DNA of 64,000 bases from Dyella thiooxydans (lineage in GTDB: Bacteria > Pseudomonadota > Gammaproteobacteria > Xanthomonadales > Rhodanobacteraceae): assembly GCF_001641285.1 (NCBI RefSeq), contig NZ_CP014841.1, positions 1,488,001 to 1,552,000 on the forward strand. Direction: 5' to 3'. The position numbers and the translations under genes were made by a program. A model generated the notes under the pieces. The model was not told where the DNA came from and did no database searches. It worked only from the letters and a program-made list of their open reading frames with translations. Shown one piece after another: positions 1 to 64,000 of the stretch (position 1 is the first letter of the stretch; every line of letters starts with the position of its first letter).

Positions 1-701
1 CGCTGGCCTCGATGATCGACTACCGCAACGCCCGCAGGACCGGCCACATGCTCACCGTGGAGGAGCCGATCGAGTACCTGCATTCGCACAAGCAGTCGAT
101 GGTGGACCAGCGCGAGGTGGGGCTGGACACGATGAGCTATGCCGCCGCTCTGAAGAACGCCATGCGGCAGGCGCCCGACGTGATCATGATCGGCGAGATC
201 CGCGACCGCGAGACGATGCAGGCAGCGATCGCCTACGCCGAGACCGGCCACCTGTGCCTGTCCACCCTGCACGCCAACAACGCCAACCAGACGCTGGACC
301 GCATCATCAATTTCTTCCCCGACTCGGCCCACCACCAGTTGCGCATCGACCTCTCGCTCAACCTCAAGGCGGTGGTATCGCAGCGGCTGCTGCGCGGCGT
401 CGACGGCAGGCGCCTGCCGGCCGCGGAGATCCTGCTGTCCACGCCCTACGTTGCCGACCTGATCGAGAAAGGCGAGGTCCTCGCGCTCAAGGAAGCCATG
501 AAGCAGGGGCTCGATCACGGCATGCTCACCTTCGACGAGTCGCTCTACCGGCTCTATGCGTCCGGTCGCATCGGCTACCGGGAGGCGCTTGCGCACGCCG
601 ACTCGCAGACCGACCTGGCGCTGCGCGTCCGCCTGCAGGGGCCGGAGCCGGACGATGGCGGCCACGAGCTCGACAGCGCGCACATCGACGGCCTGGAATG
701 A
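1..701 (+). CDS. pilU: PilU-type type IV pilus retraction ATPase, 5' truncated by the window
   Basis: This is the C-terminal part (about 232 codons) of a PilT/PilU-family hexameric secretion ATPase; the N-terminal domain and Walker A lie outside the window. Visible motifs are the Asp box with its Glu (EEPIEY), the Walker B segment DVIMIGEIRD, and the His box LSTLHANNANQTLDRIINFF. The stretch RIDLSLNLKAVVSQRLL and the acidic C-terminal tail fit PilU better than PilT. PilU helps PilT retract type IV pili at the inner-membrane base, giving twitching motility. The frame is open from the first bases, so the gene enters from the left. pilT normally lies immediately upstream of pilU, but this cannot be checked here. 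Confidence 0.9.
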   Translation, partial: LASMIDYRNARRTGHMLTVEEPIEYLHSHKQSMVDQREVGLDTMSYAAALKNAMRQAPDVIMIGEIRDRETMQAAIAYAETGHLCLSTLHANNANQTLDRIINFFPDSAHHQLRIDLSLNLKAVVSQRLLRGVDGRRLPAAEILLSTPYVADLIEKGEVLALKEAMKQGLDHGMLTFDESLYRLYASGRIGYREALAHADSQTDLALRVRLQGPEPDDGGHELDSAHIDGLE

Positions 702-765
702 GGTTCAAGCAGCCGACAGCCGCGATGCCGGACAATGCGCCCTTTCCCGGCCGACCCCGTCCTTG

Positions 766-1911
766 ATGATCGCCAGCCAGCCACCCGGCCGAGCACGCAC
801 TTCCCTCCGGCGACGCCCGTGGTCCGCCCGCCTGCTCACGCTGGCCCTGGTTGCCCTGGTCGCCGGCTGCACCACGCCGAAAGCGGAGTCCCCCGGCTAC
901 GACCCGGCCCGGGTGCAGGCGCGCATCATCCACGTGCTGCCCGCGAGCGCCGACGACCGCAGCGGCTGGGCCCGCGACATCACCGCGGCGCTCGCCGCGC
1001 AGCGGATCGAACCGGACCGCGGCAATCTCTGCGCGGTGATCGCGGTGGCCGGCCAGGAGTCCAACTTCCAGTCCGATCCGACCGTACCCGGGCTCGGCCG
1101 GATCGCCCGCGCCGAGATCGACCGTCGTGCCGCCGAGCATCACATTCCGCAGTTCCTGGTCCGCGCGGCGCTGGCGCTGCATGGCCCGGACGGCCGCAGC
1201 TACGCCGACCGTATCGACGCGGTACGCAGCGAGCGCGAGCTGAGCCGGGTCTACGAGGATTTCATCGGCATGGTGCCGCTGGGCAAGCGGTTGTTCGGCG
1301 ACGCCAATCCGATCCACACCGGCGGCCCGATGCAGGTCAGCGTGGCCTTTGCCGAGCAGTACGCGAAGGACCATCCCTACCCTTACCCGATCGAAGGCTC
1401 GATCCGCCACGAGGTGTTCAGCCGGCGCGGCGGCCTGTACTTCGGCATCGCCCACCTGCTCGGCTATCCGGCCGACTATCCCTCGCCGATCTACCGCTTC
1501 GCCGACTACAACGCGGGCTTCTACGCCAGCCGCAACGCGGCGTTCCAGAACGCGGTGACGCGCGCGTCCGGCATTCCGCTCGATCTCGATGGCGACCTGG
1601 TGAACTACAGCAGCTGGAGCGAGGTGGGCAAGACCGAGCTGGCCCTGCGCACCCTGGCGACCCGGCTGGATCTGGGCGAAGGTGAAATCCATCGCGCGCT
1701 GGCCAAGGGCGAGCAGGCCGACTTCGCGCAGACCGACACCTACACCCGGGTCTTCGCCCTCGCCGACCGCCTCAACGGCCGGCCGCTGCCGCGCGCGATG
1801 CTGCCGAGGATCCGGCTGGAGAGCCCGAAGATCACCCGCCGGCTCACCACCGCCTGGTTTGCCCAGCGGGTGGACAGCCGCTACCGCAGCTGCATGGAAC
1901 GCATGCGCTGA
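766..1911 (+). CDS. DUF1615-family lipoprotein
   Basis: The 381-residue product begins with an Arg-rich N-terminus, a hydrophobic segment and a lipobox (VALVAGC, Cys at about residue 29), so it is a predicted lipoprotein. The body carries features of the DUF1615 family: an early VAGQESNF segment, GPMQVSV, and FADYNAGFYASRNAAFQ. The Glu followed by GPMQVS and YNAG recalls the lysozyme-like fold of lytic transglycosylases, so a peptidoglycan-related role is possible but unproven. I chose ATG 766 because it places the signal sequence at the N-terminus; the frame stays open further upstream. It lies 64 bp after pilU and ends 3 bp from the convergent gene on the other strand. Confidence 0.8.
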   Translation: MIASQPPGRARTSLRRRPWSARLLTLALVALVAGCTTPKAESPGYDPARVQARIIHVLPASADDRSGWARDITAALAAQRIEPDRGNLCAVIAVAGQESNFQSDPTVPGLGRIARAEIDRRAAEHHIPQFLVRAALALHGPDGRSYADRIDAVRSERELSRVYEDFIGMVPLGKRLFGDANPIHTGGPMQVSVAFAEQYAKDHPYPYPIEGSIRHEVFSRRGGLYFGIAHLLGYPADYPSPIYRFADYNAGFYASRNAAFQNAVTRASGIPLDLDGDLVNYSSWSEVGKTELALRTLATRLDLGEGEIHRALAKGEQADFAQTDTYTRVFALADRLNGRPLPRAMLPRIRLESPKITRRLTTAWFAQRVDSRYRSCMERMR

Positions 1912-1914
1912 GGC

Positions 1915-3423
1915 TCAGCGCCGCTGGGCTCTCGATGGCAGCGCGGCCGGCAGCAACTCCACCCGTGCCACGTCGCCGTCCAGGCACAGCCGATAGCCGG
2001 CGGCCTGCCGCAGCGGTGTCGCCATGCAACGGGTGAGCGCAGCGGTCTCCTCCGGCTGCGTGCGGATGCTGTCCGGCTTGCGGGCGTCCACCCACTGCGG
2101 CAGGTAGTCCATCAGGAAACCGCTGGTACCAAACAGGTCGGCCTCGGTGAGGTAGCCCGGCACCAGTGTCCGCAGCAGCGGAAACTCGACCGCCGCATGC
2201 TCGGCCAGCGGCGCGAACCCGGTCGCGCCGGATACGTGCAACGCCGTGATCGCATGACCGGACGCCAGGACCGACAGATCGTCGGCGAGCCGCGCCGCAA
2301 CGTGACGCTCCATGCGCTGCTGCGCGGCCATGGCATTGCCGTCCGCACTGGCGACGACCAGCATCGCCGCCGCCAGCACGCCGGCCAGCGCCGCGCTCAC
2401 CCGCGAGCCATGGCGCCAGCGGCAGAGCAGCTCGTGCGCGGCGATCAGCCCGGCCACCAGCAGCGCGCCCAGGCCGATCAGCACGCGCGGCCGGATCTCG
2501 GGCTCGCGCAGCACCAGCATCGGCCCCAGCGCCGCCACCATGACCGCCAGCGGCATGGCCAGCGCCACGAGGCCCAGCGCGACCGTCGCCATGGGCGTCC
2601 TGCCGCGCGCGTGCCTCAGCCCGATCGCGACCGGCGCCAACGCGAGCACGGCCAGCACCGGCAGGAACACGCTCCACCAGTGCGCATTGAACGCATCGGC
2701 AACGAAACCGTAGAACAGGACGAAGTTGTGACCCAGCAGCGGCAGCTCATGCAGTCCCTGGATCGGGGTGGCCTGGCGCCGCACCCAGCCGCTGATGTGC
2801 ATCCCCACCAGCAACTCGTAGACCCCCATCGCCACCAGCCACTGCAACGCGCGGCGGCCGAGCTGGCGCAGCCACGCCGCCGGCGAGCGGTCGCGATCCT
2901 GGATCTGCCACGCCTCCAGCAGCGCGAGCACCAGGAACACGTTGGTGGCGGGCTGGTACAGGCACAGGGCGGCAAACAGACAGAGCACGCCGCGCTGCCA
3001 GGGCTTGCGACCGTCCGGCAGCAACAGCGGCCAGGCCGCCAGCAGCACGGCCAGCGCCATGCTCAGGGCGTCGAAGCGGTAGGACAGGTTTTCGAGGAAG
3101 AACGGCTGCGCGCCCAGCGGGAAAACCAGCAGTGCGGCCAGCCAGGGCGAGGCGCGGGTATAGCGCACGGCGATGCGCGAGCCGATCCAGGCGAGCAACA
3201 GCACCGCGCCGATCTGCGGCAGCGGCGCGATGTCGACCATGGTGTGGTCGTAGGCCTGCAGTGCGCGCATCAGCAGCGTGGTGAGCGGACGGCCGTTGGA
3301 ATCCCAGCTGGCCCGTCCCAGCAATGCGCGCTTGAGGTCGTCGTTGTAGGGACGGTCGGCGCGCAGGATGGGATAAAGCACGAAAGCCAGTAGCCCGAGC
3401 AGCCGCCAGAAGACGGCACGCAC
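1915..3423 (-). CDS. GtrII-like polytopic glucosyltransferase-family membrane protein
   Basis: The 502-residue protein has about ten hydrophobic helices. Its N-terminus has the pattern of the GtrII family (O-antigen glucosyl transfer): DRPYNDDLKRALLGR followed by NGRPLTTLLMRALQ, with acidic residues in the first outer loop. These enzymes move glucose from an undecaprenyl-phosphate carrier onto surface polysaccharide at the periplasmic face. No GtrA/GtrB flippase or carrier-loading enzyme lies beside it, so the substrate is unknown. The start is taken as GTG 3423 because GGAGGG lies a few bases upstream on the minus strand; the longer open frame to 3564 encodes low-complexity residues with no membrane segment. 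The C-terminal 150 residues form a soluble, presumably periplasmic domain. Confidence 0.75.
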   Translation of the reverse strand: MRAVFWRLLGLLAFVLYPILRADRPYNDDLKRALLGRASWDSNGRPLTTLLMRALQAYDHTMVDIAPLPQIGAVLLLAWIGSRIAVRYTRASPWLAALLVFPLGAQPFFLENLSYRFDALSMALAVLLAAWPLLLPDGRKPWQRGVLCLFAALCLYQPATNVFLVLALLEAWQIQDRDRSPAAWLRQLGRRALQWLVAMGVYELLVGMHISGWVRRQATPIQGLHELPLLGHNFVLFYGFVADAFNAHWWSVFLPVLAVLALAPVAIGLRHARGRTPMATVALGLVALAMPLAVMVAALGPMLVLREPEIRPRVLIGLGALLVAGLIAAHELLCRWRHGSRVSAALAGVLAAAMLVVASADGNAMAAQQRMERHVAARLADDLSVLASGHAITALHVSGATGFAPLAEHAAVEFPLLRTLVPGYLTEADLFGTSGFLMDYLPQWVDARKPDSIRTQPEETAALTRCMATPLRQAAGYRLCLDGDVARVELLPAALPSRAQRR

Positions 3424-3595
3424 TTCACCCTCCGCTTCAATCCGGGATGAGCTGCCTGCCACCGGCGATCCTCCGTACCCGCCCTCAGCGGCGGCGCTGC
3501 ACAAGATAGCCGAACTAGCTTGCGCAGCGCTTTCGACGCCGCGACCCGGGGCCGACCCGAGCAACGACTACGGGCGCTGTGGCAGCGATCCCTGA

Positions 3596-5422
3596 CTACC
3601 AGCTCATGATGGCGGTCGCGCGCGCAGCGCTGTCGCCACCGGAAGCGACCGACGTGCCGAACTGCAACTGCAGATGCGCGCTGACCGTGTGGGCATATTC
3701 GACACCCAGCGCACCGTAGCCGGCATAGGAGGCCGCACTCACCGCCAGCCCGCTGGCGCGCCCTGCCGGGATCGCCACGGTGGGCAGGGCCATCGCCTGG
3801 GCAGCGGCACGTGCGGCATAACGGCGTGCCTGACCCAGCACGCCGATGCCGACCTGGTTGAGCTGATCGAGATTCACCGCATCGGTGCCCCTCGTCCCTG
3901 GCGCCACGTTGGTGATCTGGCGTTGCAGCGTGTCGCTGCCCACGCTCACCGTGTTGTCGGCATTGGCCACCGATCCCTGACCCAGCGCGACCGAATTCTC
4001 GCCGTTGGCGACCGCATTGGCTCCCAGTGCCACGGCATTGTTGCCATTGGCAATCGCGTTGTTGCCCACCGCGGTGGTCGGATCGGCGTTCGCCTGGGCG
4101 CCCGCGCCGATCGCCACCGAACCGGCGAACCGCGCCACCGCCCCCTGGCCTTGCGCCATCGCGCCGTCACCGTCCGCCGAAGCGCCGCCACCGACGGCCA
4201 CCGCGCCCTGGCCGGCTGCGTGGGTGGCAGCCTGTCCTTGCACTGAGCATTCCAGTGCCCCCTGGTTGACCCGGCATACCCCCATCTGTCCATTCACCAT
4301 GGCCTGGATCTGCACCGCGTTCTGCTGCCCCAGTTGCATCGCGGAGTCGGCCGTGGACTGCGCCTGAGTCGCCGTACTCTGGGCCTGGCTAGCGGTAGTC
4401 TGGGCCTGAGTGGCCATGGTCTGGGCCTGCGTCGCGGCCGTTTGCACCGTCCCGGTGGCGCTGGCGACCGAGGCGTCGAGCTGCGCCACGTTGACGGCAT
4501 CGGTCGCGTTCACGCCGGCGCTCACGTTGGCGATGGTGCGGGTCTGGCCAGCGCTACCTACACTCACCTGATCGGTAGCGCTGGTAACGCTGCCGGCACC
4601 CAACGCCACCGAGCCGGCATAGGTCGATTGCGCCCCCGTTCCCAATGCCACGCTGTTGCCGCCCGTGGCGGTGGTCGACGTCCCGCCGAAGCCGCCGCCC
4701 AAACTGCCGGTCGAGCTACCGATGGCGATATTGCCTCCGCTGGGGGTGGCACTATAAGTAGTTGCCTGCGTGCCCAGGGCGATATCGCCGTTGCCCGCCG
4801 CATTCGCCGCGCCACCGCTTGCCTGGCTGCCGAAACCGCTGGCGGTGGTATCGCGTCCTGCGGCGATGCTGAAGTCCCCGGTAGCCGTGCTGTATGCGCC
4901 CGAAGCCGTGCTGCTGTTTCCGCTGGCCTGGCTCCAATTACCCAGCGCCGTGCTCAGCGGTCCGCTTGCGCTGCTGCTGCTGCCCAGCGCCGTGCCGCTG
5001 CTTCCGGCGGATTGACTGGAATACCCGACTGCCACGCTCCAGTTGCCCGACGCGTTGGCGCTCAGACCATCGGCCGTGCTGCCGTAGCCTCCGGCAGAGC
5101 TACCGCTGCCGCATGCCAGCTGGTTCTGGCTCGTGCTCTGCGAACACACGCCGCTGGTCGCGCTGGTTCCGCCCGTGGTCGCACTGGCGTAGGCGGGAAC
5201 GGTGATGACCGCCCCGACAGCCAGGACCAGCGGCGTTAGCAGCCAAGCGGACCCTGTTCTGTGCGTCCTCGCTGGACGTCGAGCAAAGGCCGGGAGGGCG
5301 ACGTCGTGTCGGCAAACTGGCGTGTCGGGCTTCGCAGGCGACGAGGCGGACAGGCGCGGCTTTGGGGTCATACAAGAAGGTCCCGTGTCGATGGTGGAAG
5401 TGTCTTTGAACAGATGCGTCAC
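3596..5422 (-). CDS. YadA-like trimeric autotransporter adhesin
   Basis: Up to 608 residues. An extended signal segment (about residues 47-75, WLLTPLVLAVGAVITVPAYA) is followed by a head made of degenerate 14-residue repeats of the SVALGxGA / STALGNWSQASG type. These are broken by neck-like TDAVNVAQL and TDAVNLDQLN segments and a Gln/Thr/Ala stalk (TQAQTMATQAQ repeats). The last 80 residues are a YadA anchor whose strands end in a terminal Trp (ATAIMSW), the usual outer-membrane beta-barrel ending. Such proteins trimerise in the outer membrane and mediate adhesion or autoagglutination. The start is uncertain: GTG 5422 gives the longest form, and ATG 5371 still leaves the full signal segment. 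Neither has a strong ribosome binding site. It is short for the family. Confidence 0.88.
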   Translation of the reverse strand: MTHLFKDTSTIDTGPSCMTPKPRLSASSPAKPDTPVCRHDVALPAFARRPARTHRTGSAWLLTPLVLAVGAVITVPAYASATTGGTSATSGVCSQSTSQNQLACGSGSSAGGYGSTADGLSANASGNWSVAVGYSSQSAGSSGTALGSSSSASGPLSTALGNWSQASGNSSTASGAYSTATGDFSIAAGRDTTASGFGSQASGGAANAAGNGDIALGTQATTYSATPSGGNIAIGSSTGSLGGGFGGTSTTATGGNSVALGTGAQSTYAGSVALGAGSVTSATDQVSVGSAGQTRTIANVSAGVNATDAVNVAQLDASVASATGTVQTAATQAQTMATQAQTTASQAQSTATQAQSTADSAMQLGQQNAVQIQAMVNGQMGVCRVNQGALECSVQGQAATHAAGQGAVAVGGGASADGDGAMAQGQGAVARFAGSVAIGAGAQANADPTTAVGNNAIANGNNAVALGANAVANGENSVALGQGSVANADNTVSVGSDTLQRQITNVAPGTRGTDAVNLDQLNQVGIGVLGQARRYAARAAAQAMALPTVAIPAGRASGLAVSAASYAGYGALGVEYAHTVSAHLQLQFGTSVASGGDSAARATAIMSW

Positions 5423-5706
5423 CCGAGCTCGCGCCCGCCGATCGATACGAACCGCCCCGTTGCCGGCACAGCGTGTACCCCGGCAAGGAAGGCCGCTACC
5501 CAGGCGGGTTCAGCTCGGGGACGCCTGAAGCAAGAGGCAGGCCAGCGGCAACGGCGACGCGGCCCGCTCATGATTTCAGTGACTTGGCCTGTTGGAGCAC
5601 GATCGCAGTGGGCGCCGCCGACACGCGGCAGCGGTTTTCCGGCGCGCCCCAGCAGGCGTCAGGCAACCGACGCCAGGTGGCCGACGCGCAAGGGCACCGG
5701 TGTGGT

Positions 5707-6345
5707 TCAGCCCGGAGGGCGGTCGAAGTGATAAGCCGTGTGGCGTGCAGAGAAGCGCTGGCCGAGACGCTGGACATGCGAGGCCAGCGACACATACGGC
5801 AGGAGCGGTACCGTCGGGCGGAAATCCAGGTGTTCGAGCAGGCAGAACAGCGTGATCTCCAGCAGGCTCAGCTGGCGCGGCGGCAACCCGGCCAGCACCT
5901 CGTCGACGTGCGCATCGAGCCAGGCCAGCACCTGCGCCATGCCCTCTGCCGCCTTGACGAAGTAGAGGTTGTCCGCGGGCAACCCGGCCGCCTGCGTACC
6001 GAACACCAGTTGCACCTGCGCCGCCATCGCGTGCCAGACCATTTCCTGCGCATTGCGTGCGGCGGGCCCGGGCAACTGCTCGGTCCACAGGATGCGGACT
6101 TCACCCGGGAAGCGCTCGGCCAGGGTGCGGCAGATGTTCTCGGTGCCGAACACCGTCTCGCTACCGAGCCGCAGCACCGGCAGCTTCATCGCCGGGTTGC
6201 CGCCGTAATCGGCGCTGTCGCGCGAACCGAGGTCGTAGACCGGCTGGAAAGCCAGGTCGACGCCCAGCTCGGCCGCGACGATGCGCACAACGCGGGTGAA
6301 GTGGGAGCTGCTGCGACCGATCAACAGGGGTAGGGCTGGGTTCAC
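5707..6345 (-). CDS. Glutathione S-transferase family protein
   Basis: The 212-residue protein has a thioredoxin-like N-terminal half (PLLIGRSSSHFTRVVRIVAAELG, then MKLPVLRLG with the cis-Pro, then GTENICRTLAERF) and an all-helical C-terminal half. The conserved GST elements are ordered as expected, but no substrate can be inferred. I chose GTG 6345 because a GGAG motif sits 6 bases upstream and the protein then starts directly with the first beta strand; the open frame to 6504 only adds Arg/Ser-rich residues. It follows the amidase gene at 6377 by 31 bp on the same strand, so the two may be co-transcribed. An unrelated, broken GST gene lies at 15585-16241. Confidence 0.8.
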   Translation of the reverse strand: MNPALPLLIGRSSSHFTRVVRIVAAELGVDLAFQPVYDLGSRDSADYGGNPAMKLPVLRLGSETVFGTENICRTLAERFPGEVRILWTEQLPGPAARNAQEMVWHAMAAQVQLVFGTQAAGLPADNLYFVKAAEGMAQVLAWLDAHVDEVLAGLPPRQLSLLEITLFCLLEHLDFRPTVPLLPYVSLASHVQRLGQRFSARHTAYHFDRPPG

Positions 6346-6376
6346 TCTCGACTCCGGAAAACGTGCGGTGGGTCCA

Positions 6377-7873
6377 TCACGGCTCGGGCGGCCGGCGACC
6401 GCCCCACGGCGCAGCCTGCTCGAGCTGGGCGGCCAGTTGCAACAGCGTCGCCTCGTCACCGAAAGGCGCGACGAACTGCACACCGAACGGGAGCTCCGGG
6501 CCACCTTCCTCGACTGCCGCCCAGTGCAGCGGCACCGACATGCTCGGCGTGCCGGTGAGGTTGGACAACTGGGTGAACGGCACGCGCGAGAGGCTGGTTT
6601 CCACCAGTTCGTCGACCATGCCGGTGAGCATCAACAGGCGACCGGCGCGCAACGCGAGTACCCGCCGGGCCAGTCGCTGCTGGCCCGGCGGCGTGTCGAG
6701 CTCGCCGATACGGTTGGGTGGTTGCGCGGTGGTCGGCGTGAGGTACAGGTCGTAGCGCTGGTGGAAGTCCGCCAGCGCATGGCTGAAGCGGTTCCAGCGC
6801 GCATGCCGGCTGACGTACTCCCCCGCGCTCACGGCCCGTCCGAGCAGGCCGAGGATCCGGGTCTCCAGTTCAAAACCGTCGTTCCCGGCACCGGTCAGCG
6901 CCCGCGCCCGGGCCATCGCCGCCGCGGTCTGGCCGAAGTACATGGTGACGTAGCAGCGCGCCAGGTCCGGGCCATCGACCGCGGGCGCTGCCTCCTCCAC
7001 GTGGTGTCCGAGATCCGCCAGCAACGCCGCCGCGCGCTCGACCGCGGCCACGCATTGCGGATGCACCGGCGTGCCCAGCGGCGAGCGCGTACTGAAGCCG
7101 ATGCGCAGACGCCGGGGTGGCCGGGCGATCGCGCCGGCCCAGGGTTGCGAGGGCGGCGCGATGACGAACGGCGCGCCATGTTCCGGACCGGCGATGGCGT
7201 CGAGCATGCGGGCCGAGTCGCGCACGCTGCGGCTGATCACGTGATGGCTCGAAGCTCCCTCCCAGTGCTCGGCATCGTCAGGCCCGTTCGGCACGCGTCC
7301 GCGCGAGGGGCGCAGCCCGAACAGGCCGCAGTAGGACGCAGGAATGCGGATCGAGCCTCCGCCGTCCGAAGCACCGGCCACCGGCACGATGCCGGCGGCC
7401 ACCGCCGCGGCCGCGCCGCCCGAGGAGCCACCCGGCGTGCGCGCGGGATCCCAGGGGTTGCGCGTGGGCTGCGGCCACACGCGCGGCGAGGTCTCCGCCT
7501 TCAGCGCGAACTCCGGCGAGGCGGTCTTGCCGAACACCACCAGGCCCGCGTCGAGGAAGCGCCGGACCACCTCGCTGTAATGGTCCGGCACCCAGTGACG
7601 CAGTGCACGGCTGCCGGAAGGACTGGGCACACCGGCGTAGTCCTGCGCCATGTCCTTGAGCAGGAACGGCACGCCGGCGAACGGACCGGCCAGCGGCCCT
7701 GCCGCCCGCTCGCGCGCGATCGGCGCCATCGGCAGGCAGATCGCCGCCAGCGCAGGATTCACCTGCGCCGCCCGTGCCAGCGCGGCGTCCAGCACTTCAC
7801 CGGCGGAGACCTCGCGGCGTGAGATCAGCGCGGCCAGCGCGGTGGCATCGTGCTGTGCGTACTCGTCGAACAT
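6377..7873 (-). CDS. Amidase-signature family amidase
   Basis: The 498-residue protein has the amidase-signature core. The catalytic Lys is about K73 (VPFLLKDMAQ), the cis-Ser about S150 in GGSSGG, and the nucleophile about S174 in SDGGGSIRIPAS. These enzymes hydrolyse amide bonds through a Ser-cisSer-Lys triad; the family ranges from GatA to broad-specificity aliphatic and aryl amidases. There is no gatB or gatC nearby and the C-terminal half differs from GatA, so a catabolic or detoxifying amidase is likelier. No signal peptide is evident, implying a cytoplasmic location. ATG 7873 is used because the domain begins within 15 residues of it; the open frame extends to 8107 without recognisable sequence. 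Confidence 0.85.
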   Translation of the reverse strand: MFDEYAQHDATALAALISRREVSAGEVLDAALARAAQVNPALAAICLPMAPIARERAAGPLAGPFAGVPFLLKDMAQDYAGVPSPSGSRALRHWVPDHYSEVVRRFLDAGLVVFGKTASPEFALKAETSPRVWPQPTRNPWDPARTPGGSSGGAAAAVAAGIVPVAGASDGGGSIRIPASYCGLFGLRPSRGRVPNGPDDAEHWEGASSHHVISRSVRDSARMLDAIAGPEHGAPFVIAPPSQPWAGAIARPPRRLRIGFSTRSPLGTPVHPQCVAAVERAAALLADLGHHVEEAAPAVDGPDLARCYVTMYFGQTAAAMARARALTGAGNDGFELETRILGLLGRAVSAGEYVSRHARWNRFSHALADFHQRYDLYLTPTTAQPPNRIGELDTPPGQQRLARRVLALRAGRLLMLTGMVDELVETSLSRVPFTQLSNLTGTPSMSVPLHWAAVEEGGPELPFGVQFVAPFGDEATLLQLAAQLEQAAPWGGRRPPEP

Positions 7874-7931
7874 GGAGCGCCCCCGGCTGGAAAGGCTCCA
7901 TCCTAAGGCTGCACCGGGAGCCGTGCGCGAC

Positions 7932-10313
7932 TCAGGGTGCGGCGACGTCGACCCGCAGCGAACTCCACGCGCCCCTTGCACTGAGCGCGGTGATGGTATG
8001 CCCCCCGGGCTGGCCGAGCTGCAGCAGAATGCTGTGCGTATCCTGCGTGGTGCCCTGCAGGCGGCCGTCCAGCAGCCACTGCACAGTGCCGCTGGCACCC
8101 AGCGCACGCAGGGTCACCCGCAGCGGCTCGCTGCTGTTCGGCGCACGGCGCAGGCGTGTGCCGTTGGCGATGCCGGCAATGCGGATCGGCTCTCCGTCGT
8201 CCAGCGAGTCTGCCGGACAGCCCGGCGCCAGCGGCGGCAGGTCGGAGGCTGCGCGATCGTCGGCATCGAGCCAGGGCGAGGCCAGCGCAGGCCAGCGCGC
8301 GATGCGCTCGACATGCTCGCCCTGCCCCCGGCAGGTCGCGCTGAGGCGCCTGCCCTTGCCGTCCACCCGCAAGCTCAGCAGGCCCGCGGACCAGGCATCC
8401 AGCCCGCGCTCGGCAAAGGTCGGTGGCACGACGCCATCGAGCACCCAGGCCGTGCGCCGCTGACGGCACTGGGTGGGATCGGTGTCGGCCTGCGCGCTGC
8501 CGAGTGGCCAGCAGATCACCTGCGAGCGCACGCTGGCCGGCTGGGCGAAGCGCACCGCTGCGCCACGCGCGGGCAGCATGTCGGCAATCCGGAACAGCAG
8601 CGGCAAGGCGGTGACCGCGCCGTACTGGCCCGGCGACGGCGTGCCGTCCGGGCGGCCGATCCACACGCCGATGGTGAACTGGTCGGTGACACCGATCGCC
8701 CACGCATCGCGATAGCCGTAGCTGGTACCGGTCTTCCAGGCCACCGCGGCATGGCGATTCACGGCGCCGGCCAGCGGCGCACCCTCCACGTCGGCCGGGT
8801 TGTGCGCGAGGATGTCGCGGATGATCCACGCCGCACCCGGCGACAGCAGACGCCGAGCCTGCAGCGGCTGCTGCCGGGTGTAGCGCGGAGCCGCGGCGAC
8901 GCCGCGATCGGCAAACGCCGAGTAAGCACCCACCAGGTTCTCCAGCGTGGTCGCCGCACCACCGAGTATGATCGACAGGTTCGGCTTCGCTCCCGCCGGC
9001 AGGCCAAGGTCCACGCCACCGGCCGCCAGCCGCGCGACGAAGCGGTTCGGACCGACCCGGTCGAGCACGTCCACCGCCGGCACGTTGAGCGAACGCTGCA
9101 GCGCCTCGGCCACGCCGACCGGACCGGAGAACGCCTCGTCGAAATTGCCCGGCTGGTAACCGTCGAAATCCTGTGGCGCGTCCACCAGCAGGCTCTCCGA
9201 CGTGATCAGCCCGTCGTCCAGTGCGAGTCCGTAGAGAAACGGCTTGAGCGTGGAACCGGGCGAGCGCGGCGCCTGCACCATGTCGACGTAGCCGTGGCGG
9301 TCCGGATCGGCGAAGTCGCTGGTACCCAGATACACCCGCGCCTCGTGGGTGGCATTGTCCACCACCAGCAAGGCCGCGGTGGTGTGGCGCGGCAATCGCG
9401 GGAGGTAGTCGCTGACGCGATCCTCCGCCGCACGCTGCAGGTTCGCATCGATGGTGGTGGTGATCCGCCGCGCCCGCGGCTGCTCCCGATGCAGGCGCTC
9501 GGCCAGCAGCGCCGCCGACAGCGGTGCGCGCAGCGAGCGCGCCACCACCGGCTCGATCCGCGCCGCGCGCACCTGCGCGGCGGTCCAGATGCCCTCGTCG
9601 CGCAGCCGCGCCAATACCTTGTCACGAGCCACACGCGCCGCGTCGGGGTGACGGTCCGGACGCAACCGGCTCGGTGCCTGCGGCAACACCGCCAGCAGGG
9701 CCGCCTCGGCCCTCGACAGTTGCGCCGCCGGCTTGCCCAGGTAGGCCCATGAGGCGGCATCCACGCCCTGGATCGGCCCGCCGAAGGGGGCATGGTTGAG
9801 GTACAGCTCGAGGATCTGCCGCTTGCTCAGGTGCGCTTCGAGCTGCAGTGCGCGCAGGATCTGGATGAACTTGCCGCCGAAGGTGTGCGGGATCGGCTCG
9901 ATGATCCGCGCCACCTGCATGGTCAGGGTCGAGCCGCCCGAAACGATGTGCCCATGCAGCAAGCCACCCGCGAGGCCACGCGCCAAGGCGTAGGGGTTCA
10001 CCCCCGGATGACGGTAGAACCAGCGGTCCTCGTAGCCCATCAGCGCGGTGAGGTACAGCGGCGACACGCTGTCCACGGTGACCGGGTAGCGCCACACGCC
10101 ATCGCTGTCGGCGAACGCGCGCAGCGGGGTGCCGTCCCGCGCCAGCACCACCGTGCTGCCGCCGTCGGGCTTCGGCAGCGGCAGCGGGAACACGCGGTCG
10201 AGAATCGCGGCCACGAGCAGTAGCACGCCCGCCGCGATGCCGAGGCGAAGCAGCCAGCGTCGCAGGCGGGGGTGCCGGGGAGGCTTTTTGGCGGGGTCTG
10301 TCTTCATCGGCAT
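7932..10313 (-). CDS. pbpC: Penicillin-binding protein 1C
   Basis: This 793-residue inner-membrane peptidoglycan synthase has a short cytoplasmic tail and a membrane anchor at about residues 20-40. A family 51 glycosyltransferase domain follows, with catalytic Glu in EDRWFYRHPG (about E95) and GGSTLTMQVAR. The transpeptidase domain has SxxK at about S354-TLK357, SLN at about 408-410 and KTGTS from about 527. The C-terminal 90 residues match the domain typical of PBP1C. In E. coli PBP1C binds beta-lactams poorly and is coupled to a periplasmic alpha-2-macroglobulin. The same pairing is here: the gene lies downstream of the macroglobulin gene on the same strand, 95 bp away, across a large inverted repeat. 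Confidence 0.95.
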   Translation of the reverse strand: MPMKTDPAKKPPRHPRLRRWLLRLGIAAGVLLLVAAILDRVFPLPLPKPDGGSTVVLARDGTPLRAFADSDGVWRYPVTVDSVSPLYLTALMGYEDRWFYRHPGVNPYALARGLAGGLLHGHIVSGGSTLTMQVARIIEPIPHTFGGKFIQILRALQLEAHLSKRQILELYLNHAPFGGPIQGVDAASWAYLGKPAAQLSRAEAALLAVLPQAPSRLRPDRHPDAARVARDKVLARLRDEGIWTAAQVRAARIEPVVARSLRAPLSAALLAERLHREQPRARRITTTIDANLQRAAEDRVSDYLPRLPRHTTAALLVVDNATHEARVYLGTSDFADPDRHGYVDMVQAPRSPGSTLKPFLYGLALDDGLITSESLLVDAPQDFDGYQPGNFDEAFSGPVGVAEALQRSLNVPAVDVLDRVGPNRFVARLAAGGVDLGLPAGAKPNLSIILGGAATTLENLVGAYSAFADRGVAAAPRYTRQQPLQARRLLSPGAAWIIRDILAHNPADVEGAPLAGAVNRHAAVAWKTGTSYGYRDAWAIGVTDQFTIGVWIGRPDGTPSPGQYGAVTALPLLFRIADMLPARGAAVRFAQPASVRSQVICWPLGSAQADTDPTQCRQRRTAWVLDGVVPPTFAERGLDAWSAGLLSLRVDGKGRRLSATCRGQGEHVERIARWPALASPWLDADDRAASDLPPLAPGCPADSLDDGEPIRIAGIANGTRLRRAPNSSEPLRVTLRALGASGTVQWLLDGRLQGTTQDTHSILLQLGQPGGHTITALSARGAWSSLRVDVAAP

Positions 10314-10327
10314 GACGTCCGCGTGGC

Positions 10328-10400
10328 CCGTAGGAGCGCACCCTGTGGGCGACGGCTTTTTTGTTTCAGGAACCGTCGCGCACAGGGTGCGCTCCTACGG
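10328..10400. repeat. REP-like long inverted repeat between the macroglobulin gene and pbpC
   Basis: Two 20-base arms (10328-10347 and 10381-10400, CCGTAGGAGCGCACCCTGTG and its complement) match perfectly. After one mismatch they continue with a 7-bp stem (GCGACGG 10349-10355 with CCGTCGC 10373-10379). The 17-base loop contains a run of six T. The GTAGGAGCGC head is like the repetitive extragenic palindromes of Pseudomonas and Xanthomonadales. It sits in the 95-bp gap between two co-directional genes, so it could terminate or attenuate transcription, or stabilise mRNA ends. I saw no second copy in this window. Confidence 0.8.
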
Positions 10401-10408
10401 CATCGGTG

Positions 10409-13400
10409 TCAGGGCTCCACCACCTTGATCTGCGCCGGATCGGATTTGCCGATGCCGCGGATCGCCGGCCGGTACATGTCCTCCACCTGTGGCGGCGGCA
10501 CGGTGTAGGTGCCTGGCGTCACCGCGCGCACCAGGTAGAACACGTGGGCCGCGTCGCCGCGATCGAGCTTCAGCGCAGCGGCGTAGCGGTCGTCGCGGTA
10601 CTCCTCGTGTTGCACCTGGGCGGCCGAGTCGTGCTGCTGCAGGTCGATGCCGTCGATCACCACGCCAGCCCACTGCTGGGTACCGCTGAGGTTGAGGTTC
10701 TCCACCTCCAGGCCACCGGGCAGCAGGTCGGTGACCATCGCGTCAGGCATGAACGTCCGCGCCTCGATGGTCAGCTCGACGATCAGCGTGTCGCCCTCCT
10801 TCAGCGTGTCGCCGTTCCACGGCTTGCCATCGGTGGTGAAGTAGCTGCGGCGCACGTCGACCTGGCTGTCGTCGGGCGGCGGCAGCGCCTTGCTGACACC
10901 GGCGGTGTCGAGCGTGGCGAACACAGTGGCATCGCCGGTCGGTTGCAGGCGCACACCCGAGGCCAGCTCGGCGGCGTCGAGGTCGCGCGTCCACACACGG
11001 GCGTCCGGTGCCTGCTCGGTCTTGCCACCCACGGTGATCGAGGCGGCCAGCGGCGCCGAGCCGGCGGCACCGAAGGCCTTGGCCACGCGGGCGATCGCCA
11101 CCTGCTCCTGGGTGCTCAGGTAGGACCAGGACCAGAAGAACAGTGGGTCCTCCTGCTTGCGACCGCGCACGTAGTTGTCGACGTTGCGCGCCCAGTCGAT
11201 CAGCTTGGCGTCGTACTCCGGCTTGTTCAGCCCGTAGGTGTGGGTAAGCGCCACCATCAGCGCGAGGTCGCGCAGGTCCGAGCCATAGTCGCCGACGTAC
11301 CAAGGGCGCTCCTTGTTCCAGGCAAAGGCCTCGGCGATCGCCTTCTGCGCGCGCTCGTTGTCGCCCATCAGCTTGAACGCGATACCGAAGTGCACCAGCG
11401 GCAACGGGCCGACCAGCTTGCCGCGCTCGTTGTCGAAGATCGCGCGCAGCGTGCCCAGCGGCGCGCGGTTCACGCGGGCCAGCACGAAGCCGGAATAGGC
11501 TTCGTCGGCGATGCGCATGTGATCGTGGTGCTCGTAGCCGTAGTACGGATGACCACCGGCAAGCAGGTCGTCGCTGAGCCGCTGCAGTGCCTTCTGCAGC
11601 ACATCCTGCGGCACCGCGAAGCCGGCGTCGCGGGCATCTAGCATGAAGTCCACCACGTAGGGCGTGGTGAAGGTCATGATCGGGCTGGTGCCCCCCCAGA
11701 AGCTGAAGTGTCCGTTGGCGGCCTGGAACGAGGCGATGCGGGACAACGCCCCTTCCACCGCGGCCTGCCGCACCTCGGGCGTCATCGGCTTCAGACCCAG
11801 CGCCTTGGCCGTGTCCCCATCGAGGATCAGCGCCGCATAGCCCTTGCTGGTGGTCTGCTCGATGCAGCCGTACGGATACCGGAGGATGTCGCGCAGCGCC
11901 GAGCCGTACGGCAGCGGAGGCAGCGTGCTCAGGCTCAGCCGCGCATGCACGGTGGCGGGAATCAGGCCGGCGAGCTGCTCGCTGCCGAACGTGACCGCCT
12001 TGCCGCCCTCCAGCGCCATCGGCCGGGTGTGCAGCACCTCCGGCCAGGCCGGTCGCACGGCGAACTCGAAGTGGCGATCGACCTGGTAGTCGTTGAGCTG
12101 GGCATGGATGTCCACGCCGGCCACGGCGGCCCCCGGCTCGGCGGTCACCGGCAGGGTGAGCGTGGTACCGGCGCCGTCCTTCAGCGGCACGTTCTGCTCG
12201 CCATGCTCGAGCCGCACTGGCCCGGTGGTAGTGACCTTGATCCGGGCGGTGCCGTCCTTGCCTGAGAGGTTTTTCAGGTCCAGGCTGACCACCGCCTTGT
12301 CGCCGGCCGCCATCACCCGTGGCGTGCTGGGCTCGACCACCAGCGGCGCCCGCACGGTGATCGCACCGTCCGCGTTGCCGAAGCGGTCGGCCGTGAAGGC
12401 CAGCGCGCTCAGCCGCAGGCTGCCGTTGAAATCCGGCACGTCCACGTGCAGCTGCGCACGTCCCTGCGCGTCGAACGCCACCGGGCCGGCGAACAGGTCG
12501 ACGATCTTCACCTTGGGGTTGATGCGCGCGGCCTTGGGCAGCGCCGGTCCGCTCATGTCGCCGCCGTAGCGCAGGCGCCCGGTGTCGCCGTCCATCGCCT
12601 CGATCAGGCGGCTGTACAGGTCATACGCCTCGGTGGCCAGCGCGCGCTTGGCGAACATCCACGACCAGGCGTCGGGCACCGGGTAGTCGGTGATGTTGAT
12701 GACGCCCTGGTCGACCGCCGACAGGGTGACGTAACCTTCCTTGCCGGCCAGGCCGCTAGCCTGCACGGTCACGTCCAGCGGGTTGCCCGGCCGCATCAGC
12801 GACGGCGCCTTGAGCGTGAGCGGGATGCGCCGGTCGTTGCGGTCCATCGTCACGTATTCCACGCCCATCGCACGCGCCGGCGTGGTGCGCTCGGTGGCTT
12901 CGCCGCCGCGGAACACCAGCGTGACCACGTACACGTCGTGCCGCTCCCAGTCCTTGGTGACCGGGATCGAGAAGGTCGAACCGGCCTTGGCGTCGATGTC
13001 CTTCAGGTACAGCAGGTGGTCCGATTCGACCATCAGCACGCCGGGGCCGTCATGCGGCGGCGTCACGGTGACCTTCATGGTGTCGCCGGCGCGATAGCGC
13101 GCCTTGTCCAGTGCCAGCTTCACCTTGTCCGGACGCGCCTCCTTGCCCAGGTTCTCGTCGTCCCAGCTGTAGCCGGCGAAGAACGGGAACACCGTAGTCA
13201 GCTTTGTGTCCGGGTCGTACACCTCGATCCGATAGCTGCCCCACTGCACCGGGAACTCGACGCGGGTGGTGCCGCTGGCACCGACATCGACGTCCCTTTC
13301 ATCGACCAATTGCAGGCTGGCGTTGGCATCGGCCTTCCAGCCGCCGTTGCGCTCGTACAGCCAGTAGAAATCGCGCAGCTCGCGCTGCAGCCGCACCTTC

Positions 13401-15400
13401 AGATGGTGACCGGCGACGCGCTGTCCCTCGGCGTTGACGCGGACGATTTCGAAACCGGCCGGCGCCTCGCTCTCCGCGCCCTGCTTCGGGTCGAACTCCG
13501 GGCGCACGCCGACCAGGCGGTCCGCCGGCCAGTAGGTGCGTTTGAGCAGGCGGGTGACGGCGCGACCGCCGGTCTCGTAGACGCTGCCGGACAGCGTCAC
13601 GGCCAGCGGCGCGACCGGCTTCACGTCGTCGGGCAGCGCGACGTCCTGCGCCAACTCGCCCTGCGCATCGAGCTTGGTGTCGACGACGTCGTCCGCCGAC
13701 TTCGGCAGGTCCACCGTGGGATCGCCGAAGAAGGTGTCCTTCATGCTGGCCACCGGATGGACTTCCGGCGACACCAGCAGCTTGGCGGTGAAGCGGTTGC
13801 CGGCCGCCGGTGCGCCGTACAGGTAGCTGGAGGCCACCTTCAGCTGCAGCGGCTCGCTCGGGGACAGACGCTTCTGCGGGCTGTCCAGCGATACTTTCAG
13901 GCGCTCGGGCAGGAACTCTTCCACATGGAACGGGAATGCCTGCACCGACTCCTTGCTGGCCGGATCGAGGCGGAACTCCAGCTGCCACAGCCCGGTGGGC
14001 GCGTCGGCCGGAATCGCCTCGCTCAGGTCGTAGTAGTTCAGTGCCTTGGGCTCCAGCCGGGTATCCGCCAGCGTGCGTCCGTCAGGCTGGCGCACCCGCA
14101 CGAACAGCGACTGCGCCTTCATCGGCGTGCCGTCCGCATCGCGCAACAGCGCCGAGGCGTGCAACGTCTCGCCGGGACGGTAGAGGTCCCGCCCCGACCA
14201 CGCGTACACCTCGAACGGCGCCTGCTTGCGCCCGGTGATATCGAAGTTCGACACGTCCAGTGCCGGGCGGTTGAACGGCAGCACCGACACATCCTTGCCG
14301 TGCCGTGCCACCAGCACGTCGGTCGGGTTCACCCGGTAGGCCATCAGCGCATTGCCACCATCGTCGGTGGTGGCCTTCAGCGTGGTGTGCCCGGAAGCAT
14401 CCTGCACGGTGACGTCGACACCGGCCACTGGCGTGCCGTCGCGCAGCGAGGCGACATGCAGCAGCACGTTGTCCTTGTAGACGCGCAGGTGCAGACCCAG
14501 GTCGCTGACGAAGAACACCGCCGTGTCATAACCGCCGCGGAAGGTGCCACCGGCCTTCACCACGGCCATGTAGACGCCCGGCTGCGACAGCTCGGGCACG
14601 TCCTGCACCGGGATATAGGTCACCGTGCGCTCGTTCGGCGCGCCCTTCAGCGTGTAGTGGTTGGCGTAGACCGAGTCGGCCATGTCGGTGATCGACCGCT
14701 TGGCGCGCTTGTCCTTGCTGCAGGTGTCGTACCAGTACGGATCGTGGTCCAGCTCGTAGCTGTCGCGGTGGCCATTGCGCGGATAGGCGCAGAACAGGTC
14801 CGACAGTTCGTCGTCGTGGACCCGGAAGAACTCGATGTCGGCGTCATGCACGTTCACCGACACCAGCGGCAGCCCGCGCGTGCCACGCGCCGGCAGCACG
14901 CTGCCATGGGAGGCGAATCCGACCGCCCCCGGCAGATTGCCGGAATAGATGTCCCGATGGACCGTCTCGCCCAACGAGCGCCCGTCCGCGGCCAGCAGGC
15001 CGGGCTTGACCTCGACGGAATAGCGGCGGTCCGGATTGACGAACGGAAAGCTGAGCGTGGTGCCGTCGCTGCCCAAGCTCCAGCTGCCGCTGACGGTCTC
15101 TCCGGACGGGCCGTTCACCGCGACCAGTTGGTCGAAGCCCTGCGCCGCCGCCAGCCGAGTATCGAAGACCAGGTCGAGCTGGCTGCGGCCGTCCTGGACC
15201 GAAGCGCTCGCCGAAGTCAGCCGGAAATGGGTGGAGTGGGTCTTCCCCGCACTCGCTGCCGGTGCCGGCGCGTGCTGCAGCACGGGCTGCTCGCCCTGCG
15301 GGTGGCCGCTGCAGGCAACCAGCAGGAGGCCCAGCAGGGGCGCCAGCAGGCGCGCGGGCGACAGGATGGAGCGACGATGCGCGATCGACGGACGTGACAT
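10409..15400 (-). CDS. Bacterial alpha-2-macroglobulin lipoprotein (YfhM/ECAM type)
   Basis: This very large protein (1,663 residues) starts with a lipoprotein signal ending in LLVACS (Cys 30). MG-type beta domains fill the body, and the thioester motif is intact (YGCIEQ, Cys about 1179 at positions 11864-11866), close to its position in the E. coli homologue of about 1,650 residues. Bacterial alpha-2-macroglobulins sit in the periplasm and trap attacking proteases through a bait region and the reactive thioester. They occur with PBP1C, which is thought to repair the damaged wall. ATG 15400 is preceded by GGGAGAGG, which decides the start; the longer frame to 15586 is not coding in character. 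pbpC follows on the same strand. Confidence 0.95.
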   Translation of the reverse strand: MSRPSIAHRRSILSPARLLAPLLGLLLVACSGHPQGEQPVLQHAPAPAASAGKTHSTHFRLTSASASVQDGRSQLDLVFDTRLAAAQGFDQLVAVNGPSGETVSGSWSLGSDGTTLSFPFVNPDRRYSVEVKPGLLAADGRSLGETVHRDIYSGNLPGAVGFASHGSVLPARGTRGLPLVSVNVHDADIEFFRVHDDELSDLFCAYPRNGHRDSYELDHDPYWYDTCSKDKRAKRSITDMADSVYANHYTLKGAPNERTVTYIPVQDVPELSQPGVYMAVVKAGGTFRGGYDTAVFFVSDLGLHLRVYKDNVLLHVASLRDGTPVAGVDVTVQDASGHTTLKATTDDGGNALMAYRVNPTDVLVARHGKDVSVLPFNRPALDVSNFDITGRKQAPFEVYAWSGRDLYRPGETLHASALLRDADGTPMKAQSLFVRVRQPDGRTLADTRLEPKALNYYDLSEAIPADAPTGLWQLEFRLDPASKESVQAFPFHVEEFLPERLKVSLDSPQKRLSPSEPLQLKVASSYLYGAPAAGNRFTAKLLVSPEVHPVASMKDTFFGDPTVDLPKSADDVVDTKLDAQGELAQDVALPDDVKPVAPLAVTLSGSVYETGGRAVTRLLKRTYWPADRLVGVRPEFDPKQGAESEAPAGFEIVRVNAEGQRVAGHHLKVRLQRELRDFYWLYERNGGWKADANASLQLVDERDVDVGASGTTRVEFPVQWGSYRIEVYDPDTKLTTVFPFFAGYSWDDENLGKEARPDKVKLALDKARYRAGDTMKVTVTPPHDGPGVLMVESDHLLYLKDIDAKAGSTFSIPVTKDWERHDVYVVTLVFRGGEATERTTPARAMGVEYVTMDRNDRRIPLTLKAPSLMRPGNPLDVTVQASGLAGKEGYVTLSAVDQGVINITDYPVPDAWSWMFAKRALATEAYDLYSRLIEAMDGDTGRLRYGGDMSGPALPKAARINPKVKIVDLFAGPVAFDAQGRAQLHVDVPDFNGSLRLSALAFTADRFGNADGAITVRAPLVVEPSTPRVMAAGDKAVVSLDLKNLSGKDGTARIKVTTTGPVRLEHGEQNVPLKDGAGTTLTLPVTAEPGAAVAGVDIHAQLNDYQVDRHFEFAVRPAWPEVLHTRPMALEGGKAVTFGSEQLAGLIPATVHARLSLSTLPPLPYGSALRDILRYPYGCIEQTTSKGYAALILDGDTAKALGLKPMTPEVRQAAVEGALSRIASFQAANGHFSFWGGTSPIMTFTTPYVVDFMLDARDAGFAVPQDVLQKALQRLSDDLLAGGHPYYGYEHHDHMRIADEAYSGFVLARVNRAPLGTLRAIFDNERGKLVGPLPLVHFGIAFKLMGDNERAQKAIAEAFAWNKERPWYVGDYGSDLRDLALMVALTHTYGLNKPEYDAKLIDWARNVDNYVRGRKQEDPLFFWSWSYLSTQEQVAIARVAKAFGAAGSAPLAASITVGGKTEQAPDARVWTRDLDAAELASGVRLQPTGDATVFATLDTAGVSKALPPPDDSQVDVRRSYFTTDGKPWNGDTLKEGDTLIVELTIEARTFMPDAMVTDLLPGGLEVENLNLSGTQQWAGVVIDGIDLQQHDSAAQVQHEEYRDDRYAAALKLDRGDAAHVFYLVRAVTPGTYTVPPPQVEDMYRPAIRGIGKSDPAQIKVVEP

Positions 15401-15584
15401 GAGAACCTCTCCCTGGATACAGCCGAAGTATGGCTTCCTTTGGTGGCGATGCGATGGCGCAGCGCGGGCAGCCACCCCGCGAATTCTGTCATGCCCGGGC
15501 GAACACCCGGCCCGAATCCGCCGCACTGTCGATTTCCGCCAGGGCCAGGCGTCGTCGACACGGACATCCCGCCCGGAGCTTCGC

Positions 15585-16241
15585 ATGCCCCTCCCCCGCC
15601 TGTACGCCCACCCGTTCTCGTCCTACTGCCAGAAGGTGCTGCTCGCGCTGTACGAGCAGGAGGCGCCGTTCGAGTACCGCCATCTCGAATCCCCCGACGC
15701 GATGGACGAGCTCGCCCGGCTGTGGCCGATGAAGCGGTTTCCGCTGCTGCAGGACGGCGAGCGCACCGTGATCGAGGCCACCTGCATCATCGAGTACCTG
15801 CAGCAGCGGCACCCGGACCGCCCACAGCTGATCCCGGACGATCCCGACGTGGCACTGGAGGTACGGCAGCTCGACCGATTCTTCGACAACTACGTGTCCA
15901 CGCCGCAGCAGAAGATCGTGTTCGACTAGTTGCGCCCGGCCGACCGCCGCGATGGGCACGGAGTGGAGGAAGCGCGCGCGATGCTCGATACCAGCTACCG
16001 CTGGCTGGAGCAGCACATGGCCGGGCGTACCTGGGCCGCCGGGGACGCCTTCAGCCTCGCCGACTGCGGTGCCGCGCCGTTCCTGTTCTATGCCGACTGG
16101 ACGCATCCGATCCCGGCATCGCTGGCCAACGTCCGCACCTATCGCGCCCGCCTGCTGGCGCGGCCGTCGATGGTCCGCGCAGTGGATGAGGCGCGCCCCT
16201 ATCGCCACTACTTTCCGCTCGGCGCGCCGGACCGCGACTGA
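15585..16241 (+). pseudogene. Glutathione S-transferase gene interrupted by an in-frame TAG
   Basis: Read straight through, the frame encodes a 218-codon GST. It has a thioredoxin-fold half (HPFSSYCQKVLLALYEQ, KRFPLLQDG, IEATCIIEYLQQRHP) and a helical half (MLDTSYRWLEQHM, WAAGDAFSLADCGAAPFLFYADW). A single TAG at 15927-15929 separates the halves after residue 114 without any frame shift; the sequence on both sides is continuous and conserved in character. A C-to-T change from CAG would explain it. The ATG at 15585 has a GGAG upstream. The gene is therefore a recent nonsense mutant, a sequencing error, or suppressed in this strain. Without readthrough the N-terminal fragment lacks most of the substrate-binding domain. 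Confidence 0.8.
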
Positions 16242-16316
16242 AGCCGCAAAGGCATCGCGGAGCCATAGGCGGAGGCAAGCTTCGACCCGTGCGTCGCTCC
16301 GACTGCACCCAAACGA

Positions 16317-16342
16317 AAAGCGGCAGCCGGAGCTGCCGCTTT
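16317..16342. terminator. Bidirectional rho-independent terminator
   Basis: An 11-bp perfect stem (16317-16327 with 16332-16342) encloses a CGGA loop. The stem ends in AAA on the left and TTT on the right, so it can serve both the broken GST gene (plus strand) and the convergent gene ending at 16368 (minus strand). Confidence 0.8.
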
Positions 16343-16367
16343 CCTGGCGTCCGCGCCAGCGGAGCGA

Positions 16368-16913
16368 TCAGGGCTTGCCGCCGCGCCCAGCAGACGTGCA
16401 GTTCGCCCTGGGCGCTGGCGGCAGGTTGCGCGGCGCTGACAGGCCCGGTGGCCGTGCTAACCAGCCGTTGTTGGTCCAGCGATGCTTGAACTGGTTGCGG
16501 ATCATTTCGCTGTTCACCAGCGCCAGACGATGGCCATCCTCGTGCTGCCAGATCCACCGGCCGGCGGGAATCGGCTGGGCACCCACGTAGAAGAAGCTCG
16601 CGTCGTACTTGCCATCACTCCGCGGCTTGGCCTGCAGACCGAGCTTGATGACGAACTGACTGGCCACCGGCTTGCCGTGGTCGGAAGCAGGCCGGGTGAT
16701 CATCTCGTCGAGCGTTGCGCGCAACAGGCGCTCGTAGTGCGGGGTCAACTCCACCGCAGACGAGACATCGGTTACCTTGCCGTGGGAATCCACCCGCACC
16801 AGCACGGGCAGGATGTGATTGGGGAAACTGTTCAATGATGGGCTTTCGGCGTGTACCGCCGCGCTGCCGATTGCCAGGCATCCCGCCAGGGCGATGGGGA
16901 GAGCAAGTTTCAT
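16368..16913 (-). CDS. Secreted protein with a TonB-C-like domain
   Basis: The 181-residue protein has a clear signal peptide (LALPIALAGCLAIGSAAVHA, cleavage near residue 22). The next 90 residues (VLVRVDSHGKVTDVSSAVEL, then a helix and VASQFVIKLGL) have the beta-alpha-beta pattern seen in TonB C-terminal-type domains of small periplasmic proteins in Xanthomonadales. The N-terminal membrane anchor and proline spacer of a true TonB are missing, so energy transduction is unlikely. The C-terminus is basic and low in complexity. AAGGA precedes ATG 16913. No operon partner is evident. Function unknown; the TonB-like fold is an inference from the pattern. Confidence 0.65.
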   Translation of the reverse strand: MKLALPIALAGCLAIGSAAVHAESPSLNSFPNHILPVLVRVDSHGKVTDVSSAVELTPHYERLLRATLDEMITRPASDHGKPVASQFVIKLGLQAKPRSDGKYDASFFYVGAQPIPAGRWIWQHEDGHRLALVNSEMIRNQFKHRWTNNGWLARPPGLSAPRNLPPAPRANCTSAGRGGKP

Positions 16914-17111
16914 GACGACATCCTTGAGTCAGGGCGCCAGTCGCATATGGATCGGGACGGAATGAAAGCCATCGGCAAACGACCAATTCCTCGACTGGCC
17001 GGTTCAGGTTAGCGCCAATTCTTCCCGTCGATCGCGTTTCGGGGCGCCTGTCCCGGCATGATGCCTGGCCCAGGGAGCCGGGCTCTCTCACCGCCTCAGA
17101 ACAACCACGAC

Positions 17112-18707
17112 ATGTCCGACACAGCCACCGTCTACCGTCACCAGCGCCACACTCATCGCACGGCCCTCACTGATCCGCCGGTGCGCCACATTGCCATCGT
17201 CGGCGGCGGGACGGCCGGCTGGATGACCGCCCTGCTGCTGGCGAACTCCAGCTACGGCGAACGCATCAAGGTGACCGTGCTGGAGTCGCCGCAGGTCGGC
17301 GCGATCGGCGTCGGCGAGGGCTCCACGCCGTGGATGCGCGGGTTCTTCGAAGAGATCGGCATCGAGGAGTCGGAATGGATGCCGGCCTGCGACGCCACCT
17401 ACAAGGCCGGCATCACCTTCGATGGCTGGTCGACCCGGCCCGGCTTCGAGCGCTATTTCCACGCCTTCGCCTCGATGCTCGACAACCTGACGATGACCCA
17501 GTTCGTCGACAATGTGCATCGCCGGCTGAATCGCGAGGACGTCCACGCGCATCCGGACCACTATTTCATCGCCGCCCGGCTCGCCCGCGAGTGCAAGGCG
17601 CCGCGGCCACGCCACGAGTTCCCGTTCGACGTCTGGTACGGCTACCACTTCGATTCGGTGAAGCTGGGCCAGTTCCTGCATCGCAAGGCGCTGGAACGCG
17701 GCATCCGCCATTTGCCCCGCCACGTGAACGCGGTGCAATGCGATGAGCACGGCGACATCGCCGCTCTGCAACTGGAAGGCGACGAACGCTTCGAGGCTGA
17801 CTTCTTCATCGACTGCACCGGCTTCAGCGGCCTGCTGATCGAGAAGACGCTGAAAACGCCGTACACCTCGTACGCCGATGCGCTGTTCAACGACGCCGCC
17901 GTAGCGATGCCTACGCCACTGGACGGCCCGATCATGTCGCAGACGATCTCCACCGCCCTGCGCCACGGCTGGGCCTGGAAGATCCCGCTCACGGCCCGCT
18001 ACGGCAATGGCTACGTGTACAGCACCGCGCACTGCACGCCCGAACAGGCCGAGACCGAGCTGCGCCGGCACCTGGGCCTGCTCGATGCCGACGTGCCGGC
18101 CCGCCACCTGCGCATGCGCACCGGTCGGGTCGATCGCCACTGGCATCGCAACTGCCTCGCCGTCGGGCTGGCGCAGGGCTTCATCGAGCCGCTGGAGGCC
18201 ACCGCGTTGATGCTAGTGCAGCGCACCGCCAGCCTGTTCGTCAAGGCGCTGGAAAAGGGCGACCTGGGCGAGGCGGCGCAGGCCGGCTTCAATGCGGCGA
18301 TGAATACGCAGTTCGACGGCACCCGCGACTACATCGTGGCGCACTACAAGACCAACACCCGCAGCGACACCGACTACTGGCGCGCCAACGCGGCCAATAC
18401 CCACCTGTCCGAACCGCTGGTGCGCCTGCTCAGGACCTGGCTGGCCAGCCGCCCGATCGCCGATGGCATCCGCCGCGGCACCTTCGGCCAGGGCTATCCG
18501 GTGATGTCCTGGTACAGCCTGCTGGCCGGCATGGGCCTGTTCCCCGACGACGTCGGCTCGCACGTGTCCGGCGATGCGCCCCACAGCCTCGCCGCCATCG
18601 ACAACCTGATCGAACGCAGCGCGCGCAATTTCCCCGACCACCGCGAGCTGCTCGGCGCCATTCCGCCGCGACCGCGCGAGGAGACGCTGCAGGTGTATTT
18701 CTGGTGA
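17112..18707 (+). CDS. Flavin-dependent tryptophan-halogenase family protein
   Basis: The 531-residue protein carries all signatures of the family. These are the FAD-binding GGGTAGWM (31-38), VGEGSTPW (67-74), a Lys at about 98 (ATYKAGI) in the position of the catalytic lysine that forms the chloramine in PrnA/RebH, and the halogenase motif WxWxIP (WAWKIP, 287-292). The family uses reduced flavin, O2 and halide to make HOCl in an internal tunnel. A flavin reductase partner is needed and none is nearby. In Xanthomonadales and Caulobacterales such genes often sit with TonB-dependent receptors, which are absent here. Length matches the family. The start is ATG 17112; its ribosome binding site is weak. 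The true substrate is unknown. Confidence 0.85.
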   Translation: MSDTATVYRHQRHTHRTALTDPPVRHIAIVGGGTAGWMTALLLANSSYGERIKVTVLESPQVGAIGVGEGSTPWMRGFFEEIGIEESEWMPACDATYKAGITFDGWSTRPGFERYFHAFASMLDNLTMTQFVDNVHRRLNREDVHAHPDHYFIAARLARECKAPRPRHEFPFDVWYGYHFDSVKLGQFLHRKALERGIRHLPRHVNAVQCDEHGDIAALQLEGDERFEADFFIDCTGFSGLLIEKTLKTPYTSYADALFNDAAVAMPTPLDGPIMSQTISTALRHGWAWKIPLTARYGNGYVYSTAHCTPEQAETELRRHLGLLDADVPARHLRMRTGRVDRHWHRNCLAVGLAQGFIEPLEATALMLVQRTASLFVKALEKGDLGEAAQAGFNAAMNTQFDGTRDYIVAHYKTNTRSDTDYWRANAANTHLSEPLVRLLRTWLASRPIADGIRRGTFGQGYPVMSWYSLLAGMGLFPDDVGSHVSGDAPHSLAAIDNLIERSARNFPDHRELLGAIPPRPREETLQVYFW

Positions 18708-18732
18708 TCGGCGGGCGGCGGACGCGACTGCC

Positions 18733-19491
18733 TCAGCGCGTCGGCTCCGGCCCCGCCACGCGATCGATGTATTTCAGCTCGCCGAGCGATCTCGGCTCAC
18801 CGGGGATCAGCCCCAGGCACTTCCGGTAAGCCGCGCGCGCCTCGGGATAGCGGTGCAGTTCGACCAGGTCGTAGCCCTCGCCTCGCAACGCCTTGCAGGT
18901 CATGTCGGCCACATTTTTGTCGTCGGCCGTCAGCCTGGCGAAACGCTCGGCCACTTCGTAGTGCTTCAGCGATTCCTGCCACGCACGCTTGCGCTGGTAG
19001 GCGAAGCCGATCTCGATGTTGTACTGCGCGTCGAACGGCGCCAGGGCAAGCGCCTTGTCCAGTTCGACGATGGCGTCGTCGTAACGGGCCATCTCGTTGT
19101 AGGCGTAGCCACGTCCCCAGTACGCCATCGCCCAGGCCGGGCCGATCACCCGGGACGAGGCGATGTGCTTGTCCTTGGCCGCCACCGTGGAATACAGCAG
19201 GGCGTCGGGCATGCCGCGGGCGCTGAAGATCGTGTCGGTGTGTCCCTGGTATTTTTTCTCGTAATACCCGGCCACCTCGTCGAACGGCCCGTCGATGGCC
19301 GCCTGGATGTGGCCCTGCTGGATCATCCGCACGCCCTCGACCACGCGCTGCACCTGCGCGTCCTCGGCAGCCTGCTCGGCCGGGTCCGGCTGCACGATCC
19401 GCACGTCCCGCCCGGCCGGCTTGTCCGGATGCGCGGCACAGGCGGCCAACCCCAGGGCGATCCATGCGATCGCCGCGTGTTTCCAGTCCAT
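18733..19491 (-). CDS. TPR-repeat lipoprotein
   Basis: The 252-residue protein has a lipoprotein signal (IALGLAACAA, Cys about 18) and then a helical region containing at least three tetratricopeptide-like units. One is WAMAYWGRGYAYNEMARYDD followed by AIVELDKALALAP; the next two begin FDAQYNIEIGFAYQRKRAWQ and GYDLVELHRYPEARAAYRKC. TPR lipoproteins are usually scaffolds in the outer or inner membrane. Strong GGGGGAGACGGGG before ATG 19491 fixes the start. It is convergent with the halogenase gene and divergent from the DUF885 gene. The region 19492-19691 between the two divergent starts must hold both promoters; I see no clear box. Partner unknown. Confidence 0.75.
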   Translation of the reverse strand: MDWKHAAIAWIALGLAACAAHPDKPAGRDVRIVQPDPAEQAAEDAQVQRVVEGVRMIQQGHIQAAIDGPFDEVAGYYEKKYQGHTDTIFSARGMPDALLYSTVAAKDKHIASSRVIGPAWAMAYWGRGYAYNEMARYDDAIVELDKALALAPFDAQYNIEIGFAYQRKRAWQESLKHYEVAERFARLTADDKNVADMTCKALRGEGYDLVELHRYPEARAAYRKCLGLIPGEPRSLGELKYIDRVAGPEPTR

Positions 19492-19691
19492 CCCCGTCTC
19501 CCCCCCTTGCGGTCCATCCTGTCCACGCGGCGCCGCGGCACCACCTCCTGGTTCCGGTATGCCAGCACCGCCGTCGACCCGCAAGCCGCGCATGATGGAA
19601 TCACCTCCCGCATGCCCCACCGCCTGTGATTGCCCCGTGCGGCGGAAGCACCTAATGTCGGCGGGTCAGACACACCCCGGGGAGAGTCACC

Positions 19692-21494
19692 ATGCGACCG
19701 TTGCGCACGCTCACGCTATCCGCCGTCATCGCCGCCACGCTGCTGGCCAGCTGCTCGCAGGACAAGGCTCTACCGGCCAGCCAGGCCGCGACCCCGGCGC
19801 CGGCCGTCACCGCGCCGGCCAAGCCGGTGGCCAACCGCGACGCCGATCTGGCCACCGCGGTCGATGGCTTCATCCAGGGCATGTTCGACCACGATCCGGT
19901 GTTCGCCGCCAATGCCGGCAAGCACGAGTACGACGGCAAGCTGCCGGACTACAGTGCGGACGGCCTGAAGGCGATGGCGACCTGGCTGCACGACGAGCGC
20001 AGCAAGTTCACCGCCTTCACCGACGACAGCCTCGACGCCGAGGGCCGCTTCCATCGCGACTACGTGCTGGCGGTGATCGACGGGCAGCTGTTCTGGCTGG
20101 AGCAGTCCGGCTTCCCCTATTCCAACCCGGCCTTCTACACCGACCACCTTTCGCCGAGCATGTACGTGACCCGGCCGTACGCGCCGCTGGCCGACCGCAT
20201 GGCGGCCTTCGTGCGCTACGAGGAGGCGCTGCCGACCGCGCTGGCGCAGGTGAAGGCGAACCTGAAGCTGCCGCTGCCGGCGAGCTACATCGACCTGGGC
20301 GTCAATTCCTTCGGCGGCTACGCCGCGTTCTTCAAACACGACGTGCCGGGCATCTTCGCCAGCGTGAAGGACCCGGCCCTGCAGGCGCGCTTCAAGACCG
20401 CCAACGCCGCGGCGATCAAGGCCGCGCAGGAACTGGCCGACTGGCTCAAGGCGCAGAAGCCGCATGCCACCCAGGACTTCGCGCTGGGCGCGGACAAGTT
20501 CGCCGCCATGCTCAGGGCGACCGAGCGGGTCGACCTGCCGCTGGACCGGCTCAAGGCGATCGGCGAGTCGGACCTCAAGCGCAACCTCGCCTCGCTGAAG
20601 AGCGCCTGTGACCAGTTCGCCCCCGGCAAGTCGCTGGCCGCCTGCGTGGCCAAGGAGGCCGCGGACAAGCCCACCGGCGGTGCGGTCGAAGGCGCGCGCA
20701 AGCAGCTGGCCGGGCTGCGCCAGTTCATCGTCGACAAGAACCTGGTGACGATTCCCGGCGACGAGCAGGCCAAGGTGGAGGAGGCCCCGCCGTTCAACCG
20801 CTGGAACTTCGCCTACATCGAGATTCCCGGTCCGTACGAGAAGAACCTGCCGTCGGTCTACTACATCGCCCCGCCCGACCCGCACTGGAGCAAGGCCGAC
20901 CAGGCCGCCTACGTGCCGGGCAAGGCGGCGTTGCTGTTCGTCTCCTCGCACGAGGTGTGGCCGGGTCACTTCCTGCAGTTCCTGCATGCCAACCGCGCGC
21001 AGTGGATGTTCGGCCGGCTGTTCGTCGGCTACGCCTATGCCGAGGGCTGGGCGCACTACGCCGAGGAAATGATGTACGACCAGGGCGTCGACGGTGCCAC
21101 GCCGGAAGTGCACATCGGCCAGCTCACCAATGCGCTGCTGCGCGACGTGCGCTACCTCTCGGCGATCGGCCTGCACACCGGCGGCATGAGCATGGCCGAG
21201 TCGGAGAAGATGTTCCGCGAGCAGGCCTTCCAGGACCCGGGCAGCGCCCGCCAGCAGGCCGCGCGCGGTACCTATGACCCGGCCTATCTCAACTACACGC
21301 TGGGCAAGCTGATGATCATGCAGCTGCGCCAAGACTGGATGGCCAAACACCCGGGACCGGATGCGCTGAAAGCCTTCCACGACCAGTTCCTCAGCTACGG
21401 CGGCCCGCCGATTCCGCTGGTGCGCCAGCAGATGCTCGGCGGCCCGGTCGAGGCGAAGCTGTGGACCGCACCCGCCGGCGCGCCGGCACAGTAA
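19692..21494 (+). CDS. DUF885-family lipoprotein, predicted metallopeptidase
   Basis: The 600-residue protein opens with a lipobox (ATLLASCSQ, Cys about 20) and an Ala/Pro-rich linker. The DUF885 core contains the metal-binding motif HEVWPGH (His 420 to His 426, the HExxPGH form of the family). A second conserved area is YAYAEGWAHYAEEMM, whose Glu is the likely third ligand, and further down comes YTLGKLMIMQLR. DUF885 proteins are related to gluzincin carboxypeptidases and probably cleave peptides in the periplasm. GGGGAG upstream of ATG 19692 supports the start. A 13-bp hairpin follows the stop, so it looks like a single-gene unit. Confidence 0.85.
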   Translation: MRPLRTLTLSAVIAATLLASCSQDKALPASQAATPAPAVTAPAKPVANRDADLATAVDGFIQGMFDHDPVFAANAGKHEYDGKLPDYSADGLKAMATWLHDERSKFTAFTDDSLDAEGRFHRDYVLAVIDGQLFWLEQSGFPYSNPAFYTDHLSPSMYVTRPYAPLADRMAAFVRYEEALPTALAQVKANLKLPLPASYIDLGVNSFGGYAAFFKHDVPGIFASVKDPALQARFKTANAAAIKAAQELADWLKAQKPHATQDFALGADKFAAMLRATERVDLPLDRLKAIGESDLKRNLASLKSACDQFAPGKSLAACVAKEAADKPTGGAVEGARKQLAGLRQFIVDKNLVTIPGDEQAKVEEAPPFNRWNFAYIEIPGPYEKNLPSVYYIAPPDPHWSKADQAAYVPGKAALLFVSSHEVWPGHFLQFLHANRAQWMFGRLFVGYAYAEGWAHYAEEMMYDQGVDGATPEVHIGQLTNALLRDVRYLSAIGLHTGGMSMAESEKMFREQAFQDPGSARQQAARGTYDPAYLNYTLGKLMIMQLRQDWMAKHPGPDALKAFHDQFLSYGGPPIPLVRQQMLGGPVEAKLWTAPAGAPAQ

Positions 21495-21500
21495 GCGTCC

Positions 21501-21531
21501 GGCCGATCCCGCCCCCGCGGCGGGATCGGCC
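21501..21531 (+). terminator. Stem-loop after the DUF885 gene
   Basis: A perfect 13-bp stem (GGCCGATCCCGCC 21501-21513 with its complement 21519-21531) and a 5-base loop start 7 bp after the stop codon. There is no T tract, so it may terminate weakly or protect the 3' end. Confidence 0.6.
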
Positions 21532-21649
21532 TCACGGCAAAGCGTGATGTGCGCCACGACTGTTAGCAGTCGGCGCTTCCGGCTGCCGCGCAATTTCCCT
21601 GGATGAAGGCTAGGCTCGAATCGTCGAGCACCAACAGGGGGTACGCGAC

Positions 21650-22108
21650 ATGATCGATGCATTCCATCAAGGCACGCCGGCGCAGGTCTGGCAGGAACTC
21701 GTGCAGGAAGCCGCCCGCCACGCCGGGCACCCGCTGGACGAGGCGCGCGAGAGCCATCTGGTTTTCGTGCTGCTGCGCTTCCAGCGCGATGCGCAGCTGC
21801 TCTCCCACACCCACGGCCTGGACTGGCTGGCGGCGCTCGAGCTGGTCGGCACCGCACGCACCGATTCGCTGCGTGACGTCGGTGACCGCTGCCTGCTGGT
21901 CGCCGGCTTGTTCCCGCAGCTGGCCGAACGGCGCCGCGTCAGTGTCGGCTACTACATCGACATCGGCCGCTCCGCCTACCAGGGCGTGGCCGACGCCAGC
22001 CGCCGCGCCTATGCCGCGCTGTACGAGCAGCTCGCTGCCAGCTACCGCGAGCTGGTGCTCACGCTCTCGGCCATGCGCCGGCTCGACCTGCCCACGGTGC
22101 TGCACTAA
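21650..22108 (+). CDS. Conserved hypothetical helical protein
   Basis: The 152-residue protein has no signal peptide and is predicted almost wholly alpha-helical. Recognisable stretches are LVFVLLRFQRDAQLLSHTHG, TARTDSLRDVGDRCLLVAGLF (split here by composition only) and SVGYYIDIGRSAYQGVAD. I do not recognise a catalytic motif; the pattern resembles small conserved proteins of unknown function in gammaproteobacteria. GGGGG seven to eight bases before ATG 21650 makes the start convincing. Codon usage matches the neighbours. Its last four bases overlap the end of the SGNH hydrolase gene on the opposite strand (tail to tail). No function is assigned. Confidence 0.75.
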   Translation: MIDAFHQGTPAQVWQELVQEAARHAGHPLDEARESHLVFVLLRFQRDAQLLSHTHGLDWLAALELVGTARTDSLRDVGDRCLLVAGLFPQLAERRRVSVGYYIDIGRSAYQGVADASRRAYAALYEQLAASYRELVLTLSAMRRLDLPTVLH

Positions 22109-22881
22109 CGGGACCGACCCCGCAGCGCGGGCAACAGGGACGCTGACACCAGGCAGGTGACCGGCCGGGCCAGCGGAGCGACCCGGAAAAAGCCATGCTC
22201 GCCGGGCGCGTGCGTATAGAGCGGCCCACCGACACACGGAACACGCGTGGCAGCATGCCCGGTGACCACCTGCCAGGTCCGCACGGCGAGCAGCGCCGTG
22301 GTGGCCCTGCCGGGATGCTCGCCGTCGGGCGCCAGCCAGTCCTCCCGGGGATGGGCGGAGCGCAACGCGATCCAGTCGCTGCCGATCGGGATGTAGTGCG
22401 CCCGCATCCGCGTGGCGATACGACGCTCGCCACGCACCAACCACGGCTCGACCTGCGGGTTCAGCTGCCAGGTACCGAGATAGAACACGCGGGCGCCTCC
22501 GGCACGAGCGGCCCGGGCAAGGGTCTCACTGGCCTGCGCAGCTGCAGCCAGCTCCCGGCAGTGCCCGGTCGGCGGCATGCATACCGCGATACCGCCCCGC
22601 TCCTGGAATACCACGTCGGTGTATTTCCCCTTGGCCAGAAGCCGCGCCAGCGCCGGATCGCCGAGGTCGTCCTGCAACCGCGCCCCCGGCCGGGCGAAGG
22701 CATCGACCGACAGTGGCTGGCCGGCAGGCGCCAGCGACGCGAACGCGGCCGGCAGATTGTTCACGTAGGTCAGGCTGTTGCCGACGAACAGCACCCGCCT
22801 TGCGGCCGACCCGGCCGCCGCGGACGAGACCGCCAGCAGCATCACGACCTGCATCGACCACCGCCTCGCCCTACTCCGCAT
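22105..22881 (-). CDS. Secreted SGNH-type hydrolase
   Basis: The 258-residue protein begins with a signal peptide (VVMLLAVSSAAAGSAA). The mature part starts with VLFVGNSLTYVNNLP, where GNSLT stands at the block I nucleophile position of SGNH hydrolases, followed by a Gly block (GARLQDDLG) and VVFQERGG. Near the C-terminus PDGEHPGRATT supplies the Asp-x-x-His pair. The fold is used by esterases, lipases and acetylxylan or peptidoglycan O-acetyl esterases; the substrate is not evident. AGGAGG before ATG 22881 fixes the start. It lies 65 bp upstream of, and in the same orientation as, the MFS gene region that follows at lower coordinates only by position; an operon is not implied, since that gene starts at 24188. 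Confidence 0.75.
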   Translation of the reverse strand: MRSRARRWSMQVVMLLAVSSAAAGSAARRVLFVGNSLTYVNNLPAAFASLAPAGQPLSVDAFARPGARLQDDLGDPALARLLAKGKYTDVVFQERGGIAVCMPPTGHCRELAAAAQASETLARAARAGGARVFYLGTWQLNPQVEPWLVRGERRIATRMRAHYIPIGSDWIALRSAHPREDWLAPDGEHPGRATTALLAVRTWQVVTGHAATRVPCVGGPLYTHAPGEHGFFRVAPLARPVTCLVSASLLPALRGRSR

Positions 22882-22946
22882 TTCGCCTGCCTCCTGTCAC
22901 CCGAAGCTCGAGGTGGCGACATCGGTGGCAGGACACAAGCCCGGAA

Positions 22947-24188
22947 TCAGCTCACCGTCGCCACTCGCTGCTGCTCCAGCCGATGGGCACGCCACTGCGA
23001 GCCCAGCGCCACCAGTGCCAGCGCACCGCCGAACAGACTGACGCCGGACCAGCCGAGGTGATGCCACGCGAACGCCGCCCCGATCGAGCCGAGCGAGCCA
23101 CCGAAGAACATCGTGGTCATGAACACGGTGTTGAGCCGGCTCTTGTACTCCGGGTGCAGGCCGTAGATCAGGTGCTGGTGCGAGACCAGCGACACCTGCA
23201 CGCCGAAATCCAGCAGCACCACGCCGACCACCATGCCGGCGATCGTCTGCCACGCGCCGAAGACGAGCCAGGCCAGCAAAGCCGCAGCAGTACCGAGCGA
23301 AATCACCCGATACGGCCCACGCCGGTCGGCCACCCGTCCGGCCAGCGGCGCCATCGCCACACCGACCGCGCCGACCACGCCGAACAGGCCGGCCACATCC
23401 GGACCAAGGTGGAAGCGCGGCTGCTGCAGGCGGAGCGCGAGGATGGTCCAGAACGTGGTGAAGGCGGCGAACAGCATGCCCTGGGTGAGGCCCGCGCGGC
23501 GCAGCACCGGCTCGGTCCGCCACAACCGGACCAGCGAGGCGAGCAGTGCGCCGTAACGCAACGACTGCCGCGGATGATGCGCCGGCAGACTCAGTCGCAT
23601 CAGCACTGCACTGCCCAGCGCGATCGGCACCGCCACCCAGAACATCGCCTGCCAGCCGAGGTGCTCGGCGACGAAGCCGGCCAGCGTGCGACTGATCAGG
23701 ATGCCGGTGAGCAGCCCGCTCATCACGAAACCGATCGCAGCACCGCGCCGCGAGGGCTCGGCCAGGATCGCCACGAAGGGCACGATCTGCTGCGCCACCG
23801 TCGACGCCGCCCCCAGCGCCAGCGAGGCGGCCAGCAGGGTCGCCGCGGTGGGCGACAGCGCCGCGGCCGCCGAGGCGATCGCCACTGCGACGAACTGGAT
23901 CACGATCAGCCGCCGGCGCTCGTGCAGGTCGCCCAGCGGCAGCAGCAACAGCAGGCCCAGCGCGTAGCCCACCTGGGTCAGGGTCGCCACCAGACCGGCC
24001 ACGCCGTCGGCAGGGAAGCGCGCGGCGATCATGCCGAGCATCGGCTGGTTGTAATAGATGTTCGCCACCGCGGTGCCACAGGCCAGCGCCATCGCGAACA
24101 GGGTGCCGCGACGAAGCGTCACGGGCGCCTCGGGAGAGGCGGACAGATGCATGGGAGATGTTTCCGAACGGGAGGAGCCCCGGGACAT
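22947..24188 (-). CDS. MFS transporter (drug/sugar exporter type)
   Basis: The 413-residue protein has twelve hydrophobic helices in two halves. The helix 2-3 loop motif appears as LGDLHERRR, and helix 5 carries the antiporter-type Gly-rich segment MSGLLTGILISRTLAGFV, which points to drug:proton antiport. Helix 1 carries ACGTAVANIYYNQPML, common in exporters of the YnfM/arabinose-efflux type. Substrate unknown. Start candidates are ATG 24188 and ATG 24152; both place helix 1 correctly and neither has a strong ribosome binding site. The SGNH gene at 22105-22881 lies downstream on the same strand, separated by 65 bp, so co-transcription is possible. It stands head to tail behind the monooxygenase gene (24298-25566). 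Confidence 0.8.
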   Translation of the reverse strand: MSRGSSRSETSPMHLSASPEAPVTLRRGTLFAMALACGTAVANIYYNQPMLGMIAARFPADGVAGLVATLTQVGYALGLLLLLPLGDLHERRRLIVIQFVAVAIASAAAALSPTAATLLAASLALGAASTVAQQIVPFVAILAEPSRRGAAIGFVMSGLLTGILISRTLAGFVAEHLGWQAMFWVAVPIALGSAVLMRLSLPAHHPRQSLRYGALLASLVRLWRTEPVLRRAGLTQGMLFAAFTTFWTILALRLQQPRFHLGPDVAGLFGVVGAVGVAMAPLAGRVADRRGPYRVISLGTAAALLAWLVFGAWQTIAGMVVGVVLLDFGVQVSLVSHQHLIYGLHPEYKSRLNTVFMTTMFFGGSLGSIGAAFAWHHLGWSGVSLFGGALALVALGSQWRAHRLEQQRVATVS

Positions 24189-24297
24189 CCGGGACCCGAT
24201 GCGGCATAGGGTAGAGGGTGTCCTGCCACAGCCCCATCCCTTCTGCGCTCACATCACTCGTGCCTGCCAGGCATGAATGCCCCCGCGCCGACCGCAC

Positions 24298-25566
24298 TCA
24301 ACCCGGGGTGGTCGCTTCGGACGAGCGGCCGACAGCAGCTCCTGCCGACGACTCCAGCCTCGCCAGGAACGCGGGCGGCAACGCCACCGTGCCCCACCAG
24401 CCGCGCCGGGTGCCGGTCAGCACGCGCAGCATCTGGCCACGACCGCCGGGCATGCGTGACAGCGGATGGAACAGTGCATCGCGCAGCGTCGGGCTGAGGC
24501 GCTGTCCGGACTGGAACAGTGGCGTGAGCCAGCGGCTCCAGAAATGGTAGACGCCCAGGTGAGTCCGGCGCTCGGCCTGGTAGCAGCCAAGCGCTTCGGA
24601 CACGCTGCCGGCGAGCCGCAGGCTGTCGCGCAGGGCCAGCGCATCCAGCAACGCCATGTTGACGCCCTGCCCCAGCTGCGGGCTCATCGCGTGGGCCGCA
24701 TCACCCAGCAGTACGGCACGGCCGCGGTGCCACTGCCGATGCACGGCGTCCCGGTAGCGCGCGGCGGCCAGGCCCTGCGGCACCGGTGTCGTGGCGAGGC
24801 GTTCGGCCGCCTCGGGCCACACCGCTGCCAACTCGGCCCGCCAGGGCTCCTCCGCGTCGCCGCTGGCGTCCAGCGCTGCCGACGGCAGGCTCCAGAAGAA
24901 GCTCATCTTCGGCGCCGGATCGTCCGGTCGCGTGCCCACCGGCAGCACGCCGGCCATGCGTCGCGCCGCCACGTAGCGCTGGCGCAATTCATCCACCCAG
25001 GGCCACTGCGCCTGTTCGACCAGGCACCACTGCGCGCCCCATGGATACGGCCGGTCCAGCAGGGGCGGCGCGATCTGCCCGCGCAACGACGAAGCCGAAC
25101 CGTCGGCAACCACCATCAGGTCGAAGCCGTCGTGAACCCGGCCCTCGCCATCGACCAGCCGCCCGGCCTCGACATCGATCTCGACGATCGCGCTGCCGGC
25201 ACGCAGGCAGCGCCCGGACTGCCACGCCGCGTCGAGCAGCTGGAACAGCGCGCCGCGCTGCAGGCCGAGGCCGAACAGGCGCGCATCCAGTTCCGCGTAG
25301 CGCATGTCCATCACCGCCCGCCCAGCCACGGTCTCGCCGAACAGTCGGCCGATCCGCCGGCCATGCGCCAGCACGGCGTCGAGCAGGCCCAGTTCCCACA
25401 GCACGCGCAACCCCACCGGCTGCAGCAGGAAACCGGCACCGACCGGCCCCGGCTGCGGTACCCGTTCGAACACTTCCACCCGGTGGCCGTCGCGCGAAAG
25501 CAGCAGTGCCGTCGCCTGCCCGCCACTGCCGTAGCCGATCACCGCCACCCGCAACTGCTTCGTCAT
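24298..25566 (-). CDS. FAD-dependent monooxygenase (PHBH/UbiH fold)
   Basis: The 422-residue protein has the dinucleotide-binding start AVIGYGSGGQATALLLSRDG, the middle DG motif region (LMVVADGSASSLR) and the GD motif GDAAHAMSPQLGQGVNMALL. These three define class A flavoprotein hydroxylases. Members hydroxylate aromatic or polyketide substrates using NAD(P)H and O2; no adjacent pathway gene reveals the substrate. There is no signal peptide, so it is cytoplasmic. GGGGCAGGG just before ATG 25566 supports the start; the open frame to 25764 is not coding in character. It may be co-transcribed with the MFS gene 109 bp downstream, which would suggest modification and export of one compound, but this is inference. 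Confidence 0.85.
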   Translation of the reverse strand: MTKQLRVAVIGYGSGGQATALLLSRDGHRVEVFERVPQPGPVGAGFLLQPVGLRVLWELGLLDAVLAHGRRIGRLFGETVAGRAVMDMRYAELDARLFGLGLQRGALFQLLDAAWQSGRCLRAGSAIVEIDVEAGRLVDGEGRVHDGFDLMVVADGSASSLRGQIAPPLLDRPYPWGAQWCLVEQAQWPWVDELRQRYVAARRMAGVLPVGTRPDDPAPKMSFFWSLPSAALDASGDAEEPWRAELAAVWPEAAERLATTPVPQGLAAARYRDAVHRQWHRGRAVLLGDAAHAMSPQLGQGVNMALLDALALRDSLRLAGSVSEALGCYQAERRTHLGVYHFWSRWLTPLFQSGQRLSPTLRDALFHPLSRMPGGRGQMLRVLTGTRRGWWGTVALPPAFLARLESSAGAAVGRSSEATTPG

Positions 25567-25727
25567 CCCTGCCCCGCGCGTTCGTCTCCGTATTCCCTCA
25601 AGCGTAACGACATCCAGCGACATCCCGACCATGTGCGCTTGTGGTGACGCGGCGTTACCGCCACGCTGGCGGCCATCCTGATCGTCGGCATGGCGGCCGA
25701 CGCACCCTCCGACGCTACACCGCTGCA

Positions 25728-26270
25728 ATGAAGCAAAGGAAAGCAGCGGCGTCGCCCGCACCATGGACGGCCTATCCCATGCTCCAGCTGACTCCGATCG
25801 CCGAAGCGCACCTTCCCGACGTCCAGCGATACGCCTCCGATCCGGCCATCGGTGCGAGCAGCTACGTGCCTTCGCCCTATCCCGACCACGGCGCCATCGC
25901 CTGGTACGCGACGGTCGCGCGCCGGATCGACGAGGGCCACGCCACCGTCTTCGCGATCACCGAAGACGACGCCTTTCGCGGCGTCCTGAGCCTCAACGAC
26001 ATCGACGCAACGGTGGGTCGGGCGCATCTCGACTACTGGGTCGCCACGCCATATCAGCACCGTGGCGTGGCAACGGCGGCCACGGCGCTCGCCGTGCAGT
26101 TCGCGAGCGCCCACCTTCGTCTCAAGGCCTTGCTGAGTACCTGCCTGGCCAGCAACCTCGCCTCCCTGCGGGTGTTGGAGCGCAACGGCTTCGTCGCCTA
26201 CCAGCAGTCGCCGGCACCGGCGGGCAAGTTCGAAGGCCAGACGCTGTTGCGGCTGCACCGCCGGCTCTGA
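25728..26270 (+). CDS. GNAT N-acetyltransferase of the RimJ/RimL type
   Basis: About 180 residues. The GNAT core starts at LQLTPIAEAHLPDVQRYASD and contains the strand FRGVLSLNDID, then LDYWVATPYQHRGVATAATA with the acetyl-CoA binding Q/RxxGxA turn, and STCLASNLASLRVLERNGF, the typical motif B ending. Family members acetylate protein N-termini, small amines or antibiotics; the target here is unknown. The start is uncertain: ATG 25728 and ATG 25779 are both possible and neither has a good ribosome binding site; the second begins right at the domain. A hairpin with a GNRA loop lies between this gene and the convergent plsY. Confidence 0.75.
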   Translation: MKQRKAAASPAPWTAYPMLQLTPIAEAHLPDVQRYASDPAIGASSYVPSPYPDHGAIAWYATVARRIDEGHATVFAITEDDAFRGVLSLNDIDATVGRAHLDYWVATPYQHRGVATAATALAVQFASAHLRLKALLSTCLASNLASLRVLERNGFVAYQQSPAPAGKFEGQTLLRLHRRL

Positions 26271-26282
26271 CCACCCTTCCGA

Positions 26283-26305
26283 CCCGGGACGCGCAAGCGC
26301 CCGGG
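26283..26305. terminator. GNRA-capped hairpin between convergent genes
   Basis: CCCGGG (26283-26288), a bulged A, CGC, a GCAA tetraloop, GCG and CCCGGG (26300-26305) fold into a compact stem. It lies between the stops of the GNAT gene and plsY and can act from either side. There is no T tract. Confidence 0.55.
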
Positions 26306-26315
26306 ATGTCTCGCC

Positions 26316-26969
26316 TCAGGGCTTTTCCGGCCGCCGCCGGAACACCCGCACCCGCTCGAAGCGCGACTCGGTGCCCGCCCGCAGTCGCGCCAGGTTGGCG
26401 CGGTGGGTGTAGACCACCAGCGCGGCGACGACGACTGCGAAGCCCAGCCGGATCGCCCCGGCCCAGACCGCCAGCGCGAACAGCGGCAGGCTGAGCGCCG
26501 CCAGCACGGTAGACAGCCCCACGTAGCCGGTGGACAGCAGGCACAGCAGCCATACGACGAGGATCACCGGCAACGCGCCCGGCCAGGCCACTGCGAGCGC
26601 ACCGACCAGGGTGGCCGCTCCCTTGCCGCCGCGGAAGCCGTGGAACAGGGGCCAGACATGACCGGCCACGGCCGCCAGCGCGGCCAGGTATTCGGCCCAG
26701 GCACGCGTTGCATCGGGCATCCAGTGCACCGCGAGCCAGGTCGCCAGTGCACCCTTGCCGATATCGATCAGCACCGTACCCAGCGCGAAGCGCCAGCCCT
26801 GCGTGCGCAGTGCGTTGGTACCGCCCGCGTTGCCGCTACCCAGGGTGCGGATATCCACGCCGCGCAGCCCGCCCAGCAGCAGGCTGCCGGACAGCGAGCC
26901 AAGCAGGTAGGCCAGCGCGATCAGCGCCAGCGTGAGGGCCCATGTCACCGATGCGATCGGCCCGACCAT
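26316..26969 (-). CDS. plsY: Acyl-phosphate:glycerol-3-phosphate acyltransferase PlsY
   Basis: The 217-residue inner-membrane protein has the PlsY signatures: SLSGSLLLGGLRGVDIRTLG with SGNAGGTNALR (the G3P-site loop), HVWPLFHGFRGGKGAAT (the acyl-phosphate loop), and five or more membrane helices. It transfers an acyl group from acyl-phosphate to glycerol-3-phosphate, the first step of phospholipid synthesis. Its ATG is 3 bp beyond the stop of the upstream gene on the same strand, which encodes a fused fatty acid kinase. That enzyme makes the acyl-phosphate substrate, so the pair forms a coherent two-gene operon. Length is normal. The C-terminal 25 residues are basic and cytoplasmic. Confidence 0.93.
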   Translation of the reverse strand: MVGPIASVTWALTLALIALAYLLGSLSGSLLLGGLRGVDIRTLGSGNAGGTNALRTQGWRFALGTVLIDIGKGALATWLAVHWMPDATRAWAEYLAALAAVAGHVWPLFHGFRGGKGAATLVGALAVAWPGALPVILVVWLLCLLSTGYVGLSTVLAALSLPLFALAVWAGAIRLGFAVVVAALVVYTHRANLARLRAGTESRFERVRVFRRRPEKP

Positions 26970-26972
26970 CGC

Positions 26973-28775
26973 TCAGCCCTGCTCCGGTTGCACGCTGACC
27001 ACCAGCGTGCCCGGCCCGGCATGCGCGCCGATCGCCGGACCGGTCTCGACCAGCCACGACTCGCGGCAAGGCAGCCGCTCGCGCAGTGCGTCCAGCAGCG
27101 CCGCGCCTTCCACCGCCGCATCGCAATGGCCGACGATCACCCGCCAGCGCGCGTCGGCCGGCAGGCGCCGTGCGATATAGCCGGCGAAACGCTCGACCAG
27201 CCGCTGGCGACCGAACAGTCCGCCGACCACGCCAAGTTTGCCGCTTGGCTTGACCCGCGCGATCGGCACCAGCCCCAGCAGCTCGACCACGGTCTTGCTC
27301 CACGCCGGCAAGCGTCCGCCGCGCACCGGCATGGTCAGGTCGCGGGTCATCGCCCAGGTCAGGGTGCGCGGGCGCAGCGCATCCAGCCGCGTCACGATGG
27401 TCTCGACGTCGGCGCCTTCGCGCGCCGCTTCGGCGGCGGCGATGGCGAGCAGCGCCTGGCCGCCAGCGGCATTCGCGCTGTCGACGATGGTGGTGCGCGC
27501 CGCGTCGCCGCGCTGCGCAGCGGTCTCGGCCGACTGGATGGTGCCGGACACCGCGCGTGCCACGCCGATGTAGACCACCGCCGGATGATGGGCGAGCAGG
27601 AAGTCGAACTGCCGCCGGAAATCGCCCGGCGCCGGCTGGCTGGTCCGCGGCAGCACATCGCTGTGGCGCAGGCGGGCGTAGAACTGCGCCGGCGTCATGC
27701 CGACCTTGTCCAGGTAATCCTGCTCGCCGAAGTTGAGCCGCAGCGGCACCACGTGCAGATGCAGCGCCTCGGCCAGCCCCTCGGGCAGGTCCGCGGAACT
27801 GTCGGTGACGATGGCCACCGCGCTGGCATCGGCAGCGCTGCGCGCCTGCGCCTGCATGTCGTCGGCCTTGGTCGACTCGACCCGGCCAAAGCGCGCGGCC
27901 AGTTCGAATAGCGCCTGCGGCGAGGCCACGTGTGCGTGCAGGCGCATCCGCGTGGTGGAACCGGCGACCACCACGCACGACGCGCCCAGCGAAGCGACGG
28001 CTTCACGCACCGCGGCCGGATGCAGGTCGTCGCCGCTGATCAGGCACTCGCTGCACCAGCGATGCGCGGGATCGGCATCGGCCAGCGCGTCGTCGCCGTG
28101 GACATGCACCGGGTCCAGCTCGGGCACCGCCACGTCCACTGCCACCGCCTCGCCGCCGAGCACCGCGCCAATGCCTTCGAGCAGGTGCACGAAACCCTGC
28201 GCGCCAGCATCCACCACCCCTGCCTTGAGCAGCACCGGCAGCTGTTGCGGCGTATGCGCCAGCGCCCGGCGGGCACGGTCCAGCGCGTCACCGAACCAGG
28301 CTTTCAGGTCGCGCACATCCTCCCGGACCTCCAGCGCCTCGGCGAAGGCGGCAATCACGCTGAGCATGGTGCCTTCGCGCGGCTCGGCGACGGCCTCGCG
28401 TGCAGCGCGTGCGCCCGCCTGCACCGCCTGCGCCAGCCGAGCGGGAGCCACGGCGATGCGATCGCCCAGGTCCGCTGCCACGCCGGTGAGGAACTGCGCC
28501 AGGATCGCGCCGGAATTGCCGCGCCCGCCGTCCACCGCGTCCTCGCCGACCCGGCGCAGCAGCTCGCCCACGCCCGGAGCGCGACGACTGAGCGCACCGC
28601 TCAGCACGCTGCCCATGGTGAAGGCGAGATTGTTGCCGGTATCGCCGTCGGCCACCGGAAACACATTGATGCGGTTCAGTCCGTCGCGCCCGGCGATCAC
28701 CCGCTGGGCACCGCCGATCAGTGCCCGGCGCAGGGCGGGGCCGCGGATGGCGCGCGGCAGGATGGCAGTCGTCAT
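26973..28775 (-). CDS. FakA-FakB fusion: DAK2-domain kinase joined to a DegV fatty-acid-binding domain
   Basis: The 600-residue protein joins two parts normally encoded separately. Residues 1-310 match FakA: a DAK2 kinase domain with RINVFPVADGDTGNNL (36-50, Mg-ATP aspartates) and GGRGNSGA (83-90), then the middle FakA-type domain with HRWCSECLISGDDL. Residues 320-600 are a DegV/FakB domain opening with VAIVTDSSADLPEG. In Firmicutes, FakB holds a fatty acid while FakA phosphorylates it to acyl-phosphate. This single polypeptide would do both and sits directly in front of plsY, which consumes acyl-phosphate. The start is taken as ATG 28775; no strong ribosome binding site is visible and ATG 28841 is possible. 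Confidence 0.88.
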   Translation of the reverse strand: MTTAILPRAIRGPALRRALIGGAQRVIAGRDGLNRINVFPVADGDTGNNLAFTMGSVLSGALSRRAPGVGELLRRVGEDAVDGGRGNSGAILAQFLTGVAADLGDRIAVAPARLAQAVQAGARAAREAVAEPREGTMLSVIAAFAEALEVREDVRDLKAWFGDALDRARRALAHTPQQLPVLLKAGVVDAGAQGFVHLLEGIGAVLGGEAVAVDVAVPELDPVHVHGDDALADADPAHRWCSECLISGDDLHPAAVREAVASLGASCVVVAGSTTRMRLHAHVASPQALFELAARFGRVESTKADDMQAQARSAADASAVAIVTDSSADLPEGLAEALHLHVVPLRLNFGEQDYLDKVGMTPAQFYARLRHSDVLPRTSQPAPGDFRRQFDFLLAHHPAVVYIGVARAVSGTIQSAETAAQRGDAARTTIVDSANAAGGQALLAIAAAEAAREGADVETIVTRLDALRPRTLTWAMTRDLTMPVRGGRLPAWSKTVVELLGLVPIARVKPSGKLGVVGGLFGRQRLVERFAGYIARRLPADARWRVIVGHCDAAVEGAALLDALRERLPCRESWLVETGPAIGAHAGPGTLVVSVQPEQG

Positions 28776-28886
28776 GCGGCTGTCGGTGTCCGTGGCGTGG
28801 GTGACCGCGCGAGCATACGAGCAGGTACGGACCGGGCGCATGCTGCAACGCACGCGCGGCCGGCTGGCCGCCCGGGCTGGGTTACC

Positions 28887-29762
28887 ATGCCGCCCCTGCC
28901 GTGCCCCTCGGAACCCGCGTTGACCCATTACACCGGCCCCCTGCTGACCCGTGCGACCGGCACCGCCCTGCTGGACGCGGTCGGCCGTGGCGACGCAATC
29001 TGGCGCGGCTCGCTCGACCTGGGTCGATCCACCGGCGAAGCGCACCTGGGCCCCGGGCACTGGCAGTGGCGCGATCAGCATTACCCCTATCCCGGCAAGC
29101 TCAAGGAGCGCACCCTGTACTGGTGGGACGGCGAGGCGTTTGCCCCGGTCTCACGCTTCTCCGGCTCGCTGATCAAGCTGGTGCCCACCGAGTGGGACGT
29201 GCCGACCTTCGAGATCGACGGCATCAAGATGCTGCCCTCGGCGAAGGAGTCGCCGCTGGACGACGCGCGCCGCAAGGTGGCGCTGGTCGAGCCGCGCGGC
29301 AAGCGCGTGCTCGATACCTGCGGCGGTCTGGGCTACTTCGCCGCCTGCTGCCTGGAGGCCGGCGTCGCGCACATGCAGTCGTTCGAGAAGAACGCCGACG
29401 TGCTGTGGCTGCGCACGATCAACCCGTGGTCGCCCGATCCGGACGCGCCCGTCAGCGGTGGCCGCCTTGCGCTGACCCATGCCGACGTGACCGACGCCAT
29501 CGCCGGCATCGCCGACGGGTCGATGGACGCCCTGCTGCACGACCCGCCGCGCTTCGGCATCGCCGGCGAGCTGTATGCGCAGACCTTCTACGACCAGCTC
29601 GCCCGCGTGCTGCGCCGGGGCGGCCGGCTGTTCCACTACACCGGCAACCCGAACAGGCTGACCAGCGGCCGCGACGTGCCGCGCGAAGTGGCGCGCCGGC
29701 TGGAACGCGCCGGCTTCAAGGCAGAGCTGGCGCTGGACGGGGTGTTCGCGACCCGCCGCTGA
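28887..29762 (+). CDS. Class I SAM methyltransferase (COG2521-like)
   Basis: About 291 residues. An N-terminal 100-residue region with a predicted beta-rich fold (YWWDGEAFAPVSRFSGSLI, PTFEIDGIKMLPSAKESP) precedes a Rossmann methyltransferase domain. Motif I is VLDTCGGLGYFAACCLEAG, motif II has the acidic SFEKN, and DALLHDPPRFG stands at motif IV. The DTCGGLGY form of motif I and the DPPR motif recall the COG2521 group, best known from archaea. Motif IV of this kind suggests an amino group on a base or a small molecule as target, but this is speculative. ATG 28887 or TTG 28920 could be the start. It diverges from the fatty acid kinase operon. Confidence 0.75.
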   Translation: MPPLPCPSEPALTHYTGPLLTRATGTALLDAVGRGDAIWRGSLDLGRSTGEAHLGPGHWQWRDQHYPYPGKLKERTLYWWDGEAFAPVSRFSGSLIKLVPTEWDVPTFEIDGIKMLPSAKESPLDDARRKVALVEPRGKRVLDTCGGLGYFAACCLEAGVAHMQSFEKNADVLWLRTINPWSPDPDAPVSGGRLALTHADVTDAIAGIADGSMDALLHDPPRFGIAGELYAQTFYDQLARVLRRGGRLFHYTGNPNRLTSGRDVPREVARRLERAGFKAELALDGVFATRR

Positions 29763-29775
29763 GCCACCTCGCGTT

Positions 29776-30459
29776 TCATGACTGCGTGGGGCTGTCCGGT
29801 GGCAGTCCGAGATCCTTGCGAAGTTCGTCGCGCACCGAGCGCAACTCGCCCTGGGTGGAGTGGATGGTGGTGGTCATCTGCCGCACTTCATAGAGGAAGT
29901 CACGCGGCGCCACCGGCTGGTCCGTCTGCAGGTCGGTGAAAAAATCCACCATGCGCGGCCCGTTGAACAGCAGCACCGCATCGTGCTGGACCCAGGACGC
30001 CAGCTCCCGCGTCGAGGAGTAGGCAGAGGAGTAGCGCTGCAGCATCGGGGCATCCACCCAACCCGCCGACTGGTTGGCGACCGCCACATCCCAGGCATCG
30101 GTGGCGAGCGTCGGGAAGTCCAGGTTGAGCGCGAACAGTTCACGGTGAAGATGGATGTCGGCGTTGATCTGCGCGTCGGACTTGCCGGCAACCATGTCCG
30201 CACGCAGAAGCCGGTCGAGCTTGAGCAGGTTTGTCAGCGTGGCGTCGTTGCGGGCCATCGACCGGTCGATGTTGCCCAGGTCCTCATGCAGCTCGTGCTG
30301 CATCCGCTCGACCGCGACCCGGGCCGCCTCGGCATGGTGCGCGTGCTCGATCCATGCCTCGAGGCCAAGCGCCGTGAGGATCGACAGCACGATCATGAAG
30401 TAATGCTTGGCGAAATCCTTGAGCGATTCCAGCTTGACCTTGGGCAACTCCAGATGCAT
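29776..30459 (-). CDS. Membrane-anchored hypothetical protein
   Basis: The 227-residue protein has an amphipathic N-terminus, one hydrophobic helix (about residues 19-38, YFMIVLSILTALGLEAWIEH) and a long helical soluble domain, probably periplasmic. Within it ERMQHELHEDLGNIDRSMAR and later helices look coiled-coil-like. No catalytic motif is seen. AGGGGA before ATG 30459 sets the start; the frame extends to 30516 only by low-complexity codons. The gap 30460-30692 between this gene and the chemoreceptor gene upstream on the same strand shows no clear element. It may be an accessory of the chemoreceptor, but nothing in the sequence proves this. Function unknown. Confidence 0.65.
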   Translation of the reverse strand: MHLELPKVKLESLKDFAKHYFMIVLSILTALGLEAWIEHAHHAEAARVAVERMQHELHEDLGNIDRSMARNDATLTNLLKLDRLLRADMVAGKSDAQINADIHLHRELFALNLDFPTLATDAWDVAVANQSAGWVDAPMLQRYSSAYSSTRELASWVQHDAVLLFNGPRMVDFFTDLQTDQPVAPRDFLYEVRQMTTTIHSTQGELRSVRDELRKDLGLPPDSPTQS

Positions 30460-30692
30460 CGCGATCCCCTGCTTGGACGGCGGAAGGGTACAGGAACCGC
30501 CCACCACCCGAGGCATGCATCGGCGGATTTCGCCGCCAGCACCGGCGTGGCTCGCGATACGCCCGCAGGCACACTCCCTCCTTCCATCCGCATGCGAAGC
30601 CGGGGCGACCGGCCATCGCTACGTACCGGCGGCCTCGACAAACTACCCTGCGGACGCAGCGGCGAAACAGGATCCGCCGCGCCCCGGACCAC

Positions 30693-32351
30693 TCACGAAG
30701 TCGCCCAGGCCAGGTCGGGGGCCGGCAACAAAGCCGCCGATGTATCCACTCCACCTCGCGGCAGCGTCCGCCCGATATGGCCGGCCGTCATGGCCGGCAC
30801 CGGGTCCTCGTCGAGACGGAAATAGGCCACCCGCTGCTGCAGGACGTGGGCCTGTTCGTGCATGGCGCGACTGGCCGACGCGGCCTCCTCCACCAGTGCG
30901 GCGTTCTGCTGGGTGACCTCGTCCATCTGCGTCACCGCCAGGTTGACCTGCTCGATGCCGGCCGACTGCTCGCCGCTGGCGGCGGCGATCTCCGAGACGA
31001 TGTCGCTCACCTTCTTCACGCCGTCGACGATCGCCGCCAGCGAGCGGCCGGAGGCATCCACCAGCTCCGACCCGAGGCGTACCCGCTCCACGCTGTCGCC
31101 GATCAGCGCCTTGATCTCCTTCGCCGCCACCGCACTGCGCTGCGACAGGTTGCGCACCTCGGTGGCCACCACCGCGAACCCGCGCCCCTGCTCGCCGGCA
31201 CGGGCGGCTTCCACGGCGGCATTCAGCGCGAGCAGGTTCGTCTGGAAGGCGATTTCATCGATCATGCCCACGATGTCGGCGATCTTGCCGCTGGAGGCGG
31301 AGATGCCGGCCATCGCTTCGACCACCTGCGCCACCACCTTGCCACCATGCTCGGCCTGCTCGCGCGTATCGCGCACCAGACGGTCGGCATGTGCGGCGTT
31401 GCCGGCGTTCTGCTTGACCGTCGCAGTCATCTCCTCCATCGAAGCGGCCGTCTCCTCCAGGCTGGAGGCCTGCTCCTGCGTGCGCTGGCTGAGGTCGTCG
31501 TTGCCCTGGGCGATCTGCCGGGCTGCGGTGCCCACCGACTCGGCACCGAAGCGCACGTCCGTCACGACGCTGGTCAGCTTCGCGTCCATCTCAGCCAGCG
31601 AGCGCAGCAGGCGGCCGACCTCGTCGCCGGGAATGCGGTCGATGCGGTTGTTGAGCCTGCCAGCGGCAATGTTGTCGGCTACCCGCATGGCATCACCCAG
31701 CGAGCGCGAGATCGAACGCACCAGGCGGAAGCCGATCGCCGCACTGAGGAGCAATCCGAAAGCGATCGACCCGATGGTCGTGTCCACCGCGCGCGACTCG
31801 CGCGCTTCGTCGACGGCGTAGGCGTCGTTGGCGATCGAGTCCTGCAGCGTGAACAAGTCGCCGATGCCGCTACGCAGCGCCAGATAGCTCTTCTCGCCCG
31901 GGCCGTCCAGGGTCTGCGTCGCCTGGTCGAATCTCTGCGAGCCCAGCTCGTCGAGCGTCAGACCGACGCTCTGGCGGAAGCCGCCCATGTCCTGATCCAG
32001 CCGCTTGCCGACGAGCTGCTCCTGCGACGAGAGCACTGCACCATGGAACGCGGCCAACAGCTTCACCAGCTGGCCGTCATCGCCCTGTTCGGCCTGCCTT
32101 GCCTTGGCGACAAGTGCCGGATCCCTCGCCGCAGCCGCGCGATGCAGGGCCGTCCTCTCGGCACCGAGCAGATCCAGCCCGCGGGCCAGCGCCATCGCGG
32201 GTACCAGCTTGTTCGCGTGCATGTCCTGCAATGCGGCCTTGCTGCTGTCCAGGTCGACGATGGACATGAAGCCAAGCGCACCGAGCAGCACGGCAAGCAC
32301 GCCAAGCGTCCCGGCCAGCCGGGCCTTGATGGAAAACTGCGGAATTGCCAT
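30693..32351 (-). CDS. Methyl-accepting chemotaxis protein
   Basis: The 552-residue receptor has a first membrane helix (about 12-32), a periplasmic four-helix-bundle-type sensor (about 33-190), a second membrane helix (about 192-212), a HAMP domain (about 213-265) and a cytoplasmic signalling domain. The hairpin tip is fully conserved: [20 protein letters not shown] followed by [17 protein letters not shown]. Methylation-type Glu/Gln pairs flank it. The last 40 residues form a tail without a CheR-binding pentapeptide. The sensor resembles the Tar/Tsr class but its ligand is unknown. GAAGGAG precedes ATG 32351. A sigma-28-like promoter lies about 160 bp upstream, fitting the flagellar/chemotaxis regulon. 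No che genes are in the window. Confidence 0.92.
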
Positions 32352-32515
32352 ACCCTTACTCCTTCAAGAGATGACCCGGGCCGGTTTGGATGAGCGGGAA
32401 AAACCGGCTTCGCGAGTGGATTTGAAATCGTCGTTCCGGCACCGGTGATTCCCGTCGGCAGCGGCTTGCGGTCCACCATCAGCGGCACCGGAAATATCGG
32501 TGCATCACGTGCGGA

Positions 32516-32542
32516 TTAGCGACAGGGTTTCGCCGACCTTTA
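32516..32542 (-). promoter_or_regulatory. Sigma-28 (FliA) type promoter of the chemoreceptor gene
   Basis: On the minus strand TAAAGGTC is followed by exactly 11 bases and then GTCGCTAA. The FliA consensus is TAAAGTTT, 11 bases, GCCGATAA, so each half matches 6 of 8 with exact spacing. Transcription would start near 32509, giving a leader of about 158 bases. Confidence 0.55.
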
Positions 32543-32794
32543 ACGTAATTACTTGCGCTGTTTCCGCATCTAAATCAGCCAGATGGATTTTCATCAAACC
32601 GGACTGGAGACAGGCGGGAAAATCGTTCGAAGCGATTTGAGCCCATTCGATCCGCGTGATTTCCGGAGACGGGGCGGACCGGTGACGGGAATAACCCCGC
32701 GGACGATCGCCGTGACTGACCGCATCTCACCGCGACGCGGACCCACCCGACTTCAGGCGATGCCCTGGTGGCGGCCCCCTCCCAGGAAGATCAT

Positions 32795-32810
32795 TCAACC
32801 AAAAGGTTGA
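32795..32810. promoter_or_regulatory. Upstream ArsR operator
   Basis: Perfect inverted repeat TCAACC-AAAA-GGTTGA. It covers the -35 element of the arsR promoter. A second copy with the same arms lies 39 bp downstream, which makes chance unlikely. Confidence 0.7.
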
Positions 32811-32834
32811 TATTCCCCGTGACCGGCATATATT
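32807..32834 (+). promoter_or_regulatory. Sigma-70 promoter of arsR
   Basis: TTGATA at 32807-32812 and TATATT at 32829-32834 are separated by 16 bases. The expected start of transcription (32840-32842) coincides with the ATG of the gene, so the mRNA would have no leader. Confidence 0.6.
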
Positions 32835-32849
32835 CAACCCCATGGTTGA
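32834..32849. promoter_or_regulatory. Downstream ArsR operator over the start codon
   Basis: Perfect inverted repeat TCAACC-CCAT-GGTTGA. It overlaps the last base of the -10 element, the expected transcription start and the ATG at 32842. Binding here would block promoter clearance directly. Confidence 0.7.
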
Positions 32850-33210
32850 GCAAGCATCTTCTCAGCTCGACGCGATCTTCCACGCCCTAGGCGATGCCAC
32901 CCGGCGTCACATGCTGCGCGAACTGGCGCAGGGTGAACGCACCGTCGGCCAACTGGCCGAACCCTTCGCCATGTCGCTCGCCGCCGCCTCCAAGCACGTC
33001 CGCACGCTGGAGAACGCCGGCCTGATCCGGCGCGACATCCGCGGTCGCACCCATCTCTGCCGGCTCGAACCCGGCCCGCTGGCCAGCGCCAATGCCTGGC
33101 TGACCTTCTACGAACGCTTCTGGACCCAGCGCCTGGACGCGCTCGAACACGCCCTCCAGTCGGAGAGCCCCACCACGTCCAAGTCATCCCGGAAAGGAGA
33201 CGCCCCATGA
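32842..33210 (+). CDS. ArsR-family winged-helix repressor
   Basis: The 122-residue regulator matches the ArsR/SmtB fold. LDAIFHALGDATRRHMLREL opens it, the recognition region is PFAMSLAAASKHVRTLENAG, and the wing is LIRRDIRGRTHLCRL. The metal-site cysteines of classical ArsR are absent (one Cys only), so it belongs to the group that pairs with SRPBCC/AHSA1 proteins and probably senses an organic ligand. Its stop overlaps the next gene's start (ATGA), indicating translational coupling. There is no ribosome binding site before ATG 32842 and the promoter lies so close that a leaderless transcript is expected. Two TCAACC-N4-GGTTGA operators imply autorepression. Confidence 0.9.
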   Translation: MVEQASSQLDAIFHALGDATRRHMLRELAQGERTVGQLAEPFAMSLAAASKHVRTLENAGLIRRDIRGRTHLCRLEPGPLASANAWLTFYERFWTQRLDALEHALQSESPTTSKSSRKGDAP

Positions 33211-33746
33211 GTGCACGCACCCTGCAGAACGCCTACGGCACCCTCACCGAGCCGACCACGCTCACCGTGCAGCGCCGCCTACCCGGGCCCATCGAACGCG
33301 TGTGGGCCTACCTCACCGACAGCGACCTGCGCCGCCAGTGGCTGGCTGCCGGCGACATGCCGATGGAGGTCGGCGCGAAGGTCGAGCTGGTCTGGCGCAA
33401 CGACGAGCTCACCGATCCGCCGGGCCGGCGCCCCGAGGGCTTTCCCAACGAGCACCGCATGAGCTGCCGGATCACCGAACTCGACCCGCCGCATCGGCTG
33501 GCCATCACCTGGGGCAGCACCGGCGGCGTCAGCTTCGTGCTGGCCGAGGACGGGGACCGGGACGGAGTGCTGCTCAGCGTGACCCACCGCCGTGTCGACG
33601 AGCGCAGCACGCTGTTGAATGTCAGCACCGGCTGGCACATGCACCTGGACGTGCTGGTCGCCCGCCTCACCGGGCAGCAGCCCGCGCCGTTCTGGGATCG
33701 CTGGACCGGCCTCCGGCACGAGTACGAGCGGCGCACGCCCGTCTGA
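33207..33746 (+). CDS. SRPBCC/AHSA1-domain protein
   Basis: The 179-residue protein has the START-like AHSA1 fold: TVQRRLPGPIERVWAYLTDS, then LRRQWLAAGDM, a beta stretch around MSCRITELDPPHRLAITWG, and a long C-terminal helix (GWHMHLDVLVARLTG). These helix-grip proteins bind hydrophobic ligands in a cavity. They frequently follow an ArsR-type regulator, as here, with a 4-base overlap (ATGA at 33207). The pair probably senses and binds or modifies the same small molecule. GGAAAGGAG lies upstream of the ATG within the end of arsR. No enzyme motif is seen. Length is typical. Confidence 0.88.
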   Translation: MSARTLQNAYGTLTEPTTLTVQRRLPGPIERVWAYLTDSDLRRQWLAAGDMPMEVGAKVELVWRNDELTDPPGRRPEGFPNEHRMSCRITELDPPHRLAITWGSTGGVSFVLAEDGDRDGVLLSVTHRRVDERSTLLNVSTGWHMHLDVLVARLTGQQPAPFWDRWTGLRHEYERRTPV

Positions 33747-33852
33747 TAGCGGATTCCGCGCCCGCGCCGACCACGCCAGGCACGCCGGCAACATCCACGA
33801 CAGGCAAACCCGCGTATAACAGCGGGTCTGCCCTGTCCCAAGGAGTGTCGCC

Positions 33853-34401
33853 ATGAAGTTCGTGTCCAAGCTGGCCGCTTTCGCCCTCGTGGGCGTCGCC
33901 GCCCTCGCTTCCCCCGCCCATGCAGCACTCAAGGAAGGCGCCCAGGCTCCCGGCTTCACCCTGCCCGCCTACCTCGCCGGCCAGCCTTTCACCTTCAAGC
34001 TGGCCGACGCGCTGAAGAAAGGGCCGGTGGTGGTGTACTTCTTCCCGGCGGCACATACGGCCGGCTGCAATCTCGAGGCCCACCTGTTCTCGCAGGCGAT
34101 CGACAAGTTCAAGGCCATGCACGCCACGGTGATTGGCGTGACTGCCGGCAATACCGACCAGTTGGCGGCATTCTCGAAGGAAACCGAGCACTGCAGCGGC
34201 AAGTTCCCGGTGGCCGCCGACGAGGGCGCCAAGGTCGCCAAGCAGTACGACGCCACGCTGATGATGCGTCCGGGCTGGTCCGACCGTACCTCGTACGTCA
34301 TCGATTCCAGCGGCAAGATCACCTACGTGTACTCGGCGCTCAATCCGAACAAGCACGTGGAGAACACGCTGGATGCCGTGAAGGCGCTGGAACACAAGTA
34401 A
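33853..34401 (+). CDS. Periplasmic peroxiredoxin (AhpC/TSA, BCP-like)
   Basis: The 182-residue protein has a cleavable signal peptide (LAAFALVGVAALASPAHA, mature from about residue 25). In the thioredoxin-fold domain the peroxidatic Cys is in FFPAAHTAGCNLEAH, matching the PxxxTxxC motif. A second Cys in KETEHCSGKFPV could be the resolving residue; it is not in the C-x4-C position of typical BCP. The enzyme would reduce peroxides in the periplasm. AAGGAG precedes ATG 33853. A terminator hairpin with a T tract follows, so the gene is a separate unit from the borosin locus downstream. GC content here is still that of the genome average. Confidence 0.87.
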   Translation: MKFVSKLAAFALVGVAALASPAHAALKEGAQAPGFTLPAYLAGQPFTFKLADALKKGPVVVYFFPAAHTAGCNLEAHLFSQAIDKFKAMHATVIGVTAGNTDQLAAFSKETEHCSGKFPVAADEGAKVAKQYDATLMMRPGWSDRTSYVIDSSGKITYVYSALNPNKHVENTLDAVKALEHK

Positions 34402-34415
34402 ACGCTTTCATGTGT

Positions 34416-34452
34416 GGAGCGCCTGACCATCGTGTCGGGCGTCTCCCCTTTT
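34416..34452 (+). terminator. Rho-independent terminator after the peroxiredoxin gene
   Basis: GGAGCGCCTGAC pairs with GTCGGGCGTCTCC (one bulge and a G-T pair) around a CATCGT loop, followed by CCTTTT. It ends the peroxiredoxin unit 30 bp before the borosin methyltransferase gene. Confidence 0.7.
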
Positions 34453-34480
34453 CCATGTCATTCGCCGTAACATCCGACGG

Positions 34481-35314
34481 ATGACTTCTTCCGTGAAACC
34501 GATCACAGCCGAAGCCCCGCGCGGCAGCATCGCCTGCGTGGGAGTCGGCATGACCCTGGGCTCGCATCTCACGCCGCTGGCGCGCAGCCATATCCAGCAA
34601 GCCGACGTGGTGTTTACCGCGGTATCCGATCACGTCGTGGCGCTGTGGCTGGAACGCATGCACCCGGACGTGCGCAGCCTTCATGGCTACTACGGGCACG
34701 GTAAATCACGCATGATCACCTACAAGGAGTGGGTGTCAGTGATGATGGCTGAAGTCAGGGCGGGAAAGCGGGTATGCGGTGTTTTCTACGGTCACCCCGG
34801 GGTCTTCGCCTGGTCGCCCCACAAGGTAATCGAACTGGCGCGGTCCGAAGGGTACCTCGCCCATATGGAGCCAGGCATTTCTGCCGAAGACTGCCTCTAT
34901 GCCGACCTCGGCATCGACCCCGGGCGATTTGGCTGCCAGCATTTCGAAGCAAGCCAACTCCTCCTATACGAACGCCGCATAGATCCTTCCGCGTACCTCG
35001 TGCTTTGGCAGGCCGGTCTGGTTGGCGACTTGTCCCTCACGCGCTTTTCCACCGGTGCGGCTTATCGGCGAGTACTCGTTCAACGATTGGCCGAGGACTA
35101 CCCGCTGGACCACCAAGTCATTGTCTACAGTGCACCAACACTGCCGATACAACAGCCGGAGATCGTCCGCGTAGCGCTTCGGGAGCTACCCGAAGTTGCC
35201 ATGACCGCCAAGGAGACCGTCGTAGTGCCGCCGGCGATCCCGCTAAAGCAGAATCTGGCAATCCGGGCCGTCTTGGAGGCCCTGGATGCCGAAGCAGCTC
35301 GATTGCCCACCTGA
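34481..35314 (+). CDS. Borosin alpha-N-methyltransferase (split type, PF00590 fold)
   Basis: The 277-residue protein belongs to the SAM-dependent tetrapyrrole-methylase fold, but its conserved blocks are those of peptide-backbone N-methyltransferases (OphMA, SonM). These are CVGVGMTLGSHLTPLA, GVFYGHPGVF (100-109), EGYLAHMEPGISAEDCLYAD, GCQHFEASQLLLYERR and VLWQAGLVGD. With Y71, R77, Y81 and Y103 the spacing of the OphMA catalytic residues Y66, R72, Y76 and Y98 (from memory) is reproduced. The fungal enzyme carries its substrate at its own C-terminus; here the protein stops after the methyltransferase domain and a short clasp-like tail. The substrate is encoded separately 55 bp downstream, as in Shewanella SonM/SonA. 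GC is clearly lower than in the flanking genes. Precorrin or CysG activity is unlikely. Confidence 0.9.
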   Translation: MTSSVKPITAEAPRGSIACVGVGMTLGSHLTPLARSHIQQADVVFTAVSDHVVALWLERMHPDVRSLHGYYGHGKSRMITYKEWVSVMMAEVRAGKRVCGVFYGHPGVFAWSPHKVIELARSEGYLAHMEPGISAEDCLYADLGIDPGRFGCQHFEASQLLLYERRIDPSAYLVLWQAGLVGDLSLTRFSTGAAYRRVLVQRLAEDYPLDHQVIVYSAPTLPIQQPEIVRVALRELPEVAMTAKETVVVPPAIPLKQNLAIRAVLEALDAEAARLPT

Positions 35315-35369
35315 CGTCGGGGTGTCGAGATTCACTAACCGCTGGAAACTGAAGCAGGGGGATTTCAAG

Positions 35370-35633
35370 ATGAGCCATACGGTCGAATTACTGGAGGCGA
35401 TCGGAGCCAACGCCGAACTGCGTCACGCAGACAGGGACTCGCTTGCCGCCAAGTTGCGCGAGATTGGGGCAAGCAGCTCGTTGCAAGCGGCGGTCGCCTC
35501 TGGCAACGCTATGGATCTGAAGTCAGAGCTTGGGCATCGTCAGATGGGGGAGCCTCAGATCGTCCACTCTCCGGGCAAGGAAGATGAAGAGGTCCCCGAT
35601 GAGGACGACGACGAGGACAAGGATGGCGAGTAA
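35370..35633 (+). CDS. Borosin precursor peptide (SonA-like)
   Basis: The 87-residue protein has three parts. Residues 1-57 form a predicted small helical bundle (TVELLEAIGANAELRHADRD, then LAAKLREIGASSSLQAAVAS, then NAMDLKSELG) like the borosin-binding domain of split systems. Residues 58-68 (RQMGEPQIVHS) hold a short beta-branched stretch, Ile64-Val65, the likely site of backbone N-methylation. Residues 70-87 are very acidic (DEDDDEDKDGE at the end). AGGGGG before ATG 35370 sets the start; the frame is open to 35286 but overlaps the methyltransferase gene. There is no signal peptide. No protease or exporter gene adjoins. The precursor assignment rests on context plus architecture; the exact core is inferred. 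Confidence 0.8.
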   Translation: MSHTVELLEAIGANAELRHADRDSLAAKLREIGASSSLQAAVASGNAMDLKSELGHRQMGEPQIVHSPGKEDEEVPDEDDDEDKDGE

Positions 35634-35664
35634 GCTGCTCGCTCGCCAGGATTGAGTCAGACGC

Positions 35665-37458
35665 ATGACTCGGGGAAAAGGTAGGGGTAGCTTTTGGCTT
35701 GTTGCCGCCGTCGTTTTCGCGACGGTGGTTTTTTGCTGCCCGGCATTCTGCACGCAGGCCGGAAGCTCTCCTGCCATCGGAGATCCTGCAGCATTTCTTG
35801 CGCAGACCGAGAGTTTGCGCATCAAGGATCATCGGCTATTCGCCCAGCGCCTTGCCCTACTCCACCGCGTGTCCCCCACACTCACCCCAGCCGAGCAGTG
35901 GCAGCTGAAGTATCTCGACGCGCTCGAATCTTCGCTGGACGGCAATTTCGCAGCAGCAACCGAGCCGCTAAGGGACGTGATCGATCATTCCGGTGACGTT
36001 GATCTTGCGGCGAAAGCTTCCGCGGCCCTGTTGACCAACCTCACGGCGACGCATCGCTACGAAGCTGCATTCAAGCTCGCCAACGAGATGACCCTCAATC
36101 TACCGAAGCTCCGTTCCCGGGAGTCACGATTCCAGACCCTGGGCGCGTTGTCGCAGATGCTTAATTTTGCGGGCCAGACGGAGCTGGCCACAAAATATGC
36201 GCAGATGATGATGAACACGATCCCGGAAAACGCTACCGAATGCGATCCGGATTTCAAACTGGCAGCGGCCTTGTCCAATGCCGACAAGCTCAGATCGTCA
36301 AGCACCGAGCTCGCCAGGGTCATCAAAACTTGCACTGCGGCACACGAACCGGTGGTTACCGCGGCCGCGGAGCTCATCCTCAGCTCGCTTTACCTCAAGG
36401 AGAAGCAGCCATCAAAGGCCCTCTCCGTACTGAATCAAATCAATCCGACGGTCATCAAGAATCGATACTACCCGCACCTGTTGTCGTCACTGTCACAGCG
36501 GGCGCAGGCCTACGAGCAACTTGGTCAGGACGAAAACGCCAAAAAGGCCGCCAAGGAAGCAATCGCCATAGCCAAGCCCGGCGAGATCAGTGGGTATCTC
36601 CGCTCGGCACTCGAGGTGCTCTACAAGATTGCCAGGAAGGAGGGCAATGCGGCCGACGCACTCAACTATTACGAGCAGTTCGTAGTTCAGGACAAAGGCT
36701 ATATGAACGACCTCAGCGTTCCGGTCATTGCCTACCAGACCGTCCAGCAAAAGGTACTCACACAGAAGCTCGAGGCCGAGAGCCTCAGCAAGCAAAACCG
36801 GATTCTGACCCTGCAGCAGGAACTGGATGCCAAAGCGGTTGAAACCAGTCGGCTGTATATCGTGCTGCTGCTGATCGGCCTGACCGGCATCGTGCTGTGG
36901 CTGCTGCGCCTGAAACATTCGCAGCTCCGTTTCAAGCGCATGGCCACCCGTGACGGTCTGACCGGCATCCTCAATCATCAGCACTTCATCAACGAATCCG
37001 AGCGACAGCTCCGCCACCTGGAACGCAAATCGGGGCATGCCAGCCTGCTGTGGATGGACCTGGATCATTTCAAGCAGATCAACGATACCCATGGCCACGC
37101 CGCCGGTGACGCCGTGCTGCGCCATATCGTGGCGGTCTGCAACGATCATCTGCGCCCCGGCGACCTGTTCGGGCGCCTGGGCGGCGAGGAATTCGGCATC
37201 CTGCTGCTGGAATGCGAGCGGGACCACGCCATCGCCATTGCCGATCGCATCCGCCTGGCGATCGAAGGCAATCCCCTGGAGCACGAGGGCATGATGCTGA
37301 AGGTTTCCGCCAGCGTCGGTATCGCCTCCACCTACAACGCGGGACATGCCCTGCAGCGACTGTGCCGACAGGCCGACGCCGCGCTCTACCGGGCCAAGCG
37401 CGACGGCCGTAACCGGGTGATCGCGGATGCGGGGGAAGGCACTTCTGTTTTCGTATGA
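35665..37458 (+). CDS. Periplasmic TPR-sensor diguanylate cyclase
   Basis: The 597-residue protein has a signal segment (VAAVVFATVVFCCPAFC) and a periplasmic helical, TPR-like sensor of about 350 residues. A coiled segment (LEAESLSKQNRILTLQQELD) leads to a membrane helix (about 393-411) and a C-terminal GGDEF domain. The active site is GGEEF and the inhibitory RxxD site (RPGD) lies five residues before it, so it should make cyclic-di-GMP and be product-inhibited. It starts 31 bp after the borosin precursor, without a terminator between, so co-transcription is likely. The sensor-coding part is low in GC, while the GGDEF part approaches the genome average and resembles the paralogue at 37746. 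The ribosome binding site is weak. Confidence 0.9.
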   Translation: MTRGKGRGSFWLVAAVVFATVVFCCPAFCTQAGSSPAIGDPAAFLAQTESLRIKDHRLFAQRLALLHRVSPTLTPAEQWQLKYLDALESSLDGNFAAATEPLRDVIDHSGDVDLAAKASAALLTNLTATHRYEAAFKLANEMTLNLPKLRSRESRFQTLGALSQMLNFAGQTELATKYAQMMMNTIPENATECDPDFKLAAALSNADKLRSSSTELARVIKTCTAAHEPVVTAAAELILSSLYLKEKQPSKALSVLNQINPTVIKNRYYPHLLSSLSQRAQAYEQLGQDENAKKAAKEAIAIAKPGEISGYLRSALEVLYKIARKEGNAADALNYYEQFVVQDKGYMNDLSVPVIAYQTVQQKVLTQKLEAESLSKQNRILTLQQELDAKAVETSRLYIVLLLIGLTGIVLWLLRLKHSQLRFKRMATRDGLTGILNHQHFINESERQLRHLERKSGHASLLWMDLDHFKQINDTHGHAAGDAVLRHIVAVCNDHLRPGDLFGRLGGEEFGILLLECERDHAIAIADRIRLAIEGNPLEHEGMMLKVSASVGIASTYNAGHALQRLCRQADAALYRAKRDGRNRVIADAGEGTSVFV

Positions 37459-37745
37459 CCTGCCGCTCGCGACTCCAGGATTCCCCAGGCGTGAAATCCA
37501 CGCCCCCCCCGCCTTCCGCCCGGACATCAACCTTTCCGCTCCGCTGCCGTCATTGCAGGGAGCGCCGGGCATCCCGGCATTCGTTGACTGTTCGAGGAAA
37601 GGATGTTGTTGAGCTTCCCCCACGCAGGGCCGGCGGCCCGGTCCAGGTGTGATCACCAAATGGCCATGGACAGGGTCAGCCTGCGCGTCTGTTCGGCGCC
37701 GTGTGTCGGCACCCCCGCACCAGGGCGAAGCTGATTGCGACTGAC

Positions 37746-39545
37746 ATGTCTCCTCGCCGCCTTTCCCGCCCGTTCCGACTGACCGCCGCCGTGCTTGCCA
37801 CGGCCCTGTCGTTGTGGGCGGCATGGGCGACTGCCGCGATCACCGACGTCGGGGGCTTCCTGGACCAGACCGAGAGCATCCGGCTGAGCGACCATTCGCG
37901 CTTCGTGCAGAAGCTCGCGCAGATCCGCCAGGAAGCTCCGGCGATGACCTCGTCGCAGCAGTGGCGGCTGCGCTATCTGGAGGGTTGGGAGTCCGCCTTC
38001 GAGGGCGACTACCCCACGGCGGAAACCCGGCTGAAAGACGTGGCCAGCCACTCCGGCGACATCAACCTCGCCGCCAAGGCCGGGGCGCTCTTGCTGAGCG
38101 TCCAAGTCCTGAACCAGAAGTACGACGATGCCTACCGGGGGGCTGCGGCGATGGTCGCCAGACTGCCGGGCGTCACCAGCAACGATGCCCGCCAGACGGT
38201 GTTGCACAACCTGTCCCAGGTACTCGACTTTGCCGGCCAGCCCGACCTGGCGCTGAAGTACGCCCGAATGATGCGGGATCCGTTGCCCGCCGGTGATTCA
38301 CCGTGCGACAGCATGGCGCTGGAGATCGCCGCGCTGGAAAGCCTGGGGAAGCTCAACTCGTCCAGCGCGGGATTAAGGCAGACCATCCAGACATGCCTCG
38401 CCGCCGGGAAACTGGTAATCGCGGACACCGCCCGACTGATCCAGGTCGACCGCTACCTTGCCGAGCACCGGCCGCGAGACGCGCTCGAACTGGTCGAGCG
38501 CACTGCCGCGGATATCCGCAGCACCGGTTATTACCCGCACTTGCTGGCGATGCGGTTGCAGCGAGCCCAGGCCAACCTGGCACTGGGCCATGATGCCGAA
38601 GCCGAGCAGGCGGCCAGGCGCGTCATCGCGATGAGTACCGCCGACGACAAGAGCATTCATCTGGCCGACGCCTACCACGTGCTCTACGAGATCGAGAAAA
38701 AGCACGGCCACGGCATGGCGGCGCTGGACGACTACGAGCACTACGTCACGCTGAACACGAGCTACCTCAACGACGTGTCCGCGCGTGCGCTCGCCTACCA
38801 GCGCGTGCAGCAGGACCTGCTCGCCCAGAAAATGCAGAACGAAGCGCTGGAGCGGCAGAACCAGGTCCTGCGCCTGCGGCAATCGCTCACTGAACAAGCG
38901 GCACGCACCACCCGACTCTATGCCTTACTGCTGCTCGGGCTGCTGACCCTCCTGGTGCTCTGGCTGCTGCGGGTCAAGCGCCTGCAGCTGCGCTTCCGCG
39001 AGATGGCGCGCCGGGACGGACTCACCGGCATCCTCAACCACCAGCACTTCATGCAGGAAGCCGAGACCCTGGTGGCCGAGCAGGCGAAGCGATCCGGCAA
39101 CGTGGCGCTCGCGCTGATCGACCTGGATCACTTCAAGCAGATCAACGACGTCCACGGCCACGTGACCGGAGACCTGGCGCTGCGCCATATCGTGTCGGTG
39201 GTGCAGGCCTGGCTGCGCCCCGGCGACCTGTTCGGTCGCCTGGGTGGCGAGGAATTCGGCCTGCTGCTGAGCGGCTGTGCGCACGACGACTGCGTCGCCC
39301 TTGCCGAACACATCCGCGAGGCCGTGGCGGCGACACCGCTCCGTCTGGACGATGAGCCGATCGTCGTCACCGCAAGCATCGGCATGGCGTTTGCCGAGCG
39401 AGTGGGCTTCGACCTGTCCCGGCTGTTCCACCACGCCGATGCCACGCTCTACGCAGCGAAGCGGGCCGGCCGCAACCGGGTCATGACCGAGCTCACCGAC
39501 GAGGATCTGCTCGGCCGTTCAGTGCGCGATCCCCGTCCCGCCTGA
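37746..39545 (+). CDS. Periplasmic TPR-sensor diguanylate cyclase, paralogue
   Basis: The 599-residue protein has the same architecture as the preceding gene: a signal peptide (LTAAVLATALSLWAAWATAA), a helical periplasmic sensor, a coiled segment (QNEALERQNQVLRLRQSLTE), one membrane helix and a GGDEF domain with GGEEF and an intact RPGD inhibitory site. The two sensors align along their length (FLDQTESIRLSDHSRF here, FLAQTESLRIKDHRLF there), so they are duplicates. GC here is at the genome average throughout. ATG 37746 is preferred over the open frame to 37701 because it gives a normal signal peptide. The 287-bp gap before it shows no terminator with a T tract. It ends 6 bp from the convergent third GGDEF gene. 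Confidence 0.9.
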   Translation: MSPRRLSRPFRLTAAVLATALSLWAAWATAAITDVGGFLDQTESIRLSDHSRFVQKLAQIRQEAPAMTSSQQWRLRYLEGWESAFEGDYPTAETRLKDVASHSGDINLAAKAGALLLSVQVLNQKYDDAYRGAAAMVARLPGVTSNDARQTVLHNLSQVLDFAGQPDLALKYARMMRDPLPAGDSPCDSMALEIAALESLGKLNSSSAGLRQTIQTCLAAGKLVIADTARLIQVDRYLAEHRPRDALELVERTAADIRSTGYYPHLLAMRLQRAQANLALGHDAEAEQAARRVIAMSTADDKSIHLADAYHVLYEIEKKHGHGMAALDDYEHYVTLNTSYLNDVSARALAYQRVQQDLLAQKMQNEALERQNQVLRLRQSLTEQAARTTRLYALLLLGLLTLLVLWLLRVKRLQLRFREMARRDGLTGILNHQHFMQEAETLVAEQAKRSGNVALALIDLDHFKQINDVHGHVTGDLALRHIVSVVQAWLRPGDLFGRLGGEEFGLLLSGCAHDDCVALAEHIREAVAATPLRLDDEPIVVTASIGMAFAERVGFDLSRLFHHADATLYAAKRAGRNRVMTELTDEDLLGRSVRDPRPA

Positions 39546-39551
39546 ACCCGC

Positions 39552-40706
39552 CTAAAGGTGCCTGCGCACCGTACCCGGCACCAATTGCGCCATCATCGTT
39601 TCGTCAGCCGCGACGGCATGGTTGCGGCCGCGCTGCTTGGCTGCATACAGCGCCGCGTCCGCCCGCGCGAACAGCTCGTCGAGCTGGTAACCCTGATCGG
39701 GATCGGCCTGGGCCACGCCCAGGCTGAGCGTCAGGCCAGGGACCGGCGGCTCGGCGTGCGGAGCGCGTGCGGCAACCGCCAGGCGGAGGGTCTCGGCCAG
39801 CGAGAGCGTGCGCGCGGCATCCTGGCCCGGGCTGGCGATCATGAATTCGTCGCCGCCGAAGCGACCGAACAGATCGTCGCTGACCAGGTGCTCACGCACC
39901 ACGCCGACCACCAGCGCCAGCGCCGCGTCACCCACCAGGTGGCCGTGGCGATCGTTGATCTGCTTGAAGTGATCCAGGTCGAACACGATCAGGCTGAGCG
40001 GCTGGCCGTACTTGGACAAGTGGTCGATCCGGTCGCGCAGCTCGGCCCCGAACGCCTGCCGGTTGAGCGTGCCGGTGAGAGGATCGTGCATGGACAGGTG
40101 TTGCAGCTTCTCCGACTTGCGCTGCAGGTGGCTGTGGGCTGACTTCAGCACGCGCTGTTGGCGCGCCAGCCGCTCGGTCTCCGCTTTCAGCCGCTGGCTG
40201 TGGCGCCAGGCCGTCCACCAGGCAGCGGCCAGTACGGCCAGCAGCACCAGCCACGGCCAGGTCGGCGCCTTGTGGGACTCCGGGGGCGAACCGGGAGCGG
40301 CTCTCGCTCCCGCCGGCAAGGCGTCCGCCACGCTGACCGGCGGCGGCGCCGAAGCGGCCGGAGTCGGGATGGATGCAGCAGGCGCGGGCGCCACCCGGGA
40401 TGCCGTCGCTGGCGTCTCCGGCTGCAAGCCGGCGGTGTGCCCGGAGTCGCTCGCCACGCGTGCGGGAGCGGGCGCCGTCACGATGGGCACCGTGGCTGGC
40501 AACGTCGCCGGCTGCCGCATTGCCTCCGGTGGTGGTGGCGGCGGGAATCGACGCGGTGGCGGCATGCCGGGCGGAGGTGGCGGTGGCGGCGGACGCATCC
40601 CGCGCGGCGGCGGAAAACGAGCCGGGTCCCCCTGCTGCCCGTGCGCGGGCATCATGCCGGCACAAGCCAACACGGCGGCCACCAGCAAGCCAGCCAGTCG
40701 ATGCAT
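39552..40706 (-). CDS. GGDEF protein with a proline-rich periplasmic region
   Basis: The 384-residue protein starts with a signal peptide (GLLVAAVLACAGMMPAHG). A periplasmic region of about 120 residues follows, extremely rich in Pro and Ala (runs of eight and six Pro), then one membrane helix (WPWLVLLAVLAAAWWTAW), a coiled coil and a GGDEF domain. The catalytic motif is GGDEF, so it should be active; the inhibitory position has VSDD instead of RxxD, so product inhibition is probably lost. The proline-rich arm may span peptidoglycan or bind a partner; no ligand domain is recognised. AGGGGA is next to ATG 40706. It converges with the paralogous cyclase gene. Not homologous to those two outside GGDEF. 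Confidence 0.88.
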   Translation of the reverse strand: MHRLAGLLVAAVLACAGMMPAHGQQGDPARFPPPRGMRPPPPPPPPGMPPPRRFPPPPPPEAMRQPATLPATVPIVTAPAPARVASDSGHTAGLQPETPATASRVAPAPAASIPTPAASAPPPVSVADALPAGARAAPGSPPESHKAPTWPWLVLLAVLAAAWWTAWRHSQRLKAETERLARQQRVLKSAHSHLQRKSEKLQHLSMHDPLTGTLNRQAFGAELRDRIDHLSKYGQPLSLIVFDLDHFKQINDRHGHLVGDAALALVVGVVREHLVSDDLFGRFGGDEFMIASPGQDAARTLSLAETLRLAVAARAPHAEPPVPGLTLSLGVAQADPDQGYQLDELFARADAALYAAKQRGRNHAVAADETMMAQLVPGTVRRHL

Positions 40707-40770
40707 TCCCCTGGACTCCCCTGTGAATCCCCTTCACTTTAGCGGGAGCCATCGGGAGCTGCCATGCCAC

Positions 40771-41574
40771 TCAGCGCACGCGGGGCGACTCTGCCAGCGC
40801 CGTGTCGATCGCCCTGAGCGCCAGCGGTGCCATGATCGCGTACCCGGCCGGCGTCGGATGCACGCCGTCTACGGCGAGCTGGTGATCCAGCCCGCCCCGT
40901 GCATTGGCCAGCGCGTCGTAATAGTCGAGATAGACCGCGCCCTGCGCCTTCGCATAGGCCTTCAACCATGCGTTCAGCGCGCGGATCCGACCTGCCGGCT
41001 GCAGTCCCGGGTGCCAGGGATAGTCGGTGGTCGGCAGCACCGAAGCGAGAATCACGCGTATGCCGTGGGTCCGGGCCAGCTCGGCCATCGAGCGGAAGTT
41101 GTCCTCGATCATCGGCAAGCTGGCCAGTCCGGTATTGCCGGCGATGTCGTTGGTACCGGCCAGGATCACCACGGCCGCCGGGTGCAGATCGATCACGTCC
41201 TGCCGGAAGCGGACCACCATCTGCGCGGTAGTCTGGCCGGAGATCCCCCGGTTGACGAACGGTTTGCCGGGAAAGAACGTCGTGCCGGGCGCTCGCCCCC
41301 ACGCGTCGGTGATCGAATCACCGTAGAACACCACGCGCTGCTCGCCGGGCTTCGGCGCCACCAGCCGCCGGTTGTCCGCGCGGTAGCGCTGCAGTTGCGG
41401 CCAGTCGGCCAGCAGCTGCTGCATCGAGTCGATCTGCGCCAGGTCCAGCGATGACGGAGGCGCGGTATAGAGCGGATTGATCGCCTGTGGCGCCCCATCT
41501 TTTCCGCCGGACGCCAAGGCATTCCAGGACAGGGCCAGCAGCAGGCCGGCAACCACGGGCAACACTCGAGACAT
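40771..41574 (-). CDS. Secreted SGNH/GDSL hydrolase
   Basis: The 267-residue protein has a signal peptide (VLPVVAGLLLALSWNALA) and the four SGNH blocks: VVFYGDSITDAWG (Ser in GDSI), NRGISGQTT (Gly), VVILAGTNDIAGNTG (Asn), and VDGVHPTPAGY (Asp and His). The closest described groups are GDSL esterases similar to platelet-activating-factor acetylhydrolase and bacterial esterases acting on acetylated glycans. Being periplasmic or secreted, it may deacetylate cell-wall or plant polysaccharide; this is inference. ATG 41574 is used because it gives a standard signal peptide with TGGAG upstream; the frame is open to 41631. It lies 64 bp upstream of the third GGDEF gene on the same strand. Confidence 0.87.
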   Translation of the reverse strand: MSRVLPVVAGLLLALSWNALASGGKDGAPQAINPLYTAPPSSLDLAQIDSMQQLLADWPQLQRYRADNRRLVAPKPGEQRVVFYGDSITDAWGRAPGTTFFPGKPFVNRGISGQTTAQMVVRFRQDVIDLHPAAVVILAGTNDIAGNTGLASLPMIEDNFRSMAELARTHGIRVILASVLPTTDYPWHPGLQPAGRIRALNAWLKAYAKAQGAVYLDYYDALANARGGLDHQLAVDGVHPTPAGYAIMAPLALRAIDTALAESPRVR

Positions 41575-41640
41575 CCGGACAACTCCACGACAGACCGATT
41601 CGGCACACGTTAGCGCAATGCGCCACGGCACTCGACTGGA

Positions 41641-42006
41641 TCAGTTGTAGGTTTGCACCACCAGCAGCGGCCGCTGGCCCGTGGATGACGCCGACGCCGC
41701 CTGATCGCCGAATTGCCGGAGCGCGGGCAGCGACTCATGGTCGTTCAGGCGGATCACCTCGCGGCGGTAGGTCGAGGGATTGCCTGCATCGCCCCCGCCA
41801 CCGTCGGCGACCGGCGCGCCACACGAAAACGCCCGGGCTGGCCCGCCCACCTCGGCGGGCAGACGCGTCACCGGGCCTGCGGCGCAGGTGGGCGTGACCA
41901 CCGCTCCGGAAAACTGGATCAGTCCTTCACCGGCCCAGGCCAGGCTCAAGCCGACGGCAACGAGCTCGAGCGCGACGGCAAACGCACCACGCCATTCATT
42001 CCGCAT
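41641..42006 (-). CDS. Small secreted fimbrillin-like protein
   Basis: The 121-residue protein has a signal peptide (AFAVALELVAVGLSLAWA) followed by GEGLIQFSGAVVTPTC. This is the beginning of type 1 fimbrial subunits (G-x-I-x-F-x-G-x-V-x-x-P-T-C). A second Cys (AFSCG) could complete the disulfide. The rest (YRREVIRLNDHESLPALRQF, then LLVVQTYN at the end) is shorter than a pilin and lacks the full set of beta strands, although the ending VVQTYN recalls the last strand of a pilin (VTYN). No chaperone or usher gene adjoins. GGGAGG precedes ATG 42006. A perfect CRP/Clp-type palindrome lies 133 bp upstream and may control it. Confidence 0.6.
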   Translation of the reverse strand: MRNEWRGAFAVALELVAVGLSLAWAGEGLIQFSGAVVTPTCAAGPVTRLPAEVGGPARAFSCGAPVADGGGGDAGNPSTYRREVIRLNDHESLPALRQFGDQAASASSTGQRPLLVVQTYN

Positions 42007-42095
42007 GACCGCACCTCCCAGGTGTGTCGCGGGAGCCTCGGCGGACTCCCGCACCCGACGTCGTCCCTATCGGATGGCCACTCTGCCCCTACCAG

Positions 42096-42133
42096 GGCCG
42101 GCGGCAGTTGATTGATGTCAACTGCCGCCGGCC
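42096..42133. repeat. 15-bp perfect GC-rich inverted repeat
   Basis: GGCCGGCGGCAGTTG (42096-42110) and its complement (42119-42133) enclose an 8-base AT-rich loop. It touches the CRP-like palindrome, with which it shares one base. On the minus strand it follows the M61 gene and could be its terminator, though without a T tract. Confidence 0.65.
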
Positions 42134-42160
42134 AATAATGTGATTCAAATCACATTATTG
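42133..42160. promoter_or_regulatory. CRP/Clp-type palindrome
   Basis: A 28-base perfect palindrome with a CA centre. Its core at 42139-42154 is TGTGA-N6-TCACA, the exact consensus of CRP and of its Xanthomonad relative Clp. It lies between the M61 gene and the fimbrillin-like gene, both on the minus strand, and is very AT-rich compared with its surroundings. Confidence 0.65.
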
Positions 42161-42171
42161 AAGCGTGACGA

Positions 42172-44124
42172 CTATTTCTGCGCGGCGATGATCTGGTCCA
42201 GGTAGTCCGGCGTGCCCTTGACCCGCTCCAGGTGCGGGTACTGCAGGCCGCCGTGGTAGTCGACCGCCACATGCCGGTAGCCGCCCTGGTACTTCAGCAG
42301 CAGGTCGATCGGTGCCTGGCCGGTTTTCGCGGCCGTGATCGCCTGCTTCAGCACGTCCTTGGAATAGTCCTGCCCGTTCACTGCGACGAGGGTCGCGCCG
42401 GTGCTGACGCCCGCCTTGAACGCCGGACCGTCCCAGCGCACGTCGTTGATCACGCCACCGTCGGCCATGGTCAGGCCGATCGACCAGGTGAAGTTGTAGA
42501 GATGGCGAGACGATTCCGATCGGCTGTTGTACTGCTTCTCGTAAGGGCTTTCCTGGTCGGTGTAGACCAGCTTCCAGCCGGTGCCCGCCAGACCGTCCAG
42601 CAGCGGCGGATCCAGCATGTCGACGCGCTGGCGCAGGAACGTTGCCCAGTCGTACTTCGCCACCCCATCGAGCGCGGCGACCACGTCGTCGAAGGTGTAG
42701 GTCTTGGTCACGTAGCTGCCGTTGTCGACGCCGAAGAACGCCCTGGCGAAATCGTCCAGCGACTTGTGGTCATGGGTGAGCGCGCGCAGCTTGGCATCCA
42801 CGGCGAGCCAGACCATCTGGCCGGCGCTGTAGTACTCCTCGCTCATCTGCCAGCTGCGGTACGGCAGCGCGGCGCGTCGGGCCGCAGTCGGGTCGTTGGT
42901 GGTGTCCTCCAGCGTGCGCCACCGGAAGCCCTCGCGGTTGCGGTCGTAGTTCGCGGCCACCATCGCCAGCGCGTCGCGGAACTGCTCCGGCGTCCACATC
43001 CCGGCACGCGCGGTCAGCACGAAGCCCCAGTACTGGGTCTGACCCTCGTAGACCCACAGCAGGGAGTCGCCCATCGGCACGTTGAAGTTGGGCGTCCACA
43101 AGTCCGCGCCACGGCGGAACTTGCCGTTCCACGAGTGGGTGAATTCGTGCGCGAGCAGGTCGCGCCCGGGCGCCGCGTCGTCCCAGGCGGTGAAGTAGTC
43201 GGCGCCCAGGCCGTTCTCGCTGGACTGGTGATGCTCGAGGCCGTTGCCGCCCAGTTCGTCGGAGAGCGAGAACAGGAAGTCGTAGTGGTCGTAGTGATGC
43301 GATCCGAACAGCTTGGTGGCCTGCACCGCCAGGTTGCGGTGCACCTGCACCTGGTGCGGCGTCATCACCAGGTACTTCGGCGCATCGGCGACCACATCCA
43401 GGTGCACCGGCGCCCCGCCTGGCGGGGTCAGATCCACCCGCTTGAAGTACTTGCCCGCGTAGATCGGGGAGTCGACCAGGTGGTTGAAGGTGACCGGCTT
43501 GAAGGTGGTCGTGTCGCCCGACTGCGCGGCAGTCTCCAGCGCGCTGCCGAACTGCCAGCCCTCCGGCAGGCTCACGCTGGGCGCGAAGGTGATCCGCCGC
43601 GAGTAATAGCCCGCCGGGTACAGCGCCACCTTGTTCCATTCCAGGTCGAGCATACGGTCGGTCATCTCGAAACCGCCGCGGCGATCGGACAGGTACTGGA
43701 ATGACACGTCGAGGCTGGACACGCCCGCCGGCACGTCGAGATGAAACGCATAGACGTCGTACTTGTCGCGCGTCCACCTGAGCGGCTTGCCATCGGCCCG
43801 GACTTCCAGCCCGGCCAGCATGGCGATCGGGCCCGTCGGCGAATGGTCGCCCGGAATCCACTGCGGATACAGCAGCGTGAACGGACCGGGCTTCACCGGC
43901 ACGGTCTCGTGCACGCGGTAGATGCCCTGCCGGGTGTCGCTGGCATCGACGTGGATGGCCACGGTGCCCGGATACGGCACGTCCTGCGGCGCCGGCACGT
44001 TGCCGCTGCGTGATGACTGGGCGCTGGCGACCGCGCTGCCCAGGACCAGTGCAATAGCCAATGTGACACGCGAAAAATTGCGGTTCGCGGCGAGCGGCGA
44101 ACCGTTGGCGGGAAGGGAGAACAT
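42172..44124 (-). CDS. M61-family metallopeptidase (glycyl aminopeptidase type) with PDZ domain
   Basis: The 650-residue protein has a signal peptide (VTLAIALVLGSAVASA). An N-terminal beta domain precedes the catalytic domain with LLAHEFTHSWNGKFR (zinc HExxH at about 326-330) and WVYEGQTQYWG, which supplies the third ligand Glu. The C-terminal part carries a PDZ domain (VINDVRWDGPAFKAGVSTGA, LVAVNGQDYS). M61 enzymes are periplasmic aminopeptidases preferring Gly/Ala, and several Xanthomonadales carry paralogues. GGAG lies 7 bases before ATG 44124. The frame is open to 44199 without coding character. The gene is the first in its direction after a 181-bp gap; no partner is evident. Confidence 0.9.
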   Translation of the reverse strand: MFSLPANGSPLAANRNFSRVTLAIALVLGSAVASAQSSRSGNVPAPQDVPYPGTVAIHVDASDTRQGIYRVHETVPVKPGPFTLLYPQWIPGDHSPTGPIAMLAGLEVRADGKPLRWTRDKYDVYAFHLDVPAGVSSLDVSFQYLSDRRGGFEMTDRMLDLEWNKVALYPAGYYSRRITFAPSVSLPEGWQFGSALETAAQSGDTTTFKPVTFNHLVDSPIYAGKYFKRVDLTPPGGAPVHLDVVADAPKYLVMTPHQVQVHRNLAVQATKLFGSHHYDHYDFLFSLSDELGGNGLEHHQSSENGLGADYFTAWDDAAPGRDLLAHEFTHSWNGKFRRGADLWTPNFNVPMGDSLLWVYEGQTQYWGFVLTARAGMWTPEQFRDALAMVAANYDRNREGFRWRTLEDTTNDPTAARRAALPYRSWQMSEEYYSAGQMVWLAVDAKLRALTHDHKSLDDFARAFFGVDNGSYVTKTYTFDDVVAALDGVAKYDWATFLRQRVDMLDPPLLDGLAGTGWKLVYTDQESPYEKQYNSRSESSRHLYNFTWSIGLTMADGGVINDVRWDGPAFKAGVSTGATLVAVNGQDYSKDVLKQAITAAKTGQAPIDLLLKYQGGYRHVAVDYHGGLQYPHLERVKGTPDYLDQIIAAQK

Positions 44125-44305
44125 GGACGGCTCCAGCAGCGGTGGTAAACCCCGGAACTTAGCACCCGCCGGCACACGATGGGCCGTGCCGGAAGCCATC
44201 TGGCGATGGCTTCGTCCGGATCCGGGCGCCTGCCCCCCTCAAACCCCTTCGAGTAATACGCCGCGGCGGACACTCACGCAGGAGCCGGCGACGGCAACAC
44301 CGCAG

Positions 44306-45124
44306 CTAGCCAAGCACCTCGGCGAAGGCGCCGTCGGCCTCCAGCGTCTTTGGCAACAGCCGGAACACGACATCGAGCTGCACGCCCTCCATCAAAGGAC
44401 CGTCCGCGGCGAGGCGGGCTTCGTCGCCGATGCCGCCGTGAGCGTCCAACGCATCGGCAATGTGCACGGCCTGCGCCACCAGCAGCGGCATGACGGACCC
44501 GGCCGGCGCCTGCATTGGCCGGGCCTGGTAGGCGATCGCGTGCTGGATAAGGCGTGGCAGGTTCCAGCGTCGTGCGAGCTCCGCTCCGACCTCCGGGTAA
44601 CCGAACCCCGACTGCAACGCCCCCTCCTCGCCATGGGCCGTGGACGACGCAGCCTGTTGCAGCAGCTTCGCGTACTCCGGCGCGGCCGTCTGGATCAGCA
44701 ATTCGCCGAGGTTGTGCATCATGCCGCAGATGAACGCGGCCTCGGCATCGATGCCGCGCTGCCGGGCCAGCAGCCGGCCGATACTGGCGACTTCGAAACT
44801 GCGTCGCCAGAAGCGCTTCAGGTCGAAGCGGCCTTCGGGACGGAAGACGCCGGTGACCGCCGAGGCGAGCACCAGCGTGCGCAGCATGTTGAAGCCCAGG
44901 CGCAGCGCCGCTTCGGCCACATGCGTGCAGTCGCGGGCCCCGTGGAAGCGCGCCGAGTTCGCCAGCTGCAGCACCTTGGCGGCAATCACCGGATCGCGCT
45001 CGATGGTGTGGGCAAGCTCGTCGATATTCGTGTCGGGATCGTCGAACTGACGCAGCAGCTCCTGCGCCACCTCAGGCACGGTGGGCATGTCGTGCAGCTT
45101 CTCGAACAGCTCGTCCAGAATCAT
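44306..45124 (-). CDS. HDOD-domain signalling protein
   Basis: The 272-residue protein consists of an HDOD domain. LHDMPTVPEVAQELLRQFDD opens it and IERDPVIAAKVLQLANSARF is the typical second helix pair. AFICGMMHNLGELLI keeps an HN instead of the catalytic HD, so it is not a hydrolase. HDOD proteins are adaptor domains in signalling, often linked to chemotaxis, motility and cyclic-di-GMP control. No receiver or output domain is attached. GAGGTG precedes ATG 45124, and the frame continues to 45262 only through low-quality codons. It is divergent from the Asn/Gln-repeat protein gene, 335 bp away. Confidence 0.88.
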   Translation of the reverse strand: MILDELFEKLHDMPTVPEVAQELLRQFDDPDTNIDELAHTIERDPVIAAKVLQLANSARFHGARDCTHVAEAALRLGFNMLRTLVLASAVTGVFRPEGRFDLKRFWRRSFEVASIGRLLARQRGIDAEAAFICGMMHNLGELLIQTAAPEYAKLLQQAASSTAHGEEGALQSGFGYPEVGAELARRWNLPRLIQHAIAYQARPMQAPAGSVMPLLVAQAVHIADALDAHGGIGDEARLAADGPLMEGVQLDVVFRLLPKTLEADGAFAEVLG

Positions 45125-45459
45125 GCGCACCTCGCGCGCCGGATGGAATACATGCCCGCTGGAACCACCAGCGGCATCGCCGACCGGTGGCCGGCATCTA
45201 GGTCTATCGGCATCTCCCCGGGAGAAGTGAAGGCCTCCCCGCCGCGCGATCGCGCGGGTCATGGCCCCCTGCTACGGCGTCCGCGCTACCGGTCGGCCCG
45301 ACATGTCGACCCGTACGGGCGAAATACGGGCCGTCGCCAGCGGCTGCGACATACCGCCCCATCCGGCCGGACAGGGACATTGACGGCGATCAAGATCGCG
45401 GATCCGCGGCGCCCGAAGATGACAGACGTGCCATGTGGCATGCGCAACGAGGTCTCCCC
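45125..45459. other. 335-bp divergent intergenic region
   Basis: The region lies between the starts of the HDOD gene (minus) and the Asn/Gln-rich secreted protein gene (plus). It must contain both promoters, but I see no convincing boxes, hairpins or small ORFs. Confidence 0.5.
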
Positions 45460-45996
45460 ATGCGAATGAAACCGACTCTGGTGCTGGGCGCCTGCCTGGC
45501 GATCGCCATCCCGGCGCTGGCCATGGCCGACCAGGCCCGCGGCAGTCGCGGCGGCGGCCAACAGGCCGGTCAGGGAACCATGCAGCAGGACCGCCTGCAT
45601 GACCGTATCCGTGACCCGGCCCACGACATGGATCGCGACCGCACCCGCGATCGAGACAACCAAATCTATGGCTATTCGCTGATGACCCCGGCCGAGCGCT
45701 CGTCCTACCGTTCGCAGATCATGCAGATGAAGACGCTGCAGGAGCGGGAAACCTACCGTCAGCAGCATATGGAACAGATGCAGCAACGCGCCCGCGACCG
45801 CGGCGTCACCCTGCCGGGCATGCAGAGGCAGGGCAGCGGGCAAGGGCAAGGCAACGGGCAAGGTTCGCAGTCGCAGATGCGGCAGCAGAACCAAAACCAA
45901 AACCAGAACCAGAACCAGAACCAAAACCAAAACCAGAACCAGAACCAGAACCAGAACCAGGAACAGAACCAGAACCAGGAACAGAACCAGCAATAA
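45460..45996 (+). CDS. Secreted protein with Asn-Gln hexanucleotide-encoded tail
   Basis: The 178-residue protein has a signal peptide (LVLGACLAIAIPALAMA). An Arg/Asp-rich region (HDRIRDPAHDMDRDRTRDRD) is followed by a helical segment, YGYSLMTPAERSSYRSQIMQ with KTLQERETYRQQHMEQMQQR. This second part resembles small periplasmic proteins of unknown function with a repeated YRxQ/M pattern. The C-terminal 40 residues are almost only alternating Asn and Gln. That tail is encoded by a tandem hexamer array and could vary in length by slippage without frame loss. GAGGT precedes ATG 45460. A strong terminator follows. Function unknown; metal or envelope-stress binding is only a guess. Confidence 0.8.
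   Translation: MRMKPTLVLGACLAIAIPALAMADQARGSRGGGQQAGQGTMQQDRLHDRIRDPAHDMDRDRTRDRDNQIYGYSLMTPAERSSYRSQIMQMKTLQERETYRQQHMEQMQQRARDRGVTLPGMQRQGSGQGQGNGQGSQSQMRQQNQNQNQNQNQNQNQNQNQNQNQNQEQNQNQEQNQQ
45889..45990 (+). repeat. Tandem hexanucleotide array AACCAR
   Basis: About 14 imperfect copies of AACCAG/AACCAA, then two units broken by GAACAG, run to the end of the gene. The unit is six bases, so copy-number change adds or removes Asn-Gln pairs in frame. The purine at the sixth base varies in blocks, suggesting past expansion of larger units. Confidence 0.85.
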
Positions 45997-46456
45997 CCCG
46001 GCCCGCCAGGGACCAAAACCCCGGGCGGCCCGACCACTCTCCCCTCGTCGCGTCATACCCCGGATTGCGACGGCGTGCGCGCCCGCCCATGCGGGCGCTT
46101 TTTTTTCGACGCCGAAACGGTGTCCGTTCAATCGTGCGACCGGTCGCTTGTGCCGCAGCTTCGCGGGCAACGCGCGCTGCTCGTTCCGGTGCGCGCACGA
46201 TCCGGTCCAGCCGCTGGGACCGCGGATCCGCCGCGCCGGACGGCGGATGATCCAGATCAATCCTTCCAGCAACGAGTTCGAGGGTGCCGCCCGACGCAAC
46301 TGGTAGACATCCGGATGGGGCGCGCGCCTCCCGCGGCGACGTGAATCCCATCCGCCGCCGGGCGCCGTCCGACGCGCGGGCAGGATGACCAGCGGCACAT
46401 GCGGAGACGGCCCATGCCACGGATCCTGCCGCGCTCCGGCCACCCGAGCCCGCGCC
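45997..46456. other. 460-bp region without a gene
   Basis: After the terminator at 46079-46106 this stretch should hold the promoter of the CPBP protease gene. The open frames in it have no coding character or ribosome binding sites. I see no other structure. Confidence 0.5.
46079..46106 (+). terminator. Strong rho-independent terminator
   Basis: GCGCCCGC (46079-46086), loop CCAT, GCGGGCGC (46091-46098), then eight T. It ends transcription of the Asn/Gln-repeat protein gene. Confidence 0.9.
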
Positions 46457-47167
46457 ATGTCCCCTGCCGCCCGCACTCCCGCCCTGCCCGCTTCCGGAAC
46501 GGCCTCGACGTTGTGGCAGCTGGCCGTCGTCGGGGTTGTCATCGCGGCGGTATGGAACGGCCCGGGCTGGGGTTCGATGTGGGGCGCGGGTGTGGCACTG
46601 CTGATCGCCTGGTTCGAGCCGCGCCGATGGCACGTGCCGCTGGGCCTGCGCAAGCATGTGGACTGGCGCCGGATCGCTGCCTTCGGCTTGCTCGCTGGCG
46701 TGGCGCAACTGCTGCTGGTGAAGGTGGCCCTGACCCCGGCGATCGAGCATTTCACCGGACAGCACCGCGATCTGAGCATGTTCGACTACCTGCGCGGCAA
46801 CTGGCACGCCCTGCTTGCCCTTTTGCCGCTGATCTGGATTTCGGCCGGCTTCTGCGAGGAAGTCGTGTTCCGCGGCATCGTGCTGGGGCGCATTCGCGCC
46901 GCGTTCGGCGGCTCGCGCGCTGCCACGGCTGTCGCCGTGGCAGCCTCCTGCGTGGTGTTCGGCCTGGCCCATGGGTATCAGGGGTTGAGCGGCTGGATCC
47001 TCACCGGCGCGCTCGGCGGCATCCTGGCGCTGGTCTACGTCCTGAGCGACTACTGCCTGTGGTACGGCGTTGCGCTGCACCTGGTCTACGACACGCTGGC
47101 CACCGTGTGCATCACGCTGGGCTACGACCGCGTGATGGCCGCCTGGGGCGCGCACCTGTTCGGTTGA
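46457..47167 (+). CDS. CPBP intramembrane metalloprotease
   Basis: The 236-residue membrane protein has six or seven hydrophobic helices and the CPBP (CAAX-protease and bacteriocin-processing) motifs: EEVVFRG (EExxxR) in one helix and FGLAHGYQG (FxxxH) in the next, with a later His in GVALHLVYD. Bacterial members are Rce1-like glutamate proteases; roles include bacteriocin maturation or immunity and unknown housekeeping functions. No bacteriocin gene is adjacent. ATG 46457 is chosen because the product then starts shortly before the first helix; the frame is open to 46385. The ribosome binding site is not evident. The isochorismatase relic follows directly. Confidence 0.83.
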   Translation: MSPAARTPALPASGTASTLWQLAVVGVVIAAVWNGPGWGSMWGAGVALLIAWFEPRRWHVPLGLRKHVDWRRIAAFGLLAGVAQLLLVKVALTPAIEHFTGQHRDLSMFDYLRGNWHALLALLPLIWISAGFCEEVVFRGIVLGRIRAAFGGSRAATAVAVAASCVVFGLAHGYQGLSGWILTGALGGILALVYVLSDYCLWYGVALHLVYDTLATVCITLGYDRVMAAWGAHLFG

Positions 47168-47202
47168 ACGGCGCTTCGCCGTGCGCCCCGTCGTCGGGCG
47201 CG

Positions 47203-47458
47203 TCACACTGCGGCGATCGCCGTGGCGGTAAGGCACCGTCCGGCGCGGCCGAGTCGGGCTGCACGTGGATCACCGGCCCGCCCTTTGCCGAAGCGCCGCC
47301 AGCAGGTGTGCGATGTTCGCCTCGGCATCCGGGTTGTTGCAGGCTCCAGGCGGGGATCGTTGAAACCCTGCTGGTCATCGATCACGATCAGCGCGGTCTC
47401 GAGGGAAGGGGCATCGTCATGGTCGTCCTTCACCTCGCACGCGCCTGGAACCGGCTGT
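47203..47458 (-). pseudogene. Relic of a duplicated isochorismatase gene
   Basis: Read on the minus strand, pieces match the intact isochorismatase gene at 50651-51208. TALIVIDDQQGFNDPR corresponds to its N-terminus, GGPVIHVQPDSAAPDGA to its middle (in another frame), and IAAV plus stop to its end. At least two frame changes and an internal deletion of roughly 300 bp separate them. The similarity continues upstream of the start codon (CGCGCCTGGA at about 47440 versus CATGCGCCTGGA at 51230), so a whole promoter-gene unit was copied and then decayed. The two copies lie 3.5 kb apart and flank the MHS transporter, DUF1801 and AraC/VOC genes. Confidence 0.8.
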
Positions 47459-47528
47459 AACCAGCGTTGCGCCGGCCCGGCACGTCGCGGCAGCTACCAT
47501 CGGGCATCCCCGCACGCGGTGCCCGCAC

Positions 47529-48821
47529 ATGAAAGAAGTCCCGAGCCGAACCACTGCCGTCACGCGCCGCTCGATGGCGGTGGCTGCATGGTCCACCGTG
47601 GTGGAGTGGTATGACTTCACGCTGTATCTGTATTTCGCCACCGTGCTGTCCAGGGTGTTCTTCGGCGGTGGCGCCACGTCGCTGCTTGCCACGCTGGCCG
47701 GCTTCGCCATCTCCTACGCGATGCGCCCGCTGGGAGCGGTGGTGTTCGGCCACATCGGCGACCGCATCGGCCGCCGCCGCACCCTGCTGCTGTCGATGAT
47801 GCTGATGACCGCCGCGATGCTGGCCACGGCGCTGCTGCCGGACTACGCCACGATCGGCCCGGCGGCCGGGGTGCTGTTGCTCGCGCTGCGCTGCTTCATG
47901 GCGTTTTCGGTGGGCGGCGAATACACCGGCGTGGTCGCCTACCTGCTGGAAGGCGCGCCGATGGAGCGACGCGGCCTGCTCACTTCGCTGGCGTCGGCGG
48001 CAAGCGAGGTGGGAGCACTGCTCGCCGTCGCGCTGTCGGCGTTGACCGTCGGCGCACTGACTCCGGCCGAACTCGCGGCGTGGGGCTGGCGGATCCCGTT
48101 CTTCGTCGGCGCGGCGCTGGCCGGCGCGGTCTGGCTCGCGCGCTCGATGATGGAGGAGTCGCCCGATTTCGAACGTCAGGTCGCCGAACGCACCGTCCCT
48201 GCCTCGCCACTGCGCCATACGCTGCGCCACCACCGGGCGGCCCTGGGGCGGACCTTCGCGGTGTCCGCGCTGGGATCGATCACCTACTACGTCGGCATTA
48301 CCTACGTGCCGGCATTCCTCACCTCCTCCGGCGTGCTGGCCGAGGGACGATCGCTGTGGCTGTCCACGCTGGCGGCCGTCGCGGTGATCGCAGTGACGCC
48401 GTTCACCGGCGCACTGTCCGACCGGATCGGACGCAAGCCCGTCCTGCTATGGCTGGCGGCGGGCAGCACGCTGCTGCCGCTGGCGATGTTCGCGGTGATG
48501 GGACACGGCGGTGAAATGGCGATCGCGCTGGGGGCGCTCGTGCTCGCCTGCCTGGCCGGTGGCGTCAGCGCGGTGGGCGCCTCCGCCACGGCCGAGCAGT
48601 TTCCCGGCGAAGGCCGGCTGAGCGGTCTGGCACTGGGCGTGACCATGGCCACGGCGATCTTCGGCGGACTGACCCCGTTCCTGGCCGAGCTGCTGGTGAA
48701 GCTCACCGGCTGGACGGCGCTGCCCGGGGCGATGATCGCGTTGGTCGCACTGGCCGTGCTGCCGGTCCTCGCGCGCATGCCGGAGACCCGGCCGACCGCC
48801 GGCACGCCCGCGTCCGGCTGA
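47529..48821 (+). CDS. MFS transporter of the metabolite:H+ symporter (MHS) family
   Basis: The 430-residue protein has twelve membrane helices. Its first helix region reads STVVEWYDFTLYLYFATVL, and GHIGDRIGRRRTLL is the helix 2-3 loop with RPLGAVVFG before it. These are hallmarks of ProP/KgtP/ShiA-type symporters for osmolytes, dicarboxylates or aromatic acids. A second cytoplasmic motif (GALSDRIGRKPVLL) appears in the other half. Substrate unknown. The ATG at 47529 is in a good context for the first helix but has no clear ribosome binding site. It diverges from the decayed isochorismatase copy. No pathway genes adjoin. Confidence 0.87.
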   Translation: MKEVPSRTTAVTRRSMAVAAWSTVVEWYDFTLYLYFATVLSRVFFGGGATSLLATLAGFAISYAMRPLGAVVFGHIGDRIGRRRTLLLSMMLMTAAMLATALLPDYATIGPAAGVLLLALRCFMAFSVGGEYTGVVAYLLEGAPMERRGLLTSLASAASEVGALLAVALSALTVGALTPAELAAWGWRIPFFVGAALAGAVWLARSMMEESPDFERQVAERTVPASPLRHTLRHHRAALGRTFAVSALGSITYYVGITYVPAFLTSSGVLAEGRSLWLSTLAAVAVIAVTPFTGALSDRIGRKPVLLWLAAGSTLLPLAMFAVMGHGGEMAIALGALVLACLAGGVSAVGASATAEQFPGEGRLSGLALGVTMATAIFGGLTPFLAELLVKLTGWTALPGAMIALVALAVLPVLARMPETRPTAGTPASG

Positions 48822-48842
48822 GCCAAGCCGGACGCGGAACAC

Positions 48843-49367
48843 CTACCCCGCCGCCTTCGCCACCAGGGCCGAGATGCGCGCCTCGGTGGCGGCATCCAGC
48901 GTCTTCAGCGCGAACGCACTCGGCCACATCGTGCCGTCATCGAGTTTCGCCCTGTCGCTGAAACCGAGCGTCGCGTAGCGCGTCTTGAACTTCGACATGC
49001 CCTGGAAAAAGCAAACGACCTTGCCCTCGGCGTTCGCGTAGGCCGGCATGCCGTACCAGGTCCTTGGCACCAGCGACGGCGCGCTCGCCCGCACGATGGC
49101 GTGGATGCGCGTGGCCATCACCCGATCCGGCTCGGACATCGCGGCGACCTTGGCCAGCAGGTCCGCTTCGCCGTCCGCGGCCTTCCTGCCCGGGCGTGAG
49201 GCCGCTTTCAGCTCCTGCGCGTACTCGCGCATCGCCGCCTGCTCTTCGGCGGTAAAGCCGCGAGCGGACCGCGCTGCCGACTTGGCGGTCGATTTGGTCG
49301 TCGATCCGGCCACCGATTTGGCCGCCGGCTTCGCTGCGGACTTCTTGCCACCTTTCTTTTCCGCCAT
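48843..49367 (-). CDS. DUF1801-family protein with Lys/Ala-rich N-terminus
   Basis: The 174-residue protein starts with a histone-like Lys/Ala/Ser tail of about 35 residues ([20 protein letters not shown]). A DUF1801/YdhG-like domain follows, in which [20 protein letters not shown] and [20 protein letters not shown] are the conserved blocks. DUF1801 proteins resemble the iron-chaperone fold of frataxin-like YdhG; the role is unclear. The basic tail suggests nucleic-acid binding. The start is decided by AAAGGAG: it touches ATG 49373 but lies at the normal distance from ATG 49367. It is on the same strand as, and 42 bp downstream of, the VOC gene (49410-49853), so it may belong to the AraC/VOC unit. 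Confidence 0.82.
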
Positions 49368-49409
49368 GTCCATCTCCTTTGCAGTGTGTCGATCCTGACT
49401 CGACGGGGA

Positions 49410-49853
49410 TCAGCGCCGCTCCTGCACCCTGAGCAGGTTGCCGGCCGGGTCGCGTACCGCGCAATCGCGTACGCCGTAGGGCTGCATGGTCGGCTCTTCC
49501 ACGATCTCCGCGCCACTCGCCTGGATCCGCTCGAACGCGGCATCCAGGTCCGGCGTCGCCAGCAGCAGCATGGCGTAGGTGCCCTTGGCCATCATTTCGG
49601 CAATCGTGCGCTTCTCGTCCTCGGTGACGCCGGGACTGGCCGACGGCGGAGCCAGCACGATGGAGGTTTCCGGCTGCCCCTGCGGTCCGACGGTGATCCA
49701 GCGCAGGCCCTGGTAGCCGACGTCGTTGCGCACCTCGAAGCCCAGCGTATCGCGGTAGAACGCCAACGAGGCGTCCGGGTCGGTGTGCGGAAGAAAGCTG
49801 GCGTGGATGGCGATTTCCATGGCGTTGGCCTCAGGTGTGGAAGGAGTGGTCAT
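49410..49853 (-). CDS. VOC-family (glyoxalase/bleomycin-resistance-like) protein
   Basis: The 147-residue protein has the paired beta-alpha-beta-beta-beta units of the VOC fold: HASFLPHTDPDASLAFYRDT followed by LGFEVRNDVGY, then PDLDAAFERIQASGAEIVEE, and RDCAVRDPAGNLLRVQE with the metal-binding Glu at its end. These proteins are dioxygenases, isomerases or drug-binding proteins; the ligand is unknown. Its ATG overlaps the stop of the upstream AraC gene (ATGA at 49850-49853), which implies translational coupling. A second possible start is ATG 49820. The regulator probably controls this gene together with its own. Confidence 0.85.
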   Translation of the reverse strand: MTTPSTPEANAMEIAIHASFLPHTDPDASLAFYRDTLGFEVRNDVGYQGLRWITVGPQGQPETSIVLAPPSASPGVTEDEKRTIAEMMAKGTYAMLLLATPDLDAAFERIQASGAEIVEEPTMQPYGVRDCAVRDPAGNLLRVQERR

Positions 49854-50299
49854 GCTAGATCGGGCTCGTCCGCCGGCGCTTCTCGATTCCTGACCGGTCG
49901 CGTCACCTGCCGGGCCACGCACGAGGGCATCCCGCGCGTGGCCTCCGCCGCCTCGCGCCGGTAGGCACCGGGAGACACGCCGACCAGCTCGGTGAAGCGG
50001 GTGGTGAACGTGCCCAGCGAGGCGCATCCGACCGCGTAGCAGACCTCGGTCACCTGCAGATCGCCCCGCCGCAGCAGCGCCATCGCCCGCTCGATGCGGC
50101 GGGTCATCAGGTACGCGTAGGGCGACTCGCCGAACGCCAACCGGAATTGCCGGCTCAGGTGGCCGGCGGACATGTGCACGCTGCGCGCCAGCGCCTCGAC
50201 GTTCAGCGGCCGCGCGTATTCGCGGTCGATGCGATCGCGCACCCGCCGCAGGCGGGCGAGGTCGCGCAGATGGCGGGACGGGTCGGATGGGTGGGCCAC
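49850..50299 (-). CDS. AraC-family transcriptional regulator, DNA-binding domain only
   Basis: About 149 residues, consisting of the two helix-turn-helix units of AraC proteins with short flanks. The first is PLNVEALARSVHMSAGHLSR, then QFRLAFGESPYAYLMTRRIE; the second is VTEVCYAVGCASLGTFTTRF with the conserved ELVGVSPGAYR. No ligand-binding domain precedes them. This compact type is often seen directly in front of VOC genes, as here, where stop and start overlap. The start is uncertain: GTG 50299 with GGGAGA upstream, or ATG 50326/50332. Upstream codons to 50560 do not look coding. It likely responds to a small molecule handled by the VOC protein; no sensor is visible. Confidence 0.82.
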   Translation of the reverse strand: MAHPSDPSRHLRDLARLRRVRDRIDREYARPLNVEALARSVHMSAGHLSRQFRLAFGESPYAYLMTRRIERAMALLRRGDLQVTEVCYAVGCASLGTFTTRFTELVGVSPGAYRREAAEATRGMPSCVARQVTRPVRNREAPADEPDLA

Positions 50300-50650
50300 G
50301 CCGGGATTCTCCCACGCACGTCGCATGGGCATACAGCCTCGCGCAGGCCCGGCCCGCGCCGGTCCCCGTGCGTGAAACGGGAGCCGTGGTGAATATCCAT
50401 CCGATCGGCAAACCGACGCCTGACCTGCGAACGGATCCGCGCGCGCCCCGCCCTTCGTTCCGCAGGAAGGCGGCGCGCAAGCACCGGCGTGCCCGGCGGC
50501 ATCCTGGCGCGGGCGAGTTGCATTGCATCGCGCTGCGCGTGGCCTGCGGCACGCCGGCACCCTGCACCTGGTTGCGACGGCGTGCCGGCCGGGAAGACCT
50601 TGCCTGTCCGGCCGGGCGCGACGCCGCCACGCCCTCTCACCGGCCGCGTG
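50300..50650. other. 351-bp region without a gene
   Basis: The stretch lies between the AraC gene and the end of the isochorismatase gene, both on the minus strand. It should hold the promoter of the AraC/VOC unit. I see no hairpin, operator or ORF that I would support. Confidence 0.45.
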
Positions 50651-51208
50651 TCACACCGCGGCGATCACCGCATCGGTATCGACCACCGCGGCAAACTCAT
50701 CGCGCAGGTCGCTGAGCGCACTGGCATGCACCTCCGCCGCGGGGCGCATCGTGCCGTCCATACCCATGCGCTCGAACGTCGCGGTGGCGTCGGCGACGAT
50801 GCTGGTGGCGAAACCGAAGTTGCCGGCCATGCGCGTGGTGGTGGACACGCAATGGTTGGTGGTCAGCCCGACGATCACCAGGCCTTCGATGCCGGCGTCG
50901 CGCAGGTCGCGCTCAAGCGTGGTGCCGATGAACGCGCTGTTGACCGACTTGCGGTAGACCGGCTCGCCCTCGTGCGGCACGGCCTCGGGCTTGGGCCGAT
51001 GGCCCGGCGTGCCCGGGCGGAAGGCGCCGTCCGGCGCGGCCGAGTCGTGCTGCACGTGGATCACCGGGCGACCCTTTGCACGAAACGCCGCCAGCAGACG
51101 GGCGATGTTCGCCTCGGCATCCGGGTTGTTGCGGGCGCCCCAGCGGGGATCGTTGAAACCCTGCTGGACATCGATCACGATCAGCGCGGTCTTGCGGGGA
51201 AGGATCAT
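50651..51208 (-). CDS. Isochorismatase-like cysteine hydrolase
   Basis: The 185-residue protein has the isochorismatase fold with an apparently complete catalytic triad. Asp is in ALIVIDVQQGFND, Lys in VYRKSVNSAF, and Cys in GLTTNHCVSTTTRMAGNFG. Such enzymes hydrolyse isochorismate, nicotinamide, N-carbamoyl compounds or ureides; the presence of Cys favours an amidase or amide-hydrolase activity. ATG 51208 is the start, because the first strand follows at once. The gene diverges from a LysR-family gene at 51337, the usual arrangement for a regulated enzyme. A damaged second copy lies at 47203-47458. Length matches the family. Confidence 0.87.
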   Translation of the reverse strand: MILPRKTALIVIDVQQGFNDPRWGARNNPDAEANIARLLAAFRAKGRPVIHVQHDSAAPDGAFRPGTPGHRPKPEAVPHEGEPVYRKSVNSAFIGTTLERDLRDAGIEGLVIVGLTTNHCVSTTTRMAGNFGFATSIVADATATFERMGMDGTMRPAAEVHASALSDLRDEFAAVVDTDAVIAAV

Positions 51209-51292
51209 CGTCACGGTCGTTCTGCCTGTCGCATGCGCCTGGATCCGGCGCGGTGGCGGCATGGTCCGGGCCGATGCCACCCGCTCCAAAAC

Positions 51293-51310
51293 GCCGATGG
51301 ACCCATCGGC
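51293..51310. promoter_or_regulatory. 18-bp palindrome between the LysR and isochorismatase genes
   Basis: GCCGATGG-AC-CCATCGGC is a perfect 8-bp inverted repeat ending 26 bp before the LysR start codon. It is a candidate operator for autoregulation or divergent control, although it is not the classical T-N11-A box. Confidence 0.4.
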
Positions 51311-51336
51311 CTCGCCGATCACCTCACTCTCCGCCT

Positions 51337-52221
51337 ATGGACATCGAACTCCGTCATTGCCGGGCGTTGATCGCCCTTGCCGAACAGCAGGGCATCGCCC
51401 GCGCGGCCAAGGCCCTGGGCGTGGCGCAGTCGACGCTTTCCGAAGCGCTGTTCTCGCTCGAACGCGTGGTCGGCTTCGCGATCACCGAGCGCACGCCGGG
51501 CAGCGGCGCGACGCTTACCCGTCAGGCTTCAGCGCTGCTGCCCCACGCGCGGCGGCTGTTGCAGGTCGCCGACGAGACGATGGCCTTCGCACGTGGCTTG
51601 CAGCCGCAGCGGTCGTTTGCCATCGGTGCGTCGGAATCGGTCGGCACCTACGTGCTGCCGGACGTGCTGGAGCGTCTGCGCGAGACCTGGCCCGCGCTCA
51701 TCGTGCAGGTGCGCACCGGGCTCTGCGCGGAGCTGCGCCAGCTGGTCTCGGCAGGCCGGCTGCAGGCCGCCATCACCATCGGCCCGAGCATCGACCAGGC
51801 CGTGCCACCCGACCAGACCCTGCTGCAGCTGACGCGATCGAGACTGGCGCTGTTCCGGGCGCCAGGCACCACCGAACCGGCGCTGGTGCCCGGCCTGCCG
51901 GCACCCGCGATCTGCGTGCCCGACCCGGAGGGCGCACTCAACGCGCTGCTCTCCACCTGGCTGCGCCACCTCGGGGTTCCCGCGACGCTGCATTCGGCCG
52001 GTTCGGTGGAGGCGGTGAAACGGCGGGTGGCGTCCGGCGGCGAGCTGGGCGCCCTGCCGCGCTACGCCGTCGACGCCGAACTGGCTCAGGGTGAACTGGT
52101 GGAGGTCGCCACGTCGCAACCACTGCCGGCGATGATGCTGGAGGTCACCGCGCTCGACGGCGCAGCCATCGAAGAACCCCTGGCCGGTCTGCTGGACGAG
52201 CTGCGCCGGATCCGGCTCTAG
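51337..52221 (+). CDS. LysR-family transcriptional regulator
   Basis: The 294-residue regulator has an N-terminal winged helix (RHCRALIALAEQQGIARAAK, then ALGVAQSTLSEALFSLERVV) and a periplasmic-binding-like effector domain starting at QRSFAIGASESVGTYVLPDV. The DNA-binding helix has the normal pattern. ATG 51337 starts exactly at the conserved MDIELRHCRAL segment. It is divergent from the isochorismatase-like gene, 128 bp away, and probably activates it. The effector is unknown. The downstream gap to the next convergent gene is short (46 bp), and the gene is likely monocistronic. Confidence 0.88.
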   Translation: MDIELRHCRALIALAEQQGIARAAKALGVAQSTLSEALFSLERVVGFAITERTPGSGATLTRQASALLPHARRLLQVADETMAFARGLQPQRSFAIGASESVGTYVLPDVLERLRETWPALIVQVRTGLCAELRQLVSAGRLQAAITIGPSIDQAVPPDQTLLQLTRSRLALFRAPGTTEPALVPGLPAPAICVPDPEGALNALLSTWLRHLGVPATLHSAGSVEAVKRRVASGGELGALPRYAVDAELAQGELVEVATSQPLPAMMLEVTALDGAAIEEPLAGLLDELRRIRL

Positions 52222-52267
52222 GCGGCCCCGCCCGCCCCCCCGCGCCGGTGGGCAGGCGGCTCACTGG

Positions 52268-53089
52268 CTAGGGGTGACCGCCGTCCTGACCTTTGTCCCT
52301 GCGCCCCTTGTCCTGGTCCGACCGGCCCTTGTCACCCTTGCCGCGCGCCTTGGGCACCGGCTGCGAGTGCGGCTGTTGTGGCTGGGCACGCTGCTGCAGT
52401 GGCTGCTGGACGCCCTGCTGCGGACGGCTCCGCGGCTCCTGCGGCCGGTCGTTCTGCAGGGGCCGGCTGCGCGACGGCTCGTTGCGACGATGCTGCTCGA
52501 GAATCTGTCTGCTCACCGTCTCGCGTGACTGGTAGCGGTAGTTGCGGGACTCGATCGAACGCTGCTGCTCCAGTTGGCGGGGGTAGCGGCTGCCGGTGTA
52601 GCTGCGCTGATAGGTCGGCAGTGGCGCCGGTGCCGGCACGGAGCGGCGATTCCAGTGATCCCACCCGCTGCGCTGCCGTTCCCAACCAGGCCCCCAGTGT
52701 TCGCCCCAGCGCGGAGGCGCGCTCGGCAGCCAGCCGCGGAAGTAGGGCGGCGGACGACGGTAGTAGCGCACCGGAATGCGCAGGATGAACAAGGGCACGT
52801 AAGCCGGCGAAACCAGGTACCAAGGCCCGTTGTACCAGGTGCTCCAATACCAGCCGTCGTCCACGTACACCCAGTACAGGCCGTCGTAGAAGAAGTAGTT
52901 CTGGTCGATGCGCGGGTCGTAGTACACCGGGTAGCCGGGAATGCGCTCGAACGTCGGATACGTCGATACGACGAAGCCCAGGCTCACGCCGCGGTCGCTG
53001 ATGCCTATGCTCAGCCGGGTCTGGGCCCAGGCCTGGGTGCAGGCCACGGGAGAGAGGAAGATCGCCAGGGCGAGAATCACGTAACGCAT
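52268..53089 (-). CDS. Secreted aromatic-rich protein with Gln/Arg-rich tail
   Basis: The 273-residue protein has a signal peptide (VILALAIFLSPVACTQAWA). The next 100 residues are full of Tyr, Trp and Phe (YPVYYDPRIDQNYFFYDGLY, then WVYVDDGWYWSTWYNGPWYL), a pattern of small secreted YXWY-type proteins of unknown role. The last 120 residues are low in complexity: Arg/Gln/Ser, then Lys/Asp/Gly (KGDKGRSDQDKGRRDKG). It is probably cell-envelope-associated. GGGAG precedes ATG 53089. It converges with the LysR gene and diverges from the HD-GYP gene. I do not recognise a function. Confidence 0.7.
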   Translation of the reverse strand: MRYVILALAIFLSPVACTQAWAQTRLSIGISDRGVSLGFVVSTYPTFERIPGYPVYYDPRIDQNYFFYDGLYWVYVDDGWYWSTWYNGPWYLVSPAYVPLFILRIPVRYYRRPPPYFRGWLPSAPPRWGEHWGPGWERQRSGWDHWNRRSVPAPAPLPTYQRSYTGSRYPRQLEQQRSIESRNYRYQSRETVSRQILEQHRRNEPSRSRPLQNDRPQEPRSRPQQGVQQPLQQRAQPQQPHSQPVPKARGKGDKGRSDQDKGRRDKGQDGGHP

Positions 53090-53573
53090 GGTCTGGACTC
53101 CCTTGAATGGTCGGTGTCGCGCTGCCTCGGTTGCCCTCGCGCGCGTTCGACTCCGGCCGCCGCAACGCAAATAGGGATCGTCACCGTAACCCCGCGTCGA
53201 GGTCGCCGACTTGTCCAGGATCAAACGGTGCTCAGGTCGGGGGAACGGCGAGGGCAGATCCAGGGGTCATCCGCCCCTGCGGAGCCACGCCCACCCCACG
53301 CGGCGCAACGGCATCGCGGTCGGCGCCCGCCGCCGGCGCGGATGCCGGACGAACCGGCATCGGTACGCCCCTCGACACCCCACCAGCGGCCTGCCGTCAG
53401 GCCCGGCCGCCACTCAAGTACGCCCCGTGCGGGCCGATAACCGAACGCACGGTCCGGCACCCGGACGTGGCCCGCCTGACGGCAGGCCGCGAAAGCGATC
53501 GATCGCCCCTGCAACGATGACTCCGCCCGGGACGCGCCCACGCAGAACCGACGAGATTTGGATTGGCCCGAAC
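53090..53573. other. 484-bp divergent region without a gene
   Basis: The region separates the aromatic-rich secreted protein gene (minus) and the HD-GYP gene (plus). It is as GC-rich as the genes. The open frame running into the HD-GYP gene from 53211 lacks coding character. No convincing promoter or repeat was found. Confidence 0.5.
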
Positions 53574-54767
53574 ATGACCTCGCCGCTGAAGAAGATCGTC
53601 GCCACCCAGGTGGTTGCGGGCATGTACGTCCGGAAGATCGAGGGCAACTGGCTGGATCATCCGTTCTGGCGGGGATCGTTCCTGGTCGAGCCCGGCGAAA
53701 CCCTGGTCACGCTGCGCGCGCTGGGGCAGCAGGGTGTGTGGATCGACACCAGCAAGGGGCTGGATCTGGCATCCGGACCGGTGACGCCTTCCGCGGCGCC
53801 CGTCATCGAGACGACGCCGGAGCCGTCGCCCGAACGCTCGGACTTCGGCGACGACTACGCGGCGGCCGAAGCCATCCGCGAACGCGCCAAGGGCGTGGCG
53901 AAGTCGCTGTTCGGCGAAGCGCGCATGGGCAAGGCGCTGAGCATGGACGCCGCCGCCGAGGTGGTGGACGAGATCAACGAGGTGATTGCCCGCAACCCTG
54001 CGGCGATGCTGAGCGTGGTCCGCCTGAAGAACAAGGACGACTACACCTATCTGCACTCGGTCGCCGTCGCCGCGCTGATGATCGCCCTCGGCAAGCGCCT
54101 GGGCTATGAGGGCGAGGCACTGAAGGAGTTCGGCGTGGCGGGCCTGCTGCACGACATCGGCAAAGTCGGGATCTCCGACGCGGTCCTCAACAAGCCCGGT
54201 CGCCTCAGCCCGCTGGAGTTGGCCACCGTGCGGCAGCACCCGCAGGTGGGCTGGGACATCCTCAGCCGTGAATCGGCCGCCGGTCCGATGGCACTGGATG
54301 TGGCCCTGCATCACCACGAGAAGACCGACGGTACCGGCTACCCACACAGGCTGTCCGGCGACGCACTGAGCGAGGTCGCACGCATGGGTGCGATCTGCGA
54401 CGTCTACGATGCGATCACTTCCGAGCGCTGTTACAAGCCCGGCTGGGAGCCGGCCGAAGCCATTCGCCGCATGGCCGAGTGGCAGGAAGGCCATTTCGAC
54501 CGGCGGATCTTCCATGTCTTCGTGAAGCTGATCGGCATCTATCCCACCGGCACACTCGTGCGACTGGCATCCCAGCGACTGGCCGTGGTACTGGTGCAGG
54601 GCAACGGCAGCGCGCTGAACCCGATCGTGCGACTGATCTGCACCCTTCCCGAGCGCGCGCGGCTGGAGCCGGAGACGCTGGACCTGGAGGACTCGGACGA
54701 TCGCATCGTCGCCATCGAAGATCCCGCCCATTGGGATCTGGATGTACCCGCCCTGCTGCGCGCATGA
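53574..54767 (+). CDS. HD-GYP cyclic-di-GMP phosphodiesterase with DUF3391
   Basis: The 397-residue cytoplasmic protein has an N-terminal DUF3391 domain (VATQVVAGMYVRKIEGNWLD, FLVEPGETLVTLRALGQQGV) and then an HD-GYP domain. Its metal ligands are present: YLHSVAVAALM, LLHDIGKVGI, QHPQVGWDIL, HHHEKTDGTGYP with the GYP signature, and CDVYDAITSERCYK. It should hydrolyse cyclic-di-GMP. A C-terminal region of about 60 residues (LVQGNGSALNPIVRLICTLP) completes the usual architecture. ATG 53574 starts the domain directly, although its ribosome binding site is weak. A GGDEF cyclase gene begins 46 bp downstream on the same strand, giving a synthesis-and-degradation pair. Confidence 0.92.
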   Translation: MTSPLKKIVATQVVAGMYVRKIEGNWLDHPFWRGSFLVEPGETLVTLRALGQQGVWIDTSKGLDLASGPVTPSAAPVIETTPEPSPERSDFGDDYAAAEAIRERAKGVAKSLFGEARMGKALSMDAAAEVVDEINEVIARNPAAMLSVVRLKNKDDYTYLHSVAVAALMIALGKRLGYEGEALKEFGVAGLLHDIGKVGISDAVLNKPGRLSPLELATVRQHPQVGWDILSRESAAGPMALDVALHHHEKTDGTGYPHRLSGDALSEVARMGAICDVYDAITSERCYKPGWEPAEAIRRMAEWQEGHFDRRIFHVFVKLIGIYPTGTLVRLASQRLAVVLVQGNGSALNPIVRLICTLPERARLEPETLDLEDSDDRIVAIEDPAHWDLDVPALLRA

Positions 54768-54813
54768 AGCCGGCACAGCTCCCGCCGGCCCGCCCGCAGG
54801 CATCCTGAAGCCC

Positions 54814-55869
54814 ATGAAGAACGACCTGTCCAGCAATCCTTTGCGCCAGCTCTACCGGCGCACCTACGTCCTGCGCGTGCTGGGCATGGGGCTCGGCACC
54901 CTGCCCATCGCCGTCGTGCTGCAGCAGCGGCATGGAAGCTGGCAGGCCTGGGCATGGGCGGTGCTGGTCTGCTTCGCCTGGCCGCACCTCGCCTTCCTGA
55001 TGGCCCGCCATGGCAGGGACCCGGCCGCTGCCGAACGACGCAATCTGCTGCTCGACTCGTTCTTCGCCGGCACCTGCGCCCCGCTGATGCATTTCAATCT
55101 GCTGCCGTCGGTCGTGCTCATCGCCGTGGTGGCAGCGGACAAGGTCACCACCGGCATCCGCGGGCTGTGGCTTCGCTCGCTGGGCTGGACCGCCGCCGGC
55201 ATCGTGCTGGGCGGGCTGCTCACCGGCTTCGCTGCCGCCCCCGCTTCCGACATGGCGGTGGTGGTGGCCAGCCTGCCTATCCTGGTGATCCACACGCTGG
55301 TGGTCAGCGCGATCAGCTACAGCCTGGTGCGCCGGGTGCAGTTGCAGAACCTGCGCCTGAAGGAACTGGCCCATACCGACCCGCTGACCGGCCTGCACAC
55401 CCGACGCCACTGGGAACAGGGCATTGCCGCGATGCTGGCGGCGCTGCGCCCGGATGCCACCGCCACGCTGTTGCTGATCGACCTGGATGACTTCAAGGTG
55501 GTCAACGACACCCACGGCCATCCGATCGGCGACGACGTGTTGCGCGCGATCGGCGCCATCGTGCGCGAACACGCGGCCGACCGCGGTCTGGCCGGACGGC
55601 TGGGGGGTGACGAAATCGCCCTCGTACTGCCTGTCGATTCGTCCGCGGCGGGTGCGATCGCCGAGCGCATCCGCGCCGACGTGGAGAGCCTGCGCTTTCC
55701 GCTGGCACCCTCGCTGCGCTGCTCGGTGAGCATCGGGATCGCCTCCCGGCCGCGCGGTGAAAACCATCCGCGCCAATGGATCGAAGCCGCGGATCGTGCG
55801 CTCTACCAGGCCAAGGACGCAGGCAGAAACCGCGTCGGCAGCCACGCACCGGACCTGCCGCCGCTCTGA
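54814..55869 (+). CDS. MASE2-type membrane diguanylate cyclase
   Basis: The 351-residue protein has an N-terminal membrane domain of five or six helices resembling MASE2 (AdrA/DgcC type), beginning RRTYVLRVLGMGLGTLPIAV and continuing through FAWPHLAFLMARHGRDP. A GGDEF domain follows. Its signature reads GGDEI instead of GGDEF, a mild change at the last position; the metal-binding Asp/Glu are kept, so activity is likely. No RxxD inhibitory site is seen. In E. coli the relative drives cellulose synthesis through a cyclic-di-GMP receptor. It follows the HD-GYP gene by 46 bp and probably forms an operon. ATG 54814 has only a weak ribosome binding site. Confidence 0.87.
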   Translation: MKNDLSSNPLRQLYRRTYVLRVLGMGLGTLPIAVVLQQRHGSWQAWAWAVLVCFAWPHLAFLMARHGRDPAAAERRNLLLDSFFAGTCAPLMHFNLLPSVVLIAVVAADKVTTGIRGLWLRSLGWTAAGIVLGGLLTGFAAAPASDMAVVVASLPILVIHTLVVSAISYSLVRRVQLQNLRLKELAHTDPLTGLHTRRHWEQGIAAMLAALRPDATATLLLIDLDDFKVVNDTHGHPIGDDVLRAIGAIVREHAADRGLAGRLGGDEIALVLPVDSSAAGAIAERIRADVESLRFPLAPSLRCSVSIGIASRPRGENHPRQWIEAADRALYQAKDAGRNRVGSHAPDLPPL

Positions 55870-56519
55870 CGCGCCGGGTTCCTTCGTCGGCGGGTGCACC
55901 CGCCGACTCCATGCGTCAGCCGACGATCCGCATGATCGACTCCAGGCGCAGCACCCCTGCCCGGAGCCCGCGCGAAGACGGCTGGTGCAGATGATTGGCG
56001 CGCCATCGCACCCGACGTGGCTCCCGGTCTCGATCTTTGCGGAACCATCCGGTGCAACGGCGCCCATGCGCATCGACTCCGTTGCAGCCACTTCGGCATC
56101 CTCGATCGTCATGCTCCCGCAGAGGGCACCAACTGCGGCACCTGCAGTCGCGACACGCCGACGGGTCGGCAGGTGGCGAACCGGCGGCGGTCGCCCGGAC
56201 CGCCGGGTCGCCAGCATGGCGACGAAGGTGCCGGCAGCGACTGCCGCATGATCCTGATCGAACCGGGCTTCGCCGAGAGGCACCCGCCGGTCGACAAGCC
56301 CGCTGCCGCGTCCCGCCCCGCGCAGCCGTCCCGTGGCATCCGGTCGCACCCCGCGCCATGGCGGACCCGCCTGACATGGATCAGACCGCTCGCACCACCC
56401 GGGCCGATAGCGTGTGCCCCGAACGCTGATCGAATCGAACGACACGCTCGCCGGGCAGGACGCTTTCCGAGATCAGTGCACGCGACAGGGGCCCGGTTGT
56501 CGCTGCAGGAGACGGAACC
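55870..56519. other. 650-bp region without a recognised gene upstream of nirK
   Basis: This is the longest gap in the window. Several frames are open on both strands, but none has a ribosome binding site, a recognisable domain or consistent codon bias. The 3' part must hold the nirK promoter. A weak FNR-like site is listed separately. A decayed gene cannot be excluded. Confidence 0.5.
56371..56384. promoter_or_regulatory. Possible FNR/DNR-type site upstream of nirK
   Basis: CTGAC-ATGG-ATCAG resembles the TTGAC/T-N4-ATCAA consensus, with one mismatch in each half and correct spacing, about 135 bp before the start codon. The position suits an oxygen- or NO-responsive activator of nirK, but the match is imperfect. 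Confidence 0.3.
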
Positions 56520-57884
56520 ATGAACATTCGTCACATGTTTTTACCCGTGTTCGCACTGGCGCTGGCCTGGGCCGGCCACGCGAACGCCACCACCTCCAAC
56601 CTGCAGAGCCCGGCCGAATACACACCGACCGTGACCTTCACCCTGAAGACCGATGTCGGCTCGTTCGGCATGGGCTTCCGCGGCGTGGGCGGCGCCATCG
56701 ACGGCCAGCTCAACCCCACCCTGAAGGTGCCCGCCGGGGCGATCGTGCAGATCAACCTGATCGACGGCGACGGCTCGATGCACAACATCCGCCTGCCCGA
56801 CTTCAACGTGCTGTCCAACGACGTGGTGGGCAAGGACGCCAGCACCGCGGTGGTGTTCCGCGCCGACCACGACGGCAACTTCGACTACTTCTGCAACATC
56901 CCCGGCCATCGCGCCGCCGGCATGGACGGCAAGCTGGTGGTGGGCAAGGCGGAGGCCGCCCCCAAGGCCACCGCCGCCGACATCAGCCGCGCGCCGGACG
57001 ACCTGCCTGCGCCGGTCGGCGACCGCGCGCCGAAGCACCTGCAGTTCAACCTCACCACCGAGGAAGTCACCGGCCAACTCGCCAACGGCACCACGTTCAC
57101 CTACTGGACTTTCAACGGCAAGGTGCCCGGCCCGATGCTGCGCGCCCGCGTCGGCGACACCGTCACGGTGAGCCTGCACAACGACGCCCACAGCCTGATG
57201 AACCACTCGGTCGACATGCACGCGGTGACCGGTCCGGGCGGCGGTGCGGCGGTGATGCAGGTGCCGCCGGGCCAGACCCGCAGCTTCACCTTCAAGGCGC
57301 TCAAGCCGGGCCTGTACGTCTACCACTGCGCCACGCCGATGGTCGCACAGCACATCGCCAACGGCATGTACGGCATGGTGCTGGTGGAGCCGGCCGGCGG
57401 CCTGCCCAAGGTGGCGCACGAGTTCTACATGATGCAGGGCGAGATCTACACCACCGAGCCGTTCAACACCCACGGCCACCTGCAGTTCGACGTCAACAAG
57501 CTGCTCGCCGAACAGCCGACCTACATGGTCTTCAACGGCGCCGTCGGCGCGCTCACCACCGACCATCCGCTCAAGGCCAGGGTGGGCGACACCATCCGCA
57601 TCTACTTCGGCGTCGGCGGCCCGAACAAGACCTCCTCGTTCCACCTGATCGGCGAGATGTTCGACGACGCCTGGGCCTGGGGCGCGCTGGCCAACCGGCC
57701 GGAACACGACGTGCAGACCATCCCGGTTCCGCCGGGCGGCGCGGTGGTGACCGACGTGCACTTCGAGGAACCGGGCAAGTACATCCTCGTCGACCATGCG
57801 CTGTCGCGCCTGGAGAAGGGCCTCGCCGGCTGGGTCGAAGTCACCGGCCCGAAGGACCCGAGCATCTTCCGCGCCGGCAACTGA
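56520..57884 (+). CDS. nirK: Copper nitrite reductase with an N-terminal cupredoxin domain
   Basis: The 454-residue protein has a signal peptide (residues 1-23). An extra cupredoxin domain (about 30-145) has type 1 copper ligands H88, C125, H130 and M135 (FCNIPGHRAAGM). A complete two-domain NirK core follows. Its type 1 ligands are H229, C270, H278 and M283, its type 2 ligands H234, H269 and H426, and its catalytic pair D232 and H375 (SSFHLIG). NirK reduces nitrite to NO in the periplasm during denitrification. The fused domain, as in Hyphomicrobium denitrificans, may hand electrons to the core. AGGAG precedes the ATG. The porin gene follows after 88 bp. No nor, nos or nnrS gene is in the window. 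Confidence 0.93.
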   Translation: MNIRHMFLPVFALALAWAGHANATTSNLQSPAEYTPTVTFTLKTDVGSFGMGFRGVGGAIDGQLNPTLKVPAGAIVQINLIDGDGSMHNIRLPDFNVLSNDVVGKDASTAVVFRADHDGNFDYFCNIPGHRAAGMDGKLVVGKAEAAPKATAADISRAPDDLPAPVGDRAPKHLQFNLTTEEVTGQLANGTTFTYWTFNGKVPGPMLRARVGDTVTVSLHNDAHSLMNHSVDMHAVTGPGGGAAVMQVPPGQTRSFTFKALKPGLYVYHCATPMVAQHIANGMYGMVLVEPAGGLPKVAHEFYMMQGEIYTTEPFNTHGHLQFDVNKLLAEQPTYMVFNGAVGALTTDHPLKARVGDTIRIYFGVGGPNKTSSFHLIGEMFDDAWAWGALANRPEHDVQTIPVPPGGAVVTDVHFEEPGKYILVDHALSRLEKGLAGWVEVTGPKDPSIFRAGN

Positions 57885-57972
57885 TCCGGCCTTCCGGGCG
57901 GCCACGCCGCCCTCCCCTCCCGGCGGCGCCCGCCGTCGGGCCATCCCTCCCGAATACTCCGAGGAAACGACC

Positions 57973-59172
57973 ATGAAACCATGGGCCGTCAACGCCCCGC
58001 GCGCCGCGTTCGTCCTGCTGCTGGGCGCCGCCGGCTGCGCCAATGCGCAAGCCGACACCGCCAGCGGTCCCCAGCTCGACGTGCGCTATCGCCTCGAGCA
58101 GGTCGACCAGGGCGGCTTCGCCCGCGACGCCAACGCCTCGACCGTGCGCACCCGGCTGGGCTACCGCTTCGCCGATCACAGCGGCTGGAGCGCGCTGGTC
58201 TCGCTGCAGGACAACCGCGTGGTCGGCAACGATCTGTACAACAGCACCCGTAACGGACAGACGAACTACCCGGTGGTGTCCGACCCGGCCGATACCGAGC
58301 TGGACCAGGCCTATGTCGAATACCACGGCTGGCAGCCGCTGGACCTGCGCGTGGGCCGCCAGGTGATCAAGCTCGACAACGACCGCTTCGTCGGCAACGT
58401 CGGCTTCCGCCAGCTCGAACAGAGCTTCGACGCCGTGCGCGCGATCTGGACGCCGTCATCGGCCTGGCGCGTCGACTATGCCTGGCTCACCCGCGTCAAC
58501 CGCATCTTCGGCGCGCACCATCCCGATCCGCTGCACGCCCGGCAGAACCTGGACACCCATCTGCTCAACGTGTCGTGGAAGCAGGCGGCGGGCACCGTGG
58601 TCGGCTACGCCTACCTGATCGGCAACCAGTCGCTGCCGGCCAGCTCGCATCGCGACCTCGGCCTGCGCTGGCTGGGCCACGCCGCGCGCGGCCAGGACTG
58701 GAGCATCGACTACACGCTGGAAGCGGCCCGGCAGCACGCCTGGAAGCGCGGCACGCTGCAAGGCAGCCGTTCCTACCTGCATGCCGAAGTGGCCCTGGGC
58801 CTGCGTGCCTGGCAATGGACGCTGGGCCAGGAGCGGCTGCAGGGCGACGGCACCAGCGCCCTGCAGACCCCGCTGGCCACGCTGCATGCGTTCAACGGCT
58901 GGGCCGACCGCTTCCTCGCCACGCCGGCCGACGGCCTGGCCGACAGCTACCTGGGCGTGAGCTGGAAGGCGCGCACGCTGAGCGTGGCGGCCACCGCGCA
59001 CCACTTCGCCGCGACGCATACCGGCACGCACTACGGCGACGAGCTGGACCTGTCCGCCGGCCTGGCGATCGACCGCCACTTCAGCACCTCGCTGGCGCTC
59101 GCCGACTACCGTGCCGACCACTACGCCACCGATACCCGCATCGTCTGGTTCTCCGTGGAGTACAAGCTCTGA
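57973..59172 (+). CDS. Alginate-export-type outer-membrane porin
   Basis: The 399-residue protein has a signal peptide (VLLLGAAGCANAQA) and then repeated amphipathic strands ending in an aromatic-rich final strand (IVWFSVEYKL). Segments such as RTRLGYRFADHSGWSALVSL, then QDNRVVGNDLYN, and LRVGRQVIKLDNDRFVGNVG match the alginate-export (AlgE-like) family. In non-alginate producers these proteins are general or anion-type porins. It is 88 bp downstream of nirK on the same strand with GAGGAAA before its ATG, so co-expression is likely; it might pass nitrite or nitrate, which is inference. A 14-bp hairpin lies just past the stop. Confidence 0.83.
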   Translation: MKPWAVNAPRAAFVLLLGAAGCANAQADTASGPQLDVRYRLEQVDQGGFARDANASTVRTRLGYRFADHSGWSALVSLQDNRVVGNDLYNSTRNGQTNYPVVSDPADTELDQAYVEYHGWQPLDLRVGRQVIKLDNDRFVGNVGFRQLEQSFDAVRAIWTPSSAWRVDYAWLTRVNRIFGAHHPDPLHARQNLDTHLLNVSWKQAAGTVVGYAYLIGNQSLPASSHRDLGLRWLGHAARGQDWSIDYTLEAARQHAWKRGTLQGSRSYLHAEVALGLRAWQWTLGQERLQGDGTSALQTPLATLHAFNGWADRFLATPADGLADSYLGVSWKARTLSVAATAHHFAATHTGTHYGDELDLSAGLAIDRHFSTSLALADYRADHYATDTRIVWFSVEYKL

Positions 59173-59179
59173 GCGGAAC

Positions 59180-59211
59180 GGCGGCGGCCGGCGTCACCGC
59201 CGGTCGCCGCC
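59180..59211. terminator. Hairpin between the porin and DUF2189 genes
   Basis: GGCGGCGGCCGGCG (59180-59193) pairs with 59198-59211 over 14 bp (one G-T pair) around a 4-base loop. It lies between two convergent genes. It has no T tract, so termination strength is uncertain. Confidence 0.6.
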
Positions 59212-59225
59212 GCATCGCACGCGGA

Positions 59226-59993
59226 TCAGCCGGCCGCGCCCTCCTGCAGCGGCCAGTCCGACGCATCCAGCGTGTCGCGGTAGGCGTGGTAGGTGGCGTA
59301 GGCCAGCCACGGCATCACCAGCCCCAGCCCGATCACGGTGGCGAAACCGACCACCGTCAGCACCACGATGATCGCGCCCCACAGCAGCATCGCCGGCTTG
59401 TTGCGCAGCACCGCGTTGAAGCTGGAGACGCAGGCGGTGACCATGTCCACGTCGCGCTGCGCGATCAGCGGCAACGACACCACCGACACGGCGAAGGTAA
59501 AGGCGGCGAAGGCGGCACCGATCAGCGAGCCGATCGCCAGGTACTCGAGCAGCGCGCGATGGTCGCCCGGATCCACCGGCACGAAGGCGGTGAGCATCAT
59601 GCCGGCACGCGACCAGATCAGGATGATCACCAACTGCATCAAGGCGAAGATCCCGGCCTGCCCCATCACCCGCCGCGCCACCGCGAACGAGTCGCGCAAC
59701 CGCGGTTCGCGCCCGGCGATCAAGCCGCAGCTCACCGAATACAACCCCACGCCGATCAGTGGCGCCGCGAAGACGAAGCCGGACAGCAGCAAGGCCAGCA
59801 GGGCGAACCGCCCCAGCTCCCAGGCCAGCCACGACACCGCTGCGCTCACCAGCACGATCACCGTGCCGAATACGGCGGTCAGCGCCGGTGCCCGCCGCAC
59901 GTCCCGCCAGCCTGCGGCCAGCCAGCGCCAAGGCGCCGACAGCGGCAGCGGCCGGCAGGGCACCACGAACGGTCGCTGTGCTTCCTCGGTCAT
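59226..59993 (-). CDS. DUF2189-family integral membrane protein
   Basis: The 255-residue protein has six hydrophobic helices. The DUF2189 signature lies in the second half: AQRDVDMVTACVSSFNAVLR, then NKPAMLLWGAIIVVLTVVGF and GLVMPWLAYATYHAYRDTL. The family is found near respiratory oxidase and denitrification genes in several proteobacteria, so its place next to nirK may be meaningful, though it is transcribed towards the porin gene from the other strand. No catalytic residues are known. The start is ATG 59993 with GAGG close upstream. Function unknown. Confidence 0.83.
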   Translation of the reverse strand: MTEEAQRPFVVPCRPLPLSAPWRWLAAGWRDVRRAPALTAVFGTVIVLVSAAVSWLAWELGRFALLALLLSGFVFAAPLIGVGLYSVSCGLIAGREPRLRDSFAVARRVMGQAGIFALMQLVIILIWSRAGMMLTAFVPVDPGDHRALLEYLAIGSLIGAAFAAFTFAVSVVSLPLIAQRDVDMVTACVSSFNAVLRNKPAMLLWGAIIVVLTVVGFATVIGLGLVMPWLAYATYHAYRDTLDASDWPLQEGAAG

Positions 59994-60059
59994 GGCCCCT
60001 CCTCCACGATCCCCTGCGGCGGACTATAACGAGCCGCGCCACCGCCGTGTGCCGGCAGG

Positions 60060-60989
60060 CTAACCCGCCGGATAGGCGGCGCGGCAGGCCGCCAGCACCA
60101 CGCCACGCAGCCAGCGGTGGGCCGGATCGGCATCCAGCCGGGGATGCCAGATCGCGCTCACCATCAGCGGCGGCAGTTTCAGCGGGAGCTCGAACATGTC
60201 GAGCGCGGAGGCACGGGAGCGACGTCCCGGCGACGCGCTTCCGAGGCAGGACTGCGGCACGATGGCGACGAGGCCGGTATCGCGCGCCATCGCCAATGCA
60301 TCGGTGAAGCCGGGCACCACGACCCGCACGTCGCGATGCAGTCCCACGGCGGCCAGCGCATCGTCGACCGGTCCGCGCGTCTCGCCGCCGGGTGACGCGG
60401 CGACATGCCCGCACGCCACCAGGCGCTTCGCGGTCACGGTCCGCGCCGACAGCAGCGGATGGCAGGTACGCACCACGCCCACGTAGCGGTCGCGGAACAG
60501 CAGGCGGGTACGCACTTCCGGCGCCGCGGTGCCGACCACGCCGATCTCCAGATCGATCCTTCCATCGCGCAGCGGCGTCGCATCCTTGTCGGGTTTGTGC
60601 ACGAACTGCAGCCGCACCCGCGGCGCTGCAGTCGACACTGCCCGGAACAGCGGCACGCCGAACCGCTCGACGAAGGCTTCGTTGGCGCGTAGGGTAAAAC
60701 TGCGATCCAGCGATGCAGGGTCGAGCGGCTCCGATAGTGGCCGCAGCACCGCCTGCGCGTCGCGGCTCAGGTCATGCACGCGATCGCGCAGCTCGATCGC
60801 CCGCGGCGAGGGCACCAGCCCCCGACCGGCGCGCACCAGCAGCGGATCCCCGGTCGCCGCGCGCAGTCGCGCCAGCGTGCGGCTCATCGCCGATGCGCTC
60901 AAACCGAGCCGGCGCGCCGCGCCGGTCACGCTGCCTTCGGCGAGCAGGGCGTCGAGGGCCGGCAGCAGATTGAGATCGACCGATTCCAT
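60060..60989 (-). CDS. LysR-family transcriptional regulator
   Basis: The 309-residue regulator starts with VDLNLLPALDALLAEGSVTG, then AARRLGLSASAMSRTLARLR, a NodD/LinR-like helix-turn-helix. The effector domain begins at DRSFTLRANEAFVERFGVPL. This subgroup (MExVDLNLLxxLxALL) often controls a divergently transcribed oxidoreductase. Here the SDR gene at 61121 is divergent, and the intergenic region holds a T-N11-A-type inverted repeat. The start is ATG 60989 at the conserved beginning of the domain. Effector unknown. Confidence 0.9.
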   Translation of the reverse strand: MESVDLNLLPALDALLAEGSVTGAARRLGLSASAMSRTLARLRAATGDPLLVRAGRGLVPSPRAIELRDRVHDLSRDAQAVLRPLSEPLDPASLDRSFTLRANEAFVERFGVPLFRAVSTAAPRVRLQFVHKPDKDATPLRDGRIDLEIGVVGTAAPEVRTRLLFRDRYVGVVRTCHPLLSARTVTAKRLVACGHVAASPGGETRGPVDDALAAVGLHRDVRVVVPGFTDALAMARDTGLVAIVPQSCLGSASPGRRSRASALDMFELPLKLPPLMVSAIWHPRLDADPAHRWLRGVVLAACRAAYPAG

Positions 60990-61015
60990 CCGCGGAGCAT
61001 AGCGCCGCGCGGTCT

Positions 61016-61049
61016 ATACGATTGCGTTTGATGCACAAACAATTTGTAT
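61016..61049. promoter_or_regulatory. LysR-type operator between the LysR and SDR genes
   Basis: A perfect GTTTG-ATGCA-CAAAC inverted repeat (61026-61040) contains the T-N11-A pattern. It is framed by ATAC-g-ATTG on the left and CAAT-tt-GTAT on the right, an outer interrupted palindrome. The site is AT-rich and centred in the divergent gap, as expected for a LysR binding site. Confidence 0.6.
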
Positions 61050-61120
61050 CCAATGCGTCTGGCGCCATCCATTGAGGCGTGAAACCCTTCCTGTCGCCCC
61101 CGCTGCATGGACACCACGCG

Positions 61121-61828
61121 ATGCCGACACCGCCCCTCCCCCCGACGATCCTGCTGATCGGTGCCTCGCGCGGCCTGGGCCTGGCCATGGCGGGCGAGTT
61201 CCTGCGCAGGGGCTGGCACGTCGTCGGCACCGTGCGCGGCACCGCCCGCACGGGGCTGCACGAGCTGGCCGAGGCGCACCCGGGAGCGATCACGATCGAG
61301 ACGCTGGACATCCGCGAGCCCGAGCAGCTCGCCGCCCTGCGCAAGCGCCTGGATCGCCGGCGCTTCGACATGCTGTTCGTCAATGCCGGCACGACCAATC
61401 CCGATCCCACGCAGACCATCGGCGAGGTGTCGACCCGGGATTTCGTCGACCTGATGGTCACCAACGCGCTCAGCCCGATGCGGGTGGTCGAGCAATTGGA
61501 AGCGCTGGTCATCCCCACCGGCCTCATCGGCATCATGTCGTCCGGACAAGGCAGCATCGCCAACAACGAGAAAGGCATGCGCGAGCTCTACCGGGGCAGC
61601 AAGGCCGCGCTGAACATGTTCATGCGCAGCTTCGCCGCACGGCACGCCGGCTCCGCCCGCGCCATGGTGCTGATGGCCCCCGGCTGGGTGCGCACCGAGC
61701 TCGGTGGCGCGGAGGCGCCATTGACCATCGAGGACAGCGTGCCCCGCCTGGTGGACGTGCTGCTCGCCCAGCCGGGCACGCCCGGATTGCGGTACCTCGA
61801 CTATCTGGGGCGCACGGTGCCCTGGTAG
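61121..61828 (+). CDS. Short-chain dehydrogenase/reductase
   Basis: The 235-residue protein has the SDR Rossmann start ILLIGASRGLGLAMAGEFLR, the NAG motif (MLFVNAGTTNP), a catalytic Ser (GIMSSGQGSI) and YxxxK (ELYRGSKAALNMF), followed by VLMAPGWVRTELGG. It belongs to the classical SDR group and may reduce small carbonyl compounds with NAD(P)H; the substrate is unknown. The frame is open to a GTG at 61079. ATG 61121 is preferred because it places the first strand normally, though neither start has a strong ribosome binding site. It is divergent from a LysR gene that probably controls it. Confidence 0.85.
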   Translation: MPTPPLPPTILLIGASRGLGLAMAGEFLRRGWHVVGTVRGTARTGLHELAEAHPGAITIETLDIREPEQLAALRKRLDRRRFDMLFVNAGTTNPDPTQTIGEVSTRDFVDLMVTNALSPMRVVEQLEALVIPTGLIGIMSSGQGSIANNEKGMRELYRGSKAALNMFMRSFAARHAGSARAMVLMAPGWVRTELGGAEAPLTIEDSVPRLVDVLLAQPGTPGLRYLDYLGRTVPW

Positions 61829-62021
61829 CGGCGCCCGGGTGGGGCTCGCGATACCCGCGGCAACCCGTGGATGCGTGGAACGTGCGGCCACCGGCATGTC
61901 GCAAACGCTTGCGAAATGCGGCGCTTTTCAAGGCCCCGGCGAACCGCGCCGCTGTTCGGACCGGCGACGTCGCTATGCTCGACCTCAGCGGCGCAAGGGG
62001 CGCCGATCAGGGGGAGCAACG

Positions 62022-62918
62022 ATGACGACACGATCGAGGCGGACGTCGGCCGGGTTCGGCTGGCTGATGCGCGGATTCAGTGCTGGCTTTCGCCATCCGA
62101 AACCGCTGTGGGGCAGTGCGGTGATACTGCTGACGGCGGTTGTCCTGCCGTCGCTGGTGACGCTGCCGATGCGCCTGCATGCCATCCATGCCGGCGTGCC
62201 GGTCTCCCCGATGACCTCCGTCGCATGGACCGCACTCTCGATGCTGATCGGCCTGCTGGTGATTCCGCTGTACGGTGGGTACCTGCAGGTGATCGATGCG
62301 GCCGAATGCGGCCGCGCGGCGCGCATCCGCGACATCTTCGGCCCTTATCGCGACGGCAGTGCCCTGCGCCTGATCGGCTTCGGGCTGGTGGTCCTGCTGA
62401 TCTACTTCGCGATGTTCGCGCTCCTTCTCGTTGCGATGGGCGGCGGACTGCTGCACTGGTACATGCAGGCGCTCACCATGCAGGCACAGCCCGTGTCGCC
62501 ATCGCTGCCGCATGGCTTCGGCACGCTCATCGCCCTGGGCGCGGTGTTCTTCCTGCTGTTCAGCGCCTTCTATGCGATCGCCCTCGGGCAGATCGCACTG
62601 GGCCGCCGGGGAGTGTTCGCCGCGATCGGCGACGGCGTGGTCGGCACCGCGAAGAACGCACTGCCGTTGCTGGCCTATGCGCTCGGTGGCCTGCTCGCCA
62701 TGATCGGGATTGCGATCGCCCTGATGCTGGTGATGATGCTGGCGTTCCTGCTCGGCAGACTGGTCGGCAGCTGGCTGATGCTGGTGATCGCGATACCGCT
62801 GTACATCGGTTTCATGATGACGATCTTCATGGGCATGTTCGGCGTGAGCTACCACCTGTGGCGTGACGTGTGCGGCACCGACGACGTCACCGCGCTGCCG
62901 GAGCCGGCCACGGCCTGA
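62022..62918 (+). CDS. Multi-pass membrane protein, BPSS1780-like
   Basis: The 298-residue protein has six hydrophobic helices. Its layout is a short N-terminal segment (GWLMRGFSAGFRHPKPLWGS), helix pairs around ILLTAVVLPSLVTL and LIGLLVIPLYGGYLQVIDAA, and a C-terminal helix followed by GVSYHLWRDVC. It resembles the uncharacterised BPSS1780-type membrane proteins of beta- and gammaproteobacteria. No transport or enzymatic motif is visible. GGGGGAG before ATG 62022 fixes the start, although the frame is open to 61839. It is probably monocistronic; the next gene is convergent. Confidence 0.75.
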   Translation: MTTRSRRTSAGFGWLMRGFSAGFRHPKPLWGSAVILLTAVVLPSLVTLPMRLHAIHAGVPVSPMTSVAWTALSMLIGLLVIPLYGGYLQVIDAAECGRAARIRDIFGPYRDGSALRLIGFGLVVLLIYFAMFALLLVAMGGGLLHWYMQALTMQAQPVSPSLPHGFGTLIALGAVFFLLFSAFYAIALGQIALGRRGVFAAIGDGVVGTAKNALPLLAYALGGLLAMIGIAIALMLVMMLAFLLGRLVGSWLMLVIAIPLYIGFMMTIFMGMFGVSYHLWRDVCGTDDVTALPEPATA

Positions 62919-63001
62919 CCATCGGCCTCGGGTGGGGCCGCCTCCGCCAGGTTCCGGCCATGCACGACCCGGCCACGTAGGCACCGGGCGATCGCCGGCA
63001 C

Positions 63002-63736
63002 TCAGCGCGGCTCGGTGTCGGTGTCGGTGTCGGGCAACAGGCTGGCCGTATCTTCCAGCGTGATACCGGGCAACCCGCGAAGGTGCCGGCGCAGCCAGTA
63101 GGTGTGCTCTACACCGACCGCAACGACGATGCGCGCGCCAGGATGCTCGCGTGCGGCGCGCTGGATCACCTGCAGGAAATGCCCGTTCCAGGCCTGCCAG
63201 CCAGCGCGCTCGCCCGGGCCGACCATGTCCTGCTGCAGCTGGTGCTTGGCGTCGAGCACGGCATCGGTGGTGGCGTCGTTGACGCGGCGGGGCGATGTCC
63301 AGTAAGCCACAAGCGCCTTCAGCGCGGCTTCGCCATAGGCTGCGAACGCCTGCGCCTGCCGCGGATGTTGCTGCCCAAACGCCTGCGAGGCCGACGCATA
63401 CGGCTTCACGATCGCGCTGAACTCCGGCTCGGCCGGTTCCAGCGCATACACCGCGTAACGATGGCGCGCCAGGAGCGGATAGATCACCCGCGGATACTCC
63501 TGCTTCACCCGTTCCGGACCGTGCACCTCGAGATCGCGTGGCTGCACTTCGAGGCACAACACATCCGGCTCGAGCGTCTCGATGATCGACCCGAGCCGGT
63601 CGAAGCCGTAGGCCGGCACCTCTGCATGCATTGCATGCAGTGTCGCCAGCACCACTACCCGGGCCGGTGCCTTTGCTGCGTACGCCGGGGCGCACAGACC
63701 GGCGAGCACCAGCAGAACCGACATGCATCTGGACAT
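63002..63736 (-). CDS. Secreted TraB/GumN-like protein
   Basis: The 244-residue protein has a signal peptide (MSVLLVLAGLCAPAYA). The mature part starts VVVLATLHAMHAEVPAYG, comparable to the LGTxH motif at the start of TraB/GumN/EreA-like proteins. It continues with IIETLEPDVLCLEVQPRDLE and, near the end, RIVVAVGVEHTYWLRRHL, comparable to the second conserved His region. The fold group contains metal-dependent peptidases and erythromycin esterases; activity here is not proven. GGGGGTG before ATG 63736 supports the start. The last residues are a short Thr/Asp repeat (DTDTDTE). Divergent from the gene beginning at 63952. Confidence 0.6.
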   Translation of the reverse strand: MSRCMSVLLVLAGLCAPAYAAKAPARVVVLATLHAMHAEVPAYGFDRLGSIIETLEPDVLCLEVQPRDLEVHGPERVKQEYPRVIYPLLARHRYAVYALEPAEPEFSAIVKPYASASQAFGQQHPRQAQAFAAYGEAALKALVAYWTSPRRVNDATTDAVLDAKHQLQQDMVGPGERAGWQAWNGHFLQVIQRAAREHPGARIVVAVGVEHTYWLRRHLRGLPGITLEDTASLLPDTDTDTEPR

Positions 63737-63951
63737 CGCACACCCCCGCATGATCTTTCGAAGAAGCCATGAAACCACCACCGTTGCTTCCCGGGAAGTC
63801 GTGCGCTGGCCCATATCGGCCCGGCGTCGGCAGCAGCGAGCCCATGCGGCAGTCCCGGTTCGCTTGCCAAACCCGCCCCGCCGTTTCCATAGTTGCCGGA
63901 TCGCCGCCCCTGCGGGGTGGCGCGTGCTCTCCACCCAGAGGAACCCCACCC

Positions 63952-64000
63952 ATGAAGAAAGCCGCCCTGGCTTCGGCGATCGTTTCGCTCGTCTGCCTTG
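63952..64000 (+). CDS. Start of an exported protein, cut by the window end
   Basis: Sixteen codons are visible: a Lys-Lys N-terminus and a hydrophobic segment (AALASAIVSLVCL), i.e. the beginning of a signal peptide. AGAGGAA lies at the right distance before the ATG. Nothing can be said of its function. Confidence 0.6.
   Translation, partial: MKKAALASAIVSLVCL

Follow-up and report, generated by a model that had tools for sequence, protein, structure and literature searches.

Why should a gene for a peptide backbone N-methyltransferase lie in one run with a gene for a receptor-like diguanylate cyclase, and what would such a run of genes do? We addressed this question for a locus in a window of 64,000 nucleotides (the whole stretch of DNA analyzed, positions 1488001-1552000 of a 4,227,172-base genome that consists of a single contig). 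The original prediction described a protein at 34481-35314 followed, 55 bases on, by a protein of 87 residues, and both open reading frames were found where it placed them (Table 1). Positions 35315-35369 form the gap between these two forward-strand genes, and 31 bases separate the second gene from the TPR-GGDEF gene, which starts at 35665. The list of open reading frames puts the start of the small gene at 35286 (115 residues); across the family, it is the ATG at 35370 that is kept as start. Scans of the locus for promoters and terminators gave no more than scans of shuffled sequences.

Table 1. Features of the borosin locus, in window coordinates.
Feature	Position	Strand	Basis
SonM-type borosin peptide alpha-N-methyltransferase, 277 aa	34481..35314	+	PDB and Pfam matches, conserved residues
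Split borosin precursor, SonA-like, 87 aa, ATG start	35370..35633	+	Family profile E=1.1e-33; SonA register
Leader (residues 1-55), a borosin-binding domain with five predicted helices	35370..35534	+	AlphaFold2; SonA best fold matches
Q63-I64-V65, predicted core	35556..35564	+	Gapless register with methylated SonA L63, I65
Acidic C-terminal tail, residues 71-87	35580..35630	+	Sequence
Receptor-like TPR/membrane/GGDEF diguanylate cyclase	35665..37458	+	Pfam GGDEF E=1.4e-42; GGEEF motif; AlphaFold2
Second TPR-GGDEF protein, start codon uncertain	37701..39545	+	Sensor profile E=1.2e-153

To establish the identity of the first protein, we compared it with PDB chains using phmmer. The top match is SonM (7ltc_A, 237 bits, E=2.2e-69), and the fungal enzymes OphMA, dbOphM and MroMA match at 1e-46 to 5e-51 (OphMA at about 4e-50), whereas the best tetrapyrrole methylase chain reaches E=0.002. 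The four blocks named in the original prediction (GVFYGHPGVF, PGISAED, FEASQLLL and WQAGLVG) are all found in the protein, and the four residues that it took to be catalytic and shared with SonM, Y71, R77, Y81 and Y103, align with SonM Y58, R67, Y71 and Y93 (phmmer alignment, read by eye) and are conserved in 130, 130, 129 and 130, respectively, of the 132 distinct relatives. According to Miller et al. (PMC8429565), mutation of these SonM residues lowers activity. The window enzyme differs from SonM in that the Y71-R77 spacing is three residues shorter than that of Y58-R67. By its sequence matches, the protein is a SonM-type borosin alpha-N-methyltransferase, and the prediction's choice of this family over CysG and precorrin enzymes is upheld. 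The opposite reading, a tetrapyrrole-type small-molecule methylase (CysG, CobA, RsmI and others) beside an unrelated small open reading frame, would account for the Pfam family of the enzyme (PF00590, 68 bits; three matches in the genome, where the enzyme matches itself alone at E≤1e-20). It deserves very little credence, given the distance between E=0.002 and the SonM value, the NCBIfam search, in which all models fell far below cut-off, and the genome-by-genome co-occurrence of the precursor with the enzyme. Thus the comparison with tetrapyrrole methylases and RsmI, carried out against PDB and NCBIfam, does not refute the borosin assignment.

The small protein is the single match of the precursor family profile in the genome, and this match, like that of the enzyme to SonM, greatly exceeds what chance would give. 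Searched with HMMER against the PDB, its sequence alone did not find SonA, and a 16-row precursor profile gave nine matches (best E=0.11), none of them SonA. Because HMMER failed to link the two proteins, we tested register and fold. Aligned with SonA from Met1 without gaps, the precursor is identical at 14 of the first 56 residues, and its gapless BLOSUM62 score of 40 compares with −34.5 (sd 14.5) for shuffled sequences, none of 5000 shuffles reaching 40 (z about 5). The mean register score of 16 family sequences against SonA is above zero at offset 0 alone, of 17 offsets. AlphaFold2 (66 sequences) predicts helices at residues 2-13, 15-19, 22-32, 36-44 and 48-54 and then a loose tail, with a mean pLDDT of 71 for the precursor and 77-85 for the leader. 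For comparison, the borosin-binding domain of SonA has five helices, and its methylation sites are L63 and I65 (PMC8429565). A Foldseek search of 350,542 PDB chains returned SonA in six of the seven precursor matches, with weak E-values (best 2.9), and VIA Z scores of the model against four SonA entries were 6.4, 5.6, 5.6 and 3.9, a range that also fits a mere common arrangement. Register, predicted helices and Foldseek and VIA matches agree, and we therefore conclude that the precursor is homologous to SonA: judged by alignment and model, it is a SonA-like split borosin precursor, with a five-helix borosin-binding domain predicted in the same register. The layout originally predicted (helical domain, Ile-Val segment, acidic tail, as in SonA) is borne out by the five helices predicted within residues 2-54, by I64-V65 and by the tail at residues 71-87.

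In the window precursor, the residues opposite the methylated SonA positions 63 and 65 are Q63 and V65. I64 and V65 are present at the predicted core; Q63 takes the place of SonA L63, and the family consensus there is PQ. The window core (PQIVHSPG) is hydrophilic, unlike the more hydrophobic SonA core (YLVISHGNGD), and is followed by an acidic tail of 17 residues. The window system shares with SonM/SonA of Shewanella oneidensis, a type IV split borosin (PMC8429565), the enzyme family, the catalytic residues and a separate precursor gene beside the enzyme. It shares the methyltransferase sequence family and active site with the fused fungal borosins OphMA, dbOphMA and MroMA, from which it differs in that the precursor is separate from the enzyme. 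We are close to certain that methyltransferase and precursor form a borosin pair, with backbone methylation itself proposed by analogy; by that analogy, the pair very probably makes a backbone-methylated peptide.

The protein encoded at 35665-37458 begins with a hydrophobic segment. A TPR domain (about residues 41-325) follows, then a long helix in which a single membrane segment is predicted, and finally the cyclase (PF00990), whose GGEEF motif is intact and has the I-site motif RPGD five residues before it. Its Pfam TPR matches lie below cut-off. The AlphaFold2 model has a pLDDT of 90.7, with blocks of residues 41-340 at 90-98, and a TPR solenoid fold: against the TPR chain of APPBP2 (8jal_B) it gives Z 25.7 and rmsd 4.0 over 318 aligned residues. 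TPR folds are common. The 50 matches listed in a structural search with this protein were filled by GGDEF chains, with no RRNPP receptor among them; because the fold searches were filled in this way, we make no claim about the TPR ligand. RRNPP receptors (Rap, PlcR, NprR, Rgg) are cytoplasmic, and their peptide gene lies beside the gene for the TPR protein. In the window, too, a peptide gene adjoins a TPR-protein gene, but the TPR domain is predicted to be periplasmic and the output is a cyclase. The sensor region of the second TPR-GGDEF protein is 42.5% identical to that of the first over 374 residues. Two TPR-domain cysteines, C193 and C223, are invariant in 71 of 71 aligned proteins, including those of Alteromonas, and perhaps form a disulphide. 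At window positions 39552-40706 there is yet another GGDEF gene, the third, whose product has an N-terminus rich in proline; it is convergent with the operon and conserved in the loci L065 and L066.

How regular is the association of these genes? Among 233 genomes of the Rhodanobacteraceae, the enzyme was found in 162, representing 18 of 26 genera (E≤1e-20), and at the same threshold in 10 of 369 genomes of a class sample and 15 of 398 of a phylum sample, counts that include this genome and other family members. The original description of split bacterial systems as few does not hold in view of this abundance in the family. PMC11285071 states that bacteria widely carry gene clusters of type IV and that classes V-X have been defined; type IV itself was defined in PMC8429565. 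The precursor profile (A1, built from open reading frames downstream of enzymes and searched over whole genomes) matches in 157 of the 233 family genomes and the sensor profile (A2, E≤1e-25) in 158; overlaps of the enzyme, precursor and sensor genome sets were compared by reading tables. The sensor occurs in 157 of the 162 enzyme-positive genomes versus one of the 71 enzyme-negative ones (G080, 86% complete), and the five enzyme-positive, sensor-negative genomes are those of a genus with an enzyme-GGDEF fusion. Of the 369 class-sample genomes, two match the sensor profile at E≤1e-15 (this one and one family member), and both are enzyme-positive. The tie to a diguanylate cyclase proved the strongest part of the original prediction. 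These co-occurrence numbers are inflated, because genomes that share descent are not independent.

Adjacency was examined for 112 of the 132 distinct enzyme genes, those scoring at least 300 bits (hereafter close genes, which include L194 of Lysobacter). Gene calls in relatives came from our own caller, trained on the window and the loci, or from longest open reading frames. Of these 112 genes, 110 are followed by a precursor within 1250 bases and 100 by a sensor within 1300 bases on the same strand; in five more, the sensor lies behind further precursors. Among the remaining seven, L213 has a GGDEF gene behind other genes and L215 a cyclase remnant; L212, L214 and L075-L077 have no sensor gene in the flanks read (about 17 kb for L075-L077). 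The genome holds 51 GGDEF matches, so the chance of such an adjacency is about 1-2% (gene number estimated). In the 20 neighbourhoods compared, the cyclase is the most regular neighbour, and one locus (L081) keeps precursor and TPR-GGDEF gene without an adjacent enzyme. As a separate observation, a GNAT acetyltransferase-like gene stands beside the enzyme in L211, L213, L232 and L233 (Pfam on L232), possibly an extra tailoring enzyme.

Neighbours can persist in slowly rearranging genomes, and a single family supplies the bulk of the evidence; the GGDEF gene might then owe its place to descent only, without functional tie to the borosin. The loci outside the family bear on this. We read 26 of them with long flanks (6 + 20; the Lysobacter L194 is also among the 112 close genes), and 16 contain a TPR-GGDEF gene. 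In Lysobacter bugurensis and five Alteromonas/Alteromonadaceae loci, the enzyme, a small acidic-tailed open reading frame and the TPR-GGDEF gene follow in a row within different flanks. In ten of the 20 further loci (L231, L232, L234-L238, L240, L241, L244), a TPR-GGDEF gene adjoins the enzyme or the precursor, with sensor-profile E-values of 8e-64 to 5e-6; nine of the ten carry a GG[DE][DE]F motif, and L240 has a Pfam GGDEF match without it. L233 has a sensor match whose gene ends beyond the sequence read. In L233 and L240 the gene order is changed, and the pieces are still together. The shared arrangement within different flanks, the reordered loci and the fusion proteins described below all argue against mere descent, which we consider quite improbable. 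Comparison of the loci shows that, by sequence, a SonM-type enzyme, a SonA-type precursor with a borosin-binding domain and a receptor-like TPR-membrane-GGDEF gene form one co-directional run kept across families.

Other loci outside the family depart from this run. L239 and L242 encode, behind short open reading frames that look like precursors, a TPR hybrid histidine kinase (Pfam) where other loci have the TPR-GGDEF protein; the TPR parts of these kinases were recognized by Pfam TPR only and do not match the sensor profile. No recognised sensor was found in seven of the 26 loci (L243, L245-L250), and no precursor was identified in L244. The precursors of L237, L238 and L241 are close to SonA, and the genes upstream in these loci presumably resemble those before sonM in S. 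oneidensis. Two loci show further oddities: in L244, a hybrid histidine kinase-like gene lies directly upstream of the enzyme (by eye) and the TPR-GGDEF gene downstream; in L243, from another class of the phylum, the enzyme domain lies near the N-terminus of a 1174-residue protein in which Pfam finds the methylase domain alone.

In the genus without a separate sensor, the enzyme domain makes up the C-terminal portion of a GGDEF protein 821-845 residues long (one called at 777 residues, with a late start). There are six such genes in five genomes (G031, G034, G036, G039, G040; loci L206-L210), each with a SonA-like 72-residue precursor just upstream (one called with a longer start). Pfam finds TPR, GGDEF and methylase domains in the L206 fusion, and the sensor profile matches the fusion fragments L105, L106 and L111, not L107 and L109. 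In the gapless register with SonA, the six precursors reach scores of 79-117 (z 7.7-10.3), and they have no acidic tail. A borosin architecture with a GGDEF domain is on record, its source being perhaps Imani 2022. The Figure 1 legend of a 2024 paper (PMC11395268) places a GGDEF domain among borosin architectures; the window locus shares the tie of a GGDEF domain to a borosin system with it and differs in that the cyclase is a separate gene. The fusion genus may be this published type, and the cyclase link, which the original prediction thought undescribed, is not wholly so, as this legend already includes GGDEF. That paper was the sole match for borosin with GGDEF in the literature searched, as PMC8429565 was for SO1478-SO1480. 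The search, whose reach did not include Imani 2022, Cho 2022 and Lee 2024, found no paper joining borosin with diguanylate cyclase or c-di-GMP. It gave nothing relevant by title on peptide sensing by TPR-GGDEF proteins, and no borosin title among the matches listed for RiPP with diguanylate cyclase or tetratricopeptide.

What, then, would this arrangement do? By comparison with SonM/SonA, an enzyme dimer would bind the helical domain of the precursor in the cytoplasm and methylate backbone amides at or near residues 63-65. The genetics suggests that the TPR protein encoded alongside would take the methylated product (a peptide, or the small protein as a whole) as an input and, through its GGDEF domain, make c-di-GMP, so that the operon would turn peptide methylation into a c-di-GMP output. 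A real functional link of the borosin pair to the TPR-cyclase is quite likely, and we think it probable that we are dealing with a type IV-like split borosin organized as a signalling module. Counting against this reading are the core, less hydrophobic than that of SonA and with Q63 opposite L63, the sequence searches that missed SonA, the weak Foldseek E-value, the loci inside and outside the family in which no sensor gene was seen, and a run that includes no dedicated protease or exporter. The product could act on the TPR-cyclase from outside, through the TPR domain, or from inside, through the cyclase. The fusion and the acidic tails would fit cytoplasmic contact, and the kinase loci hint weakly at the TPR side. 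That the TPR domain itself recognizes the product is a somewhat doubtful step, the more so as the TPR parts of the kinase type do not match the sensor profile. We tentatively extend the proposal to many bacterial split borosins, which might be peptide-receptor signalling systems with the methylated product as ligand or switch of a TPR membrane receptor, c-di-GMP as output, in some lineages perhaps a phosphorelay, and synthesis and output fused in one genus. Most work on backbone N-methylation so far concerns drug-like peptides of fungi; a direct link would mean that this modification serves bacterial signalling in several families. The regular receptor-like partner offers a first place to look for the function of these little-understood peptides.

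The proposed signalling role competes with that of an ordinary RiPP product, in which a housekeeping protease would cut the methylated core and a bioactive peptide would be released, with the TPR-GGDEF protein merely regulating production or sensing otherwise. Two genomes, G111 and G119, contain 18 and 13 precursor-profile matches, respectively, each over two loci. Their loci L073 and L074 hold precursor arrays with similar leaders and variable ends, e.g. YLPQVIQSYS or YAPQAVQTFLASDPD; such multiplication with variable cores looks like product diversification. Some Rhodanobacter and Luteibacter loci, whose cores are hydrophobic and repeated, point the same way, for example second loci of some Rhodanobacter with ends such as NVCCMMLPATVCCMMLPGM, and so do L075 and L076, which have TonB-dependent receptor and glycosyl hydrolase 92 genes (Pfam on L075) in place of the GGDEF gene. 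Against release of a product stand the gene run itself, which has no exporter or protease, the regularity of the cyclase in the 20 neighbourhoods, and the many genomes with a single precursor whose core is hydrophilic (PQxxQ). On balance we regard an ordinary RiPP as unlikely, though as the strongest competitor of the signalling module. Some details of these loci are recorded here for themselves: the array copy with an acidic tail in L073 and L074 is the last before the GGDEF gene; in L075 and L076, precursors flank the enzyme on both sides; and precursor ends in L185, L190, L192 and L216 are repeated, hydrophobic and often Cys-rich, and look like cores.

The acidic tail raises a further alternative, in which the whole methylated small protein would act on the cyclase from the cytoplasm, the tail being a docking tag that is dispensable in the fused genus. 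Among 152 distinct precursors matched by the family profile, at least eight Asp or Glu residues follow residue 66 in 104 of the 113 sensor-adjacent ones versus one of the 39 others, a contrast to be read with two limits in mind: the cut-off was picked after viewing the data, and the relatives, sharing descent, are not independent. Of the nine exceptions among sensor-adjacent precursors, six have Lys-rich or Pro-rich tails. Such a switch would also account for the absence of protease and exporter and for the missing tail of the fused-genus precursors; moreover, the enzyme comes after the GGDEF domain in the fusion and therefore lies on the same side as it. However, the precursors of L237, L238 and L241 adjoin a TPR-GGDEF gene and have no acidic tail, and we judge an intracellular action of the whole protein improbable, more so than an ordinary RiPP. 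As a general docking tag the tail was rejected: strong in the family set, the idea fails in these three loci.

The original prediction also stated that the locus is without protease or exporter. This stands for the genes of the run; an M61 peptidase gene is found 6.5 kb downstream, on the opposite strand. Pfam, run on the window protein, identifies it as an M61 glycyl aminopeptidase (window positions 42172-44124). Relatives of it lie near the borosin locus in L069, L081 and L082 (by clustering) and in L215 (by eye). A role as leader protease was considered for it and set aside, the proximity being put down to synteny.
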